Shown here one piece after another: positions 1 through 64,000 of a DNA stretch of 64,000 bases. Positions within the stretch are counted from its first letter, which is position 1; each line of letters starts with the position of its first letter. The stretch lies in contig NZ_CP116619.1 in NCBI RefSeq assembly GCF_030409055.1, positions 1,893,628-1,957,627 on the forward strand. The letters are read 5' to 3'. Under the pieces are notes generated by a model, which had not been told where the DNA came from, made no database searches, and saw only the letters and a program-made list of their open reading frames with translations. Origin of the DNA: Trichocoleus desertorum NBK24. Its GTDB lineage: Bacteria; Cyanobacteriota; Cyanobacteriia; FACHB-46. The translations under genes were made by a program, and so were the position numbers.

Positions 1-1160
1 ATGATATTGCCATTAAAATGCTGTTTCGCCCCTATCGCCCTTACTACCTAGGCAAGAAACAACTGCCGTTCACTCCTGGCTTGATTCCTAAAAATCAGGA
101 GCGGTTAGCGAAACGCATTGCTGACACGATTATGGGGTCTTTGTTGACTCCGGAGGAATTACAAAATTTAGCTCGTCGTCTACTCAAGACAGAGCGAGTC
201 CAAGCAGCAATTCTCTGGTTGCTGCAATTAGGTCTGGATCAAGTTCAAGCAGATAAAGAACAAAAAACTGCCAAAATCTTAGGCGGCATTCTGCGGGATC
301 TATTAGGCCAATCGATGCCTCGCCTGCTGAAAGTGTTAGCGCGGCGAGAAGATTTTCTCGAAACCCAACTGAATCAAATTTTTGATCAAGTTCTGTTGGA
401 GTTTCAACTGACAGAAGACCAAGCAAATAAATTGTCAGAATGGCTTTTGCAAGTCGTGTTGCCGCCAGATGCGATTCGTCAAGCTTTGGTTGATTTTTTG
501 ACCGATCGCAACATTCAAATTATTGATGAAGGTTTCCGCGAAAAAGCCAGCGGTACTTACTGGGTCGTCGCTAACTTGTTTGGGCTACGAAACTCCCTGA
601 CCCGCCTCCGCACTTTCTGCCTTGATGAACGGGAGGCTAGCAACGCTCGCATCGCCGAACTGACTTTATCCTTGGCAGTGAGACAGCGCTTGAGAGAGTG
701 GCTACAAAATCTCTCTTTACAGAATTTGCCTGTTTCTACCGTGCGGCAGCTCCGCAAAACTATGCGCGACAGCGTCCGGCTATATATCCAAAACCGAGGC
801 TCGGACGTTTTACAAGGTTTGAGCAAATCGATTGACTGGGAAAACCTGGCTACGGTGGTTCTTAGTCGCCTCCGAAATTCGGCTGTAGTCAATGCGTCGT
901 TAGGGACAGTGAGTCAGGAATTGGCTTTAGTACTAGAACGGTACTTGGAACGAGATTTAGAATCTATTGTGGCTCAAGCAATTCCAATTTTAGATATCGA
1001 TCAAGTGATCATCGATCGCGTCAAAGCCACTTCGTCGGCTGATTTGGAAATGGCTATTCAAGGGATTGTCCGTAGTGAGCTACAAGCGATCGTGAATTTA
1101 GGAGGCATTCTTGGCTTCGTCATTGGCTCTTTCCAGAGCATCTCGTTTTTGCTGCGTTGA
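1..1160 (+). CDS. DUF445 family membrane protein, 5' end outside window
   Basis: The reading frame is open from the first base: codons before the first visible ATG (position 18) read D-I-A-I-K, and the family motif continues with K-M-L-F-R-P-Y-R-P, so the true start lies upstream and this is a partial gene. The visible 380 residues contain the conserved block [10 protein letters not shown] followed by long amphipathic helices and end in a hydrophobic segment ([19 protein letters not shown]) that is likely a C-terminal membrane helix. These are hallmarks of DUF445 (YheB-like) membrane proteins, whose biochemical role is not established. The next gene is convergent, 21 bases away, with no obvious terminator in between. 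Confidence 0.9.
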
Positions 1161-1181
1161 CCTAGGGGCATTCAGTTACGG

Positions 1182-2303
1182 TCAATCAGGCTCAACTAAA
1201 CCGCTTTCAATGTCTTTGTAAAGTTCTTTCAGGTTTTGTTGTTGTACCCGTCGGGATACACGCCGATACTTTTTGCTTTCCAGCTTGGGTTCTTGCTGGA
1301 CTTGCCCTTCTTCTTTGGTTTTGGCTTTAGTCGTTGATTCTGCATCTTTGAGTCGGACGATCGCAGCTTGGCGAGTTACTGCCTCTTCCAGCAAATTGAG
1401 ATAGTCTTCGTACCGCTCCCAATCCCCCCGAACGGCGCAGTTCGGCTCATCCCGGTGTAAGCAGTCATTGAACTGGCAAGAGATATCTGCCAAGCGTCGT
1501 CGTGCTTCTGGAAAATAGTTGGCTAACTCTTCTGGCGCACTATCGAGTTCAGGCTGATTAAACCCAGGCGTATCAGCCAGCAACCCCCCGGCGGGTAACT
1601 CAAACAGTTCCACATGCCGAGTGGTATGCCGCCCCCGTCCCAACTTGCCAGAAACCTGACCAACTCGTAAGTCTAACGTGGGAACCATATGGTTAATTAA
1701 GCTGGATTTACCCACTCCCGAAGGCCCAGCTACCACTGTGATTTTTTGGCTCAGGCGCTGCTGTAGGGCTGTCAGGCCATCTTCCTGATAGACACTAATC
1801 AGAATGGGTTCATAACCCCATTGATTCAGGCGATCGCACCATTGCTGTTGTTCAGCGGGTGTCAGCAAATCTCGCTTGTTCAAACACAACACCACATCTA
1901 TCCCAGTCGATTCTGCTTTTACCAAAAATCGACTCAGCTGATGCGGGTCTAGGGTCGGTTCAGCCAAGGCAAACACCAACAAAATTTGATCCACATTAGA
2001 AATGGGCGGACGGCTCAGTTCCGAGGTGCGGGGCAAGACTTGGGCGATCGCCGCTCGTCCCCCTGCCCAGTCGGGTTCTTCGATCAAGACGCGATCGCCT
2101 ACCATCACCTGCTGACCAATTTTCTTGAGCCGAGCACGACGGGTACACAACAACTGCGTCACTTCTAGTGCCTCTGGCTCAGCAGGCAATAAATGAGCAA
2201 CGTCTAATCGCACTTGGTAGTAGTTGGCTTGGACAGCCACAACTGTTCCTATGAGCTGAGGCGCAGCTTCCGCAGCATTGAGTTCTACGCCAGCAACGTT
2301 CAT
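1182..2303 (-). CDS. rsgA: Ribosome small subunit-dependent GTPase RsgA
   Basis: A 373-residue circularly permuted GTPase that helps late maturation of the 30S subunit. The motif order is G4-G5-G1-G3: NKRD near residues 142-145, P-loop GPSGVGKSS at 193-201 and DTPG at 244-247. An N-terminal OB-fold (about 15-95) precedes the GTPase domain, and a C-terminal zinc site follows with C276, C281, H283 and C289. The basic tail after residue 320 is typical of cyanobacterial homologues. Its start codon overlaps the end of the tusA-like gene by 4 bases, so it is probably translated as the last gene of the dnaJ-tusA-rsgA run. Confidence 0.97.
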   Translation of the reverse strand: MNVAGVELNAAEAAPQLIGTVVAVQANYYQVRLDVAHLLPAEPEALEVTQLLCTRRARLKKIGQQVMVGDRVLIEEPDWAGGRAAIAQVLPRTSELSRPPISNVDQILLVFALAEPTLDPHQLSRFLVKAESTGIDVVLCLNKRDLLTPAEQQQWCDRLNQWGYEPILISVYQEDGLTALQQRLSQKITVVAGPSGVGKSSLINHMVPTLDLRVGQVSGKLGRGRHTTRHVELFELPAGGLLADTPGFNQPELDSAPEELANYFPEARRRLADISCQFNDCLHRDEPNCAVRGDWERYEDYLNLLEEAVTRQAAIVRLKDAESTTKAKTKEEGQVQQEPKLESKKYRRVSRRVQQQNLKELYKDIESGLVEPD

Positions 2304-2581
2304 GCAGAAACGTTAGGCCGCCGCACTCGCAAGGCAAAGAATTCAGCTCGGTCTTCTACTTGCTCAATGCTGTAGCCTTCCATTGCCAAACTGTCAGGCA
2401 CCTGCTCAATCGGTTCTCCGGGATCAAGCCAGACTTCTAGAAGCGAACCAGGAGCCATTTGCTCTAAGCGCAACTTAGTGCGGACAAAGTTTAGCGGACA
2501 AGGAGTTCCACGCAGATCAATTTGAGCATCTGGGCTAGCAAAGTTCTTGCCAGAGTTCTTCAGTGATTCAGCGTTGCTCAT
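2300..2581 (-). CDS. TusA/SirA-like sulfurtransferase
   Basis: A 93-residue protein with the TusA fold signature [16 protein letters not shown]: the catalytic cysteine is C28 in the CP motif and K36 is the conserved lysine. TusA-family proteins carry persulfide sulfur for tRNA thiolation or other sulfur transfer; which acceptor this one serves cannot be told from sequence. The family is usually about 75-85 residues; here there is an extra 20-residue polar N-terminus. It overlaps dnaJ by 4 bases and rsgA by 4 bases, which suggests translational coupling in one leftward transcript. Confidence 0.9.
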
Positions 2582-3705
2582 CCGCGAAATAGTCCTCCAA
2601 GAAATCCTTCTAGACCACCTTTCCCAGTGCGATCGCCTTTAATCTTAGCGAGTTTTTCTAGTAGATCTCGTTCTTCCGTCGTAATCCGATTAGGAATGTC
2701 GATCAAAATGGTAATCAGATGATCCCCTCGACTGACTGGATTTCCTAGACGCGGCACACCTCTATTTTCCAAGGTCAGCACGGTACTGGGCTGGGTTCCA
2801 GGTGGAATCATCAGTTCAGTGGGGCCATCCACCGTATTTATTTCTAAGCGACATCCTAAGATTGCTTGAAGATAGCTGATTTTGATCTCCGAAAGGACAT
2901 TGATGCCATCTCGCTGAAACTCAGGGTCTTCGTTAATAAAGAGGTAGACATAAAGGTCGCCTGGAGGGCCACCGCGCTGACCCGCATCGCCTTCACTCGA
3001 AACTCGCAACCGAGTCCCATTATCTACACCCGCAGGAATCGTAATCTTTAGCTTCTTCGTTTCCTGCTTTTGGCCATTGCCGCTACAAACTTCACACTTA
3101 TCTTCAATTACTTGCCCAGAACCATTGCAGGTAGGACAAACCGAGACCTGAGTAAAACTACCAAACGGGGTTCGAGTGGCGCGACGCACCTGCCCAGAAC
3201 CCGTACAGGTAGAACAGGTACGAGGTCTAGTCCCTGGCTTAGCCCCTGAGCCGCTGCAAGTGGCACAAGTTTCTAAGTGACTAATGCGAATTTCCTTTTC
3301 GCCCCCAAAAACCGCGTCCCGGAAGTCTAGTTTTAGATCGAGTCGCAGATCATCCCCTCTCGCTGGGCCACCGCGTCTACGGCCTGTCGAGCCTGCACCT
3401 CCGGAAAAGCCACTAAAGAAGCTCTCAAAGATGTCTGCAAAACCGCTCATATCGTTGAAGTCTTGGAAGCCCGCTCCCGCAGCGGAACCGACTCCTGCTT
3501 CACCAAAGCGATCGTAACGAGCGCGAGTCTCTGGCTCAGAAAGCACTTCGTAAGCCCGGTTAATTTCCTTAAAGCGTTCCTCAGCTCCATCCTCTTTATT
3601 TACATCAGGATGGTACTTCCGTGCTAAGCGACGGTAGGCACGCTTAATTTCCTCCTTGTCTGTGTCTCTAGAGACACCAAGTATTTCATAGTAATCGCGG
3701 GCCAT
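2578..3705 (-). CDS. dnaJ: Chaperone DnaJ (Hsp40, type I)
   Basis: A 375-residue type I J-protein that stimulates DnaK ATPase activity and delivers unfolded clients. The J domain (1-70) has HPD at 32-34; a Gly/Phe-rich linker spans about 70-120; four CxxCxGxG zinc modules lie at about 147-212 ([32 protein letters not shown]); the C-terminal substrate and dimerisation domains follow. All key residues are present. It lies about 95 bases downstream of dnaK on the same strand and overlaps the tusA-like gene. Confidence 0.98.
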
Positions 3706-3799
3706 AGAATGCTGTTCTGGGGTTAATTGAGGATACGAAAAGGTAGGAAGTCAAAAAATGAATCGTCAAATAGAGTGGAGCAAAACTCTATTACCTGAG

Positions 3800-5761
3800 C
3801 TAGTCAATGGCTTCGTAGTCAGCAGCTACTGTATCATCATCCTCGAAGTTGAAGCCTTCATCTTCATCTTGAGCAGATTGAACTTTACCACTGCCATCGG
3901 AGGTGGAGTCACCTTCCGTAAAAGAGTAATCCTGGGTGTCATCAGAACTAGCTGCTTGTTCATAAACGGCTGCTCCGATCGCAAACAAGGTTTGCTGAAA
4001 AGTATCAAGCCGTTGCTTCATCTCTTCAACGCTAATGGAGCGATCGGCAAGAGCTGCTTGCAACTCTACCGCTCTTTCTTTAGCTTGAGTCTTGACATCA
4101 TCACTGATCAAAGCACCATTGTCTCTAATTGTAGACTCGTAGCTATAGAACAAACTGTCTGCCTGGTTCTTCAGTTCTACAACCTGCTTGCGTCTAACGT
4201 CCTCATCTGCGAAGATCGATGCTTCTTGCCGCATGCGCTCAATTTCGCTCTCACTCAAGCCACCTGTATTCGTGATTTGAATACTTTGTTCCCGTCCTGT
4301 GCCTTTATCACGAGCTGAGATTTTTAGAATCCCATTGGCATCAATATCAAAAGCGACTTCGATTTGAGGTACACCACGAGGGGCTGGGGGAATACCCGTG
4401 AGTTGGAACTTACCTAAGCTTTTGTTGTCTCTAGCCATGGCTCGTTCGCCTTGGAGAGCATGAATCTCTACCGAGGTTTGACCATCTGTTGCTGTAGAAA
4501 AGACTTGAGTTCTACTAGTTGGAATGGTGGTATTCCGCTCAATGACCTTGGTAAAGACTTCCCCTAGGGTCTCAATCCCTAGAGATAGAGGAGTCACATC
4601 CAAGAGCAGCAAATCTTTAACCTCTCCACCCAGTACGCCCCCTTGAATCGCAGCGCCTAGGGCAACTGCTTCATCAGGGTTGACCGAGCGATCGGGAGCT
4701 TTACCCCCCAAAAATTTTCGGATTGCTTCTTGTACCGCTGGAATTCGAGTTGAACCACCTACTAAAATGATGCGATCGATATCATCCGTTTTCAGATCCC
4801 CATCTTTCAGGGCTTGGGTTACGGGATCGATGGTTCCCTGAACCAAATGACCGACCAGTTCTTCAAACTGAGCACGAGTCAGATCCATTTCTAGGTGTTT
4901 AGGGCCTGTCTCATCTGCCGTAATGAAAGGTAGATTGATGGAGGTGGTGACTGTACTCGAAAGTTCAATCTTGGCTTTTTCGGCTGCTTCTCGCAGACGT
5001 TGCAATGCCATCTTATCCATTGAAAGATCGATGCCTTCTTGATCTCGGAAGCAATCGATCATCCAACGGACGATGCAGTTATCAAAATCATCTCCACCGA
5101 GGTGATTATTGCCTGCAGTAGCTTTGACCTCAAATACTCCATCCCCTAGTTGCAAGACGGAAACATCAAAGGTGCCACCGCCCAAGTCAAATACCAAAAC
5201 TCGTTGGTCTTGATCTTGTTTGTCTAGGCCGTAGGAAAGGGCTGCAGCAGTAGGCTCATTGATGATGCGTAACACTTCCAGGCCAGCGATCGTCCCTGCG
5301 TCCTTTGTGGCTTGACGTTGAGCATCGGTAAAGTAAGCTGGAACTGTAATAACAGCTTGAGTAACAGGCTCACCTAGATAATTTTCAGCATCCTGCTTGA
5401 GCTTTTGCAGGATCATGGCCGAAATCTCTTGGGGCGTGTAGGTTCGTCCACGCACTTGCACATCAACGGTTTCGTCTCGGCCTTTGATACAGCCGTAGGG
5501 AACCCGACCCCGCTCAGACTCAGTATCGTCCCAGCGGCGACCAATAAATCGTTTGATGCTAAAAATTGTGTTCTCAGCATTAGTAACGCCTTGACGCTTA
5601 GCTAGTTGTCCAACTAAGCGATCGCCAGCTTTACCAAATCCCACAATACTGGGAGTTGTCCGCCCACCCTCCGAGTTGGGGATCACAATTGGTTGCCCGC
5701 CTTCCAAGACAGCAACACAACTGTTTGTCGTGCCTAAGTCGATACCAATGACCTTTCCCAT
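3800..5761 (-). CDS. dnaK: Chaperone DnaK (Hsp70), DnaK2-type context
   Basis: A 653-residue Hsp70. The N-terminal ATPase domain starts with [11 protein letters not shown] and contains [14 protein letters not shown] and the [11 protein letters not shown] motif. The substrate-binding domain follows the hydrophobic linker ([18 protein letters not shown]), and the tail is acidic, ending in AADYEAID. The grpE-dnaK-dnaJ order is the context of the housekeeping DnaK2-type protein in cyanobacteria; that paralogue assignment rests on context and needs a tree. I see no CIRCE operator (TTAGCACTC-N9-GAGTGCTAA) in the 200 bases upstream, so HrcA control of this gene is not supported. Confidence 0.98.
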
Positions 5762-5962
5762 AGCTAGCGGCGGTTAATGTAGGACAACAGAAGTGGACAG
5801 AGCTTGAGCGTACGTGGAACCCAAGTTGGCAGTAAGGGGCTACGCCTAGAGATTCCGGAATGAATCAATCCTTAATTACTCAGAAGCTAGACTACCCGTA
5901 ATTGCCTCTGCAGTGTACAAGAATTCCTGTCAAATCAAAGCCTATCAGTTGTCTCCATGACC

Positions 5963-6694
5963 TCACTCACCCTCCTCAGAGGTTACCACGGGGTCTGGAG
6001 GCGCAGCAACTTTCACCATGGCATGGCGCAAAACGCGATCGCCAAGGACATAACCTCGAACTAATTCCTCGATTACTGTGCCTTCTGGATGCTCGTCTGT
6101 CGCTTCTCGCATCACTGCTTCGTGCAGATTTGGATCAAATTCTTTGCCCTCAGAGCGCATCGGTGAGACTCCCACCCGCTTCAAGCAGTCTACCAATTGC
6201 TTATAAACACTTTGATAGCTCTTGTGAATACTCATCTCACTGTCAGTTTGCGGTTTGATTTGGGAACGAGCCCGCTCAAAGTTGTCTACTACAGGCAACA
6301 ACTCGGTAATGGTAGAGCACTTAATCTTGTCCTCTAGTTCTTCTTTCTCTTTCTGAGCCCGTCTGCGGAAATTATCAAAATCGGCGGCAATCCTGACGTA
6401 TTGATTGGTGCGCTCCTCTACTTGAGTCTTCAGAGACTGCACTTCTTGAGTGAGATCTTCTAGGGCTGCTTGATACTCAGACTCACCAGCCGCGCCCCCC
6501 GACTCTAAACCTGTTCCACTTTCTGATCCTGAAGCCGTAGGACTATCTTCACTGGCTTGAAAATCCAAGTTAAATGCTTCTGAGTTTGAATCTGTTTCTG
6601 TGGACATGGTTTGGTTGACTGCTGCTTCCGAGGCCCCGGAGTCATCAACTGTCAGGTCTTGAATGTTGTCTAGCTGATTTTCTTCACCCATCAT
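5963..6694 (-). CDS. grpE: Nucleotide exchange factor GrpE
   Basis: GrpE releases ADP from DnaK. The acidic N-terminal ~80 residues precede a long coiled coil (about 85-150, containing [16 protein letters not shown]) and the C-terminal beta wing ([45 protein letters not shown] is spread over about 185-230). The family length is about 190-250. I chose ATG at 6694 (243 residues); GTG at 6700 and ATG at 6691 are alternatives. dnaK follows after about 200 bases, so the two may be cotranscribed. Confidence 0.96.
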
Positions 6695-7413
6695 TGTCAC
6701 TAATCCTACATTAAGAGAATGCTACCTTGACAACCGCGCACTTTACATCCCTTAGAAAGAATGCCCTAAAAGAACTTTGTAGCCAAGAGCTGAATATATC
6801 CTAATTGGTCAATCACGGGTCTATCAGTCATAGATTTCCCACGACTGCCATTAGTAATTGTAACGATTAGGTTCTGAAGTGCCTTAACTTAATTGGTGAT
6901 TGCGATCGCATTCTTAGAATTGATTCATCAGTAAACTGAGAGACCTACATACCAGAAATCGGCGCAGCCAGCAAACCGACAAACCTAGACGATAAATTAT
7001 TGACTAACACTAGCTAGTGCAATGTCACTGAAGTGTGTTGCAAAATCCTACTAATTTCTGTTCAAAAGCTATGATTCTGAGAACTTCGTTATAGTCTAGA
7101 CATCAAACCAAGGATGGATTATTTAACTTCTGATAGCTGTTAACCAATTTACAGCAAAAATACCTACGGATAGCGCTGTTTTGCCTGACCAGCTCATAAC
7201 CTTCTGCCACAGCGACTCAAAGCTAAGAGACTGAGATGACCCAGCAGTCTCTAGAGGGGCGCTTAAAGCTTCAAAGCTTCTCGGTGATGGAGGTCTCCGA
7301 CCCTTCAGAAAGGCAAGGGCTGGAATTAAAGATTTTACAAATATTGTATTGCTACTCGTAATTCTGCCCAGGGCTTGTGGGAACACTTAACAAGGAGATC
7401 TTCTTCATCAGCT
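6695..7413. other. Divergent intergenic region grpE / pilB
   Basis: About 720 bases without a convincing gene. It must hold the grpE promoter (leftward) and the pilB promoter (rightward). It is AT-rich in the middle (about 6780-7130). A leftward frame of 87 codons at 7123-7386 has no recognisable domain and I do not call it. An AAGGAG sequence at 7391-7397 lies upstream of the pilB ATG. No tRNA or terminator hairpin was seen. Confidence 0.5.
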
Positions 7414-9414
7414 ATGACTAACTCTTCATCACAGCGGCGCGCCCTCATCGTCAAGAATGACTTTTCTCCCTTTGGGAACAAGCTCATTCAATCTGGGTAT
7501 GTCAACCACGAACAGATGCAGCAGGCTCTGATTGAGAGTCGTAAATCTGGTAGACCGATCACAGAAGTTCTAGAGTCTCTTACAGGCCGTCAACTCACCC
7601 CAGATTTGCTGCGGCAATACAAGAAGCAGCAGCTTTTTGAACTAAAGATTTTATACGGGGTTGAATCCCTCGATCCCGAAATTAGTGACATCACTGCAAG
7701 TCAGGTGGGGCATTTAATTGATACCCTGATTCCCCTTGATATTTGCCGCCGCTACCGATTGGCACCGCTCTCTAGGCATGAATCTCCCCCCGGTGTTTTG
7801 GTCGCAATGGTCGATCCTGACAACTTAGATGCTCAGGATGACCTGAATCGCATTCTGCGGGCTCAAGGGTTAGCCTTGCAGCGAATGGTGATTACGCTAG
7901 AAGACTATAACCAACTAATCTCTAAATACTTAGATGAGCAGGTTGAGAAAACTAAGCAAATAGAGATTCAAAAGTCTGTTGATGTTCAATCTGACTTGGA
8001 AGGCTTAGAAAACTTGGATCTTCAGGATGCCCCTGAAGACATGGAAGCCAATCTAGATGACGTAGCCAAAGGAGCATCCGACGCTCCAGTCATTAGCTTG
8101 GTCAACAAAATCCTCATCAAAGCGCTGCAAGACGGAGTCTCTGACATCCACATTGAACCCCAAGAAGAATATCTGCGGATTCGTTTCCGTAAAGATGGTG
8201 TATTACGTCAAGCCTTTGATCCTCTGCCCAAGAAAATCATTCCAGCCGTCACAGCCCGCTTCAAAATTATTTCTGAGCTAGATATTGCTGAACGTAGAGC
8301 GCCTCAAGATGGTCGGATTCGGCGGGTTTTTCAGGATCGTAAAATTGACTTCCGGGTCAACACCCTGCCTAGCCGCTATGGCGAAAAGGTAGTTTTACGA
8401 ATCCTGGACAACTCAGCGACTCAACTGGGCTTAGATAAGTTGATCTCCGATCCAGACTCGTTGCAGATTGTCCAAGAGATGGTTAAACGTCCCTTCGGCC
8501 TAATTCTAGTGACGGGGCCGACTGGTTCTGGTAAAACCACTACTCTGTACTCAGCTTTAGCGGAACGTAACGATCCAGGAGTCAATATCAGTACGGCAGA
8601 AGACCCAATTGAGTACTCTTTACCGGGTATCAATCAAGTTCAGGTCATTCGTGAAAAGGGCATGGACTTTGCAGCCATTCTGCGGGCATTCCTTCGACAA
8701 GACCCTGATGTGATTCTGGTGGGTGAAACCAGGGACAAGGAAACAGCGAAAACGGCGATCGAGGCGGCCCTAACTGGACACTTAGTCTTAACTACGCTTC
8801 ATACTAATGACGCGGCTGGCGCGATCGCCCGTTTAGATGAAATGGGCGTAGAGCCATTCATGGTTTCTGGAGCCCTGCTTGGAGTGGTGGCTCAACGCCT
8901 CATGCGACGGGTATGCCCCGAATGTCGGATTCCTTATAACCCTGACTCGAACGAACTAGCCAAGTTTGGTCTGTCTGCTACCCATGACGCTGAAGTCACA
9001 TTCTATAAAGCAAACACCTTACAGCCAGACCAAATTCAGGAAGCAAAAGCACAAAATCAACTCTGCTCTGTTTGCAATGGGGTGGGCTACAAAGGTCGGA
9101 GCGGTGTTTATGAAGTGATGCGAATTACTGAACGCCTACAAGTTCTAATTGCTGAAGGTGCACCCACTGAGCGGATCAAAGAAGTTGCTGTTGAAGAAGG
9201 CATGCAGACCTTACTCGCCTACAGTATCAACTTGGTACGTCGAGGCGCTACGACATTAGAGGAAGTGGAACGGGTAACCTTTACTGATACAGGTTTAGAA
9301 GCTGAACTCAAAGCTAAGCGCAAGAGTTCCCTAACTTGCCGAGTTTGTACAGCTGAGGCCAAACCAGAATGGCTAGACTGCCCCTACTGCACCACCCCTC
9401 GTTTCCAAGATTAG
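7414..9414 (+). CDS. pilB: Type IV pilus assembly ATPase PilB
   Basis: A secretion ATPase that powers pilus extension at the inner membrane. From ATG 7414 it has 666 residues, close to cyanobacterial PilB. An N-terminal N1/MshEN domain (about 25-180) precedes the ATPase core: Walker A GPTGSGKTTT near 368-377, Walker B region DPDVILVGETRD near 429, His box TGHLVLTTLHTNDA near 453. A tetracysteine zinc site (CPEC near 501, CSVC near 551) is typical of PilB. The C-terminus has a further CxxC-x10-CxxC ribbon, a known extra of cyanobacterial PilB. A TTG at 7375 extends the frame but lies upstream of the AAGGAG sequence, so I prefer 7414. It is first of a pilB-pilT-pilC cluster. Confidence 0.97.
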   Translation: MTNSSSQRRALIVKNDFSPFGNKLIQSGYVNHEQMQQALIESRKSGRPITEVLESLTGRQLTPDLLRQYKKQQLFELKILYGVESLDPEISDITASQVGHLIDTLIPLDICRRYRLAPLSRHESPPGVLVAMVDPDNLDAQDDLNRILRAQGLALQRMVITLEDYNQLISKYLDEQVEKTKQIEIQKSVDVQSDLEGLENLDLQDAPEDMEANLDDVAKGASDAPVISLVNKILIKALQDGVSDIHIEPQEEYLRIRFRKDGVLRQAFDPLPKKIIPAVTARFKIISELDIAERRAPQDGRIRRVFQDRKIDFRVNTLPSRYGEKVVLRILDNSATQLGLDKLISDPDSLQIVQEMVKRPFGLILVTGPTGSGKTTTLYSALAERNDPGVNISTAEDPIEYSLPGINQVQVIREKGMDFAAILRAFLRQDPDVILVGETRDKETAKTAIEAALTGHLVLTTLHTNDAAGAIARLDEMGVEPFMVSGALLGVVAQRLMRRVCPECRIPYNPDSNELAKFGLSATHDAEVTFYKANTLQPDQIQEAKAQNQLCSVCNGVGYKGRSGVYEVMRITERLQVLIAEGAPTERIKEVAVEEGMQTLLAYSINLVRRGATTLEEVERVTFTDTGLEAELKAKRKSSLTCRVCTAEAKPEWLDCPYCTTPRFQD

Positions 9415-9508
9415 TTTTCAGGATTAATGGAAACTGAGTTAACTTTGCGATCGCTAGACATTTCCCACAAATCTTGCCCATCTACCTTGAAGTTTGCGAG
9501 AGAAATCT

Positions 9509-10621
9509 ATGGAATTAATGATTGAAGACCTGATGGAAGAAGTGATCGAGAGAGGTGGTTCAGACCTACACTTATCTGCGGGTCTACCTCCCTATATCCG
9601 CATCAGTGGTCACTTAACTCCCACAGAGCACGAAGTCCTGTCCTCTGAAAGCTGCCAGAGACTCATCTTCAGCATGCTGAACAACACCCAGAGAAAAAAT
9701 CTGGAGCAAAACTGGGAGTTAGACTGCTCCTACGGTGTTAAAGGGTTGGCTCGCTTCCGGGTCAATGTCTATAAGGATAGAGGCACCTATGCCGCTTGCT
9801 TGAGAGCTTTAAGTTCCAAAATTCCCAGCATGGATCTGCTAGGCTTGCCAGACATTGTTCGAGAAATGTCAGAAAAGCCTAGAGGATTGGTACTTGTCAC
9901 AGGGCCAACCGGATCGGGTAAGTCAACCACATTGGCTTCCATGATCAACAACATCAACATGACTCGCGCAGAGCATATTCTGACGGTTGAAGACCCGATT
10001 GAATTTGTCTACGAATCAGTTAAAAGCGTGATTCACCAGCGCCAAGTCGGTGAAGATACCAAGAGTTTCGCTAACGCCCTAAGAGCAGCGCTGCGGGAAG
10101 ACCCAGATGTCATCTTGGTGGGTGAGATGCGGGACTTAGAAACGATTCAGCTTGCCATCTCAGCCGCTGAGACAGGTCACTTAGTGTTTGGTACATTGCA
10201 CACCAGTTCTGCCTCTCAAACCGTTGACCGGATGGTAGACGTGTTTCCCCCAGAGCAGCAAATGCAAGTGCGGGTACAGTTATCAAACTCCTTAGTTGCT
10301 GTCTTCAGTCAGACTCTCGTTCCTAAAAAGAACGTTAAACCGGGCGAATACGGTCGAATCATGGCTCAGGAAATTATGGTTGTTACCCCTGCAATTGCCA
10401 ACTTGATTCGAGAAGGAAAAACATCCCAAATCTATTCTGCAATTCAAACAGGCGGTAAATTAGGGATGCAGACCTTGGAAAAAGTTTTGTCTGATCTCTA
10501 CAAAGCTGGCAGTATTTCTTTCGAAGCTGCCATCTCGAAGACTTCACGGCCTGATGAGATGCAACGGATGATCGGTGGAGCACCCGCTGCAGCCCAAGCA
10601 GGTACGGCAGCTAGACACTAA
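9509..10621 (+). CDS. pilT: Twitching motility retraction ATPase PilT
   Basis: The pilus retraction ATPase, 370 residues from ATG 9509, close to the usual cyanobacterial PilT length. It starts with the family signature LMEEVIERGGSDLHLSAGLPP split over residues 5-25, has Walker A GPTGSGKSTT near 131, Walker B DPDVILVGEMRD, His box TGHLVFGTLHTSSA near 221 and the C-terminal AIANLIREGK version of the AIRNLIRE retraction motif near 295. It follows pilB by about 95 bases and precedes pilC, so pilus extension, retraction and platform proteins are encoded together. A TTG five codons upstream is a weaker start. Confidence 0.97.
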   Translation: MELMIEDLMEEVIERGGSDLHLSAGLPPYIRISGHLTPTEHEVLSSESCQRLIFSMLNNTQRKNLEQNWELDCSYGVKGLARFRVNVYKDRGTYAACLRALSSKIPSMDLLGLPDIVREMSEKPRGLVLVTGPTGSGKSTTLASMINNINMTRAEHILTVEDPIEFVYESVKSVIHQRQVGEDTKSFANALRAALREDPDVILVGEMRDLETIQLAISAAETGHLVFGTLHTSSASQTVDRMVDVFPPEQQMQVRVQLSNSLVAVFSQTLVPKKNVKPGEYGRIMAQEIMVVTPAIANLIREGKTSQIYSAIQTGGKLGMQTLEKVLSDLYKAGSISFEAAISKTSRPDEMQRMIGGAPAAAQAGTAARH

Positions 10622-10872
10622 TTACTTTGTCAACAATCTCTAGTTTCTGGCTAGATATCTACTGTTGAACGGATCGAGCAGATCTAGGTAGAGACCAGAG
10701 ATTGTTACTATTTAGCAATGTCATGAATAACTTCCCCCTGTCAAAATAAGTTAATTCATAGCTGGAGAAGTAGTAGAACTTACTATATTCCAGCAGTTAA
10801 TGCTAAGGCAGACTTGTCTCTTCCTTAAACCAATTTTGAGCTAATTTAAACACTTTCAGCCAGATTTGCACT

Positions 10873-12102
10873 ATGCCTACTTACATCGCCAGTGCACGGG
10901 ATGCCAGAGGAAATGCCAAAAAACAAAAAGTTACCGCAAATTCTCCGGGTGAAGCTCGTTCTACATTAAGAGAACAAGGTTTTGTGGTTCAAGACCTTAA
11001 AGAGGACAAGAGCCTTGATCTCAGCAAGATTGATCTCCAGAAGTTTCAGCTTATTTTTACAAGTGTCTCCGTCAAGGATAAAGCTGTTTTCTCCCGGCAG
11101 TTCGCCGCACTTGTGAATGCTGGGGTGGCAATGGTTCGTAGTTTGGGCGTGCTATCTGAGCAATGCACCAACCCCAAACTCAAAGCATCTCTTCTGGAAA
11201 TCAACTCAGATGTACAGCAAGGCACTAACCTATCGGATGCCATGCGCAAGCATCCTCAGTGCTTTGACATGTTGTATGTCAGTATGGTGCAAGCTGGTGA
11301 GGTAGGTGGTGTACTCGACGAAGTACTGAATCGTCTCGCCAAACTTCTAGAAGATATTGCGCGGTTGCAAAACCAGATTAAGTCGGCAATGGCTTACCCT
11401 GTAACCGTAGGCGTTCTGGCAACGGTTATTTTTATTGGTATGACCGTTTTCCTCCTACCAACCTTTGCCTCCATCTTCGAGGAGTTAGGAACAGAGCTAC
11501 CTGCTTTTACCCAGGCCATGCTTGCTATCAGTAAATTCCTCAGAACCCCTGAATATGTTGTAGGGCTGATTCTTATTCTTTTTGGACTGAGTTTTGCCTA
11601 CAAGCAGTATTATAAAACACGGGCAGGTCGCGAAACTATTGACCGCTTATCTCTCAAAGCGCCTTTGTTTGGTGACTTGATTCAGAAGACTGCAACGGCT
11701 CGTTTTTGCCGTACTTTCGGAGCCTTAACTCGCTCTGGCGTACCTATCCTGACAGCCCTAGAAATTGTGAGGGATACAGCGGGCAATCAAGTTGTTTCTA
11801 ATGCAATTGATGAGGCTCGAAGGGAAATTCAGACAGGCGGCATGATCAGCATTGCTCTCCAGAGAGAACAAGTCTTTCCGATCATGGCAATCCAAATGAT
11901 CAGTATTGGGGAAGAAACTGGAGAAGTTGACAAAATGCTGATGAAAGTTGCTGACTTCTACGAGGATGAAGTTGAGCAGGCGGTGAAAGCGCTAACCAGC
12001 ATTATGGAACCGATTATGATTATGTTCTTAGGGGGCATGGTCGGTTCGATTCTACTTTCCATGTATCTGCCTATGTTCAAGGTTTTCGAAAGCATTGGCT
12101 AA
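10873..12102 (+). CDS. pilC: Type IV pilus inner-membrane platform protein PilC
   Basis: A 409-residue platform protein with two T2SS-F domains (about 70-195 and 275-397), each followed by hydrophobic segments, and a C-terminal membrane helix (MIMFLGGMVGSILLSMYLP). The start MPTYIASARD and the following region match the usual PilC N-terminal cytoplasmic domain. The protein anchors PilB and PilT to the pilus base. About 250 bases separate it from pilT, with no terminator seen, and a stem-loop with a short T-rich tail follows at 12134-12166. Confidence 0.97.
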   Translation: MPTYIASARDARGNAKKQKVTANSPGEARSTLREQGFVVQDLKEDKSLDLSKIDLQKFQLIFTSVSVKDKAVFSRQFAALVNAGVAMVRSLGVLSEQCTNPKLKASLLEINSDVQQGTNLSDAMRKHPQCFDMLYVSMVQAGEVGGVLDEVLNRLAKLLEDIARLQNQIKSAMAYPVTVGVLATVIFIGMTVFLLPTFASIFEELGTELPAFTQAMLAISKFLRTPEYVVGLILILFGLSFAYKQYYKTRAGRETIDRLSLKAPLFGDLIQKTATARFCRTFGALTRSGVPILTALEIVRDTAGNQVVSNAIDEARREIQTGGMISIALQREQVFPIMAIQMISIGEETGEVDKMLMKVADFYEDEVEQAVKALTSIMEPIMIMFLGGMVGSILLSMYLPMFKVFESIG

Positions 12103-12133
12103 AGATTAAAACGTTTTAATTTTTAGTCTTTAC

Positions 12134-12166
12134 AAACCCTCCACTAAAGAGTCGAGGGTTTCTTTA
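12134..12166 (+). terminator. Probable terminator after pilC
   Basis: AAACCCTC at 12134-12141 pairs with GAGGGTTT at 12154-12161 (8-bp stem, 12-base loop), followed by CTTTAT. The T tract is weak, so termination is likely but not certain. Confidence 0.6.
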
Positions 12167-12328
12167 TGCTTAAGAGATTTTGACTGATTTAAGGCTGGTT
12201 TAGCTCACTGGAGCTTTCATTGCCATTGCTTCCCACAAGATTGTTTTCAAGACATTAGACTCTGAATTTTTAGACCTGAGTACAATACAGAAAAGGCTCG
12301 TTGATTACTGCCAACGTTTAATTGAGCT

Positions 12329-12931
12329 ATGGCTATTAAACCATCCCATTACGAAGAATTGCTGGCTGAATACAGTGACCAGTTAGCAGCGATCGCTCTA
12401 TTAAAACAGTATCGGCCTTACCTAGAAATGGTGCCCAGCATGCGCCGTTCTGAAGAGAGCATCATTACCATTCCTTTGCCCCTTGTCAGAGTCAACCAGG
12501 CTGAGCAACGTCAGGAGCATACCGCTGATTATGGTCAGACCCGTCCGAGGCTGAAGGAATTAGTGCGGCTGCCTTGTGAGGTAGCCATTATGATGTGTGA
12601 TCCAGAATGGAAGATTAAAACTGGAGTTGAAATTTTAGTCTTTATTCATCGCCCCCAAGAGGACTTCTCTGATTTATTGAGTCGCTGGCGACAGACACAA
12701 ATATGGCTTGACCGTGGATATGAATGGCTGATGCCAACACGGTACGAGCATATTTTGAATGAAGGAGCGGAAGCAGTACACCCTTTATTTGTGACTTTCA
12801 GCGAAACTCCAGACAGAATCAAGCGTGGTCTCAATGGGGCTGGGCTCCCCTTTGTCACGCAATCATTAGAGATGCCTGAAGAAGAGAGAGGGGAACCGGA
12901 AACTTCTAGTAGCCTAACCGCAGAGGATTGA
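12329..12931 (+). CDS. Conserved cyanobacterial hypothetical protein
   Basis: A 200-residue soluble protein with no signal peptide or membrane segment and no motif I recognise. It has a compact mixed alpha/beta look (for example KTGVEILVFIHRPQEDFSDLL and WLDRGYEWLMPTRYEHIL as separate helices and strands) and a polar, Glu-rich tail from about residue 180. Codon use and GCGATCGC sites are like those of its neighbours, so it looks native. It sits between the pil cluster and a convergent kinase gene; I infer nothing about function. Confidence 0.75.
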   Translation: MAIKPSHYEELLAEYSDQLAAIALLKQYRPYLEMVPSMRRSEESIITIPLPLVRVNQAEQRQEHTADYGQTRPRLKELVRLPCEVAIMMCDPEWKIKTGVEILVFIHRPQEDFSDLLSRWRQTQIWLDRGYEWLMPTRYEHILNEGAEAVHPLFVTFSETPDRIKRGLNGAGLPFVTQSLEMPEEERGEPETSSSLTAED

Positions 12932-12948
12932 GATCTTACACATAGCTG

Positions 12949-14907
12949 TCAACGAACTTGCAGCGAAATTGTAAATTTCTCAGGTTTGAGGGCTGTAATT
13001 TCGAACGTATAGTCTCCTGTCATCGGAAATTTGCCTCGCCAAGTTTGCGGTTGTTGTGGCGTAGTTGTCCCCAAAGGCTGACCATTAGGTGCGATCGCCT
13101 GGATGCCAACCGAGCCTTGAAGAACTTGAATCACTCCTGTTTGGCCCTTATTAGCAGCTAATACATACCGTTGAGGCTGTCCTGGAACTACACTCCCAGC
13201 AACTTTGGCTCCCGTCGCTCCAGACGCAATCGTAATGCGCGCGATCGCTTGGATAGGTGGTGTGACTTGAGCAGTCTGACTTAATGGCGTAATTGCGACT
13301 TCTAACTTGTAGGTGCCAGAGCCAAGGATTTGGATGAAGTAGTCATCATTTTTGGGTAATTGCCCCGTCCAGTTTTGAGTTTGATAAGCAGCAGCATCAA
13401 TGCCTTTCTGGTCAGATCCCAACACATTCATAGTCACATCAGACCCAGTGAGGGCAACGGTCATAATTTGACCTTGCAATGCCCGGAGCACGTAAGATTT
13501 CAGTTGGCGGTTTTGCAGATCGCCTTCCAATGTGCTGGAAATAGCACCTGAGTCAAACTGAATCGGCTCAGACTGGTTCATTCTGGATGGAGTTGCATTG
13601 TTTTGCTGATCCGAACCGATGATTTGCGAGGCTTCCGATTGAGGGACCCGCGCTCCCGAAACCCAAACTTCGTTGCGTTGCTGACTTCCAGCTACCGTTA
13701 AACGCCATAACACGGGTACTGCCAGCCCTATCAGGATCACTATTCCCAGGCCGATGCTAATTTTGACCCAGCGTTTCCACAGCTTTCTGGAACCCATGCT
13801 GTTTTTATGCGCCTGGGTTTTATGCGTCTGTGTAGAGTCTAGATGAACTGAGGAACGATTTCCCCTCTCAACTTCTCCAACTCTGGAATCTCTTCTGGAA
13901 TCCCTAATTCTGGAGAAGATAATGGGTGAACTTGCAGTTGGCGAGGAAGTTGCGCCTGAGTTACTGCTAGTATCGCTACCAGCGCTGAGTTGTGTTGTTG
14001 GCACAGACGCTTCCAATAAAGGTTGCAACTCATTCAGCACTGCTTGAGCAGACGGGTAGCGATCGCCTGGACGCAAAGACAACATCTTCTGCAAGATAGC
14101 TTCAAAGCGATCGCTAATCTGAGCGTACGGTCGCAACTGCCAATTGAGCGTACGACTATCTAGCAGAGTTTTTGGTTCTTTACCAGTTAGTAAAACTAGG
14201 CTAGTTGCAGCCAAAGCATACAAGTCGCTATGGGCATATACCTTACCTGTTTGCAACTGCTCTGGGGGAGCATAGCCAGCCTTACCCACACAAGTAATTT
14301 CTGAGGGATGTGAGGAGCTAGAAAACTCTGGAGAAGCAGTATATAGATAGTTAGCCACCGATTTAACGGCACCAAAATCGATCAGAACTGGCAACCCTAA
14401 CGTAGAGTTGGTTACTGCCTCTCCAGCCTGACTATTTCGCAGCCGCAGCATAACATTCTCCAGAGAAATATCCCGGTGAATAATGTTGCGATCGTGAATG
14501 TAGGTCAAAACTGGGAGCAAGTGGTTGAGAAACTGCAAGACTTCTGGCTCTGAGAAGGTTTGGCCTTGCTTCTTTCGCTCTTGAAGGAGACTACGGTACG
14601 TTTGTCCATCGACAAACTCTTGGACAGAAAATAAGCGCTGACTATCTTCAAAAGCAGCTAAGAAACGGGGAATTTGAGGATGTTGAATTTGGTAGAGAAC
14701 GCTAGCTTCCCGTTGAAAGAGATCCTGAGCCTTTGCCAATAAAGCCCCATCTTGCTGTGGTACGGCTAGCTCCTTTAGCACACAAGGCTCATCAAAACGT
14801 TCCAAATCGAGGGCTAAGTAGGTGCGGCTAAACCCACCTTGACCTAAAATTTGCTGAATTGCATACCGTTGGCGTAACAGCGTTCCCAAAGGAATTGAGG
14901 GCGTCAT
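12949..14907 (-). CDS. Membrane-anchored Ser/Thr protein kinase
   Basis: An STPK with a cytoplasmic kinase domain (about 1-290 from ATG 14907): glycine loop GQGGFSRTYLALD, lysine in CVLKEL, catalytic HRDISLENVML, DFG in IDFGAVK and activation-segment GYAPPEQ. All catalytic residues are present. A Ser/Thr-rich linker leads to one membrane helix (WVKISIGLGIVILIGLAVP split across about 378-397), and the extracytoplasmic part has two pre-peptidase C-terminal-like beta domains (about 440-530 and 555-650). The PPC-like domains suggest sensing or surface binding; the substrate is unknown. A frame extension to 14967 adds 20 residues with no support. Confidence 0.93.
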   Translation of the reverse strand: MTPSIPLGTLLRQRYAIQQILGQGGFSRTYLALDLERFDEPCVLKELAVPQQDGALLAKAQDLFQREASVLYQIQHPQIPRFLAAFEDSQRLFSVQEFVDGQTYRSLLQERKKQGQTFSEPEVLQFLNHLLPVLTYIHDRNIIHRDISLENVMLRLRNSQAGEAVTNSTLGLPVLIDFGAVKSVANYLYTASPEFSSSSHPSEITCVGKAGYAPPEQLQTGKVYAHSDLYALAATSLVLLTGKEPKTLLDSRTLNWQLRPYAQISDRFEAILQKMLSLRPGDRYPSAQAVLNELQPLLEASVPTTQLSAGSDTSSNSGATSSPTASSPIIFSRIRDSRRDSRVGEVERGNRSSVHLDSTQTHKTQAHKNSMGSRKLWKRWVKISIGLGIVILIGLAVPVLWRLTVAGSQQRNEVWVSGARVPQSEASQIIGSDQQNNATPSRMNQSEPIQFDSGAISSTLEGDLQNRQLKSYVLRALQGQIMTVALTGSDVTMNVLGSDQKGIDAAAYQTQNWTGQLPKNDDYFIQILGSGTYKLEVAITPLSQTAQVTPPIQAIARITIASGATGAKVAGSVVPGQPQRYVLAANKGQTGVIQVLQGSVGIQAIAPNGQPLGTTTPQQPQTWRGKFPMTGDYTFEITALKPEKFTISLQVR

Positions 14908-15155
14908 TGCTATCCGTAGTTTTTTGCCAAACCATTCCAAATATGGCGAGAACTGTCGTGTCCTCACCGAGGTATATGATTCTTACGTATTCAGGCTTTA
15001 ACTACCACGGTATTAGACCCCTCAAGGCTTAGCCCTAGAGGAAGCGGAGCGATTTCTAGAACGTACTAAAACGAAGAAATAGGAAGATTGATTTTATATC
15101 CAAGCCAATCTTCCTAGTGTCAATGATTGAGGAACTGAAGCATTCACCCGACGCT

Positions 15156-15215
15156 GTTAGTGCACAAGTTGTTAGCGCACAAGTTGTTAGCGCACAAGTT
15201 GTTAGCGCACAAATT
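15156..15215. repeat. Four 15-bp tandem repeats over the bioU stop codon
   Basis: Unit GTTAGCGCACAAGTT occurs at 15156, 15171, 15186 and 15201, with one change in the first copy (GTTAGTG) and one in the last (CAAATT). Read on the minus strand each unit is CAA-CTT-GTG-CGC-TAA, so it repeats the last codons of bioU together with its stop. The copies lie in frame one after another, giving stacked stop codons. Confidence 0.97.
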
Positions 15216-16245
15216 GTGGCATCACTTCCGCAGCACTCAATAACCCATAGATGCCGCGCTGACGGAGGTTAAATCCAGCTTTGAGATAGCCAAACGCGGG
15301 GCCGCAGACGTTAGCCGCCATGCTCGTTTCATCGCCTAAGGTAAAGGTATGAGTTGAGATTTTGCCCTCAAAGGTTCTGCCTGTCACCTGAACATTAGTG
15401 CTTAAAGGCTTTTTGGGGTTACGAGTATCCACGACACCTCCCACAGTGACGCGATCGCGAGAGCAGATACCTGCCAACTCCAGCATCACATCATCCGCGT
15501 GCTCCATATTTTCTAGCGTAATCAAACCATTGGTTTGGTCTAAAAGCGCTTCGATCTCGTCGTCGGTCATAGCTCTCGCTTTTTCGACGTTGTACCCAGG
15601 TAAATGGGCAATGTCCTCGCGCACCGTAGCTCGATAAGCTTCCCAGTTGGCAATCCCAACCCCAAACGTAATCTTGACACTATGAATTTCAGCATAGCTT
15701 TGGGCCGCTAAAGCAGCACCAGCCGTTAATAAACCAGGGGTAGCACCACAACCCGTCATATAAGTAATACCTGCGGACTGTAACTCCGCTTGCATTCCTA
15801 TTAGCTGTTCTACAGCACTGGTACGCTTGATCGCATCGACCAACACGCCTTGCCAACCCGCTTCGATAAACTGCCGCGCCACCGAAGCCATAAAGGTGTT
15901 AGGCAAGTTGGGCAAAGCCAGAAAATAGCCATCAATACTGCCCGCCTGCTGGATTAGATCAGCAATGCTGTTATTGCTGAGAACGCCTCCAGCTTCTAAG
16001 TACCCAGTAGAACCTTGAGCTTGGTAGGCCGTGATGCACTGCTGTGGAGATAAGCCTTCAGAGGCATAAGCAAATCCTTTTTGGTCAGCCACTGCGACCC
16101 AGAGCATCTCTTGCTTTGGAGTCAGCACCCTAGCTGCTGCCTGACCCAGTCCGCCAAAACCAAGGATTCCTACTCGAATCGGTGCTTTTCCAGACGAAAA
16201 ACTGGATAGAGAATGGTTTGAATTTGTCGCTTGCGCTTCGCTCAT
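15202..16245 (-). CDS. bioU: BioU, suicide-type 7,8-diaminononanoate-forming enzyme
   Basis: A 347-residue Rossmann-fold oxidoreductase related to saccharopine dehydrogenase, with NAD(P) motif [13 protein letters not shown] at about 26-38. The cyanobacterial biotin enzyme BioU replaces BioA by using its own lysine as amino donor. The conserved segment [12 protein letters not shown] places the likely sacrificial lysine at K140; the Synechocystis enzyme, whose N-terminus is about 16 residues shorter, uses K124. Other conserved blocks are [25 protein letters not shown] and [13 protein letters not shown]. Assignment is by remembered family similarity and was not searched. The protein ends QFVR-stop, and the stop lies in a 15-bp tandem repeat. 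Confidence 0.88.
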
Positions 16246-16605
16246 TACCCGTTACACGAATCAAATTTAGACTCTCATTATCCTGGGTTATTTCAGCGTT
16301 AGATCAATCTATAGGCGGAAGAGACTCAATAATAAAAATGATTATATATTTTTGTGAACCTTAAAATTCATGCTTTCACTTTCCCTTGACTGCTTCGGAG
16401 AGTTAAGCGAAACTGACAATTACTGATGTAAACATCACCTCAATTAACAAGTTCCGTTAAGCTTTGACTCTTTATATCTCGGTTACTAAAAATTCAGTTG
16501 AGTTGTTAGCCGAGTCCTCTGCTCAAAAAACATTTAACAATGCGGCATCTTAGCAACTGCTGAATGTCATCCTGCCTGAATCACCCTACAGCCCTCAGCC
16601 AAAGC
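16246..16605. other. Divergent promoter region bioU / ycf35 operon
   Basis: About 360 AT-rich bases between the divergent bioU and DUF2997 genes. It must contain both promoters. TTGACT at about 16464 with a downstream AT-rich hexamer is a possible but weak rightward promoter. No RNA gene or hairpin of note was seen. Confidence 0.4.
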
Positions 16606-16815
16606 ATGGAAACATTGGAGTTTGTTATTTACCCAGATGGTCGGGTCCTGGAAAAAGTAACTGGGATTGTGGGTAACTCTTGTGCTGAAGTTACCGCAGC
16701 CATCGAAGCTCAGCTGGGACAGGTACTCAGCCACGAGCCAACCTCAGAGTTTTTTGCTGCAACTGTGCAACAGTCGGCAACAGTCTCAACTCAAGCTACT
16801 TTTAGTGAGTGGTAA
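16606..16815 (+). CDS. DUF2997 family protein
   Basis: A 69-residue protein starting METLEFVIYPDGRV, the typical opening of DUF2997 proteins, which have a small beta-rich fold and are encoded beside ycf35 in cyanobacteria. ATG 16606 is chosen because the family motif begins there; an in-frame extension upstream carries no similarity. Function is unknown. It is the first gene of a three-gene operon with ycf35 and a ferredoxin. Confidence 0.85.
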   Translation: METLEFVIYPDGRVLEKVTGIVGNSCAEVTAAIEAQLGQVLSHEPTSEFFAATVQQSATVSTQATFSEW

Positions 16816-16860
16816 GTTGTTTGTTCGGTTCTGTTCTATTTGATTTTTGACAAAAAAACT

Positions 16861-17247
16861 ATGTCACACTTTAGCCAAATTAAAACTCAAATCCGCAACC
16901 TTAGCTCTCTAGAAGCAGCCTTGAACGACCTAGGGCTGGAATGGAAGTCTGGACCTCAGGCAGTCAGAGGTTATCGTGGGCAGACCACAACTGCTGACGT
17001 CGCTATTGAACAAAAGAACGGTTACGACATTGGTTTTAGCTGGAATGGTAGCGCCTACGAGCTGGTGGCAGATCTGCAATTCTGGCAGCAAAATTGGTCT
17101 GTCGATCGCTTCCTGAACAAGGTGACCCAGCGTTACGCTTACCACACCATTGTCAACGAAGGTGCTCAATCGGGCTTCCAAGTTGCAGAACAGCAACAGA
17201 ATGAGGATGGCTCAGTTCGTTTAGTGCTACAGCGTTGGAGTGCCTAA
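16861..17247 (+). CDS. ycf35: Ycf35 / DUF1257 family protein
   Basis: A 128-residue protein beginning MSHFSQIKTQIRNLSSLEAAL, the conserved start of Ycf35 (shared by cyanobacteria and red-lineage plastids). Other family blocks include GYRGQTTTADVAI, DIGFSWNG and RYAYHTIVNEGAQ. Function is unknown. The stop overlaps the ATG of the ferredoxin gene by one base (TAATG), implying coupled translation, which links Ycf35 to an iron-sulfur partner. Confidence 0.93.
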   Translation: MSHFSQIKTQIRNLSSLEAALNDLGLEWKSGPQAVRGYRGQTTTADVAIEQKNGYDIGFSWNGSAYELVADLQFWQQNWSVDRFLNKVTQRYAYHTIVNEGAQSGFQVAEQQQNEDGSVRLVLQRWSA

Positions 17248-17726
17248 TGTCTGACTTTACTTCACCTTTTGCTGACCCTAACAGCGCACACTTGTCGGGT
17301 GAAGGCCAAGCAGAGTTGCGGACTGGTCTAGAACCAGAACTAGGCGGAAATTGGCGCGATGCGTCACAACGCTCTGGCTTAGAACCAGAACTAGGGGGCA
17401 GCTTCAGGCAGAAGGGAGTCTATGTCGATGAAATTACTTGCATCGGCTGTAAACATTGCGCTCATGTCGCTCGTAATACCTTTTATATCGAACCCGACTA
17501 TGGGCGATCGCGGGTGATTCGCCAAGATGGTGACTCAGAAGACATCGTTCAAGAAGCAATTGACACCTGCCCAGTAGACTGCATTCACTGGGTAGACTAC
17601 ACAGAACTCAGGCAGCTAGAAGAAGAACGGAAGTATCAAGTCATACCACTTCCTGGTTTTCCAGTTGACCGGGCTGTGATTGCTACTAATCGTCGTCGCC
17701 AAAAGCTGAGAATTCGCCGCAAGTAG
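17247..17726 (+). CDS. 4Fe-4S ferredoxin with repeated N-terminal motif
   Basis: A 159-residue ferredoxin. The cluster ligands are C65, C68, C71 and C108 with another Cys at 112 (CIGCKHC then CPVDC). Before the Fe-S domain is a 55-residue extension with two copies of GLEPELGG (residues 27-34 and 44-51), which looks like a short linear docking motif. After the domain is a basic tail ending RRRQKLRIRRK. It is the last gene of the DUF2997-ycf35-ferredoxin operon. A low-potential electron carrier role follows from the family; the partner is unknown. Confidence 0.92.
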   Translation: MSDFTSPFADPNSAHLSGEGQAELRTGLEPELGGNWRDASQRSGLEPELGGSFRQKGVYVDEITCIGCKHCAHVARNTFYIEPDYGRSRVIRQDGDSEDIVQEAIDTCPVDCIHWVDYTELRQLEEERKYQVIPLPGFPVDRAVIATNRRRQKLRIRRK

Positions 17727-17770
17727 ATGGATTCTACTGACTGGGCGATCGCTGAATAACCCAAAAACCT

Positions 17771-17812
17771 AATAAGCAAGGGTGTCTTGATCAACCCTTG
17801 CTTATTTTTTCT
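17771..17812 (+). terminator. Strong rho-independent terminator
   Basis: AATAAGCAAGGGT (17771-17783) pairs perfectly with ACCCTTGCTTATT (17794-17806), a 13-bp stem, followed by T-rich TTTTC. It ends the ycf35-ferredoxin operon and could also serve the convergent YiaA-like gene. Confidence 0.92.
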
Positions 17813-17840
17813 TGATCTAGTTTCGCAAGAGTATTGCAGT

Positions 17841-18119
17841 CTAGGCTAGCGGGTGATGTTCCTTCAGCAACTTCTCTGCTCTGGCCTCATCCAGTTTGTA
17901 AGCTAGCTTTCTCGCCTCATGATTGTCACGAGTGGTTTTAGCCACACTAAATGTAGACCCCACTGAGAACGCTAAGCCCATCCCCATAAAACCTTTGGTC
18001 CAATTATCGGCAGGTAAGTAAACAATTCCAACTGCCGTGGTGGAAATTGCTAGAACAAAAGCAGCCCAAGATTGAATAATCCAACCTGGGCTGTGAACTT
18101 GAGATCCCATGTCTTGCAT
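17841..18119 (-). CDS. YiaA/YiaB-like two-helix membrane protein
   Basis: A 92-residue protein with two hydrophobic helices (AAFVLAISTTAVGIVYLP at about 19-36 and FMGMGLAFSVGSTFSVAK at about 44-61), a helix-rich polar tail, and the family signature around the W-TKGFMGMG turn. This matches the YiaAB two-helix domain. Function is unknown. It is convergent with the ferredoxin operon, sharing the terminator region. The start could be ATG 18119 or ATG 18110. Confidence 0.82.
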   Translation of the reverse strand: MQDMGSQVHSPGWIIQSWAAFVLAISTTAVGIVYLPADNWTKGFMGMGLAFSVGSTFSVAKTTRDNHEARKLAYKLDEARAEKLLKEHHPLA

Positions 18120-18295
18120 AGTCTACCGACCACCCCTTGTGCTTCGATCAGCTTTGTTCATTAACGTATCAATTCAAACAAGAGCTACATGAATCACAAG
18201 GGCAATTCCTGAAGTGAACACTAAAGTATGGACGGTAGGAGCCTGTTTGAGTTAGGACAAGCACTGCCTTGACTTCAGCAAACCGTAGCTTAGGC

Positions 18296-19834
18296 TCATT
18301 CTAAGAAAGTACGAACCTGACCGTCTGGGCTGAGAACCACTCGCACCCTAGGAGATTGATCTCCTCCAATTGGGGTAACGAACGGTTCACCGACTAAAGG
18401 CATGCCTGTGCGATCAATATAATCTCCAGCCGACTGTCCTAAAGGCACAATGCGCTGAATAGAACCATCTGCTCCAATCAAAATCGTATACTCTAGCGTT
18501 TGCGTCAATCCTTCAGGAGGCTGCCAGCGTTCCTCAAAATAGCTTCTGACTTCGGCAACTTGGGGAATGCCATCGAAGGCTGAACCAGAAGCTGCATCGG
18601 CTGTGGGAGTTTGGGCGGCCTCTAAACTGGAACTTGCGCCTGCGTCTCCTTCTTCTGGAGCTGCGGCACTGCGAGCCGACTCTAGGTTCGGAAGTTTGGC
18701 AGCGGTCGGGGCAGGTGGCAAAGGTTCTGAAGCAGGTGCAGTTTCTTCTAGTTGCGGCGCAGATTCAAATCGAGGTGCTAGCGCTACGGGTGCCGATTCT
18801 ACCGGAATTGAGGCGATCGGCTTATTGGTATTAGGTGGGGCCGCAGTTGAGTTAGCACCAGCAGGGGGTGGCGGCACGGGTGCCAGAGCGATCGCATTTG
18901 GCGCACTTGTACTCGGCACAGGCACAGTGGGTATCCCTGACTGGATGGCTCCAGCTGGAGGCGGGGGTGGAACCGTCTGAGGAGGAGCGGGAACCCCTAA
19001 AGGCCCAGTCGGGACTTGGCCTGGAACCATTGCCTGCTGGCCTGTTGCTTGCGGATTGGAAAACGAAACGGCTGTTTTCAATGCAGGAGTCGGTTGATCC
19101 AAACTCTTAATTACACCCGCTGTCACACCCGCCGTTAACAAAACAGCCGCAGCCGTTGGTGCCCAAGCAGGGAGAGTTGGCACCCAACTGCGTTGACTCA
19201 GCTCAGGCAAGACGACTGTATCGGTGGCATAGTCATCCAAAGCGGTAGCTAAGTCAGCCAATTGAATAGCACTTAAAGTAATGACATTAGATGACTCGGT
19301 AGCCAAAGATCCTAAGTGGAGCCTGTGGGACAGCAACCCCTGAGGTTGTAGAAAAATTCGAGGAGATTCAAGCACAAGTGGGGCGGGTGGAGCCGCTGCT
19401 TCAGCTGCGCTAGCGAGTTCACCGGATTGATCGCTCAATGAGGCATCTGACTGGGGCTCTACCACACTCATAGCGGCTGCTCTAGCGGATCGGGCTGCAC
19501 TCAGATCAATGGCAGGTGGAACTGCCGTTGGTGCTTCTAGCATTGCTACAGACGATCGCGATCCTGAACTTATTAAGGCAGGCGATTGGTTGAGGAAGCT
19601 TTGCACATAGGCACTGACGGCTTCACACAACTCATCAAGCTGAAAGCGATCGCCCCTTAAAGAAACTTGCTCCGCATCAGGCAAGCGGGGATCATCAAGA
19701 CTCAGTTGAAATCGTAGTTTTCTTAAGAGCGGACGACCTGCCCAGCGGGACAGAGGTGAATCCTGAGCAACGATTTCTAGAGTACAAGTAGGAGGAGTAT
19801 ACCGTCGCAGGACTGAGGTAGACAAAAAAGGCAT
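18296..19834 (-). CDS. DUF4335 family protein with Pro-rich linker
   Basis: About 512 residues from ATG 19834. The N-terminal DUF4335 region (about 1-210) begins MPFLSTSVLRRYTPPTCTLE. A single hydrophobic segment (APTAAAVLLTAGVTAGVIK, about 225-245) may be a membrane helix. A long Pro/Ala-rich linker (about 260-410) of the VPPPPPAGA type leads to a C-terminal globular domain (about 425-512) with EYTILIGADGSIQRIVPLG. The family is cyanobacteria-specific with unknown function and is commonly next to DUF3038, as here (gene start 72 bases downstream of the DUF3038 stop). Architecture suggests an envelope-spanning protein; this is inference. Confidence 0.85.
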   Translation of the reverse strand: MPFLSTSVLRRYTPPTCTLEIVAQDSPLSRWAGRPLLRKLRFQLSLDDPRLPDAEQVSLRGDRFQLDELCEAVSAYVQSFLNQSPALISSGSRSSVAMLEAPTAVPPAIDLSAARSARAAAMSVVEPQSDASLSDQSGELASAAEAAAPPAPLVLESPRIFLQPQGLLSHRLHLGSLATESSNVITLSAIQLADLATALDDYATDTVVLPELSQRSWVPTLPAWAPTAAAVLLTAGVTAGVIKSLDQPTPALKTAVSFSNPQATGQQAMVPGQVPTGPLGVPAPPQTVPPPPPAGAIQSGIPTVPVPSTSAPNAIALAPVPPPPAGANSTAAPPNTNKPIASIPVESAPVALAPRFESAPQLEETAPASEPLPPAPTAAKLPNLESARSAAAPEEGDAGASSSLEAAQTPTADAASGSAFDGIPQVAEVRSYFEERWQPPEGLTQTLEYTILIGADGSIQRIVPLGQSAGDYIDRTGMPLVGEPFVTPIGGDQSPRVRVVLSPDGQVRTFLE

Positions 19835-19906
19835 GGGTGGTTCTAGAATGCGTCGGTGTAGGCTAGGCAATCGGAATTGAGTGAAGCAAGGATGCTAACC
19901 CAGGGG

Positions 19907-20509
19907 TTAGACAGCGGCTACGCCATCCCGTGAACGATCCAAGAGGGCTAGCCAAAAACGACGAGGGCCACCAGGGGCACTGTAAAATAGCAAGTCAATT
20001 AGCAGCTTGAGTGCCAAGTGCGTCAGAGTTTCAGGCGGAGTTTCCTCACCTTCTTCCATCCGCTCTTGGTAGGTGTTATTGAATTTGTCTAAATAATCTC
20101 CTAGAAGCGCCGCTTGGTGAGGTTCTTTGTTTTGCTCCGTAAGTTGTTCGAGTAGCGCCACAGCCCGACGAATTAATTCTTGGTGTTGTTTGGCTAGATG
20201 ACAACTGATTAAAACAAGCGATCGCGCCTCCTCAACATCCAATTTCTTCCGCCCCCCTTGGCCCTTACGCAGCGGACTCGACTGCCGCAATCGCCACAGA
20301 GCAACGCGATCGCTGATCATCTCTTCTAGGTTGAGGTCTGTAGCTGCTTGTAGCATTGCTTCAGAGCCAATCCCTGCCAATGCCTCCAGAGCTAGCAATA
20401 TCAGGTCAAGATGAGCCTTAATATTGTCTAGCTGGCCAGAGTCAGCTTGGGAAGGCAGGGGAAGCTCTTCCCATCGAGATGAAGCAGGCGACTTAACAGT
20501 AGAGCGCAT
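19907..20509 (-). CDS. DUF3038 family protein
   Basis: A roughly 200-residue helical protein with the family core QLDNIKAHLDLILLALEALAGIGSEAMLQAA spread over about 25-57 and the conserved C-terminal FYSAPGGPRRFW. I use ATG 20509; a GTG at 20539 would add ten residues. Function is unknown, but DUF3038 and DUF4335 genes are partners in many cyanobacteria and here form a likely two-gene operon. Confidence 0.85.
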   Translation of the reverse strand: MRSTVKSPASSRWEELPLPSQADSGQLDNIKAHLDLILLALEALAGIGSEAMLQAATDLNLEEMISDRVALWRLRQSSPLRKGQGGRKKLDVEEARSLVLISCHLAKQHQELIRRAVALLEQLTEQNKEPHQAALLGDYLDKFNNTYQERMEEGEETPPETLTHLALKLLIDLLFYSAPGGPRRFWLALLDRSRDGVAAV

Positions 20510-20833
20510 ATCTTCAGGATAGAGAACAGGGCAAGACACAAGCTGGCGGTTACAAGTCTTGAAACAAGACTAAAAATCAGGCTCAGTTTTTCGCTCCTCA
20601 CTAGGAAGGAACTTAACTGACAGGTCAGTAGTTTAAATGCCATTCTAGCTAGTCTAACGAGCAACTGAATGCAATCCAATCATCCTCTTGGTTGACATCC
20701 CCTACATCCCAACCCAGCAGGATGAGTGGCGTACGAGTCGGGGTTTGCTCAACATTTAAGCTGTTAGCTAGCAGTGCATCACATTGACCGGAGCTTCCAG
20801 CTTTTCTACGTCAGCTGGAAGCTCCGTGGGTGG
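20510..20833. other. Intergenic region with a strong hairpin
   Basis: About 320 bases between the DUF3038 gene and the upstream glycosyltransferase, both leftward. It should hold the DUF3038 promoter. The only clear structure is the 13-bp hairpin at 20790-20825 listed separately. Confidence 0.5.
20790..20825. terminator. Perfect 13-bp hairpin after the glycosyltransferase gene
   Basis: GGAGCTTCCAGCT (20790-20802) pairs with AGCTGGAAGCTCC (20813-20825) with a 10-base loop, nine bases past the stop of the leftward glycosyltransferase. There is no T run on either side, so it may be a rho-type or RNA-stabilising hairpin. Confidence 0.55.
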
Positions 20834-21922
20834 TTACGAAATTATCGTCTTAGTAGAATTTTCCAGCAATTTAGCCGCAAATAGCTCGAAATTTTTGGCT
20901 TGATTGTGGTCTTGATACCAAGCGTGGGCCTGGTCAGCGATCGCCTGACAAGTCTCTAAAGGGACGGGAGAAGATTGATTATCCGCAACGAAAAAGTTTG
21001 TATAGGGAAGCAGGCGATCGGCTGGTGCAGATTGAGCTTGAGTGACCACAGGAACCAATCCATGGGCACAATAAGCAGCATGCACACCAGACTTTGAAAG
21101 CCTACGATTGTCCTGGGAGTGCGCAAAACCTGCGAATGAGTTCAACATCAATTCGCTCACCACCTCCGCAGGTTGTTCTCCCATTTCCACGAAAGGGACA
21201 CCCTGAAGTTCGGAAGTATTGAGATTAAGTGAAGGGCCAATATCACAAATTTCTGCAATGTTGAGGCGGCGACAAGTATTAATCAGAGCGCCGAGCGATC
21301 GCCGATAAACCTTACTTCTACGTCCAGGCGTACCAAACACTACCATCCGTCGAACTCGCTCACTCAGCAAAGAAATCTCCGACGGTTCGCCCATCCCAGA
21401 AAAGACAGGAATACTGGTCACAGGAGAGTGCAAACGCTGCTCTAACTGAGCTTGAGTGGCTGAATTATTTGTCAACACTGTATTTGCACACCTGGCAATT
21501 CGCCAAGCAGCAGTGCTCTGCCAAGGCAATAGATACAAGGTTTTTCGCAATAAGACAAAGTGGGGAAATTCATGAAACATGATCACCAAGGGAAGGCGGC
21601 GTTGCTGTTTCATGGTGGCTAAAGCATCCGCAAGCCAGAACGGAGTCCCGTACTTGGGATCGTAAGGATAGTCAGAGTAGTGTAGAAGGATGCTATCTAT
21701 ATTCGAAGGAATGGCGCTGAGCAACGCTTCTGGGGTATTTGCCGCCATTTCCGTAACTGGAAAGCCAGCGATCGCGGATCGCGGTTGTCCTGCCATGCGG
21801 TTCGTGAGGAAGTGAGTAGTGATGCCATAGCGACTGCTCAGCCCGTGGGCTAAATTGAGAGCGTAATCACCAATACCATCGATCGCAGGTGATAAGCGGG
21901 GATAAATCTGCAAAAGGTTCAT
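20834..21922 (-). CDS. Glycosyltransferase, GT4-like
   Basis: A 362-residue protein with the GT-B N-terminal pattern of GT4 enzymes: MNLLQIYPRLSPAIDGIGDYALNLA followed by a central MFHEFPHF (split here over residues 1-25 and about 115-122) and a C-terminal half with SKSGVHAAYCAHGLVPVV. The usual E-x7-E motif is not clear, so donor and acceptor cannot be predicted. It stands alone, followed by a hairpin, and is transcribed away from the nuclease gene. Cell-wall or exopolysaccharide glycosylation is the general expectation. Confidence 0.75.
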   Translation of the reverse strand: MNLLQIYPRLSPAIDGIGDYALNLAHGLSSRYGITTHFLTNRMAGQPRSAIAGFPVTEMAANTPEALLSAIPSNIDSILLHYSDYPYDPKYGTPFWLADALATMKQQRRLPLVIMFHEFPHFVLLRKTLYLLPWQSTAAWRIARCANTVLTNNSATQAQLEQRLHSPVTSIPVFSGMGEPSEISLLSERVRRMVVFGTPGRRSKVYRRSLGALINTCRRLNIAEICDIGPSLNLNTSELQGVPFVEMGEQPAEVVSELMLNSFAGFAHSQDNRRLSKSGVHAAYCAHGLVPVVTQAQSAPADRLLPYTNFFVADNQSSPVPLETCQAIADQAHAWYQDHNQAKNFELFAAKLLENSTKTIIS

Positions 21923-22016
21923 CTTGATCGCAACTCCCTAGCAGTTTTCACCCCTCTACTTTGCTCATTTCACCTTGATTCGTCCAGTCATTAGACCCAG
22001 TGCTTGATTTTGATTT

Positions 22017-22712
22017 ATGTCCTCGGAATTGCAGTGGCTCCCTCACTACACCGCCAAAACGGTGCGAGAACAGGGCAAACAATATTACGTCGATGACCAA
22101 GGGAGGCGTTTGCCGAGTGTTACCACCATTCTTAATGCCACCAAGCCAAAGGCGCATCGGGAAGCCCTAGCAAATTGGCGCGATCGCGTGGGGCCAGCCG
22201 AAGCCACTCGCATTTCTGGGGCAGCAAGTCGGCGAGGGACAGGCACGCATAAGCAAATTCAGCGTTACTTATTAGGTGAAGAAGTCGTTTGCTCAGAAAC
22301 AGTCCAACCTTACTGGGAGAGCATTGAGCCTGTATTACAAGAAATTCACCATATCCGTTTAGTCGAAGGCTTTGTCTTTCATGACGACCTAGGCTACGCC
22401 GGACAAGTGGACTGTGTAGCGAGCTACCAGGGGGTGCCCTGTGTTTGTGATTGGAAAACGGCTGACAAACCCAAGGAAACCCTAGAACGCCTTTACGATT
22501 ACCCACTGCAACTGGTTGCCTACCTAGGTGCAGCCAATCAGCTCTATCAAGACCACGAACTAAACTTAGCGCATGGATTATTAGTCGTAGCGCTTCCTGG
22601 TCTAGCGGCAGAAGTATTTTGGTTTGAGTCAGAGGCCCTTAGCGCTTATTGGCAACAATGGGAAGCCAGAGTGGCAGAATTTTGGCGGCGAGCAAGGTAT
22701 TGGGCTCGCTAG
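22017..22712 (+). CDS. PD-(D/E)XK nuclease, RecB/MGME1-like
   Basis: A 231-residue protein with nuclease motifs in the right order: RRLPSVTTILNAT (about 30-42), GTGTHKQIQ, the acidic GYAGQVDCVA and core CDWKTADKP (D-x-K of PD-(D/E)XK), then YPLQLVAYLGA. The pattern resembles the single-strand exonuclease family that includes MGME1. A role in processing DNA ends is expected from the family. It stands alone, divergent from the glycosyltransferase. Confidence 0.8.
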   Translation: MSSELQWLPHYTAKTVREQGKQYYVDDQGRRLPSVTTILNATKPKAHREALANWRDRVGPAEATRISGAASRRGTGTHKQIQRYLLGEEVVCSETVQPYWESIEPVLQEIHHIRLVEGFVFHDDLGYAGQVDCVASYQGVPCVCDWKTADKPKETLERLYDYPLQLVAYLGAANQLYQDHELNLAHGLLVVALPGLAAEVFWFESEALSAYWQQWEARVAEFWRRARYWAR

Positions 22713-22816
22713 GTATTATTGCTTGATTGACCGAAATTCTGTAACATACTGAACAATTCTTTAGCAAATTTTGTGTATTACCTGTCCTTGGGGATGGGTA
22801 CTTACGCGGCTTCCCC

Positions 22817-23452
22817 ATGAAAAGCTACTTTCCTAAACTGCGTAGAGTAGATCCAGTTCAGTCACTACAGGCTCCAACCCAACGACGCTTTAGAGCCAAC
22901 AACATTAGGCGATTTGTTCGCTCCAAGCGTTGGCCTCAGAGATTTAACAGTTATGTGGGCAAAATGCGGGGAACTCCAGTTCAACTGCCGCAGCCGAATT
23001 ACAAGTATATATTTTGGTCTTGGTTGGGCGCATTCCTCGCGATCGCCACAACAGGATACAGTTCTGCGATCGCTCAGGCTCCCATGCTAATTGCCCCGTT
23101 TGGAGCTACTTGTGTTCTAGCCTTTGCTGCCCCCGAAAGCCCTTTGGCCTAACCACGCAACATTATTGGCGGCCACTGTTTAGCGACTTTGATTGGCTTG
23201 ACTTGCTTGCATCTGTTTGGCTCTGATGCTTGGGTGATGGCCCTGGCAGTCGCAACCGCGATTGGCTGTATGCAGTTGACCCACACGCTGCACCCACCCG
23301 CTGGAGCAGACCCACTGGTCATCATCATGACGGGAGCAACCTGGAAATTCTTTTTTACACCCGTGCTGACAGGCTCCATTTTGCTAGTTTTGTGCGCCGT
23401 TGTATTTAATAACTTGGCAGACGACAGAAAATATCCTAGATACTGGCTTTGA
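22817..23452 (+). pseudogene. HPP-family membrane protein interrupted by an in-frame stop
   Basis: Both halves are in one reading frame (22817-23149 and 23153-23449), separated only by TAA at 23150-23152. The N-part ends LIAPFGATCVLAFAAPESPLA and the C-part resumes PRNIIGGHCLATLIGL; members of the HPP family have Gln at this point (SPLAQPRN), so CAA to TAA is the simplest explanation. The HPP signature LHPPAGADPLV and four hydrophobic helices are intact. HPP proteins of cyanobacteria and plastids have nitrite transport activity. The gene is either a young pseudogene, read through, or a base-calling error; restart at a codon after the stop would lose helix one. Confidence 0.85.
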
Positions 23453-23617
23453 TAATCACGAGCTGAGAAACGCAGCCAGAAGACGCGACAAGCTAAGAAT
23501 CTTTGCAACCGCACCCAAAGGTGATAAACCATGCAGCTTTGCAGGGGAAGATGGATATAGGCCACAATATTGGTTCTAGCTCACATTATTGACCTTGCAT
23601 CTTTGTTAGCGACATCT

Positions 23618-24430
23618 ATGAAGTCTTATCTGGCTGCCGCCATTCAAATGAATAGTCTGCCTAATTTGGAAAAAAATTTAGTGCAGGCAGAAGAACTGAT
23701 CGACCTTGCAGTGCGGCAGGGAGCCGAATTGATCGGGTTGCCAGAAAATTTTTCCTTTTTAGGGGATGAGGACGCCAAGCTGGATCAAGCAGAAGCGATC
23801 GCCGTTGAAAGCGAAAAATTCCTCAAAACGATGGCTCAGCGCTTTCAAGTCACCATTTTGGGGGGTGGCTTTCCGGTTCCTGTAGGCAACGGCAAAGTTT
23901 ACAACACAGCCCTGCTGATTGATCCGAGTGGGCAAGAGTTGGCCCGCTACGAGAAAGCACATTTGTTTGATGTAGATCTGCCCGATGGCAATACCTACCG
24001 CGAATCTAGCAGCGTCCTTGCAGGAATGCGGGTGCCTCCCATCCATCCTTCCAAAGAGCTGGGCCAGATTGGGCTGTCGGTGTGCTACGACGTGCGCTTT
24101 CCGGAGCTATATCGGCATTTGTCCCAGATGGGCGCAGAAGTGCTCTTTGTGCCCGCAGCCTTTACTGCGTATACAGGCAAAGACCATTGGCAAGTTTTGC
24201 TCCAAGCGAGGGCGATCGAAAACACTTGCTATGTGATTGCCCCAGCGCAGACAGGACGGCACAACACCATGCGGCAATCTCACGGTCACGCCATGATCAT
24301 TGACCCTTGGGGCGTGATCCTAGCGGATGCGGGAGATAAACCGGGTATAGCGATCGCCTCGATTGAGCCAGCCCGTCTAGACCAAGTCCGCCGCCAAATG
24401 CCTTCCTTGCAGCATCGCGTGTTTATCTAA
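23618..24430 (+). CDS. Carbon-nitrogen hydrolase, Nit1/Nit2-like
   Basis: A 270-residue nitrilase-superfamily amidase. The catalytic triad is visible: E43 (LPENFSFLG), K113 (ARYEKAHLFD) and C156 (SVCYDVRFPEL). These blocks are those of the Nit group that includes deaminated-glutathione amidase, so metabolite repair of dGSH is a likely role, though other omega-amide substrates are possible. ATG 23618 is chosen because the fold begins there; the frame is open upstream from a TTG without similarity. Confidence 0.9.
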   Translation: MKSYLAAAIQMNSLPNLEKNLVQAEELIDLAVRQGAELIGLPENFSFLGDEDAKLDQAEAIAVESEKFLKTMAQRFQVTILGGGFPVPVGNGKVYNTALLIDPSGQELARYEKAHLFDVDLPDGNTYRESSSVLAGMRVPPIHPSKELGQIGLSVCYDVRFPELYRHLSQMGAEVLFVPAAFTAYTGKDHWQVLLQARAIENTCYVIAPAQTGRHNTMRQSHGHAMIIDPWGVILADAGDKPGIAIASIEPARLDQVRRQMPSLQHRVFI

Positions 24431-24528
24431 CCAGATTTAGCCTCCAGCTTCCCAATTTTCTAGCTTCTGACAGGACTCCTAACGTGGGAGGAGCTTAATT
24501 CTGTAAAGAAACCTGTACATTAGACAGA

Positions 24529-26058
24529 ATGAGTTCTGTGGAAGCAATGGCTGATCTTACTGCCTGGATAGCCTCCTCAATTTTCTCCATTCCTTTTGTT
24601 TTGCCCGCCAATCCATTGCTAGCAACAGCAACCGAAACTGAGAGCAGCGCCCTTGTACTCGCAGGGGTCTTGCTCAGCTTAGTTGTAGTGTATTTAGCCA
24701 GCAAAATTGGCGGCGAACTTTGCGCTCGAATTAATTTACCCCCAGTCCTAGGAGAGCTGCTGGGTGGTGTAGTGGTGGGTATTTCAGCCCTGCATCTATT
24801 GGTATTTCCGGAAGGTGGGGCAGATAGTTCCACCTCCGTGATCATGAATTTCATGCAAATGACCACAGGCTTGGGGCCAGAATCGATCGCCAGCCTATTT
24901 TCTGCCCAGAGCGAAGTCATTTCTGTCCTCGCTGAACTGGGTGTCGTGATCTTGCTATTTGAAATTGGCCTGGAATCAGACTTGAAAGAACTGATTCGGG
25001 TCGGTCCTCAAGCCGCAGTCGTCGCTGTGGTCGGAGTTGCTGCGCCTTTTGCCGCAGGTACGGCTGGACTGATTACCTTGTTTGGTGTGCCCACAGTTCC
25101 AGCCATTTTTGCAGGAGCAGCCCTGACGGCTACGAGTATCGGAATTACTGCAAGAGTTTTGGCGGAAATTCAGCGCCTCAACTCCCGTGAAGGCCAGATC
25201 ATTATTGGTGCGGCGGTCTTAGATGACGTGCTTGGCATCATTGTTCTTGCGGTGGTTGCTAGCTTAGCGAAAACTGGAGAAATCGAAGTCACAAATGTGA
25301 TTTATCTGATTGTGAGTGCCACTGTTTTCTTGGTGGGCTCGATTCTTCTGGGTCGCTTTCTCAGCCCTTTCTTCGTTTCCCTAGTCAATCAGCTAAAGAC
25401 ACGCGGTCAACTGCTAATTTCGGCCTTAATCTTTGCCTTCATTCTGTCCTACGTTGCAGCGGCAATTCAGCTAGAAGCCATTCTAGGAGCATTTGCAGCA
25501 GGCTTAATTCTGGCAGAAACGGAAAAACGCACCGAACTGGAAGAACAAGTCATTCCCATCGCTGACATGCTCGTGCCGATTTTCTTTGTCACGGTAGGAG
25601 CTAGAACGGATATTGGTGTTCTCAACCCAGCAATTCCCAGCAATCGGGAAGGCTTGGTGATGGCCGCCTTTTTGGTCTTGGTGGCGATCGTGGGCAAAGT
25701 TATCACCGGATTAACTGTGTTTGGTCAGCCCAACATTAATCGGCTGGCGATCGGGGTAGGGATGATTCCACGGGGCGAAGTGGGGTTAGTTTTTGCTGGC
25801 GTTGGTTCGGCAAGCGGTGTTCTTTCCAAACCCTTAGAAGCAGCCATTATCGTCATGGTCATTCTGACCACATTTGTCGCGCCTCCACTCTTGCGAGTAG
25901 TTTTTCAAGATGAGCCTGACTCTTCTACTAGTGAAGCAACAGACTTCGCTCTCGCAGCCAGCCAAGCGCAGCCATTGAGCGGGAACCTAGAGACACAAAG
26001 CGATCGCGCCGAGGTAGTAGAAACCTTAGAATCGACCCCTGAGCCAGAGCAACACTAG
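24529..26058 (+). CDS. CPA2-type Na+(K+)/H+ antiporter, NhaS3-like
   Basis: A 509-residue polytopic protein with about 12 hydrophobic helices. The ion-binding double aspartate is in AAVLDDVLGIIVLA. Conserved CPA2 features include LPPVLGELLGGVVVG, LLFEIGLESDLKEL, GAALTATSIGITARVL and MIPRGEVGLVFAGVG. The overall pattern resembles cyanobacterial NhaS3 rather than KefB/C, because there is no RCK/TrkA domain; the tail (about 460-509) is short, polar and acidic. It likely exchanges Na+ or K+ for protons at the plasma or thylakoid membrane. Confidence 0.9.
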   Translation: MSSVEAMADLTAWIASSIFSIPFVLPANPLLATATETESSALVLAGVLLSLVVVYLASKIGGELCARINLPPVLGELLGGVVVGISALHLLVFPEGGADSSTSVIMNFMQMTTGLGPESIASLFSAQSEVISVLAELGVVILLFEIGLESDLKELIRVGPQAAVVAVVGVAAPFAAGTAGLITLFGVPTVPAIFAGAALTATSIGITARVLAEIQRLNSREGQIIIGAAVLDDVLGIIVLAVVASLAKTGEIEVTNVIYLIVSATVFLVGSILLGRFLSPFFVSLVNQLKTRGQLLISALIFAFILSYVAAAIQLEAILGAFAAGLILAETEKRTELEEQVIPIADMLVPIFFVTVGARTDIGVLNPAIPSNREGLVMAAFLVLVAIVGKVITGLTVFGQPNINRLAIGVGMIPRGEVGLVFAGVGSASGVLSKPLEAAIIVMVILTTFVAPPLLRVVFQDEPDSSTSEATDFALAASQAQPLSGNLETQSDRAEVVETLESTPEPEQH

Positions 26059-26623
26059 CCAATCGCTCTTACTTGCAGGTTAGTTTTCAGGATTTCTGTC
26101 TAGATATCCTGAGGACGTTTCCTGCGGGTTGATTAACACTATTGGATGAAACTTGTATGGCCGAGTCTGCGTCCAATCGCCTATCAAGCTCAATTGTATA
26201 GGGGAGTCTTCGGGCAGCAAGGTGCTTTCAAGCGTTAGCCGCATTAGTTGGCAGCGGGTGAAATGCAAGCAACGTCTGCAAATTACACTGTTAACCGAGA
26301 CTCCAAGCGCATGAGGCTCTTGATTGAACTGAAATGTTGGTGGTGTGAGGAATGTGGAGCAACACTTCAGTTGCGAATTGCCAATCTAATCAAGCTGTTG
26401 GAGCGGCTTAGTTCAACCAAACAACTCTGTCTAGTTGATCAATCTCTGGCTCGTAAACGTAAAACTGTGATGTAACCTAAATCGTGGTATTTTTCAACGC
26501 AGCCTTAAAGTTTGAACTTAGCAGAGGAATATAGCCCAGCATGGGGTTTGGCTTACTGAACTGGGTTGATTTTCAACTCGCCAACAGCTTAAAGCGACAC
26601 AATCCAAACGAGGAGAAATCACA
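26059..26623. other. Intergenic region without a convincing gene
   Basis: About 565 bases. A rightward 75-codon frame (26248-26475) has a CWWCEEC cysteine cluster but no recognisable fold, and a leftward 62-codon frame (26080-26268) is unremarkable; I do not call either. The region should hold the amidase promoter. A GAGGAG Shine-Dalgarno lies just before the GTG at 26624. Confidence 0.4.
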
Positions 26624-28468
26624 GTGAGGCTTCACTGGCTATTACCCAGTTTTCTGGGCATTATTCTGCTGTCGTCCCCTGCAGAAGCGGCTAGACTACA
26701 GTCTTGGCAATTTGATGCCAACCAAAATCGACTTGACTTTACCACCGATGATGGCGTTCAACCGAGAGCCCAGCTGATTGCCAATCCCACTCGCTTGGTG
26801 ATTGATTTACCAGGAACTAAGGTAGGTGGAGCCCTCAGAAATCGACAGGTAGGCGGAGGGATTCGCTCGATTCGAGTGGGACAGTTTGACCCTCAAACCA
26901 CCCGGATCGTGATTGAACTGACGCCGGGTTACACCCTTGATCCGCAACAAGTGAAATTCCGGGGTCGTTCTGCCAACCAATGGTCTGTGCAGTTGCCGAC
27001 TCCCCAGCTTGTAGCTTCATCCGGTAACTCTGGTGTGGTAGTACCGAGCAGCTCACCCATCACCCCCACCCCTACCGCAGTCCAGCCTGTGGTTACAGGG
27101 GCCACAACTCAAATTCAGAATGTGCAGGTGACACCTGATGGCATTTTTGTCCGGACTACGGGTCGGGCACCGGATGTTTCAGTCGATCGCCGTAACAATG
27201 GGCAGCAAATTGAAATTTCCCTCAAAGGGACGGCCATTTCTCCGAGATTGACGCAGCGAACCATCTCAGTCAACCGTTATGGGGTGGGCCAACTACAGGT
27301 TAGTCAAGCGCAAACGTCACCTCCGGTCGCTCTGATCACCCTGAATGTCGCGAGGACTAGCCCCGACTGGCAGGCTACCGCGAGTAACTTAGGTGGTGTT
27401 GTTCTCGTTCCAACAGGCGGTGTGACGGCTGCGACAGCAGATAGCCAACGTCCTACACCTAACAACTCGCGCCCGGTGCCAACCACGAGTGCTCCTGATA
27501 CGAATCAAGTCGCCACGATTGATGCCGTTGATCTAGAAAATAATGGCAACCAACTCGTAATTCGGGCCAACAGCCCATTAACCTACACCACTGGCTGGGA
27601 CCGCACTTCGGGGCTTTATCGCATCACTGTTTCCTCGGCTCGTTTAGCGGAGCAAGTTCGTGGCCCCAAGCTGGATGCTACTAGTGCTTTATTGCGAGTG
27701 CGATTGCGGCAAGAAGACCCTCGCACAGTGGCAATCTTGGTGCAGCCAGCAGCAGGGGTGCAAATTGGTGATGTTAATCAACCCAGCAACCAAATTCTGG
27801 CTTTACAACTGCAACGTTCTCGCCCTACGCCCGTGGTACCGCCGGGTAGTCCAGTGGGTTCTATTCCGGTGCCCCCGCCAACCACCACCAATTCACCCAT
27901 CACCAACATACCGAGAAATCCAAATGGACGGCTGGTGGTCATTATTGATCCAGGACATGGCGGCCCTGACCCAGGCGCGGTTGGGATCGGTGGCTTACAG
28001 GAAAAGGGAGTGGTGCTAGACATTTCCCGTCAGGTGGCCGCGAGATTAGGGCAACAAGGCGTGCAAGTCGTGATGACTCGTGAAGACGATCGCGACTTAG
28101 ATTTAGAACCGCGAGTGGTCTTAGCGGAGCGAGCCAACGCCAGTTTATTTGTTAGCATTCATGCCAATGCAATTAGCATGAGTCGCCCCGATGTCAATGG
28201 ACTCGAAACCTACTACTACAGCAGCGGTGAGCGGCTAGCTCGGACGATTCATAACAGTGTGCTTCAGGGAACTGGGGCTCGCGATCGCGGGGTTCGCTCT
28301 GCGAGATTTTACGTTCTGCGGAGAACGTCCATGCCTTCAGTTCTGGTAGAAGTAGGGTTTGTCACTGGGGCAGAGGATGCGGCTAGGCTCTCAACGTCTA
28401 GTTATCGCACTCAAATGGCTGACGCGATCGCCCGTGGTGTTCTACAGTACATCCAGCAAAACTTTTAG
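26624..28468 (+). CDS. amiC: N-acetylmuramoyl-L-alanine amidase with AMIN domains
   Basis: A 614-residue periplasmic cell-wall amidase that splits septal peptidoglycan. A signal peptide (1-22, ending SPAEA) starts from GTG 26624, preceded by GAGGAG. Repeated AMIN-like beta domains (about 25-120, 160-250 and 300-395) target it to the envelope, separated by Pro/Thr-rich linkers. The C-terminal Amidase_3 domain (about 437-612) has the zinc ligands and catalytic Glu in IIDPGHGGPDPGA, EKGVVLDIS, FVSIHANA and VLVEVGFVTG. In filamentous cyanobacteria AmiC-type enzymes also drill the nanopores of septal junctions. It lies ten bases before murI. Confidence 0.95.
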   Translation: MRLHWLLPSFLGIILLSSPAEAARLQSWQFDANQNRLDFTTDDGVQPRAQLIANPTRLVIDLPGTKVGGALRNRQVGGGIRSIRVGQFDPQTTRIVIELTPGYTLDPQQVKFRGRSANQWSVQLPTPQLVASSGNSGVVVPSSSPITPTPTAVQPVVTGATTQIQNVQVTPDGIFVRTTGRAPDVSVDRRNNGQQIEISLKGTAISPRLTQRTISVNRYGVGQLQVSQAQTSPPVALITLNVARTSPDWQATASNLGGVVLVPTGGVTAATADSQRPTPNNSRPVPTTSAPDTNQVATIDAVDLENNGNQLVIRANSPLTYTTGWDRTSGLYRITVSSARLAEQVRGPKLDATSALLRVRLRQEDPRTVAILVQPAAGVQIGDVNQPSNQILALQLQRSRPTPVVPPGSPVGSIPVPPPTTTNSPITNIPRNPNGRLVVIIDPGHGGPDPGAVGIGGLQEKGVVLDISRQVAARLGQQGVQVVMTREDDRDLDLEPRVVLAERANASLFVSIHANAISMSRPDVNGLETYYYSSGERLARTIHNSVLQGTGARDRGVRSARFYVLRRTSMPSVLVEVGFVTGAEDAARLSTSSYRTQMADAIARGVLQYIQQNF

Positions 28469-28478
28469 TTCCACCTGA

Positions 28479-29411
28479 ATGCATTCATCCGTGTCTAATC
28501 ACTCCCAACCAAACTCATCTTCCTCCCAGAGCGACCAGCTCCACTCAGAGCATCCAGCCAGCTTAGAACCCAATCTGCCTGCTACGTTTGCTACAGAACG
28601 GCAACGTGCCTATATTGGCGTATTTGACAGCGGGGTGGGAGGACTCACAGTTTTGCGAGAGATGTATCGGCAGTTGCCTAACGAGTCAATTCTCTATTTT
28701 GGAGACACCGCGCGTCTGCCCTATGGAACGCGATCGCAAGCCGAAATTTTGCAATTCGTACGAGAGATTTTGGCTTGGATGGTGCAGCAAGGGGTCAAAA
28801 TGGCCATTATGGCCTGCAACACCAGCTCAGCTTTGGCTCTAGAAACCGTAAGGCGGGAATTTCAGATCCCAATTTTGGGCCTAATTTTGCCAGGAGCCCG
28901 TGCCGCAGTTCAACAGGGTCGTCGGATTGGGGTGATTGCAACTCCTGCAACTGCGGCTAGCAATGCTTATCGGCGGGCTGTCCTCGAAATTGAAGATACA
29001 GCTGAAGTGTGGCAGGTGGGATGTCCAGAGTTTGTCCCGCTAGTAGAACAAAATCGGATTAGCGATCCTTACACTTACGAAGTCGCTCAGGAGTATTTAG
29101 CACCGCTATTGCAGCACCAAATTGATACCCTTGTTTATGGCTGCACTCATTATCCGCACCTAGCACCTGTCCTACGTACCTTACTGCCCCCATCCGTAAA
29201 GCTAGTTGATCCAGCCATGAGTGTGGTAGCTGCTGCCGCCCAAGAGTTAGACCTGTTGGGATTGAGAAACACGCGGCTACCGATGCCCACCCGCTTTTGT
29301 GTCAGTAGCAACCCCGACCAGTTTGCCCAGATTTCTGTGCAGTGGCTCGGTTTCACGCCAATTGTGGAAAAAATTAATTTACCAGAAGTACTCAGTCAGC
29401 CAGTTTCTTGA
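28479..29411 (+). CDS. murI: Glutamate racemase
   Basis: A 310-residue racemase that makes D-glutamate for peptidoglycan. Catalytic Cys residues are in ACNTSSALA and YGCTHYPHL, and the N-terminal motif FDSGVGGLTVLREM begins near residue 49 after a Ser-rich, probably disordered extension of about 40 residues. The enzyme is usually about 265-280 residues. It follows amiC by ten bases, so the two cell-wall genes probably form an operon. Confidence 0.97.
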   Translation: MHSSVSNHSQPNSSSSQSDQLHSEHPASLEPNLPATFATERQRAYIGVFDSGVGGLTVLREMYRQLPNESILYFGDTARLPYGTRSQAEILQFVREILAWMVQQGVKMAIMACNTSSALALETVRREFQIPILGLILPGARAAVQQGRRIGVIATPATAASNAYRRAVLEIEDTAEVWQVGCPEFVPLVEQNRISDPYTYEVAQEYLAPLLQHQIDTLVYGCTHYPHLAPVLRTLLPPSVKLVDPAMSVVAAAAQELDLLGLRNTRLPMPTRFCVSSNPDQFAQISVQWLGFTPIVEKINLPEVLSQPVS

Positions 29412-29549
29412 GCAACCATAGACTAAGCTGCCGGATCTGGGCAGGAGCTTGAGCGACGGAAAACCCACAACAGCAACGCGGGGATACTCATCGCGGCCCA
29501 CTTCCAGTTCTGGCAGTCAATAAACCTCTGGTTGCGAGGCTAAATTCCT

Positions 29550-31184
29550 GTGAACTTGGTTTATCTGCTGCTCAAAACCTCTTGGGTGAGTGTGATTTTT
29601 GCAATGCTGACTGGCTTGCTAGGTGGTGCGAGTAGTACTGGCCTGATTGCCCTGATCAACCGCACCCTAACGAGTCAAAATCCAGCCAATGCAGCGTTGA
29701 TTTGGAATTTCACGGCTTTGGGCTTAGTACTGTTGCTCAGCACGATCGCCTCACAAATTCTCTTAGCACGACTGGCTCAAGGCTCCATCTTTGAGTTACG
29801 GCTGCTGTTAAGCCGTCAAATCCTAGCTTCCCCACTAAGGCAACTAGAAGCCCTCGGCGCATCCCGACTATTGGCTACTCTGACAGACGACATTCAATCA
29901 GTTGCCAACGCCCTCTTCTCGTTTCCAGTACTTTGTATTGATTTAGCCATTCTGGTGAGTTGCCTTGCTTATCTGGCGTGGCTTTCCTTGTCGGTGTTTG
30001 GGTTGATGATGCTGGTGCTGGTACTTGTGATCGCTAGCTTGCAACTGATTATCAATCGAGCCAGAAAAGCCCTATCCCTAGCCCGCAAAGAGCAAGACAG
30101 CTTACTGCATCATTTCCAAGCCATCATCGCAGGCATCAAAGAGCTAAAGCTGCATTACCAACGGGGACAAAGCTTCCTCACCGAAGATCTGTATACCACT
30201 GCGAGTGCTGCCCGTGACCATAACATCGCAGGCATGACCACCTTCGCGATCGCCGGAGGCTATGGACTCCTCGCTACCTTTTTAATCATTGGTTTGTTGC
30301 TTTTCGCCTTGCCCCGCTTTGTCAGCACCAGTCCCGAAGTTCTGTCTGGTTACGCCCTCGTTGCGCTTTATTTAATGCTGCCTTTCCAAGGAATCTTGGG
30401 GGTCATTCCGGTTTTAAGCCGAGCTACTGTAGCTCTAGACGCGATTCAAGCCTTGGGGTTAGCCTTGGCCGAACACGCTACTGAGGCAACGGCGATCGCT
30501 CCTCCTGCGCCCAATACGACTTGGCGACAACTCAATCTCTTAGGTGTAACTCATGCCTATCGAGGCGAACGGGAAGAAGACGGATTTACGCTAGGGCCAC
30601 TGACCCTCAGTTTTCAACCGGGAGAAGTGGTGTTTCTAGTAGGTGGCAACGGCAGCGGCAAATCAACTTTAGCCAAGCTCATTACGGGACTCTACAGCCC
30701 CGAAGCGGGTGAGTTGCAGTTTGATGGTCAGGCGATCGCGGATGCGAATCGGGAATGGTATCGGCAGCACTTCTCGGTGGTTTTTGCCGACTTTTACCTG
30801 TTCGAGCGCTTGTTAGGGTTGGGCGATCGCGATGACCTTGATCCGCAAGCCAAGGAGTATTTGATCCAACTCCACCTCGACCATAAAGTTCGTGTTCAGG
30901 ATGGCACGCTATCCACCACAACGCTTTCTCAAGGACAACGCAAACGATTGGCACTGCTCACGGCCTATTTAGAAGACCGCCCCATTTACTTGTTTGATGA
31001 ATGGGCTTCCGATCAAGACCCGATCTTCAAAGAAATTTTCTACACGCAACTGCTGCCAGAACTGAAGCAGCGAGGCAAAGCTGTCTTGGTAATTAGCCAC
31101 GACGATCACTATTTCCATCTTGCCGACCGCATTGTGAAGCTGGATTATGGCAAGCTGGAATACGACAAGCGCATTGCTGCCTAA
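29550..31184 (+). CDS. Cyclic-peptide-type ABC exporter (SyrD/PvdE-like)
   Basis: A 544-residue half-transporter. Six hydrophobic helices (about 1-300) are followed by an ATPase domain: Walker A GGNGSGKSTL (about 367-376), signature LSQGQRKRLALL, Walker B IYLFDEWASDQDP and switch His in VISHDDHYF. The DEWASDQDP form and the short, accessory-free membrane domain are characteristic of cyclic peptide/siderophore exporters of the SyrD/PvdE type. No peptide synthetase or precursor gene lies nearby, so the cargo is unknown. The start is GTG 29550; rsmB follows almost immediately. Confidence 0.88.
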   Translation: MNLVYLLLKTSWVSVIFAMLTGLLGGASSTGLIALINRTLTSQNPANAALIWNFTALGLVLLLSTIASQILLARLAQGSIFELRLLLSRQILASPLRQLEALGASRLLATLTDDIQSVANALFSFPVLCIDLAILVSCLAYLAWLSLSVFGLMMLVLVLVIASLQLIINRARKALSLARKEQDSLLHHFQAIIAGIKELKLHYQRGQSFLTEDLYTTASAARDHNIAGMTTFAIAGGYGLLATFLIIGLLLFALPRFVSTSPEVLSGYALVALYLMLPFQGILGVIPVLSRATVALDAIQALGLALAEHATEATAIAPPAPNTTWRQLNLLGVTHAYRGEREEDGFTLGPLTLSFQPGEVVFLVGGNGSGKSTLAKLITGLYSPEAGELQFDGQAIADANREWYRQHFSVVFADFYLFERLLGLGDRDDLDPQAKEYLIQLHLDHKVRVQDGTLSTTTLSQGQRKRLALLTAYLEDRPIYLFDEWASDQDPIFKEIFYTQLLPELKQRGKAVLVISHDDHYFHLADRIVKLDYGKLEYDKRIAA

Positions 31185-31186
31185 TT

Positions 31187-32530
31187 TTGCCCGTGCCCAA
31201 CCCTCGCCAACTTGCCTTCCTTGCCCTGCGATCGATCCAACGGGATGCCTTTGCGGATGTGGCGCTCGATCGCGTCCTGCAAGATGCTGAACTGAATAGC
31301 CAAGATCGACGGTTAGCGACCGAACTGGTATATGGCAGCGTCAGGCGACAACGAACTTTAGATGCGCTGATCGATCAATTGGGCAAAAAGAAATCACACC
31401 AGCAACCTCCAGATCTGCGGGCCATTCTGCACTTGGGGCTGTATCAACTGCGCTACTTGAATCAAATTCCTGCTTCGGCTGCGGTCAATACTACTGTTGA
31501 GCTAGCTAAACAAAATGGTTTTCCGGGGCTAACTGGGTTTGTCAACGGCTTGATGCGGCAATATATCCGCCTCACCGAATCTGCTGGCGACCCTTTACAA
31601 CTCCCTGCCGACCCAGTCCAACGGCTAGGAACGCTACACAGCTACCCCGACTGGATCGTTCAAGTATGGCTAGATCAACTAGATTTGGCTGAAACTGAGC
31701 GACTATGCGAGTGGATGAATCGTCCGCCGCACATTGACTTGCGCATCAATCCCCTCCGCACCTCACTGGAGGCCGTAGAAGCAGCGATGCAAGCCGAAGG
31801 TGTGGCAGTAAAACGTTTACCTCACCTGCCCCAAGCTCTACGCTTGCTGGAGCCTGCAGGTGCGATTCAGAAATTGCCAGGGTTTCAGGAAGGCTGGTGG
31901 ATGGTACAGGATGCCAGTGCCCAGTTAGTCAGCTATCTGGTTGACCCGCAACCTGGAGAATTTGTGATTGATGCTTGTGCCGCTCCTGGTGGTAAGGCTT
32001 TGCATCTGGCCGAACTGATGCAAGATCAAGGCACTATTTGGGCTTGCGATCGCACCTCGTCTCGCCTCAAAAAACTTACAGAAAACGCCGAACGCTTAGG
32101 CATTCACTCCACCAAGATCAGCATTGGTGACAGCCGCGATCAACCTCAATTTGTGGGTAAGGGCGATCGCGTTTTGCTAGATGCACCTTGTTCTGGACTC
32201 GGTACGCTCAACCGTCACGCCGATGCCCGCTGGCGACAAACTCCTGATCGGGTACAAGAACTGGGAACGCTGCAACAAGAACTGCTAACCGCCGCCGCAA
32301 CTTGGCTGAAGCCCGATGGCGTGCTAGTTTATGCGACCTGTACACTACATCCGCAGGAGAATGAGCAAGTAATTACAGCATTTCTAGCACAGCATCCCGA
32401 CTGGCAAATTGAGCCGCCTGCCCCCAGTTCACCTGCTGCTGCCTTTGCCACACCTCAAGGCTGGGTCAAAGTTTGGCCCCATCGTCAACAAATGGACGGC
32501 TTCTTCATGGTTCGTCTTAAGCGCAGCTAG
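31187..32530 (+). CDS. rsmB: 16S rRNA (cytosine-967-C5)-methyltransferase RsmB
   Basis: A 447-residue enzyme with an N-terminal NusB-like RNA-binding domain (about 1-140) and a C-terminal SAM-dependent methyltransferase. SAM-binding IDACAAPGGKALHLAEL and the two catalytic Cys motifs DAPCSGLG and ATCTLHPQEN are present. It methylates C967 of 16S rRNA. The start is TTG 31187 or GTG 31193; both are two to eight bases past the ABC transporter stop, so translation is likely coupled. Confidence 0.95.
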   Translation: MPVPNPRQLAFLALRSIQRDAFADVALDRVLQDAELNSQDRRLATELVYGSVRRQRTLDALIDQLGKKKSHQQPPDLRAILHLGLYQLRYLNQIPASAAVNTTVELAKQNGFPGLTGFVNGLMRQYIRLTESAGDPLQLPADPVQRLGTLHSYPDWIVQVWLDQLDLAETERLCEWMNRPPHIDLRINPLRTSLEAVEAAMQAEGVAVKRLPHLPQALRLLEPAGAIQKLPGFQEGWWMVQDASAQLVSYLVDPQPGEFVIDACAAPGGKALHLAELMQDQGTIWACDRTSSRLKKLTENAERLGIHSTKISIGDSRDQPQFVGKGDRVLLDAPCSGLGTLNRHADARWRQTPDRVQELGTLQQELLTAAATWLKPDGVLVYATCTLHPQENEQVITAFLAQHPDWQIEPPAPSSPAAAFATPQGWVKVWPHRQQMDGFFMVRLKRS

Positions 32531-32553
32531 CTTTGAATTTCTGATGTTAAGAC

Positions 32554-32585
32554 AAAAAAATAACTCCAGCTGATGCACTGGAGTT
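32554..32585 (-). terminator. Terminator of psb35
   Basis: AACTCCAG (32562-32569) pairs with CTGGAGTT (32578-32585) with an 8-base loop; on the minus strand it is followed by TTATTTTTTT. It ends the leftward psb35 transcript and may also limit readthrough from rsmB. Confidence 0.85.
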
Positions 32586-32628
32586 TCACACTAGACTACT
32601 TTAACGAGTTTTCTCAATAGTTTAGCGA

Positions 32629-32708
32629 GGCTGATCAATCCCAGAAGTTTCTTCCTTGTCTACTTCAAAGGCTGACCAATGCCAGGAGTTTCTTCCTTGT
32701 CTACTTCA
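32629..32708. repeat. 41-bp tandem duplication of the psb35 3' end
   Basis: The 39-base segments at 32629-32667 and 32670-32708 are near-identical (differences at three positions, by eye) and spaced 41 bases apart. The right copy encodes the real C-terminus (EVDKEETPGIGQPLK-stop); the left copy, beyond the stop, would read EVDKEETSGIDQPR-stop. It is a relic duplicate of the gene end, now 3' untranslated. Confidence 0.92.
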
Positions 32709-32890
32709 GGCACAATTTCAGGACGATCCTTAGATTCCCAACCTACAGGACGCTTAGAGTTATACCAAGCGATCGAACCAATGGATGCAGCCGCAATAAA
32801 TCCGACGATATAAACCAGGGTGGCAGAAATGGGGAAGTGGGGAGTATTTGTAGCAACATCCGCTGCCGCTGCCGCAATTAATAAAGACAT
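32660..32890 (-). CDS. psb35: Photosystem II assembly protein Psb35
   Basis: A 76-residue protein with one membrane helix (SATLVYIVGFIAAASIGSIAW, about 22-42) followed by YNSKRPVGWESKDRP and an acidic tail EVDKEETPG. This is the pattern of Psb35 (Ssl2148 of Synechocystis), which stabilises the CP47 assembly module and its high-light-inducible partners in the thylakoid. Assignment is by recalled family pattern. The gene has its own terminator, and its 3' end is tandemly duplicated. Confidence 0.82.
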   Translation of the reverse strand: MSLLIAAAAADVATNTPHFPISATLVYIVGFIAAASIGSIAWYNSKRPVGWESKDRPEIVPEVDKEETPGIGQPLK

Positions 32891-33008
32891 CTTAATAACC
32901 TCTCTACGCTTTGAAATACTAATTTACAGTACAACAACCGTAGCAGAGCCTGCTGAGGAGGTGGATCTCCCTAGAGTTGGATTCGGCTCCCCCTCCTAAG
33001 ACAGTCCT

Positions 33009-35432
33009 TTAGAATGCGGGTGGCGCAGGCTCAGAATCAGCGGGCGGTGCAGGTTCGGCGGGTGGAGCTTCTTCCTCAGGAACATAGTCGCTGGGTGGAG
33101 CTTCTTCCACAGGAGCTTCCTCAGGAACATAGTCGCTGGGTGGAGCTTCCTCTGCTACAGGTTCAGGCGCAGGTTCGCTCGGAGCTGAATCGTAAGACCC
33201 GCCGGAGTCATAGCTCTCGCCCGAATCGTAGCCACCTCCAGAATCGTAGCCACCTCCGGAATCATAGCTACTCCCAGAATCGTATCCGCCACCAGAGCTT
33301 TCGCTACTCGCAGCCCCCATTTCAGGCGCGGTACTGCCCGTAAGCTCTCGCTTCGGAGTCACAGGCTTGGCTTTGATACTGCCTTTGCGCCCTTCAAAAC
33401 TTGGCAACTCTGGAAACTTCTCTACTGGCATGCCTTGCACAGCCTTAGTCATGAATTCACGCCAAGTGTGAGCAGCCGTCCCACTCGACCCCCAAGTTGG
33501 GTCATTGTTGTCGTTGCCTAACCAAACTCCTGTGACGACCTGAGGAATATAGCCAATAAACCAGAGGTCACGCGCCTCCTCAGAAGTGCCTGTTTTTCCA
33601 GCCACAGGTCGCCCCAATTGGGCTGGCCGACCCGTTCCAGACTGCACCACGCCCTCCAGCATCCAAGTCAGGATGGAAGCAGTGCCTTTATCAACCACTC
33701 GTTTAGGTTTGAAATCGGCCTTGTAAAGAACTTCCCCCTGCCGATTCAGAATCCGTGTAATGCCGTGGGCTGGGACAGCATTTCCTTGAGCAGCCAAGGT
33801 TCCATAAGCACTAGTCAGCTCTAGCAAGTTAACTTCCGACGCTCCGAGGGCTAAAGAATACGTCGGCATCAACTTAGACTGAATGCCCATGTCCTTCGCC
33901 ATCTTGACAACCGGATCAAATCCGACGTCAATTAAGACCTTGACCGCAACCACATTGACAGAATAGGTCAAGGCATCTCGCATCGAGACCCAACCGCGAT
34001 AAGTTTTGCCGTAGTTCTGCGGCTTGTAACCATCGACGGTGTATTGAGCATCCAAATAGCCATCGGTGGGCGAGAAGCCAGCCGCGATCGCGCTCGTGTA
34101 AACCAAGGTTTTGAATGTAGAACCGGGTTGGCGTTGGGCTTGTGTGGCTCGGTTAAATTGGCTCTTGCGATAGCCGTCCCCGCCCACCAATGCCTTAACC
34201 TGACCATTACGAGGATCAATCGCAACTAACGCTGCTTGGCTAAAACCCTCTGCCGATCCATCTAGCTCCACCGCATCTTTAATCGCTTTTTCTGCGGCTT
34301 TCTGCCATTGTCGGTTGAGGGTCGTCTCAACGGTTAACCCACCCAGTTCCAAAGCTTCGGGAGAAACGTACTTCGGCAATTCTTGCTGGACATAAGAGGT
34401 AAAATAGGGCGCTTCGATTACCAAGCGTTTAGGTGCACTAGGTTTTAGTTGCAAAGGAGCCGCGATCGCTTGATCCATCTCGGCTTTGCTGATGTAGCCC
34501 GCATCCTGCATTCGCTGCAACACCACATTGCGCCGCCTCGTTGCCGTTTCTGGATTCACCAAGGGCGAGTAAACACTAGGCGCAGGGGGCAACCCAGCAA
34601 TCATCGCCGTTTCTGGTAAAGTCAGCTTCTCGACTGGCTTACTAAAATACACCCAAGCGGCATCAGCCACACCATAGGCACCTGAACCTAGATAAACCAA
34701 GTTTAAGTAGCGCTCTAGAATCTGCTCTTTCGGCATCTGTCGCTCTAATTCTTGAGCCAGCATCGCTTCTTTAAGTTTGCGAGTAATGCTACGCTCTTGA
34801 TTTAGAAAAACGATGCGAGCGACCTGCTGCGTAATGGTACTACCGCCCTGCACCAAATCCCCTGAGACTAAATTGGAGAGGGCTGCACGCAAAATGCCTT
34901 GATAGTCAACCCCCTGATGCTGATAGAATCGACGATCTTCCGCAGCGATGAAAGCTTCAACGGTAGTTTTGGGAAATTGACCCATTGTCAACTTTTCCCG
35001 TGTGGCAGGCCCAGACTGCTGTAGGATAGTACCGTCAGCAGCTTTAACCGTGAGAGTCCCATCTCGGACAAAGGTAAAGATACTGCCAGTGTCGGGCAGA
35101 GTGCTCTTTAACGACCACCAGCCAACTCCCAAAGCGCACAGGCCACTACTTAAACCGAGACCCAGCCAAAAAAGACGGTTGCGATGGAGAGGTTTGGGGC
35201 CTTGAAAGGGGCGTAGGATTGGGGCAAATCGTGAACCCTCAACGTTAGCGATCGCCTGAGAAGATAGTTCTTTGACGTTCGACGCTAGCCGCTTGCCTGG
35301 TGATTTAGGCACTTTCTTCCGCCGTCGCTTGGGTTGCGCTTGATCATTGGAGAGGGTCGATCCAGGTTCCGCTGATTCAGCAGGATTCAACTTGGTCGAA
35401 AAGCCTCTGAACCTTGAGATAAACTTTGCCAC
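33009..35432 (-). CDS. Class A penicillin-binding protein (PBP1a family)
   Basis: An 807-residue bifunctional peptidoglycan synthase. A basic cytoplasmic N-terminus and one membrane helix (FWLGLGLSSGLCALGVGWW, about 88-106) precede the glycosyltransferase domain (EDRRFYQHQGVD with the catalytic Glu, QGGSTITQQVAR) and the transpeptidase (GSTFKT SxxK, SVN, KTGTSEE). All catalytic residues are present. The last ~110 residues are low complexity: YDSGGG units, then two copies of APPSDYVPEEAP, then Pro/Ala/Glu. The tail may bind wall or be an elastic linker. The gene is monocistronic and leftward. Confidence 0.95.
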   Translation of the reverse strand: MAKFISRFRGFSTKLNPAESAEPGSTLSNDQAQPKRRRKKVPKSPGKRLASNVKELSSQAIANVEGSRFAPILRPFQGPKPLHRNRLFWLGLGLSSGLCALGVGWWSLKSTLPDTGSIFTFVRDGTLTVKAADGTILQQSGPATREKLTMGQFPKTTVEAFIAAEDRRFYQHQGVDYQGILRAALSNLVSGDLVQGGSTITQQVARIVFLNQERSITRKLKEAMLAQELERQMPKEQILERYLNLVYLGSGAYGVADAAWVYFSKPVEKLTLPETAMIAGLPPAPSVYSPLVNPETATRRRNVVLQRMQDAGYISKAEMDQAIAAPLQLKPSAPKRLVIEAPYFTSYVQQELPKYVSPEALELGGLTVETTLNRQWQKAAEKAIKDAVELDGSAEGFSQAALVAIDPRNGQVKALVGGDGYRKSQFNRATQAQRQPGSTFKTLVYTSAIAAGFSPTDGYLDAQYTVDGYKPQNYGKTYRGWVSMRDALTYSVNVVAVKVLIDVGFDPVVKMAKDMGIQSKLMPTYSLALGASEVNLLELTSAYGTLAAQGNAVPAHGITRILNRQGEVLYKADFKPKRVVDKGTASILTWMLEGVVQSGTGRPAQLGRPVAGKTGTSEEARDLWFIGYIPQVVTGVWLGNDNNDPTWGSSGTAAHTWREFMTKAVQGMPVEKFPELPSFEGRKGSIKAKPVTPKRELTGSTAPEMGAASSESSGGGYDSGSSYDSGGGYDSGGGYDSGESYDSGGSYDSAPSEPAPEPVAEEAPPSDYVPEEAPVEEAPPSDYVPEEEAPPAEPAPPADSEPAPPAF

Positions 35433-35538
35433 TATAGCTCCTCACTCACCACCACTCACCAAGCCGCCATTCGCTCTTATTTTAGGGCTTGGTACCCCAA
35501 TCTGCACCCCAATAATCGAAATCGTCCTATCGCAAGTC

Positions 35539-35575
35539 TGTCTGGAAAGTCAAGTATTTATAACCTTTCCAGACA
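35539..35575. other. 11-bp hairpin between chlG and the PBP gene
   Basis: TGTCTGGAAAG (35539-35549) pairs with CTTTCCAGACA (35565-35575). It lies past the chlG stop on the leftward strand and before the PBP start. The A run on the right side means a T run precedes, not follows, the hairpin for leftward transcripts, so a classical terminator is doubtful. Confidence 0.5.
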
Positions 35576-35616
35576 AAAAATTGTTTGAAGTGTCTTAGGC
35601 GGCCTATGCTGATCCC

Positions 35617-36708
35617 CTAAACTCCAGCATGGCCCAGGGCTAGAGCAGCGACTAGCATCCCCAACACTAAAAAGGGCTGAGCGCTGGCTTGATACTTCAC
35701 GTCGTTCTTGAGCGGATCGCGCAAGAAATACATATCTTGGAACGTGATTTGAGGAATTACTAGCAATAGCAAAATCACAGCGTATAGATTTTGGTGAATG
35801 CTGAGTAAATAAGCCGCAACGCCCAGTTGAAACACATCAATCATAAGCACGCAGATCCAGGCAGCGGTGGCAACCCCAAACATTACGGGCAAAGACTTCA
35901 ATCCTAACTGGCGATCGCCCTCCACACTTTTGAAGTCATTTACGATCGCAATTCCCAAGCCCGCGAAGCTGTAGAACAAGGTCAACAACACAATCGTGGG
36001 ATTGAGATCGCCAAACAGAGCATGCCCCGCCCACCAAGGCAACGCGATGTAACTCGCCCCCAGCGCGTAGTTACCCAACCAACCATTTTGCTTTAACTTC
36101 AGGGGTGGCGCGGAATAAATATAAGACACAAAGGAGCCGCCTAGAGCTAGCACTGTAATCGTGGGAAACGTGTGCCCTGCCCACTGATCGAGCGCATAGG
36201 CAATGCCAACACCCCCCAGAAGCAATGCCCAAATTTGCACCTGCACTTGCGGCAACGAAATGGCACCAGAAGGAATCGGGCGGTAGGGTTCATTGATGGC
36301 GTCTAGGTCGCGGTCATAAAAATCGTTGATCGTCTGGGTGTAGCCCGTCAGCATCGGCCCTGACATCAACATACAAGCCGCTGAGATTAAGACGCACTCT
36401 AGGCTCCAGCGAAAATTTCCACCAGAAGCCGCTCCGCAGACTACGCCCCAGATTAAGGGAATCCAGGTGATCGGCTTCATCAGTTGCAGGCGAATCTTCC
36501 AAATTGAGGTTTCTCCTGCTTCCGCCCCTTTCATACCCAGGAGTTGTCGCGCTTTGGCACTCCGATTTGCAGCTTCTGGAGCCGTTGTGCTCAAAGGGGC
36601 AGTGGTATTCGCTTGCACATCTAGCTTGGCGGCAGCCTCTTGAACTTCTGCCATTCCAACTGCGGGAGAAATATTGGAGTCTGGAGGTAAGGGAGTTGGG
36701 TCAGACAT
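35617..36708 (-). CDS. chlG: Chlorophyll synthase ChlG
   Basis: A 363-residue UbiA-family prenyltransferase that attaches a geranylgeranyl or phytyl tail to chlorophyllide, the last step of chlorophyll a synthesis. The two Asp-rich motifs are NDFYDRDLDAINEPYRPIPSG (split, about 126-146) and NDFKSVEGDRQLGLKSLP (about 250-267), with about eight hydrophobic helices. The N-terminal ~70 residues are polar and variable, as in other cyanobacteria. It lies about 90 bases downstream of get3d in the same direction. Confidence 0.97.
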   Translation of the reverse strand: MSDPTPLPPDSNISPAVGMAEVQEAAAKLDVQANTTAPLSTTAPEAANRSAKARQLLGMKGAEAGETSIWKIRLQLMKPITWIPLIWGVVCGAASGGNFRWSLECVLISAACMLMSGPMLTGYTQTINDFYDRDLDAINEPYRPIPSGAISLPQVQVQIWALLLGGVGIAYALDQWAGHTFPTITVLALGGSFVSYIYSAPPLKLKQNGWLGNYALGASYIALPWWAGHALFGDLNPTIVLLTLFYSFAGLGIAIVNDFKSVEGDRQLGLKSLPVMFGVATAAWICVLMIDVFQLGVAAYLLSIHQNLYAVILLLLVIPQITFQDMYFLRDPLKNDVKYQASAQPFLVLGMLVAALALGHAGV

Positions 36709-36797
36709 AAGATTTTTAGATTTAATGCCTGGAACCCAGGCAACTACTTCTCAACAGCTCAATCGATGCTCAATCACCAGCTTAAAACGACAACAGG

Positions 36798-37910
36798 TTA
36801 AAACGAGATGATTAAGTAACCATCCTGGAATTTGGCACCTGTCACGGGTTTGCCACTCAATTCAGGTGGCAATGATATATTACGTCGCTGATCCCCTGCT
36901 TCAATCGTGATTTCAGGGCCATTCTGCGAGAGCTTGACTTGCTTCTTGTCAAAGCCTGGGAGGAAGAGAGCAACCTTGCGCTCAGCCACATTCACCGCGA
37001 TCGCTCTGGGTGCTTGATCAGCTTGGCTGAAGTCGGGCAAAGCATCTATCAGCGGCTGCCAATCATCTCCGGTTCGTACTGGAAACGCATGAGTTATGAG
37101 GGGATCAAACTCAGTGGTTAACGTTTGCGCGATCGCGTGACTCACCATTGCTTGATTCAGAATCACCCCACCGACTGTCAGGCCGATTTGTTGAGCACTA
37201 CCCCAGAGATAACGAGCCGTGGCGATCGCCGCTGGATCTTCGGTCGTGACCAAGTAGGCAGCAACCCGATGGGGATTGTTAACGGCAGCTTTTCCTTCGT
37301 CTAATATGTTGCTCACCTGATTGGTAGGCTGAGCCCAATTATCGGGTGACCAACTGACGTTGAGAACGGTGCTGACTAAAGGCTGAACGAAAGGCGATTC
37401 TAAAATCGTTCTACCGAGATCGGAATCAGTGAAAACCTTACGGAAGCGGCGTACATACCAGCTCAACACTTCGGGCATCCCTAGCATTCGTAGGGTCGCT
37501 TGGTCGCCTGTGCCATCGTAAACAATGACATCATACTGACCGCTAGCATCGTACTCGCGCAAGGCGTTCAGGGCCAAAGCGCTATCCATGCCAGGAAGAA
37601 CGCCCAGTTCTTGACCAAATACAGCCTTCAAGATGGGAGTCCGTAAATACTGAGCTTCTATCTTTTTGACTTCTTCCCAACTGCGCTCTAGAAGAGTAGC
37701 GCTTTGAAACTGCACAGCCTGTAGATTTGGGGCAATTTCTTGGGGGTCAGCCGTCAAAGTAGTTCCCAAGAGCCAACCCAGATTTGGGCCAGGATCTTGA
37801 CCGACGAGCAAAACTCGCTTCCCTTGACCAGCAAAGCGTTTGGCAGTGGCGATCGCAACCGTTGTCCGACCCGTACCACCTTTTCCCAAAAACGTCAAAA
37901 TTAGGGACAT
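36798..37910 (-). CDS. get3d: Get3d-like ArsA/GET3-family ATPase with alpha-crystallin domain
   Basis: A 370-residue SIMIBI-class ATPase. The deviant Walker A is GKGGTGRTT (residues 9-17): the signature lysine K10 is present, but the P-loop lysine is Arg15. A DPGPNLGWLLG switch follows. The C-terminal ~60 residues (ERKVALFLPGFDKKQVKL to DGYLIISF) form an Hsp20/alpha-crystallin-like beta sandwich, which sets Get3d of photosynthetic organisms apart from canonical Get3. Client proteins are unknown; a chaperone role for membrane or photosynthetic proteins fits the neighbours chlG and petP. Confidence 0.87.
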   Translation of the reverse strand: MSLILTFLGKGGTGRTTVAIATAKRFAGQGKRVLLVGQDPGPNLGWLLGTTLTADPQEIAPNLQAVQFQSATLLERSWEEVKKIEAQYLRTPILKAVFGQELGVLPGMDSALALNALREYDASGQYDVIVYDGTGDQATLRMLGMPEVLSWYVRRFRKVFTDSDLGRTILESPFVQPLVSTVLNVSWSPDNWAQPTNQVSNILDEGKAAVNNPHRVAAYLVTTEDPAAIATARYLWGSAQQIGLTVGGVILNQAMVSHAIAQTLTTEFDPLITHAFPVRTGDDWQPLIDALPDFSQADQAPRAIAVNVAERKVALFLPGFDKKQVKLSQNGPEITIEAGDQRRNISLPPELSGKPVTGAKFQDGYLIISF

Positions 37911-38089
37911 TAAAAGCTTCCTACAACAACAGTGCGCAACTCATTTGCTGCTTAGGATTTCTATGCTAGAGGGCTTCCTGTAAGGCTGTCCTCATCTTAG
38001 CGGTAGGTTCAGGGGCAACTATTGAGGATCAATGAGGATCTAGTGACGACAAGGGTTGATCAAGCTCAACTTTGCCTAACCCATATGCT

Positions 38090-38281
38090 TTACTGAACCG
38101 CTCGTACTTCATCCTCAAAAAACCAAGTCGCAAACTTATCATCAAACTCCACGAGCACACCCACACCGCCGTCCACCATCCGAAAATCCCGAATGGTACC
38201 AGTTTGTCCTAGTTTGTTGATTACAGCAGGAGGGACACGATCTCTCAAACGGCGAACTTGTACTCTTTGGCCGACTTCCAT
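38090..38281 (-). CDS. petP: Cytochrome b6f subunit PetP (DUF2862)
   Basis: A 63-residue SH3-like protein: MEVGQRVQVRRLRDRV, then GQTGTIRDFRMVDGGVGVLVEF and DDKFATWFFEDEV as its conserved parts. PetP is a peripheral cytoplasmic subunit of the cyanobacterial cytochrome b6f complex and affects linear electron flow. ATG 38281 is chosen because the family starts there; an extension of four codons is possible. It precedes get3d and chlG on the same strand. Confidence 0.88.
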   Translation of the reverse strand: MEVGQRVQVRRLRDRVPPAVINKLGQTGTIRDFRMVDGGVGVLVEFDDKFATWFFEDEVRAVQ

Positions 38282-38395
38282 GGTTGCTCTCAATTGTTAC
38301 AAACCATTTCACAGTTTATCAGCGTCTTGCCGTTGCGATAGCAATTCATTCAAGCCGAAACTTCAATGAGTGGAGAATTTGCTGCCAAAAAGCGA

Positions 38396-38431
38396 AATAA
38401 AAAACCCGCCAGTCTGAGCACCAGCGGGTTT
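38396..38431 (-). terminator. Terminator of the metallothionein gene
   Basis: AAACCCGC (38402-38409) pairs with GCGGGTTT (38424-38431); on the minus strand a TTTTTTATTT tract follows. It lies about 30 bases past the smtA stop. Confidence 0.9.
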
Positions 38432-38459
38432 CTTGTTGTAGGTATTGCTGCTTGAAATC

Positions 38460-38627
38460 TTAGTGGCACTCACAGCCTGTGTGACCACAGCCTTCTCCGC
38501 TAGCATGCCCATTGGCACAAGCATCACTGCAATAGTACTTGCCATCTCTCTGGACTGCTTGCTCATTGGGCGAGACGATACAGAGACAAGAGTCACAAGC
38601 ACACTTCATCTGAGATACAGCAGTCAT
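38460..38627 (-). CDS. smtA: Bacterial metallothionein SmtA
   Basis: A 55-residue cysteine-rich protein that buffers zinc and possibly cadmium or copper. It has nine Cys at 9, 11, 14, 16, 33, 37, 47, 52 and 54 and His at 41, 49 and 55, which closely matches the ligand set of Synechococcus SmtA. ATG 38627 is preceded by an AAGG Shine-Dalgarno; a longer frame to 38645 has none. A near-perfect SmtB-type operator lies 39 bases upstream and a strong terminator lies downstream, so this is a self-contained metal-inducible unit. No smtB gene is in the window. Confidence 0.95.
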   Translation of the reverse strand: MTAVSQMKCACDSCLCIVSPNEQAVQRDGKYYCSDACANGHASGEGCGHTGCECH

Positions 38628-38663
38628 AAGATTTACCTTGGTCAATTTTTCATCATTCTAACA

Positions 38664-38684
38664 TATGAACAGATATTCAGATAT
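38664..38684 (-). promoter_or_regulatory. SmtB/ArsR-type operator upstream of smtA
   Basis: The 12-2-12 imperfect palindrome core TGAACAGATATTCA is at 38666-38679, flanked by ATA on the left and GATAT on the right. It matches the SmtB binding-site consensus (TGAA-x-A-xx-TATTCA) known from Synechococcus smtA. SmtB represses at such sites until it binds zinc. Confidence 0.8.
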
Positions 38685-38779
38685 TGATGTGGCAAAATCT
38701 GAGAGATAGCGATCGCCTGACCTAGCATTGCCTCTTGTCTAAGCTCTCAACTAAGTTTTGCTTCTCAAGACTTCAGGTG

Positions 38780-39238
38780 CTAATGAGCGCGATCGCTTTT
38801 CTCAGGCAGATTTTTCTCAGGCAGAAATTGTCGCAAAATTGCACTTGGTTTACGGTCCCAGGTATCGATGTGCTCGTAAATTAACCCTTCAGGCGTGAGC
38901 TTGTAAGTAGAGTAACCATTAAAGAAAATGCTGGCTTTCCAGGGCACTCGCAATTGACCTCGGACTGTCCACGTGGCAAGCACAGTATCAAGAGCAGGCT
39001 GAACCACGTCATGCAGGTCAAAAAATAGTTCGGTAAAAAAGAGCCGACCGTGAAATCGTAGCGTCCAAAAGATGATGCGGTAGTTGAACTTGCCCTTGAA
39101 CCGATTCACCGGATCTTGAAACAAGATGTCTTGAGTGTAGATGTCGTAGGAGATATCTTGCTCAAATAAAGTTGGCAAGTCTTCTCTTAACGTTTGCATC
39201 ACTTGCTCTACCTGAGTTTGATACGCCTGTGTCTGCAA
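38780..39238 (-). CDS. DUF2358 family protein
   Basis: A ~152-residue protein with a SnoaL/NTF2-like fold expected for DUF2358: LREDLPTLFEQDISYDIYTQDI, FQDPVNRFKGKFNY and FHGRLFFTELFFDLHD are conserved blocks. I set the start at TTG 39238 because a strong GGGAGGA sequence lies 5-7 bases upstream; the frame also opens farther up at 39283, and an ATG at 39199 would cut into the first helix. DUF2358 proteins are common in cyanobacteria and plastids; function unknown. Confidence 0.8.
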   Translation of the reverse strand: MQTQAYQTQVEQVMQTLREDLPTLFEQDISYDIYTQDILFQDPVNRFKGKFNYRIIFWTLRFHGRLFFTELFFDLHDVVQPALDTVLATWTVRGQLRVPWKASIFFNGYSTYKLTPEGLIYEHIDTWDRKPSAILRQFLPEKNLPEKSDRAH

Positions 39239-39289
39239 TCTATTTCCTCCCAAAACAACTGTGATTCGACCGAATAACTGCAATTCACT

Positions 39290-41314
39290 CTATGGCGTAG
39301 CCTCCACTCTAACTGCCGCCTTAACCTTGGTTTCAAAAGTAGCACCGCCCGCTGCCACTCGTAGCTTGCCTTGTTTCCAGCCTAGAGAAATGGGGCTATT
39401 CCCTCCTACAGGTTTATAGAGATCCAAGTGCTTCATCCAATCGTGAGTGACTCCGTTGCGAACCACCGTGGGCAATTCATTCTGATTGTTGTGCCTTACC
39501 TCTAGGGTTTCTCCCGTCGCCCCTTGTAACTTGGCAGTTCCTTGGGCAAGACGGCTTAAATCCAATTTGCTTTTGTTGATTACGGCTTGCTTAAACTGCT
39601 CGTAACGACCATGTGTGGTTGGCTCTCCGATCTCTAGTGCAAAACCTGTATAGGAGCCATCCTGTGGCACAGCCTTGAGCGTGCGTTCTTGCTGATACCG
39701 TTCAGCAGTTTTGGGGTCTGCGATCGCGACTTCTGCATAGGAGCGCAGATTAATTGGATAAACCGCAAGCCAAGTATTTTCAAATTGGAAAAACCAAATG
39801 TCTTTTTCAACCTCTGCCCTAGCCGATTTGGGCACCTGAAAGAAAAAAGGTGTTTCTGAGGCAGGGCGCAACCAAAGCATCAAATTACGGTATTGACCCA
39901 TTTGGTCACTGCGATGCTTACCCGACTCAACGCGATCGCCGCCCGTATTTGCCACAAAATAATCCATACCTCGTTGGGAGTTCTGCACCATCAACTTAAA
40001 TGGCCCCACATCTCCATCCTTAAACGAAGACACAACACTCCCTAATTGGTAGGTTTGACCGAAAAAAGTGGTTTCCCAATAAGCAGGCTGGTCAGACGCC
40101 CCTGGCTTCCAATTCTCATAGGTAGGATGAGTGATCAGCAGTTCCACAGGTTTAGCAAACTGCTTACGCGCTAAGGCCACCGCCGCTTGAGGAGGACGGT
40201 AAGCGCTGGTCATGACATGAATTGAGTCGAGTTCTGGCTTGGGATTGGGTATCTTCGCATCCCCAAAGTACAGCCAAAGAAGCTGGGCAGCATCGGAGCT
40301 AAAAACCACGTTACTGCCGCCATAGTCTCGCTTATTAGGGCCACCAAAGCCAGCATGGTAGTACTTCACAGCGCCAGTGGCAGAGAGCCAATCTAAAGCT
40401 GCTTTCGCTAACTGCTTCACTTCTCGGTCTTTGGCAAAATCGTACAGATTGAGGTAGGCCGCTAGCGTGTGCCCATGATAGGTTTCGGAGTCCCATTCGC
40501 CCATGCCAATGTGGTAAAGATCCGAAACATAGCGGTGAATTTTTTGCTGATACAAGCGACGTACCGCTTCGTTACCTGTCTCCTCGGCCATCAAGTACAC
40601 AGAGATCTCGCGCATGGCCCGGAGATTGTCGGTGTTGCGGCTATCTACCCAACTGCCTCGAACTTTGGGGCCCCAGCCTTGCTCGCTACCATCCCCCTTG
40701 CCATAAATGGGATGCGGGCGACGGTTAGGGTCCTGCTGTGTCCAGATCTTGGCTCCCTCAAACATCCGCTGCTTGTAAGTAGGGTCGAGAAATTGACCCC
40801 ACAAGAAGTACTTACGAATTTGACCTTTCAGGGTAAAGGAATAGTAATAGTCAATGCCTAAGGTGTGCTGATTATCTTGGGCTTGCTTGTCTTCACTTTG
40901 CAAAAAGGCGATCGCTTTGTCTCGATTTCCCGCCAAAAAATCAAACATGGCGTAGGGGTAAGACTGCTTTTCGTTTTCCTTACTATTGTTTCCGTACTTG
41001 TGGGCTGTATAAAAGGCAAGCACTTGTCGCGATCGCTGCTGGAATTCCTGCTCCCACTTGCGGGGCCAAGGGTTCCGCAGCTCCGGATCAACCGGAACGG
41101 GCTGTATGGATAAACTACTAGTCGTGTCAGCGGTTAGCAGTCTCGTCTCTGTTCCTGGCGGTGTGGCATTGAGGGCAAGCTTAGATACTTTAGTGCCAGT
41201 AGCGCTAGTCGTTGGGGCGCTAACCGTTGGAGTCGTACTCGCACGACAGGCCAGTGTGACTAAGTTTAGTGAGGCGATCGCTATCCAGCCAGGAATCTTG
41301 TACAGCGCTTTCAT
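39290..41314 (-). CDS. Large predicted lipoprotein, function unknown
   Basis: About 674 residues from ATG 41314. The N-terminus has a signal peptide ending in lipobox LVTLAC, so it is probably lipid-anchored. A Ser/Thr-rich linker is followed by a helical region (about 85-420) rich in aromatic residues (WVDSRNTDNLRAMREIS, WDSETYHGHTLAAYLNLYDF) and then a beta-rich part. This helical barrel plus beta sandwich layout resembles alginate- or heparinase-type polysaccharide lyases, but I see no diagnostic catalytic motif. The window shows no other polysaccharide genes beside it. Confidence 0.7.
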   Translation of the reverse strand: MKALYKIPGWIAIASLNLVTLACRASTTPTVSAPTTSATGTKVSKLALNATPPGTETRLLTADTTSSLSIQPVPVDPELRNPWPRKWEQEFQQRSRQVLAFYTAHKYGNNSKENEKQSYPYAMFDFLAGNRDKAIAFLQSEDKQAQDNQHTLGIDYYYSFTLKGQIRKYFLWGQFLDPTYKQRMFEGAKIWTQQDPNRRPHPIYGKGDGSEQGWGPKVRGSWVDSRNTDNLRAMREISVYLMAEETGNEAVRRLYQQKIHRYVSDLYHIGMGEWDSETYHGHTLAAYLNLYDFAKDREVKQLAKAALDWLSATGAVKYYHAGFGGPNKRDYGGSNVVFSSDAAQLLWLYFGDAKIPNPKPELDSIHVMTSAYRPPQAAVALARKQFAKPVELLITHPTYENWKPGASDQPAYWETTFFGQTYQLGSVVSSFKDGDVGPFKLMVQNSQRGMDYFVANTGGDRVESGKHRSDQMGQYRNLMLWLRPASETPFFFQVPKSARAEVEKDIWFFQFENTWLAVYPINLRSYAEVAIADPKTAERYQQERTLKAVPQDGSYTGFALEIGEPTTHGRYEQFKQAVINKSKLDLSRLAQGTAKLQGATGETLEVRHNNQNELPTVVRNGVTHDWMKHLDLYKPVGGNSPISLGWKQGKLRVAAGGATFETKVKAAVRVEATP

Positions 41315-41459
41315 CAATTTTCCAGCCCGCAAAACTGCCACAATCTTGGCACGATTCTACAGGTCGATTCTCAGCGCGATCGCCTAGGCCATCATCTAGG
41401 CGATCGCCTCAATTGCTGATGGTAAAACACAAGCGGCTGTGCTCTACCAGACTTCTTGT

Positions 41460-41654
41460 CTAAAGAATAATTAGTGCCACCAACAGTGCCAGCAGCAGGG
41501 TCATCAACATCAGCGACAGATCGTTATCTGGACTAGAAGGTGCTGACTTCGATAAATCGCGCTTGAAGTCGCAAGATAAGCACAGATAAATATCACTCGT
41601 GCGTTGAACTACTGCCTTCTTGCTGCACTTGGGGCATTCTAGAGCCTGCAACAT
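41460..41654 (-). CDS. Small zinc-ribbon membrane protein
   Basis: A 64-residue protein: MLQALECPKCSKKAVVQ and YLCLSCDF give two CxxC pairs of a zinc ribbon, and residues about 46-64 (LSLMLMTLLLALLVALIIL) form one C-terminal membrane helix. GGAGGGG lies 6 bases before ATG 41654, which decides this start over one 19 codons upstream. Function unknown. Confidence 0.75.
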   Translation of the reverse strand: MLQALECPKCSKKAVVQRTSDIYLCLSCDFKRDLSKSAPSSPDNDLSLMLMTLLLALLVALIIL

Positions 41655-41711
41655 TGCCGTCCCCTCCATAAAAGCAGTGCATACATAGAGAACCAAGCAG
41701 GCATAGCTCAA

Positions 41712-42284
41712 TTTCGGAGGGGATATTAAGTTTCTGAAAAGTCAGCCCTAATTTCTAAGTACTACTTCAATAAAATGCTGCTTGATTGAACTGATAATTA
41801 ACCGTATCAAGCCCCTTTCCGACCTAACTTCACCCTGAAGCATGAAAAAATTATTTTTTTGTGTACTTACACGGTGACAAAGCTGTACAATATGCCCCTG
41901 GAGTTAGTTAAAACTTCATATAAATCAAGCTGCTATCGCTTGACCCAAATGAACGTTCCCTGTGTTTAAACCTGAGTCAAATTCTGTTTCCTGTTGTTCG
42001 CTCATGCAATGCCATTACCCGTTAGTCAATCGGGGTTTTGCGTCTAGTTGTGTAGCAAACTTGAGCCATCTGACTGGGCTAGATGCATTTGAGTCGTAGC
42101 TAAACTATGAACAATTACAGGGTGCTTCGAAGATTATGATTTCAATCACTGTTCTACTGATCACCACATTAGCTACCACCTATCTTCTAGTAGGCCGTGG
42201 TAGGACTGCTTAAAGCTGTTGCTGTGGCTAAACAGTAATTAGTCCCTAGCTTGAGCAAATTGCTTGTTATTCATTTAGCCTCAA
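41712..42284. other. AT-rich intergenic region upstream of ssrA terminator
   Basis: About 570 bases between a zinc-ribbon gene and ssrA. A TGTACAAT at about 41885-41892 is a candidate extended -10 element on the plus strand. A 25-codon possible ORF at 42136 is listed separately. No tRNA was seen. Confidence 0.4.
42136..42213 (+). CDS. Possible 25-residue single-helix membrane peptide
   Basis: ATG 42136 to TAA 42213 encodes a peptide that is hydrophobic for about 19 residues (ISITVLLITTLATTYLLV) and ends GRGRTA. Such tiny thylakoid-type peptides are common in cyanobacteria, but it does not match the small Psb, Psa, Pet or Ndh subunits I know. The Shine-Dalgarno is weak (CGAAG). Coding status is uncertain. 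Confidence 0.3.
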   Translation: MISITVLLITTLATTYLLVGRGRTA

Positions 42285-42319
42285 TAAAAAACCTCACCCA
42301 GTTAAAACATTGGGTGAGG
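42285..42319 (-). terminator. Terminator of ssrA
   Basis: CCTCACCCA (42292-42300) pairs with TGGGTGAGG (42311-42319), 9-bp stem with 10-base loop; on the minus strand TTTTTTATT follows. It lies 17 bases beyond the tmRNA 3' end. Confidence 0.93.
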
Positions 42320-42335
42320 TGATTGAGATTAAAAG

Positions 42336-42718
42336 TGGAGCTGAGCGGAATCGAACCGCTGTCCGTAACGGGTATTGACCCTCCGATCGTTCACAGGTTT
42401 AGCTTCTCTAATCCTCGAAGCGGGAACTGTCCTTTATCCCGGACAATGGGATGCTCTGGTGAAGTCTTTGCTAACTAGCCAACCAGAGATAGCTAGCTAA
42501 CGCATCCGTTGGGGGTTGGTCTGTAATCCTTAACGGAGTCAAACTACAGACGCTCGAACCTATGAGAGGTTTTTAGGCAACAGCAGCTGCTTTACGAGCA
42601 AAGGGTACGATGTTGTTCGCATGTACTTGTTTTGAGCCATTGATTTGCGAGAGGTGACTCACTCTCGACCTGCATCACGAAGCAGCTTTCGCCATCACGT
42701 CGAAACCAGTGCAGCCCC
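42336..42718 (-). ncRNA. ssrA: tmRNA
   Basis: The 5' end GGGGCTGCACTGGTTTCGAC (from 42718) and the 3' end GGTTCGATTCCGCTCAGCTCC-A (split; to 42336) form the tRNA-like acceptor: GGGGCUG pairs with CAGCUCC; CCA is not encoded. The resume frame starts at GCG on the minus strand near 42619 and reads ANNIVPFARKAAAVA-stop, the cyanobacterial-type degradation tag. Length is about 383 nt. tmRNA frees stalled ribosomes with SmpB. The gene appears contiguous, not permuted. Confidence 0.97.
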
Positions 42719-42733
42719 ATGCTTGGATCTCTA

Positions 42734-42739
42734 ATTATA
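42734..42739 (-). promoter_or_regulatory. -10 element of ssrA
   Basis: TATAAT on the minus strand, 15 bases upstream of the mature tmRNA 5' end. The transcript would carry a short 5' leader removed by RNase P. Confidence 0.65.
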
Positions 42740-43046
42740 GTTGATTTATTTCAGAATGGGGGACTCGCAGCGTATCTCATTCACTAATTGGCTGAAATAA
42801 ATGGGCTGAAACAGTCAACTCTAGCCAGCAGAACTATTTTCGGGAATGAAGTAGTAGATATGACTTCGAGTTAATTGAGATGCCAAGGCGAGAACACGCT
42901 ACTCTGGAAACAACAGCATGCTCGGCTTCGTTAGTCACCCTTCTTAGGGCCTAGCCAATCACTTGAAAGTTCTTGAGTTCCCAAGCTTTTCAGGTTTTTG
43001 GGTAGGCACTTATTATTCTTTAGCCCTACAGAGTCATCTTCTACCA

Positions 43047-45638
43047 ATGTTGCAGTCGTCTTTTGATTCTGACCAGAACAGTCATAAGTCTTTTGAGTTA
43101 CCCGGTGCTCGACCTCACTACAATCCCGATCGCCCCGGTCAAGTAGAGCACATCTTCTTAGATCTAACTCTCGACATTCCTAAACAGTCCTACCAAGGCA
43201 CTTGCACCATTCGTCTGAATCCAGTTTGCAATGGCCTCGATCGCCTGACTCTGGATGCAGTGAACTTAAACATTCAATCGGTGAAGATTGGCGCAATTGA
43301 GCAAGCCTTTGAAACCGATGGAGAACAACTATCCATTCGATTACAGCAACCGACTGAAGCAGGTAAGTCGCTGGAGTTAGCGATCGCCTACAGTGTTGAA
43401 AAACCTCAGCGCGGCCTCTACTTTATTCAACCAAATAAGCATTATCCTACTAAACCCGTTCAAGTCTGGACTCAAGGCGAGGATGAAGACTCTCGCTTCT
43501 GGTTTCCCTGCTTCGACTACCCAGGCCAATTAGCTAGCTCTGAAATTCGGGTTCGGGTGCCAAAGCACTTAACGGCAATTTCCAACGGTGAGTTGATTAG
43601 CACTGAGGTTGAGGGCGACAGCAAGATTTATCACTGGCTGCAACAGCAGGTACATCCAACTTATTTGATGACCTTAGCAGTCGGAGATTTTGCCGAGATT
43701 CGAGACGAGTGGCAAGGGAAGCCTGTCCCTTACTACGTAGAGAAGGGTCGCGAAGCCGATGCCCGACGGAGCATGGGCAAAACTCCTCGAATGATGGAGT
43801 TTCTCAGCCAGAAATATGGCTATCCCTATCCTTTTCCAAAATATGCTCAGGTTTGCGTCGATGACTTCATCTTCGGCGGCATGGAAAACACCTCCACTAC
43901 GCTGTTGACCGATCGCTGCCTGTTGGATGAGCGAGCCGTATTAGATAACCGCAGCACTGAGAGCTTGGTCTGCCACGAACTGGCGCACCAGTGGTTTGGG
44001 GATTTGGTGGTGATCAAGCACTGGTCTCATGCTTGGCTCAAAGAAGGCATGGCTTCCTACTCGGAAGTGATGTGGACTGAAGAGGAATACGGAGTCGAAG
44101 AAGCGGCTTACTATCGGCTTGGTGAAGCTCGTAACTATATTGCAGAGGATACTGCCCGTTACCGTCGGCCCATCGTCACCCACGTTTATCGAGAAGCGAT
44201 CGAACTCTACGATCGCCACCTCTATGAAAAGGGAGCCTGTGTCTATCACATGATCCGGGCGGAGCTAGGGGATGAGTTGTTTTGGAAAGCGATCGCCACC
44301 TTCGTCAACGACAACGCCCACCAAACTGTGGAAACCATTGATTTATTAAGGGCGATCGAGAAAGCAACCGGACGCAACTTGCTATTTCTCTTCGATCAAT
44401 ACGTGTTTCGCGGTGGACATCCCGACTACAAAGTCAGCTACGCCTGGGATAGCGATAGCAAGTTAGCCAAAATCACCATCACTCAAACTCAAGCGAAGAG
44501 TAATGATAACGGTAGTCGAACTGAGCTGTTTGATCTGAAATTGCCGATCGCGTTTGGGTATGTAGAAGGTGAGGAGAAGAGCTTCAAAACCTTCACGGTG
44601 AGAGTCCATGAGCGGGAGCAAACTTTTTACTTCCCGTTAGAAGAGAAGCCCCAGTTGATCAGCTTTGACCAAGGCAATCACGTCCTCAAAACTGTTTCCT
44701 TGGAATACCCCGTCGCTGAACTCAAAGCCCAGCTTCAGCATGACCCAGACCCCATCTCTCGAATTTATGCTGCTGAAGCTTTAGCCAAGAAAGGTGGCTT
44801 GGAAGCTGTGAAGGCACTGTCGGATGCCTTAAAACGCGATCGCTTTTGGGGAGTTCGAGCAGAAATTGCTAAGCAACTAGCAGACGTGAAGCTAGACCAA
44901 GCATTTGCAGGATTGGTCACAGGACTCAAGGATGAAGTTGCTCAAGTTCGTCGAGCCGTCGTTGAAGCGTTAGCTGGCATCAAGACTTCTGAGAGCTATA
45001 AAGCCCTAAAACCAATCGTTGAAAAAGGCGACCCCAGCTACTATGTCGAAGCCTCTGCAATTCGGGCGATCGGTGGAATTGCTGCCTCTAACCTGCATGA
45101 AAAGCCTAAGGATGACAAGGTACTGAAGCTACTGAAGACAGTTTTAGCAGAACGCTCAGGCTGGAATGAAGTCGTGCGCTCCGGGGCGATCGCAGGATTG
45201 AGCCAGATGAAAACTTCAGAAGCAGCTTTGAATTTAATCTTGGAGTACACCGCTCCTGGAGTACCACAATCCCTACGTCTCGCTGCAATCCGAGCTTTAG
45301 GAGGCATCTCCTCTGGTCAAACCAACGTCAATTTGGAGCGGATCTTAGAACGTCTCAGCGAGTTGTCACGGGAAACTTTCTTCCTGACTCAAGTGGCAGT
45401 AGCAGTAGCTCTGGGGCAGATGGAAACGCTCAAAGCGATGCCAATTCTTCAGGCGCTCGCCGATCAAACTCCAGACGGTCGAGTGCGTCGCATTGCTGAA
45501 GAAGCAGTCCAAAGGGTTCAGAAGCATGCTGGTTCTGATAAGGCTGTGAAGCAACTACGTGAGGAACTAGACCAACTGAAACAAGAGAACCAGGATCTGA
45601 AGAGTCGCTTAGAAGCTTTAGAGGCCAAAGCAAAGTAA
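43047..45638 (+). CDS. M1 family aminopeptidase with HEAT-repeat C-terminus
   Basis: About 863 residues from ATG 43047. The M1 exopeptidase signature GGMENTSTT is near 277, and the zinc site HELAHQWFGD near 309 is followed by KEGMASYSE carrying the third ligand. Catalysis is therefore expected to be intact. The C-terminal ~300 residues (about 560-835) are HEAT-type helical repeats (DPISRIYAAEALAKKGG, DEVAQVRRAVVEALAG), then a short coiled coil ending KSRLEALEAKAK. HEAT repeats, rather than the usual ERAP1-like domain, are typical of cyanobacterial members. A TTG farther upstream at 42963 is an unlikely start. Confidence 0.93.
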   Translation: MLQSSFDSDQNSHKSFELPGARPHYNPDRPGQVEHIFLDLTLDIPKQSYQGTCTIRLNPVCNGLDRLTLDAVNLNIQSVKIGAIEQAFETDGEQLSIRLQQPTEAGKSLELAIAYSVEKPQRGLYFIQPNKHYPTKPVQVWTQGEDEDSRFWFPCFDYPGQLASSEIRVRVPKHLTAISNGELISTEVEGDSKIYHWLQQQVHPTYLMTLAVGDFAEIRDEWQGKPVPYYVEKGREADARRSMGKTPRMMEFLSQKYGYPYPFPKYAQVCVDDFIFGGMENTSTTLLTDRCLLDERAVLDNRSTESLVCHELAHQWFGDLVVIKHWSHAWLKEGMASYSEVMWTEEEYGVEEAAYYRLGEARNYIAEDTARYRRPIVTHVYREAIELYDRHLYEKGACVYHMIRAELGDELFWKAIATFVNDNAHQTVETIDLLRAIEKATGRNLLFLFDQYVFRGGHPDYKVSYAWDSDSKLAKITITQTQAKSNDNGSRTELFDLKLPIAFGYVEGEEKSFKTFTVRVHEREQTFYFPLEEKPQLISFDQGNHVLKTVSLEYPVAELKAQLQHDPDPISRIYAAEALAKKGGLEAVKALSDALKRDRFWGVRAEIAKQLADVKLDQAFAGLVTGLKDEVAQVRRAVVEALAGIKTSESYKALKPIVEKGDPSYYVEASAIRAIGGIAASNLHEKPKDDKVLKLLKTVLAERSGWNEVVRSGAIAGLSQMKTSEAALNLILEYTAPGVPQSLRLAAIRALGGISSGQTNVNLERILERLSELSRETFFLTQVAVAVALGQMETLKAMPILQALADQTPDGRVRRIAEEAVQRVQKHAGSDKAVKQLREELDQLKQENQDLKSRLEALEAKAK

Positions 45639-45678
45639 CGCACGAGGGAGTTCTGGCTCTCCATTTTGTCATTAGGAA

Positions 45679-45716
45679 TTAGGAGTCAGAGTAATCACTT
45701 ACCTTCTGGCTCCTAA
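45679..45716. terminator. Hairpin after the aminopeptidase gene
   Basis: TTAGGAGTCAGA (45679-45690) pairs with TCTGGCTCCTAA (45705-45716), 12-bp stem with one G-T pair. No T tract; possibly a terminator or a small cyanobacterial repeat. Confidence 0.5.
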
Positions 45717-45873
45717 TGCTCCGAATATAAAATCAATCCTTTATCTAAATGGAGCGATTCCTCACGCAAGCTTGAAACTGTCTTAGGGATGGCTGGGATG
45801 AATTCGGGAATTCTGAAATAAGCAGGCTCATGCGACACAGAGTCTTGCTAAATCACCTCAACCCCAGTGCAAG

Positions 45874-46104
45874 ATGATGGCTCTCTCTTCTATCCCTGTC
45901 GATTCTCAACAAGAATATCAAGCTGAGTATGCTCAAATCCTAGAGGAGATTCAGCAAGCTGCTAAAGCTCTACTCGGTCAAGAAATCAATCAGCAGGAAG
46001 CAGATTTTGAGTTCCGGGCGGCGGCTCGGATTTTGATGGGGCGGGTTACTTCTTTTAACTTGCAGAATATCAAGCAAGTCGCGATCGAGCTTCTAGGAGC
46101 CTAG
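45874..46104 (+). CDS. Small conserved-type hypothetical protein
   Basis: A 76-residue helical, acidic protein: coiled-coil-like EYQAEYAQILEEIQQAAKALL and a second helix ending NIKQVAIELLGA. No motif recognised. Codon use and GCGATCGC content match the neighbours. Its stop overlaps the end of the convergent transglutaminase-fold gene by 4 bases. ATG 45877 is an alternative start. Function unknown. Confidence 0.6.
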   Translation: MMALSSIPVDSQQEYQAEYAQILEEIQQAAKALLGQEINQQEADFEFRAAARILMGRVTSFNLQNIKQVAIELLGA

Positions 46105-48464
46105 CGGATTCGCTGCAATATCCGTCGGTTTCTCAGTTGCCAGATACTAAGCGATCGCTTGGCTTGCTGTTTCTTCAAGTTGCGAAATTGCTGCTGTAGT
46201 TGCCTCAGGTTCGCAGTTTGACCCCCATAGCGCCAGCCCACATAGGCATGGGAGATAGCCGAAATCGTTTGGCTATATTCCGGTGAGGGGTGGCTGTACC
46301 ATTGCTGAGCATATTCCAAAGGGGTTTGGGCGGGTCGCTTGTGGAAGCCTTGGGCTGCTAACCAAGCCAACATTTGTTGATATAGGCTTTCCATTGGTGG
46401 CAATTTGGCCAACCAACGTTGATAGCGCCAATTTCGCCATCCTGTCCAACCCAACCAACCCAGAAAAGACAAACCAACGGCTACAATCAGGCCTGTAAAT
46501 AAACCCAACCAACCTTTGGAGAAGAGGCCAAGAAACCAGCCTACAGTCCGAGCCAGGATAGCCGCGATCGCATTAAACAAACCACTGAGAATGCCAGTCA
46601 CCGGAGAAGGCAACCAGCCTGCGACCCACTGCCAAAACTTCCGCAGCACACTAAAAGTTTGGTCTTCTTCCACAGAGGGCGGAATGAGTTCGTGTCCAGG
46701 AATTGGGTCAAACGCAAACCAGCCATACTTGGGAAAGTAAACCTCGGTCATGGCATAGGCATCGGTGTTGCGAACCACATATAACCCGGTGAAGGGGTTA
46801 AATTCTCCCGGAGCAAAGCCAGTCACCAATCGAGCAGGGATTCCGATCGATCGCAACATGACAGTTAGCACCGTCGAGAAATGGTCTGGGTATCCGCCTT
46901 CAAAGCGAAATAGAAACGCTTCAACTAAGTCGTCGCTATCTTCCAGAAAAGCTAAATCAGGCTGGATCGTGTAGCGCTGCTTCAGGTACTGAGCTAAATA
47001 AAGCGCCTGTTCCGAAGGAGCGGTGAGCGGATTGGGAGCAGCGGCTAAAATCTCTTGGGTTTTCTGCCGTACCTTAGCCGCAATTTCTGGTGGAACTTGA
47101 AGATAGTTTTTCCGTATCGCTTCTGGATAGTTGGTGGCAGCTTTGCTTAGCAACGTTCGGTTGCGGTAAGGCACTTCCGAAATCACCGTATACGTGAAAC
47201 CCTCTACCAAGGCTAAGGGCGATCGCAAACTACCTTCTGGATCTACAGCAACCTGACGAGTTGGGAAGTAAAGTTCCTTTGCCCAAGCCATCGCTGGAAT
47301 TACGTTTGGCAGTTCTTCGGCCACAATCGTATAAGTCTGAACTACCTCCTTGTCTTTGCCCAAAATAACGGGCCGAGGCAGGAAGAACTGATAAGACCAT
47401 CTAGAACGATCAATCGTCTCTGCTTGATCGTTCCGCGAAATTTCCCAGCCTTGTCCGGTGTAGCGATCGAAGGCGACAACTCGCCAAAAACCTTCTGCTT
47501 GCGATCGCACCCGCATCAAAACTTGAGGTTTCATCTCTCCCCGCAAGTTCTGGTTAATTTGGGTATCGAACCCATAGTAATAGGTTGGGTCTAGCTTACC
47601 TTTGCCTCGCCCTTGTCCTCGCTGTCCAGTCTCAGTACCAGATCCCTCTCCTTCGCCTTCTTCACCTCCACCGCGTCCCCCCCGGACATAGCCAGGATTC
47701 AGAATCCGGCTGGTGTCAAATTCTCCTCGGAAGTCTACGGGAGCACTGACCGGAAACGTACGCAATTGATAACCTGGAAGCCTAGGCAAAAAGGCAAAGA
47801 TAATCAGTCCTAAGCTCACAACCACTAGAAGGAAAACACCCAAACGCTTAGGAGCTAGGTCAGCACCCCGAAGTTTCCAGCCTTGGAATACCAATCCCAA
47901 ACGAGAGCGGTAGTCTAAAATAAGGACAGGTAAGGCGATCGCGACAAATACGAGTAAAAATGGCCCGAATGCTAGTGTTTGGCTAAGAGTACCCGCCACG
48001 CCTAGCAGAATTAGACCAATGACCATTGAGTAGCCTAAGTCTTTGCGACGTGGCAGATCGAAGCTATGCAAAACCTGGAGTTGAATTAGCAACTGAGCTA
48101 GCGCTAAGCGAGTATCGTTCAGCTCGCCAAATAGACGCACAAAAAAAGCCAGTAGCGTCACTAACATGCCAATGGCTAAGCAAAATTTTGTCGGAATATT
48201 GCGATCGCGACGACGATACCAGCTCCAAGTGGCTCCCAACAAACTCAGTGGTATTGCCCAATAACTAGTAATGGGCCATTCTGCCACCGCGTCCCTAGCA
48301 GCCAGATCCGTTGCGACAATCCCCACCGTAACCAGTACTTGTACAAGCACCCGCAGTAAGATTGAATCTTCCACCTCGACAGTTGGCATTGCTGCCAAGC
48401 GTCGCTGTAGCTGCTGCCAAACTGGGACGCCCCGCCGTTGCCGTACCCCAGGTGAGTTAGACAT
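46101..48464 (-). CDS. Transglutaminase-fold membrane protein (DUF3488/DUF4129), catalytic residues absent
   Basis: A 787-residue protein. The N-terminal DUF3488-like part has about six hydrophobic helices (about 35-235). A Gly/Glu-rich stretch near 265-290 precedes the transglutaminase-like domain (about 440-580), then a membrane helix (LGLFTGLIVAVGLSFLGWL, about 650-670) and a C-terminal DUF4129-like segment. In active members the catalytic Cys sits in GYCEHF and the His in AHAW; here the corresponding segments read GYPDHF and AYAM, so Cys and His are replaced by Pro and Tyr. The Asp segment FDPIPG remains. It is probably a non-catalytic binding protein in the envelope. Confidence 0.87.
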   Translation of the reverse strand: MSNSPGVRQRRGVPVWQQLQRRLAAMPTVEVEDSILLRVLVQVLVTVGIVATDLAARDAVAEWPITSYWAIPLSLLGATWSWYRRRDRNIPTKFCLAIGMLVTLLAFFVRLFGELNDTRLALAQLLIQLQVLHSFDLPRRKDLGYSMVIGLILLGVAGTLSQTLAFGPFLLVFVAIALPVLILDYRSRLGLVFQGWKLRGADLAPKRLGVFLLVVVSLGLIIFAFLPRLPGYQLRTFPVSAPVDFRGEFDTSRILNPGYVRGGRGGGEEGEGEGSGTETGQRGQGRGKGKLDPTYYYGFDTQINQNLRGEMKPQVLMRVRSQAEGFWRVVAFDRYTGQGWEISRNDQAETIDRSRWSYQFFLPRPVILGKDKEVVQTYTIVAEELPNVIPAMAWAKELYFPTRQVAVDPEGSLRSPLALVEGFTYTVISEVPYRNRTLLSKAATNYPEAIRKNYLQVPPEIAAKVRQKTQEILAAAPNPLTAPSEQALYLAQYLKQRYTIQPDLAFLEDSDDLVEAFLFRFEGGYPDHFSTVLTVMLRSIGIPARLVTGFAPGEFNPFTGLYVVRNTDAYAMTEVYFPKYGWFAFDPIPGHELIPPSVEEDQTFSVLRKFWQWVAGWLPSPVTGILSGLFNAIAAILARTVGWFLGLFSKGWLGLFTGLIVAVGLSFLGWLGWTGWRNWRYQRWLAKLPPMESLYQQMLAWLAAQGFHKRPAQTPLEYAQQWYSHPSPEYSQTISAISHAYVGWRYGGQTANLRQLQQQFRNLKKQQAKRSLSIWQLRNRRILQRIR

Positions 48465-48587
48465 AGATTTATACAGAAGCAGTTAACTCTAAACACTCAA
48501 CCGCTAGTAGCAAACCAGCGATGAGCGTCTTGGAGTTATCCTAGCGCTTCTGTACAAAATCAATTCTTCTTTTGTCTGCTTTTGGGA

Positions 48588-49700
48588 TTAATCGCTTAGC
48601 GGCTGAATCACAAAGACAAGCGGTTCTTGAGCCTGATCGTGGAATTCTACAGTCAAAGGGTAAGTTTGATTGGGTTGCGGATCAAACAGCTCAACACTCA
48701 GGCAGCCCGGATGCGAGCGAGAAGCAGTTGACTGAGCCGATTGTCCCTGCACCTTTAAACTGCCACCGGAAGGTAGCCGACCTTGCACTCGTAGCCTTGG
48801 CTCGGCTTGAGGCTGATAGCGGATTTCTAAAGTCAACAGTCCTGCTGCCGTTAACCACTGGCGCTCTAGGCAAGATTGACTACCCGAAACCGACAAAGTC
48901 AGCGAACTCAAAATCTCACGGGCAGCTAGAAGAGATAAGGCCATCTGCTGCTTAGGGGTAGCCGCTTCATAACTATCGGGAAACTTGGTGCTTGCTTCTA
49001 AGAGAGAAGAACTCGTCTGAGCATCCAAGGTTCCAGAGCGAGCCGGAGACACCAAGACCATACCAGCCAGATCATTCAAAGTTTGACTATGACCTGGAAA
49101 TAAAGTCTCGACTGCTCGTACTAGTTTGGCTCCTTCGCGCAGAGAAGTTTGTAGTAAATCTTGGCATTGGTCTAGCAATTGAGCCAAGACTGCTTCTGGT
49201 AGCGCAACGGGGACACTCAGGTTGCGTAGTTGAGCCGCCCACAACTGCCTGGGAACCTGCCCGACTACAGTCGAGTCAACTTGATCAGGTTCATAAGCAT
49301 AGATCTCTGATTCCCAAGGAAACAGAGGAGGATGGCGTTGAATTTCAGTTTGTAATCGACGCTTTAAAAGGGCGTGGAATCTGTCTTGCACAGTAGGTAT
49401 TTCTCCCGGTTTGAGTGATTGGCTCCCTGAGTGCGGGGAGAAGGCTGGCACTTCACTGGAGTTAGTCAGTGCAAAGTCTATCCCTTCTGAATCCAACGGA
49501 TCTAAGTCTGCTAATTCAGGATTGCTACTCTCATAATTAGCCGCTGGGTTCGCTTGATTAGAAGCTAGCGGCTCAACCTGAGCCTGGTTACCTGAATTGA
49601 TAGAATTTGCACCCGTCTCAGTTGAAAACTCAGCTGAGTTGGAGTCTTGCAGTAGCCATGCGAATAACTCTTCGGAAAATGATTCAGGATTCTTAGTCAT
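48588..49700 (-). CDS. patU: PatU, heterocyst-pattern/filament regulator partner of HetZ
   Basis: A 370-residue protein with a low-complexity N-terminal third (about 1-105) and a conserved C-terminal region (SLLAAREILSSLTLSVSGSQS, then ERQWLTAAGLLTLEIRYQP). It lies 11 bases after hetZ in the same direction. In Anabaena the homologue is split into patU5 and patU3; here it is one open frame. PatU3 modulates HetZ-dependent heterocyst patterning. No DNA-binding motif is evident. Assignment rests on adjacency and recalled similarity. Confidence 0.78.
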   Translation of the reverse strand: MTKNPESFSEELFAWLLQDSNSAEFSTETGANSINSGNQAQVEPLASNQANPAANYESSNPELADLDPLDSEGIDFALTNSSEVPAFSPHSGSQSLKPGEIPTVQDRFHALLKRRLQTEIQRHPPLFPWESEIYAYEPDQVDSTVVGQVPRQLWAAQLRNLSVPVALPEAVLAQLLDQCQDLLQTSLREGAKLVRAVETLFPGHSQTLNDLAGMVLVSPARSGTLDAQTSSSLLEASTKFPDSYEAATPKQQMALSLLAAREILSSLTLSVSGSQSCLERQWLTAAGLLTLEIRYQPQAEPRLRVQGRLPSGGSLKVQGQSAQSTASRSHPGCLSVELFDPQPNQTYPLTVEFHDQAQEPLVFVIQPLSD

Positions 49701-49711
49701 CTCCTAAACCC

Positions 49712-50911
49712 CTATTCATCTGTAGATGGACTTGCTCCGGACACTAGGCTATTGCGAATTTCCCAAGCTTGCTCTAGCAACTGAGACCACTGTTTTTGGA
49801 TTTGAGTTACTGTGCACCCAACGTCTTGAGCGATCGCGAGATTGTTCAATTGCTGTTGTTTCAACTGCAATATTCTAAGCTGTTGCGAACTGATTTGCGT
49901 TTGAAAAGCCTCCCACTGCTGGGGTGTCAAACCTAGATTATGTTCTAAGTCAGCTTCTAGCCACTGATGAACCAATTCCCAATGGTGAGAAAGCGCAAAT
50001 CGAATTAAATGGTACTTAAATCGCTGCTGAAGGTAATCCCTCTGACGAGGGGTTAAACCTAAAATCGCCTCAATTTCATGGGCAGGTAAATCTTGTAATC
50101 GCAAAGCAAAGTAATCTGCACAATCGCTTTGCTGCCGCTCCTCCAGGTAAGCCATCAGCTCTGTAACCACGGCATGACGCAGACTATCATCGGCGGGTTC
50201 TGGAGCTTGAGCCACCATTTGCTCACGCAGTTGTTGTACCGAGGCTGCGTTCCAAGCCTGATCCGTCTCTTGAGAAGCTCCTTCTGCAGCTTGCTCAATA
50301 TCTACGTAAGTTTCTAAAGGTTGCTGTTGCGAGAAAGTTTGGGCTCGCAGAATAATCAACTGCTGATTTCGATGCCCTGGCAAGGGAATCCGGCGCTTCG
50401 CGTAGCGCTCTGTAAAGGCCATGTATTCTGCTAGTTCCAACAAGCTTTTGGGGCAGTAAGCCTTTGGCATCTGAGTTTCCCGACGAAAAGCATTCAATGC
50501 CTCCATGTAGAACCCTTGCAGAAAATCCTCAATCAAGGTCAGTCGGGCTTGATAACTCGATTGTGCTTGAGGGGGGCTGATATAGCGATAGATCACGGCG
50601 CTGAGGTTACTGTGCAACTCAACTCGGCCTCGCCTTGACCCTAACTTGTAGTAGGTCAAACACTGAGTCAGACGATGCCGAGCTAAGGTCATCGCCCAAG
50701 TTTCCACTTCTCCAGAAGCCTGAATCCGCTTACTTTCAGTGCAAATTCTTTTTACTTCTTGCGCCAAACGCTCTGCTACATCCGTACAATTCTGCTCAGA
50801 CGCTCCCGTTGACAGCCTAAGTTCATTGAACAGTAGCTGAAAAATTGCCTCCACGTCGCGGCAGATCTCCCCATGATGGTTAACAGCTAACCAAGACCCT
50901 AGCATACTCAC
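49712..50911 (-). CDS. hetZ: HetZ, transcription regulator of differentiation
   Basis: A 399-residue protein very like HetZ: IFQLLFNELRLSTGASEQNC, GEVETWAMTLARHRLTQCL, YYKLGSRRGRVELHS and RYAKRRIPLPGHRNQQLI are conserved blocks, and the C-terminus has helix-turn-helix character (LNNLAIAQDVGCTVTQIQKQW). HetZ acts early in heterocyst differentiation in Anabaena but is present across filamentous cyanobacteria. Upstream is a divergent hypothetical gene 70 bases away; downstream is patU, likely in the same transcript. Confidence 0.88.
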   Translation of the reverse strand: MSMLGSWLAVNHHGEICRDVEAIFQLLFNELRLSTGASEQNCTDVAERLAQEVKRICTESKRIQASGEVETWAMTLARHRLTQCLTYYKLGSRRGRVELHSNLSAVIYRYISPPQAQSSYQARLTLIEDFLQGFYMEALNAFRRETQMPKAYCPKSLLELAEYMAFTERYAKRRIPLPGHRNQQLIILRAQTFSQQQPLETYVDIEQAAEGASQETDQAWNAASVQQLREQMVAQAPEPADDSLRHAVVTELMAYLEERQQSDCADYFALRLQDLPAHEIEAILGLTPRQRDYLQQRFKYHLIRFALSHHWELVHQWLEADLEHNLGLTPQQWEAFQTQISSQQLRILQLKQQQLNNLAIAQDVGCTVTQIQKQWSQLLEQAWEIRNSLVSGASPSTDE

Positions 50912-50981
50912 CAGCCATAAATTTGAAGCAATTTTGAAGAAAGTCTAGACTGAGAATGATTAATCTCTCCGAGACTCCAGC

Positions 50982-51458
50982 ATGGATCTAGACCAGCAGA
51001 TTCAAGTCCTGATCGAGCAAGCCCCTCAAGATGGCACTACACCCCGCTTAATTGAAGCGATCGCCCCCATTTTGAAGCAAATAGCAGGACGATTGCGGCA
51101 CCCTCAATACTATGTCTTACAAACCCTGAATCAGTCTTGGATTGTAACAACCTTAAACCAGCGTTCCCAGCCTGGGGTTGAGAAGAACATTGTCTACGCT
51201 TTTTCCACCCTCAAAGATGTAGCGGCAGGTCCGTATCAGCTGCAAGATCCTGAGGTGCTGGCATTACCCATGCCAATCGCGCATATTTTGTTTTACCTCA
51301 TCTCCATGCCGGGTTTGGATGGCATGATCTTCTTCGATACCCCTGGTAATGTCGATATCGGTACTGAGATTTTACGTGAAGAGTTGACGAAGTTAATTCA
51401 AGGGCATATGCAACAGCTTTCTACGGCAACCAGCAACCTACCGCCAGATGTGGCTTAA
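50982..51458 (+). CDS. Conserved cyanobacterial protein divergent from hetZ
   Basis: A 158-residue soluble protein: helix LIEAIAPILKQIAGRL, then beta strands (YYVLQTLNQSWIVTTLNQ, KNIVYAFSTLKDVAAG) and a hydrophobic PIAHILFYLISMPGLDGMIFF, tail helix EILREELTKLIQGHMQQ. No known domain recognised. It shares a 70-base divergent promoter region with hetZ, which suggests shared control. Confidence 0.72.
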   Translation: MDLDQQIQVLIEQAPQDGTTPRLIEAIAPILKQIAGRLRHPQYYVLQTLNQSWIVTTLNQRSQPGVEKNIVYAFSTLKDVAAGPYQLQDPEVLALPMPIAHILFYLISMPGLDGMIFFDTPGNVDIGTEILREELTKLIQGHMQQLSTATSNLPPDVA

Positions 51459-51554
51459 GTTGCTGATTGAAGTTTCTGGCTGTTTCTAGCTGATGCTCTA
51501 ATTGCTATGTTGCTATGGCAAGCTAACCTTGGGGCCAATCCCCTTGTTTGGCGC

Positions 51555-52526
51555 TTAATGTAACCGACTCAAGACGTAATCTGCCATTTCTGTTAAGGCT
51601 TGGCGCGATTCGGAGGGGGGGAGGTCGCTTAGGCAGGCCACAGCACTCTGGGCATGATGAGCTGCTAGCTCCTGCGATCGCTCCATCCCATTGCTCTCTG
51701 AAATCAGGGCGATCGCTTGGTCTAAATCGCCTTCGTGAGCAAACTCCCGCTCGATCAAACCTTCGAGTACAGGCTTTTCTTTAAGGGCGAATAGGACTGG
51801 AGCCGTCAGGTTGCCACTCTTTAAATCAGAGCCAGCAGGCTTTCCTAAAGCTTCTAAAGAGCCAGTAAAGTCAAAAATGTCATCGACGATTTGGAAAGCT
51901 AGGCCAATATGACGACCGTAATGATATAGGCTCTCAGCCATTGGGGAGGAGACATCGCTGAGCACACCCGCCGCCTTAGAACTATTGGCAATCAGGGAAG
52001 CTGTTTTGTAGTAACTCTTGTCTAAGTAAGCCTCAATCGACAAGCTAGTATCAAAGCGATTTAATCCTTGCTGAATTTCGCCTTCTGCCATGTCCATAAT
52101 CACTTTGGACAGAAGCTTCACGACTTCTAAGTTGTCCAAGTTAGCTAAGTGCCAAGAAGACTGAGCAAAGAGAAAGTCGCCTGCCAGCACTGCTATGCGA
52201 TTTCCAAAGCTGCTATGGACGGTTGGTACTCCCCGACGGACTTCCGATTCATCCACGACATCATCATGGACGAGGCTAGCGGTGTGAATCATTTCAGTGA
52301 TTTCGGCCAGCCGCCGATGCCGAGCGGTGATGTCTTGACCTGGCATAGTCGCTCGCGAGATCAAAAAGACGATCGCTGGCCTCAGCCGCTTTCCCCCTGC
52401 TCCAAATAGATGCTCGGCAGCAGCGTAGAGAATTGGGTGATGGGCACCCACTAGATTTTTTAGATTGTCTGTCAATACCCGTAGGTCGGTTTCGACAGTA
52501 GAAAACAGAGATGTAGCTGAGGTCAT
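51555..52526 (-). CDS. sds: Solanesyl (polyprenyl) diphosphate synthase
   Basis: A 323-residue trans-prenyltransferase. First Asp-rich motif HDDVVDE (near 92) and second DDIFDF (near 217), with the GGKRLRPAIVFL opening. Makes the long isoprenoid tail of plastoquinone; cyanobacteria have one long-chain enzyme next to GGPP synthase, and the length class cannot be decided by eye. All catalytic residues are present. Confidence 0.92.
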   Translation of the reverse strand: MTSATSLFSTVETDLRVLTDNLKNLVGAHHPILYAAAEHLFGAGGKRLRPAIVFLISRATMPGQDITARHRRLAEITEMIHTASLVHDDVVDESEVRRGVPTVHSSFGNRIAVLAGDFLFAQSSWHLANLDNLEVVKLLSKVIMDMAEGEIQQGLNRFDTSLSIEAYLDKSYYKTASLIANSSKAAGVLSDVSSPMAESLYHYGRHIGLAFQIVDDIFDFTGSLEALGKPAGSDLKSGNLTAPVLFALKEKPVLEGLIEREFAHEGDLDQAIALISESNGMERSQELAAHHAQSAVACLSDLPPSESRQALTEMADYVLSRLH

Positions 52527-53222
52527 GGAGAGGCCAGCTCAGGCGTTACGGTATTAGGTTACGAAATTTTACATATCCTAACCTCATTTTAAGCTAACCC
52601 TTCCGCATTATGAAAGATTTGTTTTTAGCTAGCGGATAGATCGCCTGGGTAGAACTCAGAAAAATGCCACTGAGTTGGCTTTTGGCAAGCGAAAACTCAG
52701 CTAAGAAATTTGACCTCCGAGGGATGAAAAGTTCACCTTAAACTTTGTGGTAGACAATTTTCCTACGCGACGCACTTCTAAGGGCTTAAGTGGTCAAATA
52801 AAGTCGGAAAACACAGAAATCATGTGTTAGTCTAGATCTTAAGGATTTCAACAATTTCATACCTTAACAAAGCGACTAAGGCTGTGAGTTGCCTCAGGGT
52901 AACTGTAACGTCTGCTCTACTTTTTACAGTAGGTAATGGCAGTCTAGTTTTCTAGTTTCTCCGTTTGCTACTGGCAGTTGGAGCTTGGTCTGCTGCCTAG
53001 GCCGGAAGACTTTATAGTTGGGTTGTAAATTACAACCTGAGTCTTCGTGTAGCAAGATTTGGAACTCAAGAAGCTAGGGGCAGTAGCAGTTAATTGAGCA
53101 ACTTGATGAAAATCGGATGGTGGCCTTCGAGGCGCATCATCATTTTCTGGCAGACTAATTAAGCTTTGTTGGTCCTGAGCTTGCTTTCCTTCGCTAACCC
53201 CCGCTTTGCTCCTGGCCGCCCT

Positions 53223-53330
53223 ATGTACCACGATATTCCAGCAACTATTCTGCTCTTAGCCACAGGGTATCTATTCACAGTTTATCTGCTGCTGATGTTA
53301 GCTCAGCGTAGCTCTAAGGTACCGCGCTAA
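53223..53330 (+). CDS. Possible 35-residue membrane peptide
   Basis: ATG 53223 to TAA 53330: MYHDIPATILLLATGYLFTV followed by YLLLMLAQRSSKVPR. One hydrophobic helix with a basic C-terminus, as in small thylakoid subunits, but no match to a known one. No clear Shine-Dalgarno. Uncertain. Confidence 0.3.
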   Translation: MYHDIPATILLLATGYLFTVYLLLMLAQRSSKVPR

Positions 53331-53442
53331 ATTGCCTAGCTTGGCTCAAAAACTGACATTACCTAAGATAGCAACTGTAGAAGCAGCTTTTGTGGACACT
53401 CTACTTAGGCTCAAGTTGCTATGCCTTAAGTTTGCCCTTCCA

Positions 53443-53541
53443 CCGCAAAAATTATCTCGTGGTTCTCAAGGCTTCATCGGCTCATCAATAAACCGCAAAA
53501 ATTATCTCGTGGTTCTCAAGGCTTCATCGGCTCATCAATAA
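53443..53541. repeat. Exact 50-bp tandem duplication
   Basis: The 50-base unit starting CCGCAAAAATTATCTCGTGG occurs at 53443-53492 and again from 53493, identical for at least 49 bases. Two perfect copies imply a recent event. Not in a credible gene. Confidence 0.95.
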
Positions 53542-53550
53542 GCAGATAAA

Positions 53551-53578
53551 CAAAAAGCCATGCTTTTGAGGGCATGGC
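53551..53578 (-). terminator. Terminator of the PEP-CTERM gene
   Basis: GCCATGC (53557-53563) pairs with GCATGGC (53572-53578); on the minus strand TTTTTG follows. It lies about 40 bases past the PEP-CTERM gene stop. Confidence 0.8.
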
Positions 53579-53620
53579 AATTGGGCTGAACGCGCATGAG
53601 TCACAATCGAGATTCCTAGA

Positions 53621-54265
53621 TTACAGTTGTTGCGATCGCTGCCTACGCTTCCAGGTAGACCCTACACCCAATGCTCCGATACCTAAAAGCCCAATGAGAG
53701 AAGCAGGTTCAGGCACCGATTCTGTATCCTTTTGCTCAAAGAAGTAAACTTCGTACGGTTCAATCTCACCGGATTCCTCAGCCAAGTAAGGAGCTATAGC
53801 CAAACCAATTGCCCCATCTAGCTGATCTAAACTTTCCTTCAACGAGCTAGAGGCGAACTGGAAACCAGGAAATAAAACCCCAACAAAGTTTCCACCAAAC
53901 AAATCCTCGATTGGACCAAGACTGAAGGCGATCGCATCTACAGTAACTGGAAATATTGGATTTAGATCTAGATCGTTGCCAACATAGAAATCAACATCTT
54001 GAAACTTCGACGACTGACCATAGCCTGTGACTGTAGCCTGAGAAATGGCCTTGGCATAGTAGCTGATATCTAAACCAGGAACAGGATTGCTTCCAGGTGT
54101 GGTGTCATCGATTGTGAAACTACCTGTGATTGGGTAACCTTTGTAACTACTTTCAAAACCAAAGAGCCGAGCCGCTTCTGCGGGGGCAGCATGAGCGCTA
54201 ATCGCCAATACCGAAGCACTGGCAGCCGCGATCGATAACTTCTGAATTCTTGTTGCTATAGACAT
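53621..54265 (-). CDS. PEP-CTERM sorting-signal secreted protein
   Basis: A 214-residue exported protein from ATG 54265: signal peptide to about AHAAPAEA, then a beta-rich domain (FGFESSYKGYPITGSFTIDD, FPVTVDAIAFSLGP), and a C-terminal PEP-CTERM signal: VPEPASLIGLLGIGALGVGS then WKRRQRSQQL. Such proteins are processed by an exosortase (EpsH-type) and go to the surface or matrix; no exosortase is in the window. An upstream frame extension to 54367 (34 residues) precedes the signal peptide and is not used. Confidence 0.88.
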   Translation of the reverse strand: MSIATRIQKLSIAAASASVLAISAHAAPAEAARLFGFESSYKGYPITGSFTIDDTTPGSNPVPGLDISYYAKAISQATVTGYGQSSKFQDVDFYVGNDLDLNPIFPVTVDAIAFSLGPIEDLFGGNFVGVLFPGFQFASSSLKESLDQLDGAIGLAIAPYLAEESGEIEPYEVYFFEQKDTESVPEPASLIGLLGIGALGVGSTWKRRQRSQQL

Positions 54266-54619
54266 GGCTTGTATTTCTCTTAACAGCAAAGTTCGGCAAT
54301 GAGTCCGTTGCGTAAAAATACACAGAAGTTGGTTGAGAGAAGCGATCGCTAACTTCAGCTTCCTCAATCACAGAACTTATTGTGATTCTTGAAAAAATGA
54401 TGGAAAGGGACTTGGGTAGAGGCGACCACAGCAGTAAATCCTCGTAAAATCTTGTCATACTCCCCAAGGGATTCATCTCCGTATTCAGCTAATCTTCATC
54501 AAAAATTGATACTTCTAGGCACTCTTTTCATGAAGCTGCTGTCTAGGAAGCAAAACCACGTACGTAATAACGGCAATTTTGTCTCAGAGTAGACTTGGGG
54601 AAAGTGTTAAGCAGCTTGC
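54266..54619. other. Divergent region, PEP-CTERM gene / WD40 gene
   Basis: About 350 bases that must contain promoters for both divergent genes. No repeat, RNA or hairpin was identified. Confidence 0.4.
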
Positions 54620-57427
54620 ATGTTAGTCAATCGAATTGTGATCGGTTCAGCCGCGTTCGGTCTTAGCTTTGGCTTGAGTTTTCTCGCTGAGCGCAACTTG
54701 CAGCGATCGCTCCTGACGGGGCTAATTGCGCCAGGTGCCTATGCGGGAGCAGTCGCCATTGACGATCGCCAGAAACGGCAAGCCCAACTAAAAGGGCAGG
54801 CGATCGCGGGACAGTTGCAAGCTTACGAGCAACGGCAAGCAGAAATCCAGCAAGCTCTCTTGAGCGCTACTGCCGAAAAGCAGCGAGCCGAAACCAGCTT
54901 GAGCTTTTTGCAAGCAGACTTTGAGAAGCTGCAAGTTCGCATTGCTGAACAACAACAGCAAGATCGGGACTTAGGTCAAGCGATCGCCAGCTTAGAAGGG
55001 CGCAAACAGCAACTGGAACTTGGGTTCCAGAAGTTGCAAGAGCGGGTACAGGGTTTAGCAGCACGGGAAGCAGAAATCCAGCAAGCGATCGCCAACACGA
55101 CAGAGGTGCGGCAAAGTTTAGCGGTTGAGGCAGGTCAGCACCAGCAAGAACTGAGTCAACTCAAAACCCAAATTGCTGAATTTACCGCGCAAAAACTCCA
55201 ACTCCACAGCGATGTTGCTGCCTTGCAAACCAGCAAGCAACTGTTAGCCGCAGAAACCAAGGATTTACAAGCACAAATCCAAACGCTGGAGCGATCGCGG
55301 CAAATCCTGAATGAGTCTCTAGCGGAACTGGCAGCGATCGACGTAGAGCCACTGAAGACGGAAATTCAAACCATCATTGCTGCTGTTGATACACAACCGT
55401 TGCAGGCAGAAATTCAAGGATTAGTTTCAGCGATCGATGTAGAGCCGCTAAGAGCTGAGATTCAGGAGCTAGCGGCAGCCATCAATGTGCCGTTGTTGAA
55501 ATCGGAGATTCGATCACTAATAGATGCGATCGATCTGCAACCGCTGAAATCGGAGATTCGATCACTAGTTGCCGCGATCGATGTCCAAGCGTTGAGATCA
55601 AAGATTGAAGCATTAATTTCAACCATTGATGCACAGTCGTTGAAGTCAGAAATCCAAACCATCATTTCTGCGATCGATGTAGAGCCGCTGAAATCGGAAA
55701 TTCAAAAGATTGATTTACAACCCTTGAGGTCGGAAATTGCAGAATTAGTGACGGCGATCGATCTGCAACCACTGAAGTTAGAAATTCAATCGCTAGTGAC
55801 GGCGATCGATACACAGCCCTTAAAAGCGGAAAGCCCAACAGTCGATTTGCAACTGCTGAAGTCAGAGATTCAATTACTAGTTGCCGAGATCGATCTGCAA
55901 CCGCTCAAATCAGAGATTGCGGGGCTAGTAGCTGGCATCGATCTACAACCCCTGAAGTTAGAAATTCAATCGTTATTTGCGGCGATCGCAACTCAAAGGC
56001 AAGAACTAGAGACAGCTCTGGAAATCTTACTAACCCAAGTCGCTAACCGAATCCCACAATCGACTGAAGTGTTCCAGGAGGAACTGTCTAGGGGTGAACT
56101 GGTCAGTATAGAGCAGTCTCCGGTTGAAGTTCTGCGACCCGACCCGTCGGAATCGGAATGGAAAACAGATGAACCTGGATCTAGAGTCAATGATTTGCTG
56201 ACTCCGGAGTGGCATGAATTTATCAAAGATTTGTCCGATGCTGAATATCAAGCATTGCAAGCGATCCTCTGGCAAGATGCCGACACTCTGAAGCAGATTG
56301 CTGATGAGCAATTGGTGATGCCTAGCATGCTGGTCGAAGCGATCAATGAAGTGGCTAAGCAAACCATTGGCGATTTGATTTTGCAGTCAGGGTCAGGCTC
56401 GGCTCTACCAGAAGTTTACGAAGAATATGTTGAATCTCTGGAAAGAGCGATCGCTTTGCTATCGAGAGACAGCTTTCCTGTCACAACCATTGATGTTGAA
56501 GTAACAGATGTGCCAGCAGCGATCGCAGCCCTACCAGCCAAACTAGGCACCTGGAAATGTCGGGTGATCTTTGAGACTGGAGCCAATGCTTTAGTGATCA
56601 CCCCGAATAGCCAAACCTTAATCAGTGGTGGGAGTGACAACAAACTACAAGTTTGGGCCTTGGAAGGCAAATGGGTACAAACCCTTTCCCAGCCCAAAAA
56701 CTCTGGCTCGATTTATGCCCTTGCAATGCATCCCAGCGGCAAGCTGTTGTTTAGCAGTGGCAGCAGCAACACAATTAAAGTCTGGAATCTGAAGACAGGC
56801 GAATTAATCCGCACCCTCACCGGACATACCACTGCCGTAAATGCGATCGCCGTTAGCCCAGATGCTCAGTTACTCGCCAGTGGCAGCGCCGATCGCAGCA
56901 TTAAAGTGTGGGACATCAGAAGCGGACGCTTACTCCAAACCCTCAATGGTTATGGCTTCATTACCTCAGTGGTTTTCAGCCCTCGCCTTGACAAAGATAT
57001 TCTTGCCAGTGGCGACCAAAACGGTACGATTCACCTTTGGAATTTAGATACCAAAGCTACTTTCAACTCCTTGCCCGCTCATGGCAGCAAAGTTTGCTCA
57101 ATGGCATTTAGCCCCGATGGTAAAACGATTCTCAGTGGAGGTGCAGACGGCACCATCAAGCTTTGGGATTTAGGCCCAGATGTTAGCTCCAGTCTGGCAT
57201 TGCATAAAGGCCAAGTATCAGCAGTTGCCATTAGCCCCAACGGTCAGTTTTTAATCAGTGGTGGTGAAGATTGCACCTTGAAAGTTTGGAATTTAGAGTC
57301 GAGAGAATTGCTAACGACGTTGAGCGAACATAAGGGTAAGATTTGTGCGATCGCCTTTGCGCCAGATAGCAATACATTTGTTAGCAGTAGCGCCGATCAA
57401 ACCATTAGAGTTTGGCGATACAGTTAA
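54620..57427 (+). CDS. Multidomain coiled-coil / 16-residue repeat / TerB-C-like / WD40 protein
   Basis: A 935-residue protein. Residues 1-45 hold one or two hydrophobic helices (probable membrane anchor); 50-235 is Gln/Glu-rich coiled coil; 239-455 is a series of about 14 copies of a 16-residue unit with consensus AIDLQPLKSEIQSLVA; 515-615 (PEWHEFIKDLSDAEYQALQ, MPSMLVEAINEVAKQTIGDL, LPEVYEEYVESLERAI) resembles the TerB-C domain of Ter-type stress systems; 640-933 is a WD40 propeller with seven blades (VWALEGKW, VWNLKTGEL, VWDIRSGRL, LWNLDTKA, LWDLGPDV, VWNLESREL, VWRYS). TerB-C similarity is by eye. The next gene, 49 bases on, is a BrxD-type ATPase, so the two probably act together. Confidence 0.85.
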   Translation: MLVNRIVIGSAAFGLSFGLSFLAERNLQRSLLTGLIAPGAYAGAVAIDDRQKRQAQLKGQAIAGQLQAYEQRQAEIQQALLSATAEKQRAETSLSFLQADFEKLQVRIAEQQQQDRDLGQAIASLEGRKQQLELGFQKLQERVQGLAAREAEIQQAIANTTEVRQSLAVEAGQHQQELSQLKTQIAEFTAQKLQLHSDVAALQTSKQLLAAETKDLQAQIQTLERSRQILNESLAELAAIDVEPLKTEIQTIIAAVDTQPLQAEIQGLVSAIDVEPLRAEIQELAAAINVPLLKSEIRSLIDAIDLQPLKSEIRSLVAAIDVQALRSKIEALISTIDAQSLKSEIQTIISAIDVEPLKSEIQKIDLQPLRSEIAELVTAIDLQPLKLEIQSLVTAIDTQPLKAESPTVDLQLLKSEIQLLVAEIDLQPLKSEIAGLVAGIDLQPLKLEIQSLFAAIATQRQELETALEILLTQVANRIPQSTEVFQEELSRGELVSIEQSPVEVLRPDPSESEWKTDEPGSRVNDLLTPEWHEFIKDLSDAEYQALQAILWQDADTLKQIADEQLVMPSMLVEAINEVAKQTIGDLILQSGSGSALPEVYEEYVESLERAIALLSRDSFPVTTIDVEVTDVPAAIAALPAKLGTWKCRVIFETGANALVITPNSQTLISGGSDNKLQVWALEGKWVQTLSQPKNSGSIYALAMHPSGKLLFSSGSSNTIKVWNLKTGELIRTLTGHTTAVNAIAVSPDAQLLASGSADRSIKVWDIRSGRLLQTLNGYGFITSVVFSPRLDKDILASGDQNGTIHLWNLDTKATFNSLPAHGSKVCSMAFSPDGKTILSGGADGTIKLWDLGPDVSSSLALHKGQVSAVAISPNGQFLISGGEDCTLKVWNLESRELLTTLSEHKGKICAIAFAPDSNTFVSSSADQTIRVWRYS
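55334..55990 (+). repeat. 48-bp-period coding repeat
   Basis: DNA for the 16-residue units of the 935-residue protein. Units vary at the nucleotide level, with frequent GCGATCGAT at the Ala-Ile-Asp codons; two units are shortened near 55700 and 55840. The pattern is an in-frame expansion, not a random low-complexity tract. Confidence 0.88.
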
Positions 57428-57476
57428 CAGACACCAAAGTTAGTCCATCGGCCCTGACCAAACGTAGTGCAGACAC

Positions 57477-58805
57477 ATGGCAAAGCAGAAACTTTCCAAG
57501 CGGGTATCCACAGCCTTGATCAATGCCTTGGGTGCGGGAGTCGTTCCCAGAATTGGTCTGGAACAAATTGCTGTGGGTCGGGAAGTAGAAGCCAAAGCTC
57601 TAGTCCAAGACCTGGAAAACACGGCTGAAGGTGGCGCAGCGTTTCGGTTTGTGGTGGGTCGCTACGGATCTGGTAAGAGCTTCATCCTGCAACTGATTCG
57701 CAATCAAGCGATGGAGCAAGGCTTTGTCGTTGCCGATGCTGATTTGTCTCCAGAACGCCGCTTAGCAGGAGCCAGTGGACAAAGTATCGCCACTTATCGG
57801 GAGTTGATGCAAAACATCGCCACGAAGACCAATCCAGACGGCGGCGCGATCGCCCTGATTCTGGAACGTTGGATCAGCGGTGTCTTAACTCAAGTGGCGC
57901 AGGAAAGCGGCAAACGCCCCAAAGATGAAGGCTTTGATGACTTGGTAGAAGTCAAAATTCGCGAAGTGGTGCAAACCTTAGAAGGATTGGTTCATGGCTT
58001 CGACTTTGCCAGCGTGATCATTGCTTACTGGCGCGGCTACCGTACCGACGACGACAGCTTAAAAGATGCGGCTCTGCGTTGGCTGCGAGGAGAATTCTCT
58101 ACCAAATCCGATGCGAAAGCAGCCTTAGGCGTAAAAGTCATCATTGATGACGAAACTTGGTACGACTACATCAAGTTGTTCGCCAAGTTTGTCTCAGGGA
58201 TTGGCTACAAAGGCTTACTGGTGCTGCTGGATGAAGCGGTGCATCTCTACAAAATCACCCATGCAGGTTCCCGCCAGAACAATTACGACAAGTTGTTGGC
58301 CATGTTCAATGACACGGTGCAAGGTCGAGTTGGGCATCTCAACATCATCATTGGTGGCACCCCACAATTTCTCGAAGATTCGCGCCGAGGGCTCTACAGC
58401 GACCCCGCCTGGCAACGCCGCACTGCCCAAAGTCGCTTTGCTCAACCAGGTCTGCAAGATACCTCTGGCCCCGTAATTCGATTAGAACCTCTCACCCAAC
58501 CAGAAATCCTCCAACTGCTACAACGCTTGGCAGAAGTCCATTCCGCTCACTACGCTTACCAAGCTTCGTTGAATAATCGCGACCTACAAGCCTTCCTTAA
58601 AGAAATCACCAATCGCCTCGGTGCTGAAGCTCTACTCACTCCCGGCGAAATTGTCCGCGACTTCATCAGCGCCCTCAACCTCCTCCACCAAAACCCCAAA
58701 CTCTCCCTCACCCAACTACTCGGCGGCACCAATTTCCAACCCACTCGCTCAGGCAAAGACGCCAAAGTAGACGAAACCGGAGAATTTGCAGAATTTACAC
58801 TTTAA
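57477..58805 (+). CDS. BrxD/DUF2791-type P-loop ATPase
   Basis: A 442-residue AAA+-like ATPase. It starts with the family-typical STALINALGAGVVPRIGLEQIAVGR region (split over residues 11-35). Walker A is GRYGSGKS at 61-68, Walker B LLVLLDEA at 247-254 and a sensor-1-like IIGGTPQF near 291-298; a conserved RR-x4-R cluster is near 314-320. These match the DUF2791 family, which includes BREX protein BrxD and the ATPases of TerB-linked gene clusters. No helicase (BrxHI-like), PglZ or methyltransferase is nearby, so this is not a BREX locus. The likely partner is the upstream TerB-C/WD40 protein, same strand, 49-bp gap. No terminator intervenes. Confidence 0.88.
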   Translation: MAKQKLSKRVSTALINALGAGVVPRIGLEQIAVGREVEAKALVQDLENTAEGGAAFRFVVGRYGSGKSFILQLIRNQAMEQGFVVADADLSPERRLAGASGQSIATYRELMQNIATKTNPDGGAIALILERWISGVLTQVAQESGKRPKDEGFDDLVEVKIREVVQTLEGLVHGFDFASVIIAYWRGYRTDDDSLKDAALRWLRGEFSTKSDAKAALGVKVIIDDETWYDYIKLFAKFVSGIGYKGLLVLLDEAVHLYKITHAGSRQNNYDKLLAMFNDTVQGRVGHLNIIIGGTPQFLEDSRRGLYSDPAWQRRTAQSRFAQPGLQDTSGPVIRLEPLTQPEILQLLQRLAEVHSAHYAYQASLNNRDLQAFLKEITNRLGAEALLTPGEIVRDFISALNLLHQNPKLSLTQLLGGTNFQPTRSGKDAKVDETGEFAEFTL

Positions 58806-58825
58806 GTACAGGGATACAAATCAGT

Positions 58826-58867
58826 GAGCGATCGCTTTCATTATTGCTGAACTTGGAGAGAGCGATC
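58826..58867. repeat. Dispersed GCGATCGC palindrome, copy 1
   Basis: GAGCGATCGCTTTC at 58826, then a TTATTGCTGAACTTGGA spacer, then GAGAGCGATC. The ends can pair, giving a short hairpin. Same family as copies at 59525, 59815, 61273 and 62041. Confidence 0.85.
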
Positions 58868-58944
58868 TTAACTTAGACAGAATGTTTTTTGGTTTCTAAG
58901 TTTAATAAATGTTCTAGGTTTTATCGATGAAGTTATGATTTTTT

Positions 58945-59418
58945 GTGATGTTTAGACTAAGTGAGGAAGTAAAGCAGCAATTAGAAGCTGTAGCCCCTCT
59001 CATAACGTTTTTTGGGCTACCCAGAAAGAAGCAAATAGCAGTTCTACCTAAGTTAGAAGAGAAAAGAAAATACGATTTTCCTGATGGGGATTTAATAACA
59101 AGTAATGCTCTTGAAGTCTTACTGAATAGCTATGGCTCTTGCCTAAACTCGATTTTGATGTCACTCATGATTATGCTTGATGAGCTAAGAAACGAGGATG
59201 TCAAGTATTTAGCTGATCTTGTTGAGCATCTCTTGGAAACAATTTCTGAAATCTTAGAGAAGCAGTTTGAGACTATGGATAGTGCAAGGAGTTCTGGTAC
59301 TTCTGAATGGGATACTCTTCGCTTACTTTCCTTAGAATTTCAACAAGCAACAAACATTCATTCGGAGATCAACAAAAATATTATAAAAACGTGTTTAGAA
59401 TATTGGCTTCATCCTTAG
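58945..59418 (+). CDS. Orphan AT-rich gene, unknown function
   Basis: A 157-residue helical protein (RLSEEVKQQLEAVAPLITFF, LEVLLNSYGSCLNSILMSLM, LADLVEHLLETISEILEKQF) with no recognised motif and no signal peptide. It is AT-richer than the ATPase gene upstream, like the HEPN and LRAT genes further right, suggesting acquisition. It lies between two copies of the dispersed palindrome. ATG 58945 or the next codon ATG-like start both fit. Function cannot be inferred. Confidence 0.55.
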   Translation: MMFRLSEEVKQQLEAVAPLITFFGLPRKKQIAVLPKLEEKRKYDFPDGDLITSNALEVLLNSYGSCLNSILMSLMIMLDELRNEDVKYLADLVEHLLETISEILEKQFETMDSARSSGTSEWDTLRLLSLEFQQATNIHSEINKNIIKTCLEYWLHP

Positions 59419-59524
59419 CGCCAGGCAGTGTATAACAACTTTCTCAGAATAGTCTATCGAAAATTTTTATTGTTGGGGTTGAGGTTGTTTTAGCCAATGC
59501 AGTGAACTTTTGTAGAAAAGGCTG

Positions 59525-59563
59525 CTCGCTTTCACTACTGCTGAACTTGAAGAGAGCAATCAC
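59525..59563. repeat. Dispersed GCGATCGC palindrome, copy 2
   Basis: CTCGCTTTCACTACTGCTGA, ACTTGAAGAGAGCAATCAC. It matches copy 1 with several changes that weaken both arms; the HIP1 core is lost at both ends. It forms the left end of the 218-bp duplication. Confidence 0.75.
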
Positions 59564-59749
59564 GTATCTTTTCTGACTTCCTACTAATGGTTGAATCGAG
59601 ACAATAAGAGTTGCGGAAAATTCTATTTCAAAGGTTTAGGAATTGGATGATCGCAGAGTGAAGCTCACTTTTAGCAATCACACAATACTTGCCCAAGGAC
59701 ATGTTCAATTTACGTAACTCTCTCTTCTCTTGTTTAGCGATCGCTAACT
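59532..59749. repeat. Direct repeat, left copy (about 218 bp)
   Basis: It aligns along its whole length with 61278-61497, with roughly one change in nine by eye and no visible indel. It carries the upstream region and first 15 codons of the gerMN-type gene found intact at 61451. Confidence 0.9.
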
Positions 59750-59757
59750 CCTCATAA
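59701..59757 (+). pseudogene. Truncated 5' remnant of a GerMN-type gene
   Basis: ATG 59701 encodes MFNLRNSLFSCLAIA, identical to the start of the intact GerMN protein at 61451, then diverges to NSS-stop. Only the first half of a signal peptide remains. The upstream region is also duplicated. Confidence 0.85.
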
Positions 59758-59814
59758 TGGTGGAACTGAGATAAGAAGTTAGCAAGAATTCTACTGTGGA
59801 GAGTTTGAGGAATT

Positions 59815-59860
59815 GGGCGATCGCTTTCACTATTAATTAAATTGCAGAGAGCGATCGCGT
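59815..59860. repeat. Dispersed GCGATCGC palindrome, copy 3
   Basis: GGGCGATCGCTTTCACTATT at 59815 and, after a short AT spacer, GCAGAGAGCGATCGCGT. Both arms end in HIP1 octamers, giving the best hairpin of the family. Confidence 0.85.
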
Positions 59861-59924
59861 AAACCTTCTCCTACAAAGCCTTGCCATACAATGGACACTG
59901 AATCTTGAGATTGGGAAGCAGGCA

Positions 59925-60203
59925 ATGAATCCTACAGGTAATTCCCCACTAGAGAACACAGAATCAGCAGCTCTAACATCTGTGACAGAGCTACAACGTC
60001 AGCTTAATGACTCACTCAAACAATTATCTCCAGAGCGATTACGGGTACTTGCTGATTTTGCAGCTTATCTGGCAAATGCTGAAAGCGAAGCCGCAACTCA
60101 AGAACTCCTGGCAATTCCGGGATTGTTAGAGCGAGTTAAGCTCAATCAAACAACTCCTAGAAATCAATACACCGATTGGAGATCCCTTCGTTCTGATGTA
60201 TGA
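59925..60203 (+). CDS. Antitoxin of a RelE/ParE-type module
   Basis: A 92-residue protein, helical in the middle (LQRQLNDSLKQLSPERLRVL, ADFAAYLANAESEAATQELL) with a C-terminal segment likely to bind toxin (NQYTDWRSLRSDV). The family resembles small DUF2281-like antitoxins rather than a clear RHH or HTH. It overlaps the toxin gene by 8 bases, the usual arrangement with antitoxin first. Confidence 0.72.
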   Translation: MNPTGNSPLENTESAALTSVTELQRQLNDSLKQLSPERLRVLADFAAYLANAESEAATQELLAIPGLLERVKLNQTTPRNQYTDWRSLRSDV

Positions 60204-60459
60204 AGTTCTTCTCCATCCTGACGCTCAAAAGGTGTATGTCAACGCTGATAAAGCTCTAGCGAAAAAGATCGCTCGATGCTTGCAGCAGCTAGAGCAAACT
60301 CCCCGGTCACACCCTAACATTAAAGCCCTTAAGGGAGATTATGCAGGTTACTATGGCTACCGCATCGGGGACTACAGAGTCATTTATTCGGTAGATGATG
60401 GACTCGTACAGGTACTGGTTGTAGCGATCGCCCATCGTAGTGAAGCATATGAGCCATGA
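60196..60459 (+). CDS. RelE/ParE-superfamily toxin
   Basis: An 87-residue protein: YEVLLHPDAQKVYVNADKAL, KKIARCLQQLEQ, NIKALKGDYAGYYGYRIGDY and RVIYSVDDG plus a C-terminal VVAIAHRSEAYEP. These are the signature blocks of RelE/ParE toxins of the mRNA-interferase type (LKG..GYRxRxGDYRVIY). Full length. It pairs with the overlapping antitoxin gene. Confidence 0.88.
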   Translation: MYEVLLHPDAQKVYVNADKALAKKIARCLQQLEQTPRSHPNIKALKGDYAGYYGYRIGDYRVIYSVDDGLVQVLVVAIAHRSEAYEP

Positions 60460-61284
60460 CTAGCGGATACGTATCCCCGGAAATTTAGATGTACTTTTCG
60501 CTATATGTCTTCCCACTCCTGCAGCCTTCTTCACTATACTTCTTCGTCTTTTCTCAGCCTCTTTCGCGAATTTTCTAGCTTCATAGCCAGCAGCTTTACC
60601 TCCTGCCAAGATAATTTGTTCACCCTGTTTGCATCTTGACTTTCCTGTTTTGCACCAATTGGCAAAGTGCTCACAATTATTAAAAATAAGATTGTAGTTT
60701 CGTTCACCCAAACGTCGTTTGGCTCTCTTTACAACTCTGGTTTGTGAAAATGATTTGCGATGGCGTTTTATATGAATTCTTTGGTTCTTAGCAAATTTAG
60801 ATAATTGAGTTTTGTCAATTCTTTTACCATTTACGTAGTGGATAACTTCATCATCGCCACAATAAATTCCATGATGAAAGCAATGACCATAGTCAGCGTA
60901 GATGTGATCACCCATCTTTAAACCAGTTCTACAATAAATAGCGAAGTCCTTGCTATTAATAAATTGATATTTAAGCTTTTCTTCTTTGAATCTTGTTTCC
61001 GCTCTTTTAATTGTTTTTTCTCGATCAATACATCTGCAAGCATATTTCCTGACTTTGGAATTTGCACCTTGAGTGAACTCTGCGAGACTCACTCGACAAA
61101 GTTGACCACTTTTTGAATCCTGATCTGTCCAGTAAATAACTAAATCTTCACCAACATATATTCCATGCTGCTTGCAGGAACCAAGATCAACATATATATG
61201 ATCGCCCTTTTTCACGGTAGTTAGTCTCTCTATTTGTTTTTCATAGAGTTCCCATCTCATTGATAAGCTGATCATCATTACCAC
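60460..61284 (-). CDS. Tandem LRAT-domain protein with one degenerate domain
   Basis: A 274-residue protein with two LRAT/NlpC-P60-like domains. Domain 2 (about 123-215) has DHIYADYGHCFHHGIYCGDD (split) with H138 and the catalytic motif NCEHF at 203-207 (C204). Domain 1 (about 25-120) has the same layout (DHIYVDLGSCKQHGIYVGED, split, H40) but its motif is NSKDF at 110-114, so the nucleophile is lost. A basic tail (KEAEKRRRSIVKKAAG) follows. LRAT proteins are acyltransferases or thiol lipases. The gene is AT-rich. Start ATG 61284 or 61260. Confidence 0.85.
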   Translation of the reverse strand: MVMMISLSMRWELYEKQIERLTTVKKGDHIYVDLGSCKQHGIYVGEDLVIYWTDQDSKSGQLCRVSLAEFTQGANSKVRKYACRCIDREKTIKRAETRFKEEKLKYQFINSKDFAIYCRTGLKMGDHIYADYGHCFHHGIYCGDDEVIHYVNGKRIDKTQLSKFAKNQRIHIKRHRKSFSQTRVVKRAKRRLGERNYNLIFNNCEHFANWCKTGKSRCKQGEQIILAGGKAAGYEARKFAKEAEKRRRSIVKKAAGVGRHIAKSTSKFPGIRIR

Positions 61285-61312
61285 TACTGCTGAACTTGGA
61301 GAGAGCGATCAC
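61273..61312. repeat. Dispersed GCGATCGC palindrome, copy 4
   Basis: ATCATTACCACTACTGCTGA then ACTTGGAGAGAGCGATCACC. It overlaps the start of the tandem-LRAT gene and begins the right copy of the 218-bp duplication; the right arm is intact, the left is decayed. Confidence 0.75.
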
Positions 61313-61497
61313 CTATCTTTTTTGGCTTCCTGCTAATGGTTGAATTGAGACAATAAAAGTTGCAGAAAATTCTATTGCAAAGGTTTAGGAATTGGGCGAT
61401 CGCGGATTGAAGCTACCTTCAGCAATCACACGATACTTGTCCAAAAGTTCATGTTTAATTTACGTAACTCTCTCTTCTCTTGTTTAGCGATCGCTAC
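61278..61497. repeat. Direct repeat, right copy (about 218 bp)
   Basis: It aligns with 59532-59749. It includes the upstream region of the intact GerMN gene and its first 15 codons, and at the left overlaps the LRAT gene start, so the duplicated unit ends within a gene there. Confidence 0.9.
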
Positions 61498-62005
61498 CCT
61501 CGCCGGAATTAGCCTCTCTGACAGCCGTCCCACAAACGCTAACCCTGTTGACAACGTAGCCCAAGCCTCGACTGTTGCTGCTACAACCAACACCAAGCCA
61601 GTCAAAGTGTTTTTCCCCACCAGCCGTAGCCAACAAGATTTTTCTTACGTGGCTCCTGTAGTACGACGCACCCAAACTCAAGGGGTGGCCCAATTTGCCA
61701 TTGAGCAATTAGTCGCAGGCCCAACCAGTCAAGAAAGACAACAAGGTTTTAGAGCCCCACTCAATTTGCAAGGCAGCTCTAACTGTGGTCGAGACTTTAA
61801 GCTAGTTGTCTCTACAGGTGTTGCCAAGTTGCAATTCTGTAAGCAAGTGGTATCCAACGGCATTGGCGATGATGCTCGAATCAAAAGCTCAATTACCACC
61901 ACATTGAAGCAATTCCCTAGCATCAATTCAGTGGTACTTCTCGATCGCAACGGCAACTGCTTGAACGACCAAAGTGGTAACAATCGCTGTTTGCAGCAGA
62001 GTTAA
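61451..62005 (+). CDS. GerMN-domain exported protein
   Basis: A 184-residue secreted protein. The signal peptide ends near LSDSRPTNA; then a GerMN domain (about 50-175) with KVFFPTSRSQQD, GVAQFAIEQLVAGPTSQERQ and VVSTGVAKLQFCKQV. GerMN domains occur in spore-germination protein GerM and in many cyanobacterial envelope proteins, role unclear. Its upstream 170 bases are duplicated at 59.5 kb. Confidence 0.85.
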   Translation: MFNLRNSLFSCLAIATLAGISLSDSRPTNANPVDNVAQASTVAATTNTKPVKVFFPTSRSQQDFSYVAPVVRRTQTQGVAQFAIEQLVAGPTSQERQQGFRAPLNLQGSSNCGRDFKLVVSTGVAKLQFCKQVVSNGIGDDARIKSSITTTLKQFPSINSVVLLDRNGNCLNDQSGNNRCLQQS

Positions 62006-62317
62006 AAAACATCACTACTTGGTTTGAAGTAATGAATGAAGCGATCGCTTTTACTTAATTGAGCAAGAGCAATCGCTTTACAGCATACAGAAGGAGAATC
62101 ATAGCTGGTCTATTCTAGAAATACATTAGGAGTTTCCACATCTGATATATTGAGAGATTTCACTTATCTATTCCAAGTTAAATCAGATTAATTACTGAAA
62201 GTACTATCTTAATAATAGTCAGATATTCTTTTTGTGAAGTTACTTCCATGTGCCTCTTTGCAAATCCCTAGTGAGTGGCTAGAATTTGTGAGGATCTTCT
62301 AAAAGATATATAGACTT
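62006..62317. other. AT-rich intergenic region
   Basis: About 310 bases, with palindrome copy 5 at the left end (62041-62077). No gene, RNA or promoter is clear; AT content rises toward the HEPN gene. Confidence 0.5.
62041..62077. repeat. Dispersed GCGATCGC palindrome, copy 5
   Basis: GCGATCGCTTTTACTTAATT then GAGCAAGAGCAATCGCT. Diverged member of the same family. Confidence 0.65.
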
Positions 62318-63145
62318 ATGCATTCATTAAGCCAATCTATTTATGAAATTAATTCTAATTTGGAATCTCTTCGAGATTTTGTTGACATACTTGATACTCA
62401 CTTAAGTGAAAAAGCTCAGGAATCCCTTACTATACACTCATCATCTTTAGAGTTTCTTTTACTCGTTTTTGAAAAGTTATTTGAAAATGGGAAATATAAC
62501 TTAGACTCTGTTCCACCAGAACGAATGGAAGAAATCAGAGCTAAATATCCAGAGTTTTTATCAGCAGAATCCACACAGAATGGAAACAAGATAGATATAA
62601 CGCTCAAATTACCCGATAAAACTAATATCGAGTTAGATAAAATTGATATAGCGCTTAAGGAGATAGGGAAGGCGCAAGGAAGGACACGAATGCTGTATAG
62701 TAGCTCGCTGATGACACTAACTAGTAGTGTTGAGCTTTTCTTTTCCAAACTCTTTCATCAATATTTCTATCTACATCCTGAATCTATTGGCACTAAAGAG
62801 AAGTTATTTAGTTTTGATGATTTAAGTAAGTTTGATACTTTAGCAGACGCACGCACACATTATATAAGTTCTAGGATTGAAGATTTATTGCGCGGACCGC
62901 TGAGTGATTGGCTTTTGTTTGCTCGCAATACAGTAAAACTATCAATGGGATATTTGAAGGAAGAACAGGAACTTCTTGAAGAAACATTTCAGAGACGTAA
63001 CATTGTTGTTCATAATGGAGGAATTGCTAACTCAATCTACATAGCTAAGGTTCCTAAAAATCTTTGCAAAGATGTCAAAGTTAGCAATAACCTTAGAGGG
63101 TGTTTGAAAAGTCGGGTAAACAGTAGAAAAGCTCACTCAGTGTAA
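62318..63145 (+). pseudogene. HEPN-domain protein truncated by an IS element
   Basis: The 275-codon frame is mostly host: residues 1-260 encode a helical protein whose C-part has the HEPN catalytic motif R-x4-H (R227 to H232 in RRNIVVHNGG) following a helix bundle (residues 125-225). The last 15 residues are encoded by the left end of the IS, so the native C-terminus is lost. Resembles MAE_28990/RiboL-PSP-type HEPN proteins seen in defence and toxin-antitoxin loci, which act as RNases. AT-rich, likely acquired. The stub may still be expressed. Confidence 0.7.
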
Positions 63146-63181
63146 GCTGCGAATACGAAAGAACACAGCACCGAGTGAGCT
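63130..63181 (+). promoter_or_regulatory. Inverted repeat just upstream of the transposase start
   Basis: AGCTCACTCAGTG (63130-63142) pairs with CACCGAGTGAGCT (63169-63181), 13 bp with one mismatch, three bases before the transposase ATG. The likely role is to block translation of transcripts that read in from outside, as in other IS elements. Confidence 0.7.
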
Positions 63182-63183
63182 AG

Positions 63184-63975
63184 ATGGGTAAATCCTATCC
63201 CAGTAATCTGACCCGTGCCGAATACGAATTTCTCAGTGACCTGATTCCAGAAGCAAAACCCGGTGGTCGCCCACGCAGCATCGAGATGTGGGCAGTTCTC
63301 AATGCCATCTTCTACGTCCTAGTCGAGGGGTGTCGTTGGCGAGCGTTGCCGGGAGACTTTCCGGCATGGCAGACGGTGTATACCTATTTTCGCAACTGGC
63401 GCAAGGACGGCACTTGGATTGTGATTCATGACCGCTTACGTGAGTGGACGCGCATCGAAGTGGATCGCCAGCCCAGTCCCTCTGAAGCGATCCTCGACTC
63501 GCAAAGTGTCAAAACGGCGGCAGGGGTGAGCGAACAGGTGGGATTTGACAGTGGCAAAGTGATCAAGGGGCGCAAGCGGTTTATCAGTGTCGATACCTTG
63601 GGACTGGTGCTGCGTGTGTTCGTGACTGCTGCCAGTGTGGGAGAACGAGCAGGGGGCAAACGGGTACTCAAGCGGGTCAAACGGATGGACAAAGCTGTGT
63701 TTCGTCTAACCACCATTTGGGTCGATGGTGGCTTTGATGGCGCACCGTTCCTAATGTGGGTGATGGACGTTTGCCGTTGGATTATCCAAGTGGTGCTGCG
63801 ACCTGAACAAACCAAGGGGTTCGTGCTGCTCAAAAAGCGATGGGTGGTGGAGCGGACATTCGGTTGGTTGATGCACTGTCGTCGTCTAGTGCGTGACTAT
63901 GAGTTATTGCCAGAGACCTCAGAGACATTAATCTATCTGGCAATGATTCGGATAATGGTCAAGCGATTGGCGTAA
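63184..63975 (+). CDS. IS5-family transposase
   Basis: A 263-residue DDE transposase. The N-terminal region has LSDLIPEAKPGGRPRS and a helix-turn-helix-like stretch; DDE residues are in ILDSQSVKTA (D), WVDGGFDGAP (D) and VVERTFGWL (E). All three catalytic residues are present and the frame is intact, so the element may be active. Confidence 0.93.
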   Translation: MGKSYPSNLTRAEYEFLSDLIPEAKPGGRPRSIEMWAVLNAIFYVLVEGCRWRALPGDFPAWQTVYTYFRNWRKDGTWIVIHDRLREWTRIEVDRQPSPSEAILDSQSVKTAAGVSEQVGFDSGKVIKGRKRFISVDTLGLVLRVFVTAASVGERAGGKRVLKRVKRMDKAVFRLTTIWVDGGFDGAPFLMWVMDVCRWIIQVVLRPEQTKGFVLLKKRWVVERTFGWLMHCRRLVRDYELLPETSETLIYLAMIRIMVKRLA

Positions 63976-64000
63976 ACTTTGACTCGTTACAACTTTTCAA

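Follow-up and report, generated by a model that had tools for sequence, protein, structure and literature searches.

A Shango-type gene set with a WD40-fused SngA protein in the cyanobacterium Trichocoleus desertorum

Near the end of a 64,000-nucleotide stretch of the Trichocoleus desertorum NBK24 genome (contig NZ_CP116619.1, positions 1,893,628 to 1,957,627; 'the window'), two forward-strand genes separated by 49 bases encode a multidomain protein of 935 residues (54620..57427) and an ATPase of 442 residues (57477..58805). The initial annotation, which had described both ORFs and their spacing correctly, proposed that they form a stripped-down, undescribed system without a helicase. Do these two genes work alone, or are they part of a system that is already known?

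The ATPase and its helicase partner

The ATPase is a member of the PF10923 family (553 bits), as had been suspected, and its Walker motifs are intact (Walker A, GRYGSGKS, from residue 61; Walker B, LLVLLDE). The helicase was found at C1:1958412-1960604 of the genome, on the same strand (window-equivalent 64785-66977); its start lies 785 bases past the window end (genome position 1957627) and ∼ 6 kb downstream of the ATPase gene. The impression of a two-gene system thus arose from an edge effect of the window and from the ∼ 6 kb of intervening genes. Together with the TerB-C protein, the two enzymes make up a trio of the Shango type, which leaves neither 'undescribed' nor 'stripped-down' an apt description. 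The link that had been drawn between DUF2791-type ATPases and antiphage or TerB-linked DNA-processing genes was right. Shango is a three-gene antiphage system of Pseudomonas aeruginosa PA14, composed of a TerB protein (SngA), an ATPase (SngB) and a helicase (SngC), that gives 10-100-fold protection on solid medium in phage plating (PMC10250203). Our literature search returned no report of Shango in cyanobacteria and no paper combining TerB and DUF2791.

The window ATPase matches the PADLOC profile of SngB with 588 bits (residues 1-440) versus 180 bits for BrxD, and the helicase scores 829 bits with the Shango SngC profile versus 445 bits with BrxHI. SngC carries helicase motifs I, II, III and VI; among solved structures its nearest relatives are Lhr helicases, and MrfA/YprA rank lower. 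The secondary scores do reflect a distant relationship to BrxD and BrxHI, but that the genes are a remnant of BREX type 2 (BrxD plus BrxHI) is scarcely credible: the Shango profiles score much better, the NCBIfam BrxD score of the ATPase (182) is below the cut-off of 350, and true cyanobacterial BrxD forms a separate, very long branch and adjoins its own BrxHI-like helicase. None of PglZ, PglX and PglW is present among the neighbour genes examined.

The genes that separate SngB from SngC (58806..64000 in the window) were delimited from the placement of SngC at C1:1958412 and by comparison with congeners. Both congeners likewise have LRAT and Germane genes in the SngB-SngC interval, whose length is 2.6-6 kb in all three genomes of the genus. 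Other features of the interval are recorded here in their own right. At 62318-63975 a HEPN-like ORF (recognized by eye, without Pfam match) is directly followed by an IS5-type transposase, whose insertion may have shortened it; this stretch is not in congener G040. At 59925-60459 a small antitoxin-like ORF (weak DUF2281 match, below cut-off) overlaps a ParE/YoeB-type toxin gene. A diverged duplication of ∼ 0.24 kb (59509-59746 and 61258-61496, ∼ 88% identity at the best-matched part) takes in the 5' end of the Germane-domain gene.

Architecture and mosaic form of the fused SngA

The 935-residue protein is identified as SngA-type by its TerB_C and WD40 domains and by a weak PADLOC SngA match (28 bits, residues 177-609). 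Its N-terminus (residues 1-48, 54620..54763) is hydrophobic, as predicted, and instead of the single membrane helix that had been proposed there are two short stretches (∼ 5-23 and ∼ 29-47), forming a hairpin that is a likely membrane anchor. Hydropathy is modest (peak 1.65), and confidence in the full-length model is very low here; the pattern NRxxxGxxAFgxSFGxSL...TG is common to nearly all unfused SngA proteins of the lineage, and residues 1-52 of the fused protein are identical in three congeners. The hairpin is followed by the expected coiled coil (residues 49-238, 54764..55333), seen as long unbroken helices in the model (49-159 and 164-238; pLDDT mostly 65-80, falling towards residue 49) and in SMC-like coiled-coil matches. 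The ∼ 14 copies of a 16-residue repeat (AIDLQPLKSEIQSLV-like; residues 238-453, 55331..55978) are equally clear, with 45% self-identity at period 16 versus ∼ 4% at neighbouring periods.

The suspected TerB-C segment (56069..56443) matches PF15615 with 40.1 bits (cut-off 26.3); it was not seen in the plain Pfam scan because the best 25 families listed were all WD40-like. It is modelled as a helical domain of winged-helix-like topology (mean pLDDT 77). A fold search with this model gave no significant match (best E 0.07), and the top matches are nearly all winged-helix regulators. The C-terminal propeller (56537..57424) has the predicted seven blades, with seven WD motifs (residues 678-934), a WD40 score of 218 bits and a beta-only model (pLDDT mostly 75-92). 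The full-length model is all-beta in its C-terminal half and poor outside the coiled coil and the propeller. TerB-C and WD40 are thus indeed fused in one protein.

This fusion is confined to one genus. A TerB_C protein of > 900 residues scoring over the cut-off occurs in 3 of the 102 TerB_C carriers among 390 genomes, all of the window's genus, where the gene is present in 3/3 genomes and always beside SngB. No WD40 fusion was found outside the genus in the 390 genomes (the single longer frame, of 1411 aa, matches in part and below threshold), nor among the TerB-C genes in the flanks of 80 named loci. The same three genomes also encode an unfused SngA of 431-437 residues elsewhere. Since other genomes do without WD40 and the genus retains an unfused paralogue, the WD40 part is an addition to the SngA of one genus and not a defining component. 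The unfused gene directly precedes an FrhB-type coenzyme F420 hydrogenase/reductase-like gene (L013:4807-7416, by eye), a neighbour shared by all three congeners in those surroundings that were examined or visible in part.

Across the three congeners, unfused SngA, SngB and SngC are 95-98% identical (dN/dS 0.02-0.04), with 96-98% for SngB and SngC. The fused gene is a mosaic, a pattern based on these three genomes: its flanking parts, mostly 80-95% alike whichever pair is compared, enclose two divergent blocks. In the first (within ∼ 55300-55900, repeats) the window is 83-97% identical to G040 and 53-71% to G025; in the second (∼ 55960-56480, TerB_C) G025 and G040 are 67-88% identical to each other, and the window is 45-62% identical to either. 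Informative sites number 28/162/26 for the repeat region and 32/36/121 for TerB_C; the largest excursion, 84, exceeds the highest value reached in 2000 permutations (37). The simplest reading is that recombination with divergent alleles made the mosaic; fast divergence of one lineage appears less likely because synonymous saturation is confined to the blocks. Misalignment of the repeat array may contribute to the first block. A TerB-C tree that grouped the fused forms with G170 was set aside for its long branches.

Distribution and inheritance in cyanobacteria

Similarity to the window protein separates cyanobacterial SngB into two groups. In the canonical group, overlap between the genes is frequent and SngA has TerB_N, TerB and TerB_C. 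SngA of the window's group combines TerB_C with a coiled coil and, at its N-terminus, a conserved hydrophobic hairpin. TerB_N and TerB are absent from unfused SngA at L013, L027 and L073 and both are present at the canonical loci L018 and L019; for the window SngA, whose profile scan covered the best 25 families, the lack of both was judged mainly by architecture. We conclude that SngA was rebuilt in this lineage while SngB and SngC were kept. The SngB group of the window is monophyletic (support 95/94) and is joined with Paenibacillus plasmid Shango, not with canonical cyanobacterial Shango.

Window-type SngB was detected in 27 of 194 sampled genomes of the class, and every one of these (27/27) also has a matching SngC and a TerB-C protein. 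SngB and SngC (790 bits or more) are found together in 41/194 genomes with one exception each way (Fisher p ∼ 1e-39); TerB_C is the sole component in five genomes, and in one SngC and TerB_C were detected but SngB was not. Physical linkage is much looser. Among the 27 lineage genomes, SngB and SngC lie within 15 kb in 12, SngA and SngB in 13, all three in 8 and none in 10, and on the complete chromosomes of G189 and G114 the three genes are hundreds of kilobases to megabases apart. Some canonical Shango genomes (G065, G124, G172, G076, G088, G187, G079 and G167) also have SngC far from SngA-SngB, so splitting is not confined to the variant lineage. The adjacency of the TerB-C and ATPase genes is widespread, being seen in 13/27 surveyed genomes and at most of the 80 named loci.

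A stand-alone system of the WD40-TerB_C protein and the ATPase, acting without a helicase, would fit the many Nostoc loci at which TerB-C adjoins the ATPase gene with no SngC in the 20 kb covered. The matching SngC elsewhere in each surveyed genome with window-type SngB, and its proximity in the window's own genus, make this very improbable.

Protein distances are correlated between SngB and SngC (0.87) and between SngC and SngA (0.91), and at 0.77-0.86 with GyrB (0/2000 permutations each). A DUF815 AAA+ gene immediately upstream of SngA is the usual arrangement (62 loci, several families). No SngB of > 60% identity is present in 72,556 plasmid records, of which 692 carry a more distant SngB (542 conjugative), and no lineage SngB was found in phage records. 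The distance correlation, the DUF815 neighbour and the absence from plasmids favour stable chromosomal inheritance over island-hopping. PADLOC matches among flanking genes are few in either set, where no family reaches more than 2/102 or 2/85 proteins; canonical loci have Cmr5/Cmr6 and HerA/DUF4297 as neighbours, the window lineage mainly PD-T4-6 kinase-type models. This contrast between canonical and window lineages, defence island versus core location, is suggestive only. Near DUF815-SngA in Nostoc relatives we also observed APH-type kinase and HopA1-domain genes (L133:2686-4294 and L118:4525-5799, minus strands), a pair reminiscent of class V lanthipeptide enzymes.

The lineage could be domesticated Shango, now maintained as a complex for chromosomal repair or replication support and without a present antiphage role. 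Largely vertical descent, the conserved DUF815 neighbour, the persistence of the genes though scattered over the chromosome, the plasmid and phage record and the low dN/dS of SngB, SngC and unfused SngA all agree with this housekeeping role. Most of the class genomes sampled lack the lineage, however, so it is not essential, and exchange of segments diversifies the fused SngA in a manner often seen for recognition proteins of conflict systems. We regard the housekeeping role as a serious contender that falls somewhat short of an even chance.

A proposed machine and its relation to known systems

All three components are encoded and co-inherited even when unlinked, and the catalytic motifs of ATPase and helicase are intact. 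On balance, and with confidence only slightly better than even, we favour a remodelled Shango-type system in which SngA, SngB and SngC form one membrane-held, ATP-driven DNA-processing machine, with the genus-specific WD40-SngA as an extra. The hairpin would anchor SngA at the membrane, and TerB-C, winged-helix-like in the model, may contact DNA or partner proteins. BrxD is an ORC-Cdc6-type AAA+ protein that may load its partner helicase BrxHI (PMC12839542); from the relationship of SngB to BrxD we propose that SngB, likewise of ORC/Cdc6 type, loads or activates SngC near the membrane, and that SngC, a putative Lhr/Ski2-like SF2 helicase, acts on DNA. Tethered SngA would thereby position SngB and SngC on DNA. 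In the window's genus, a duplicated SngA beside SngB would have acquired the 16-residue repeats and the propeller and would serve as an additional sensing or docking form, the propeller itself being probably a sensor or docking surface, a guess from its domain type. Its repeat and TerB-C segments appear to pass between strains, as though selection on recognition kept shifting; the conserved unfused SngA elsewhere in the genome would retain the basic role. More speculatively, and on present evidence rather doubtfully, a single cyanobacterial domestication may have given rise to a membrane-tethered, dispersed complex, with the WD40-SngA of one genus as a sensor that switches alleles as recombination shuffles its recognition segments.

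Three features stand out: SngA has been rebuilt, the genes are co-inherited although dispersed, and the WD40 form is a mosaic. Co-inheritance of unlinked components speaks for joint action of the three proteins with no need of an operon, and the dispersed genes can be deleted one by one in tractable cyanobacteria. Were the lineage domesticated, a defence machine would here have become a core gene set. Segment exchange suggests that changing selection acts on TerB-C and the repeats next to it, a testable lead on the recognition target of Shango.

Judged by their sequences, the window genes are a variant of known Shango. With PA14 Shango they share the three component families, SngB and SngC being matched over nearly their full length. 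The lineage SngA differs in having the hydrophobic hairpin and coiled coil and in lacking TerB_N (PF13208) and TerB (PF05099), to which the window protein adds repeats and WD40. In place of the compact three-gene operon of Shango, the lineage genes are often scattered over the chromosome; in the window SngA adjoins SngB, and SngC lies 6 kb off past unrelated genes. Canonical cyanobacterial Shango (e.g. L018) has the same gene order, TerB_C-ATPase-helicase, but its genes are compact and overlapping, its SngA has TerB_N, TerB and TerB_C, and its SngB is just 43-44% identical to that of the window. The nearest SngB outside cyanobacteria is that of Paenibacillus plasmid Shango (L203, L204; 53-54% identity), which clusters with the window lineage in the tree (support 85/94); unlike the window, these loci are compact operons whose SngA has TerB_N. 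BREX type 2 (PMC12839542) resembles the window in its dyad of a related AAA+ ATPase and an Lhr-like SF2 helicase, but it is a system without a TerB-C partner, and the window proteins score clearly lower against it.
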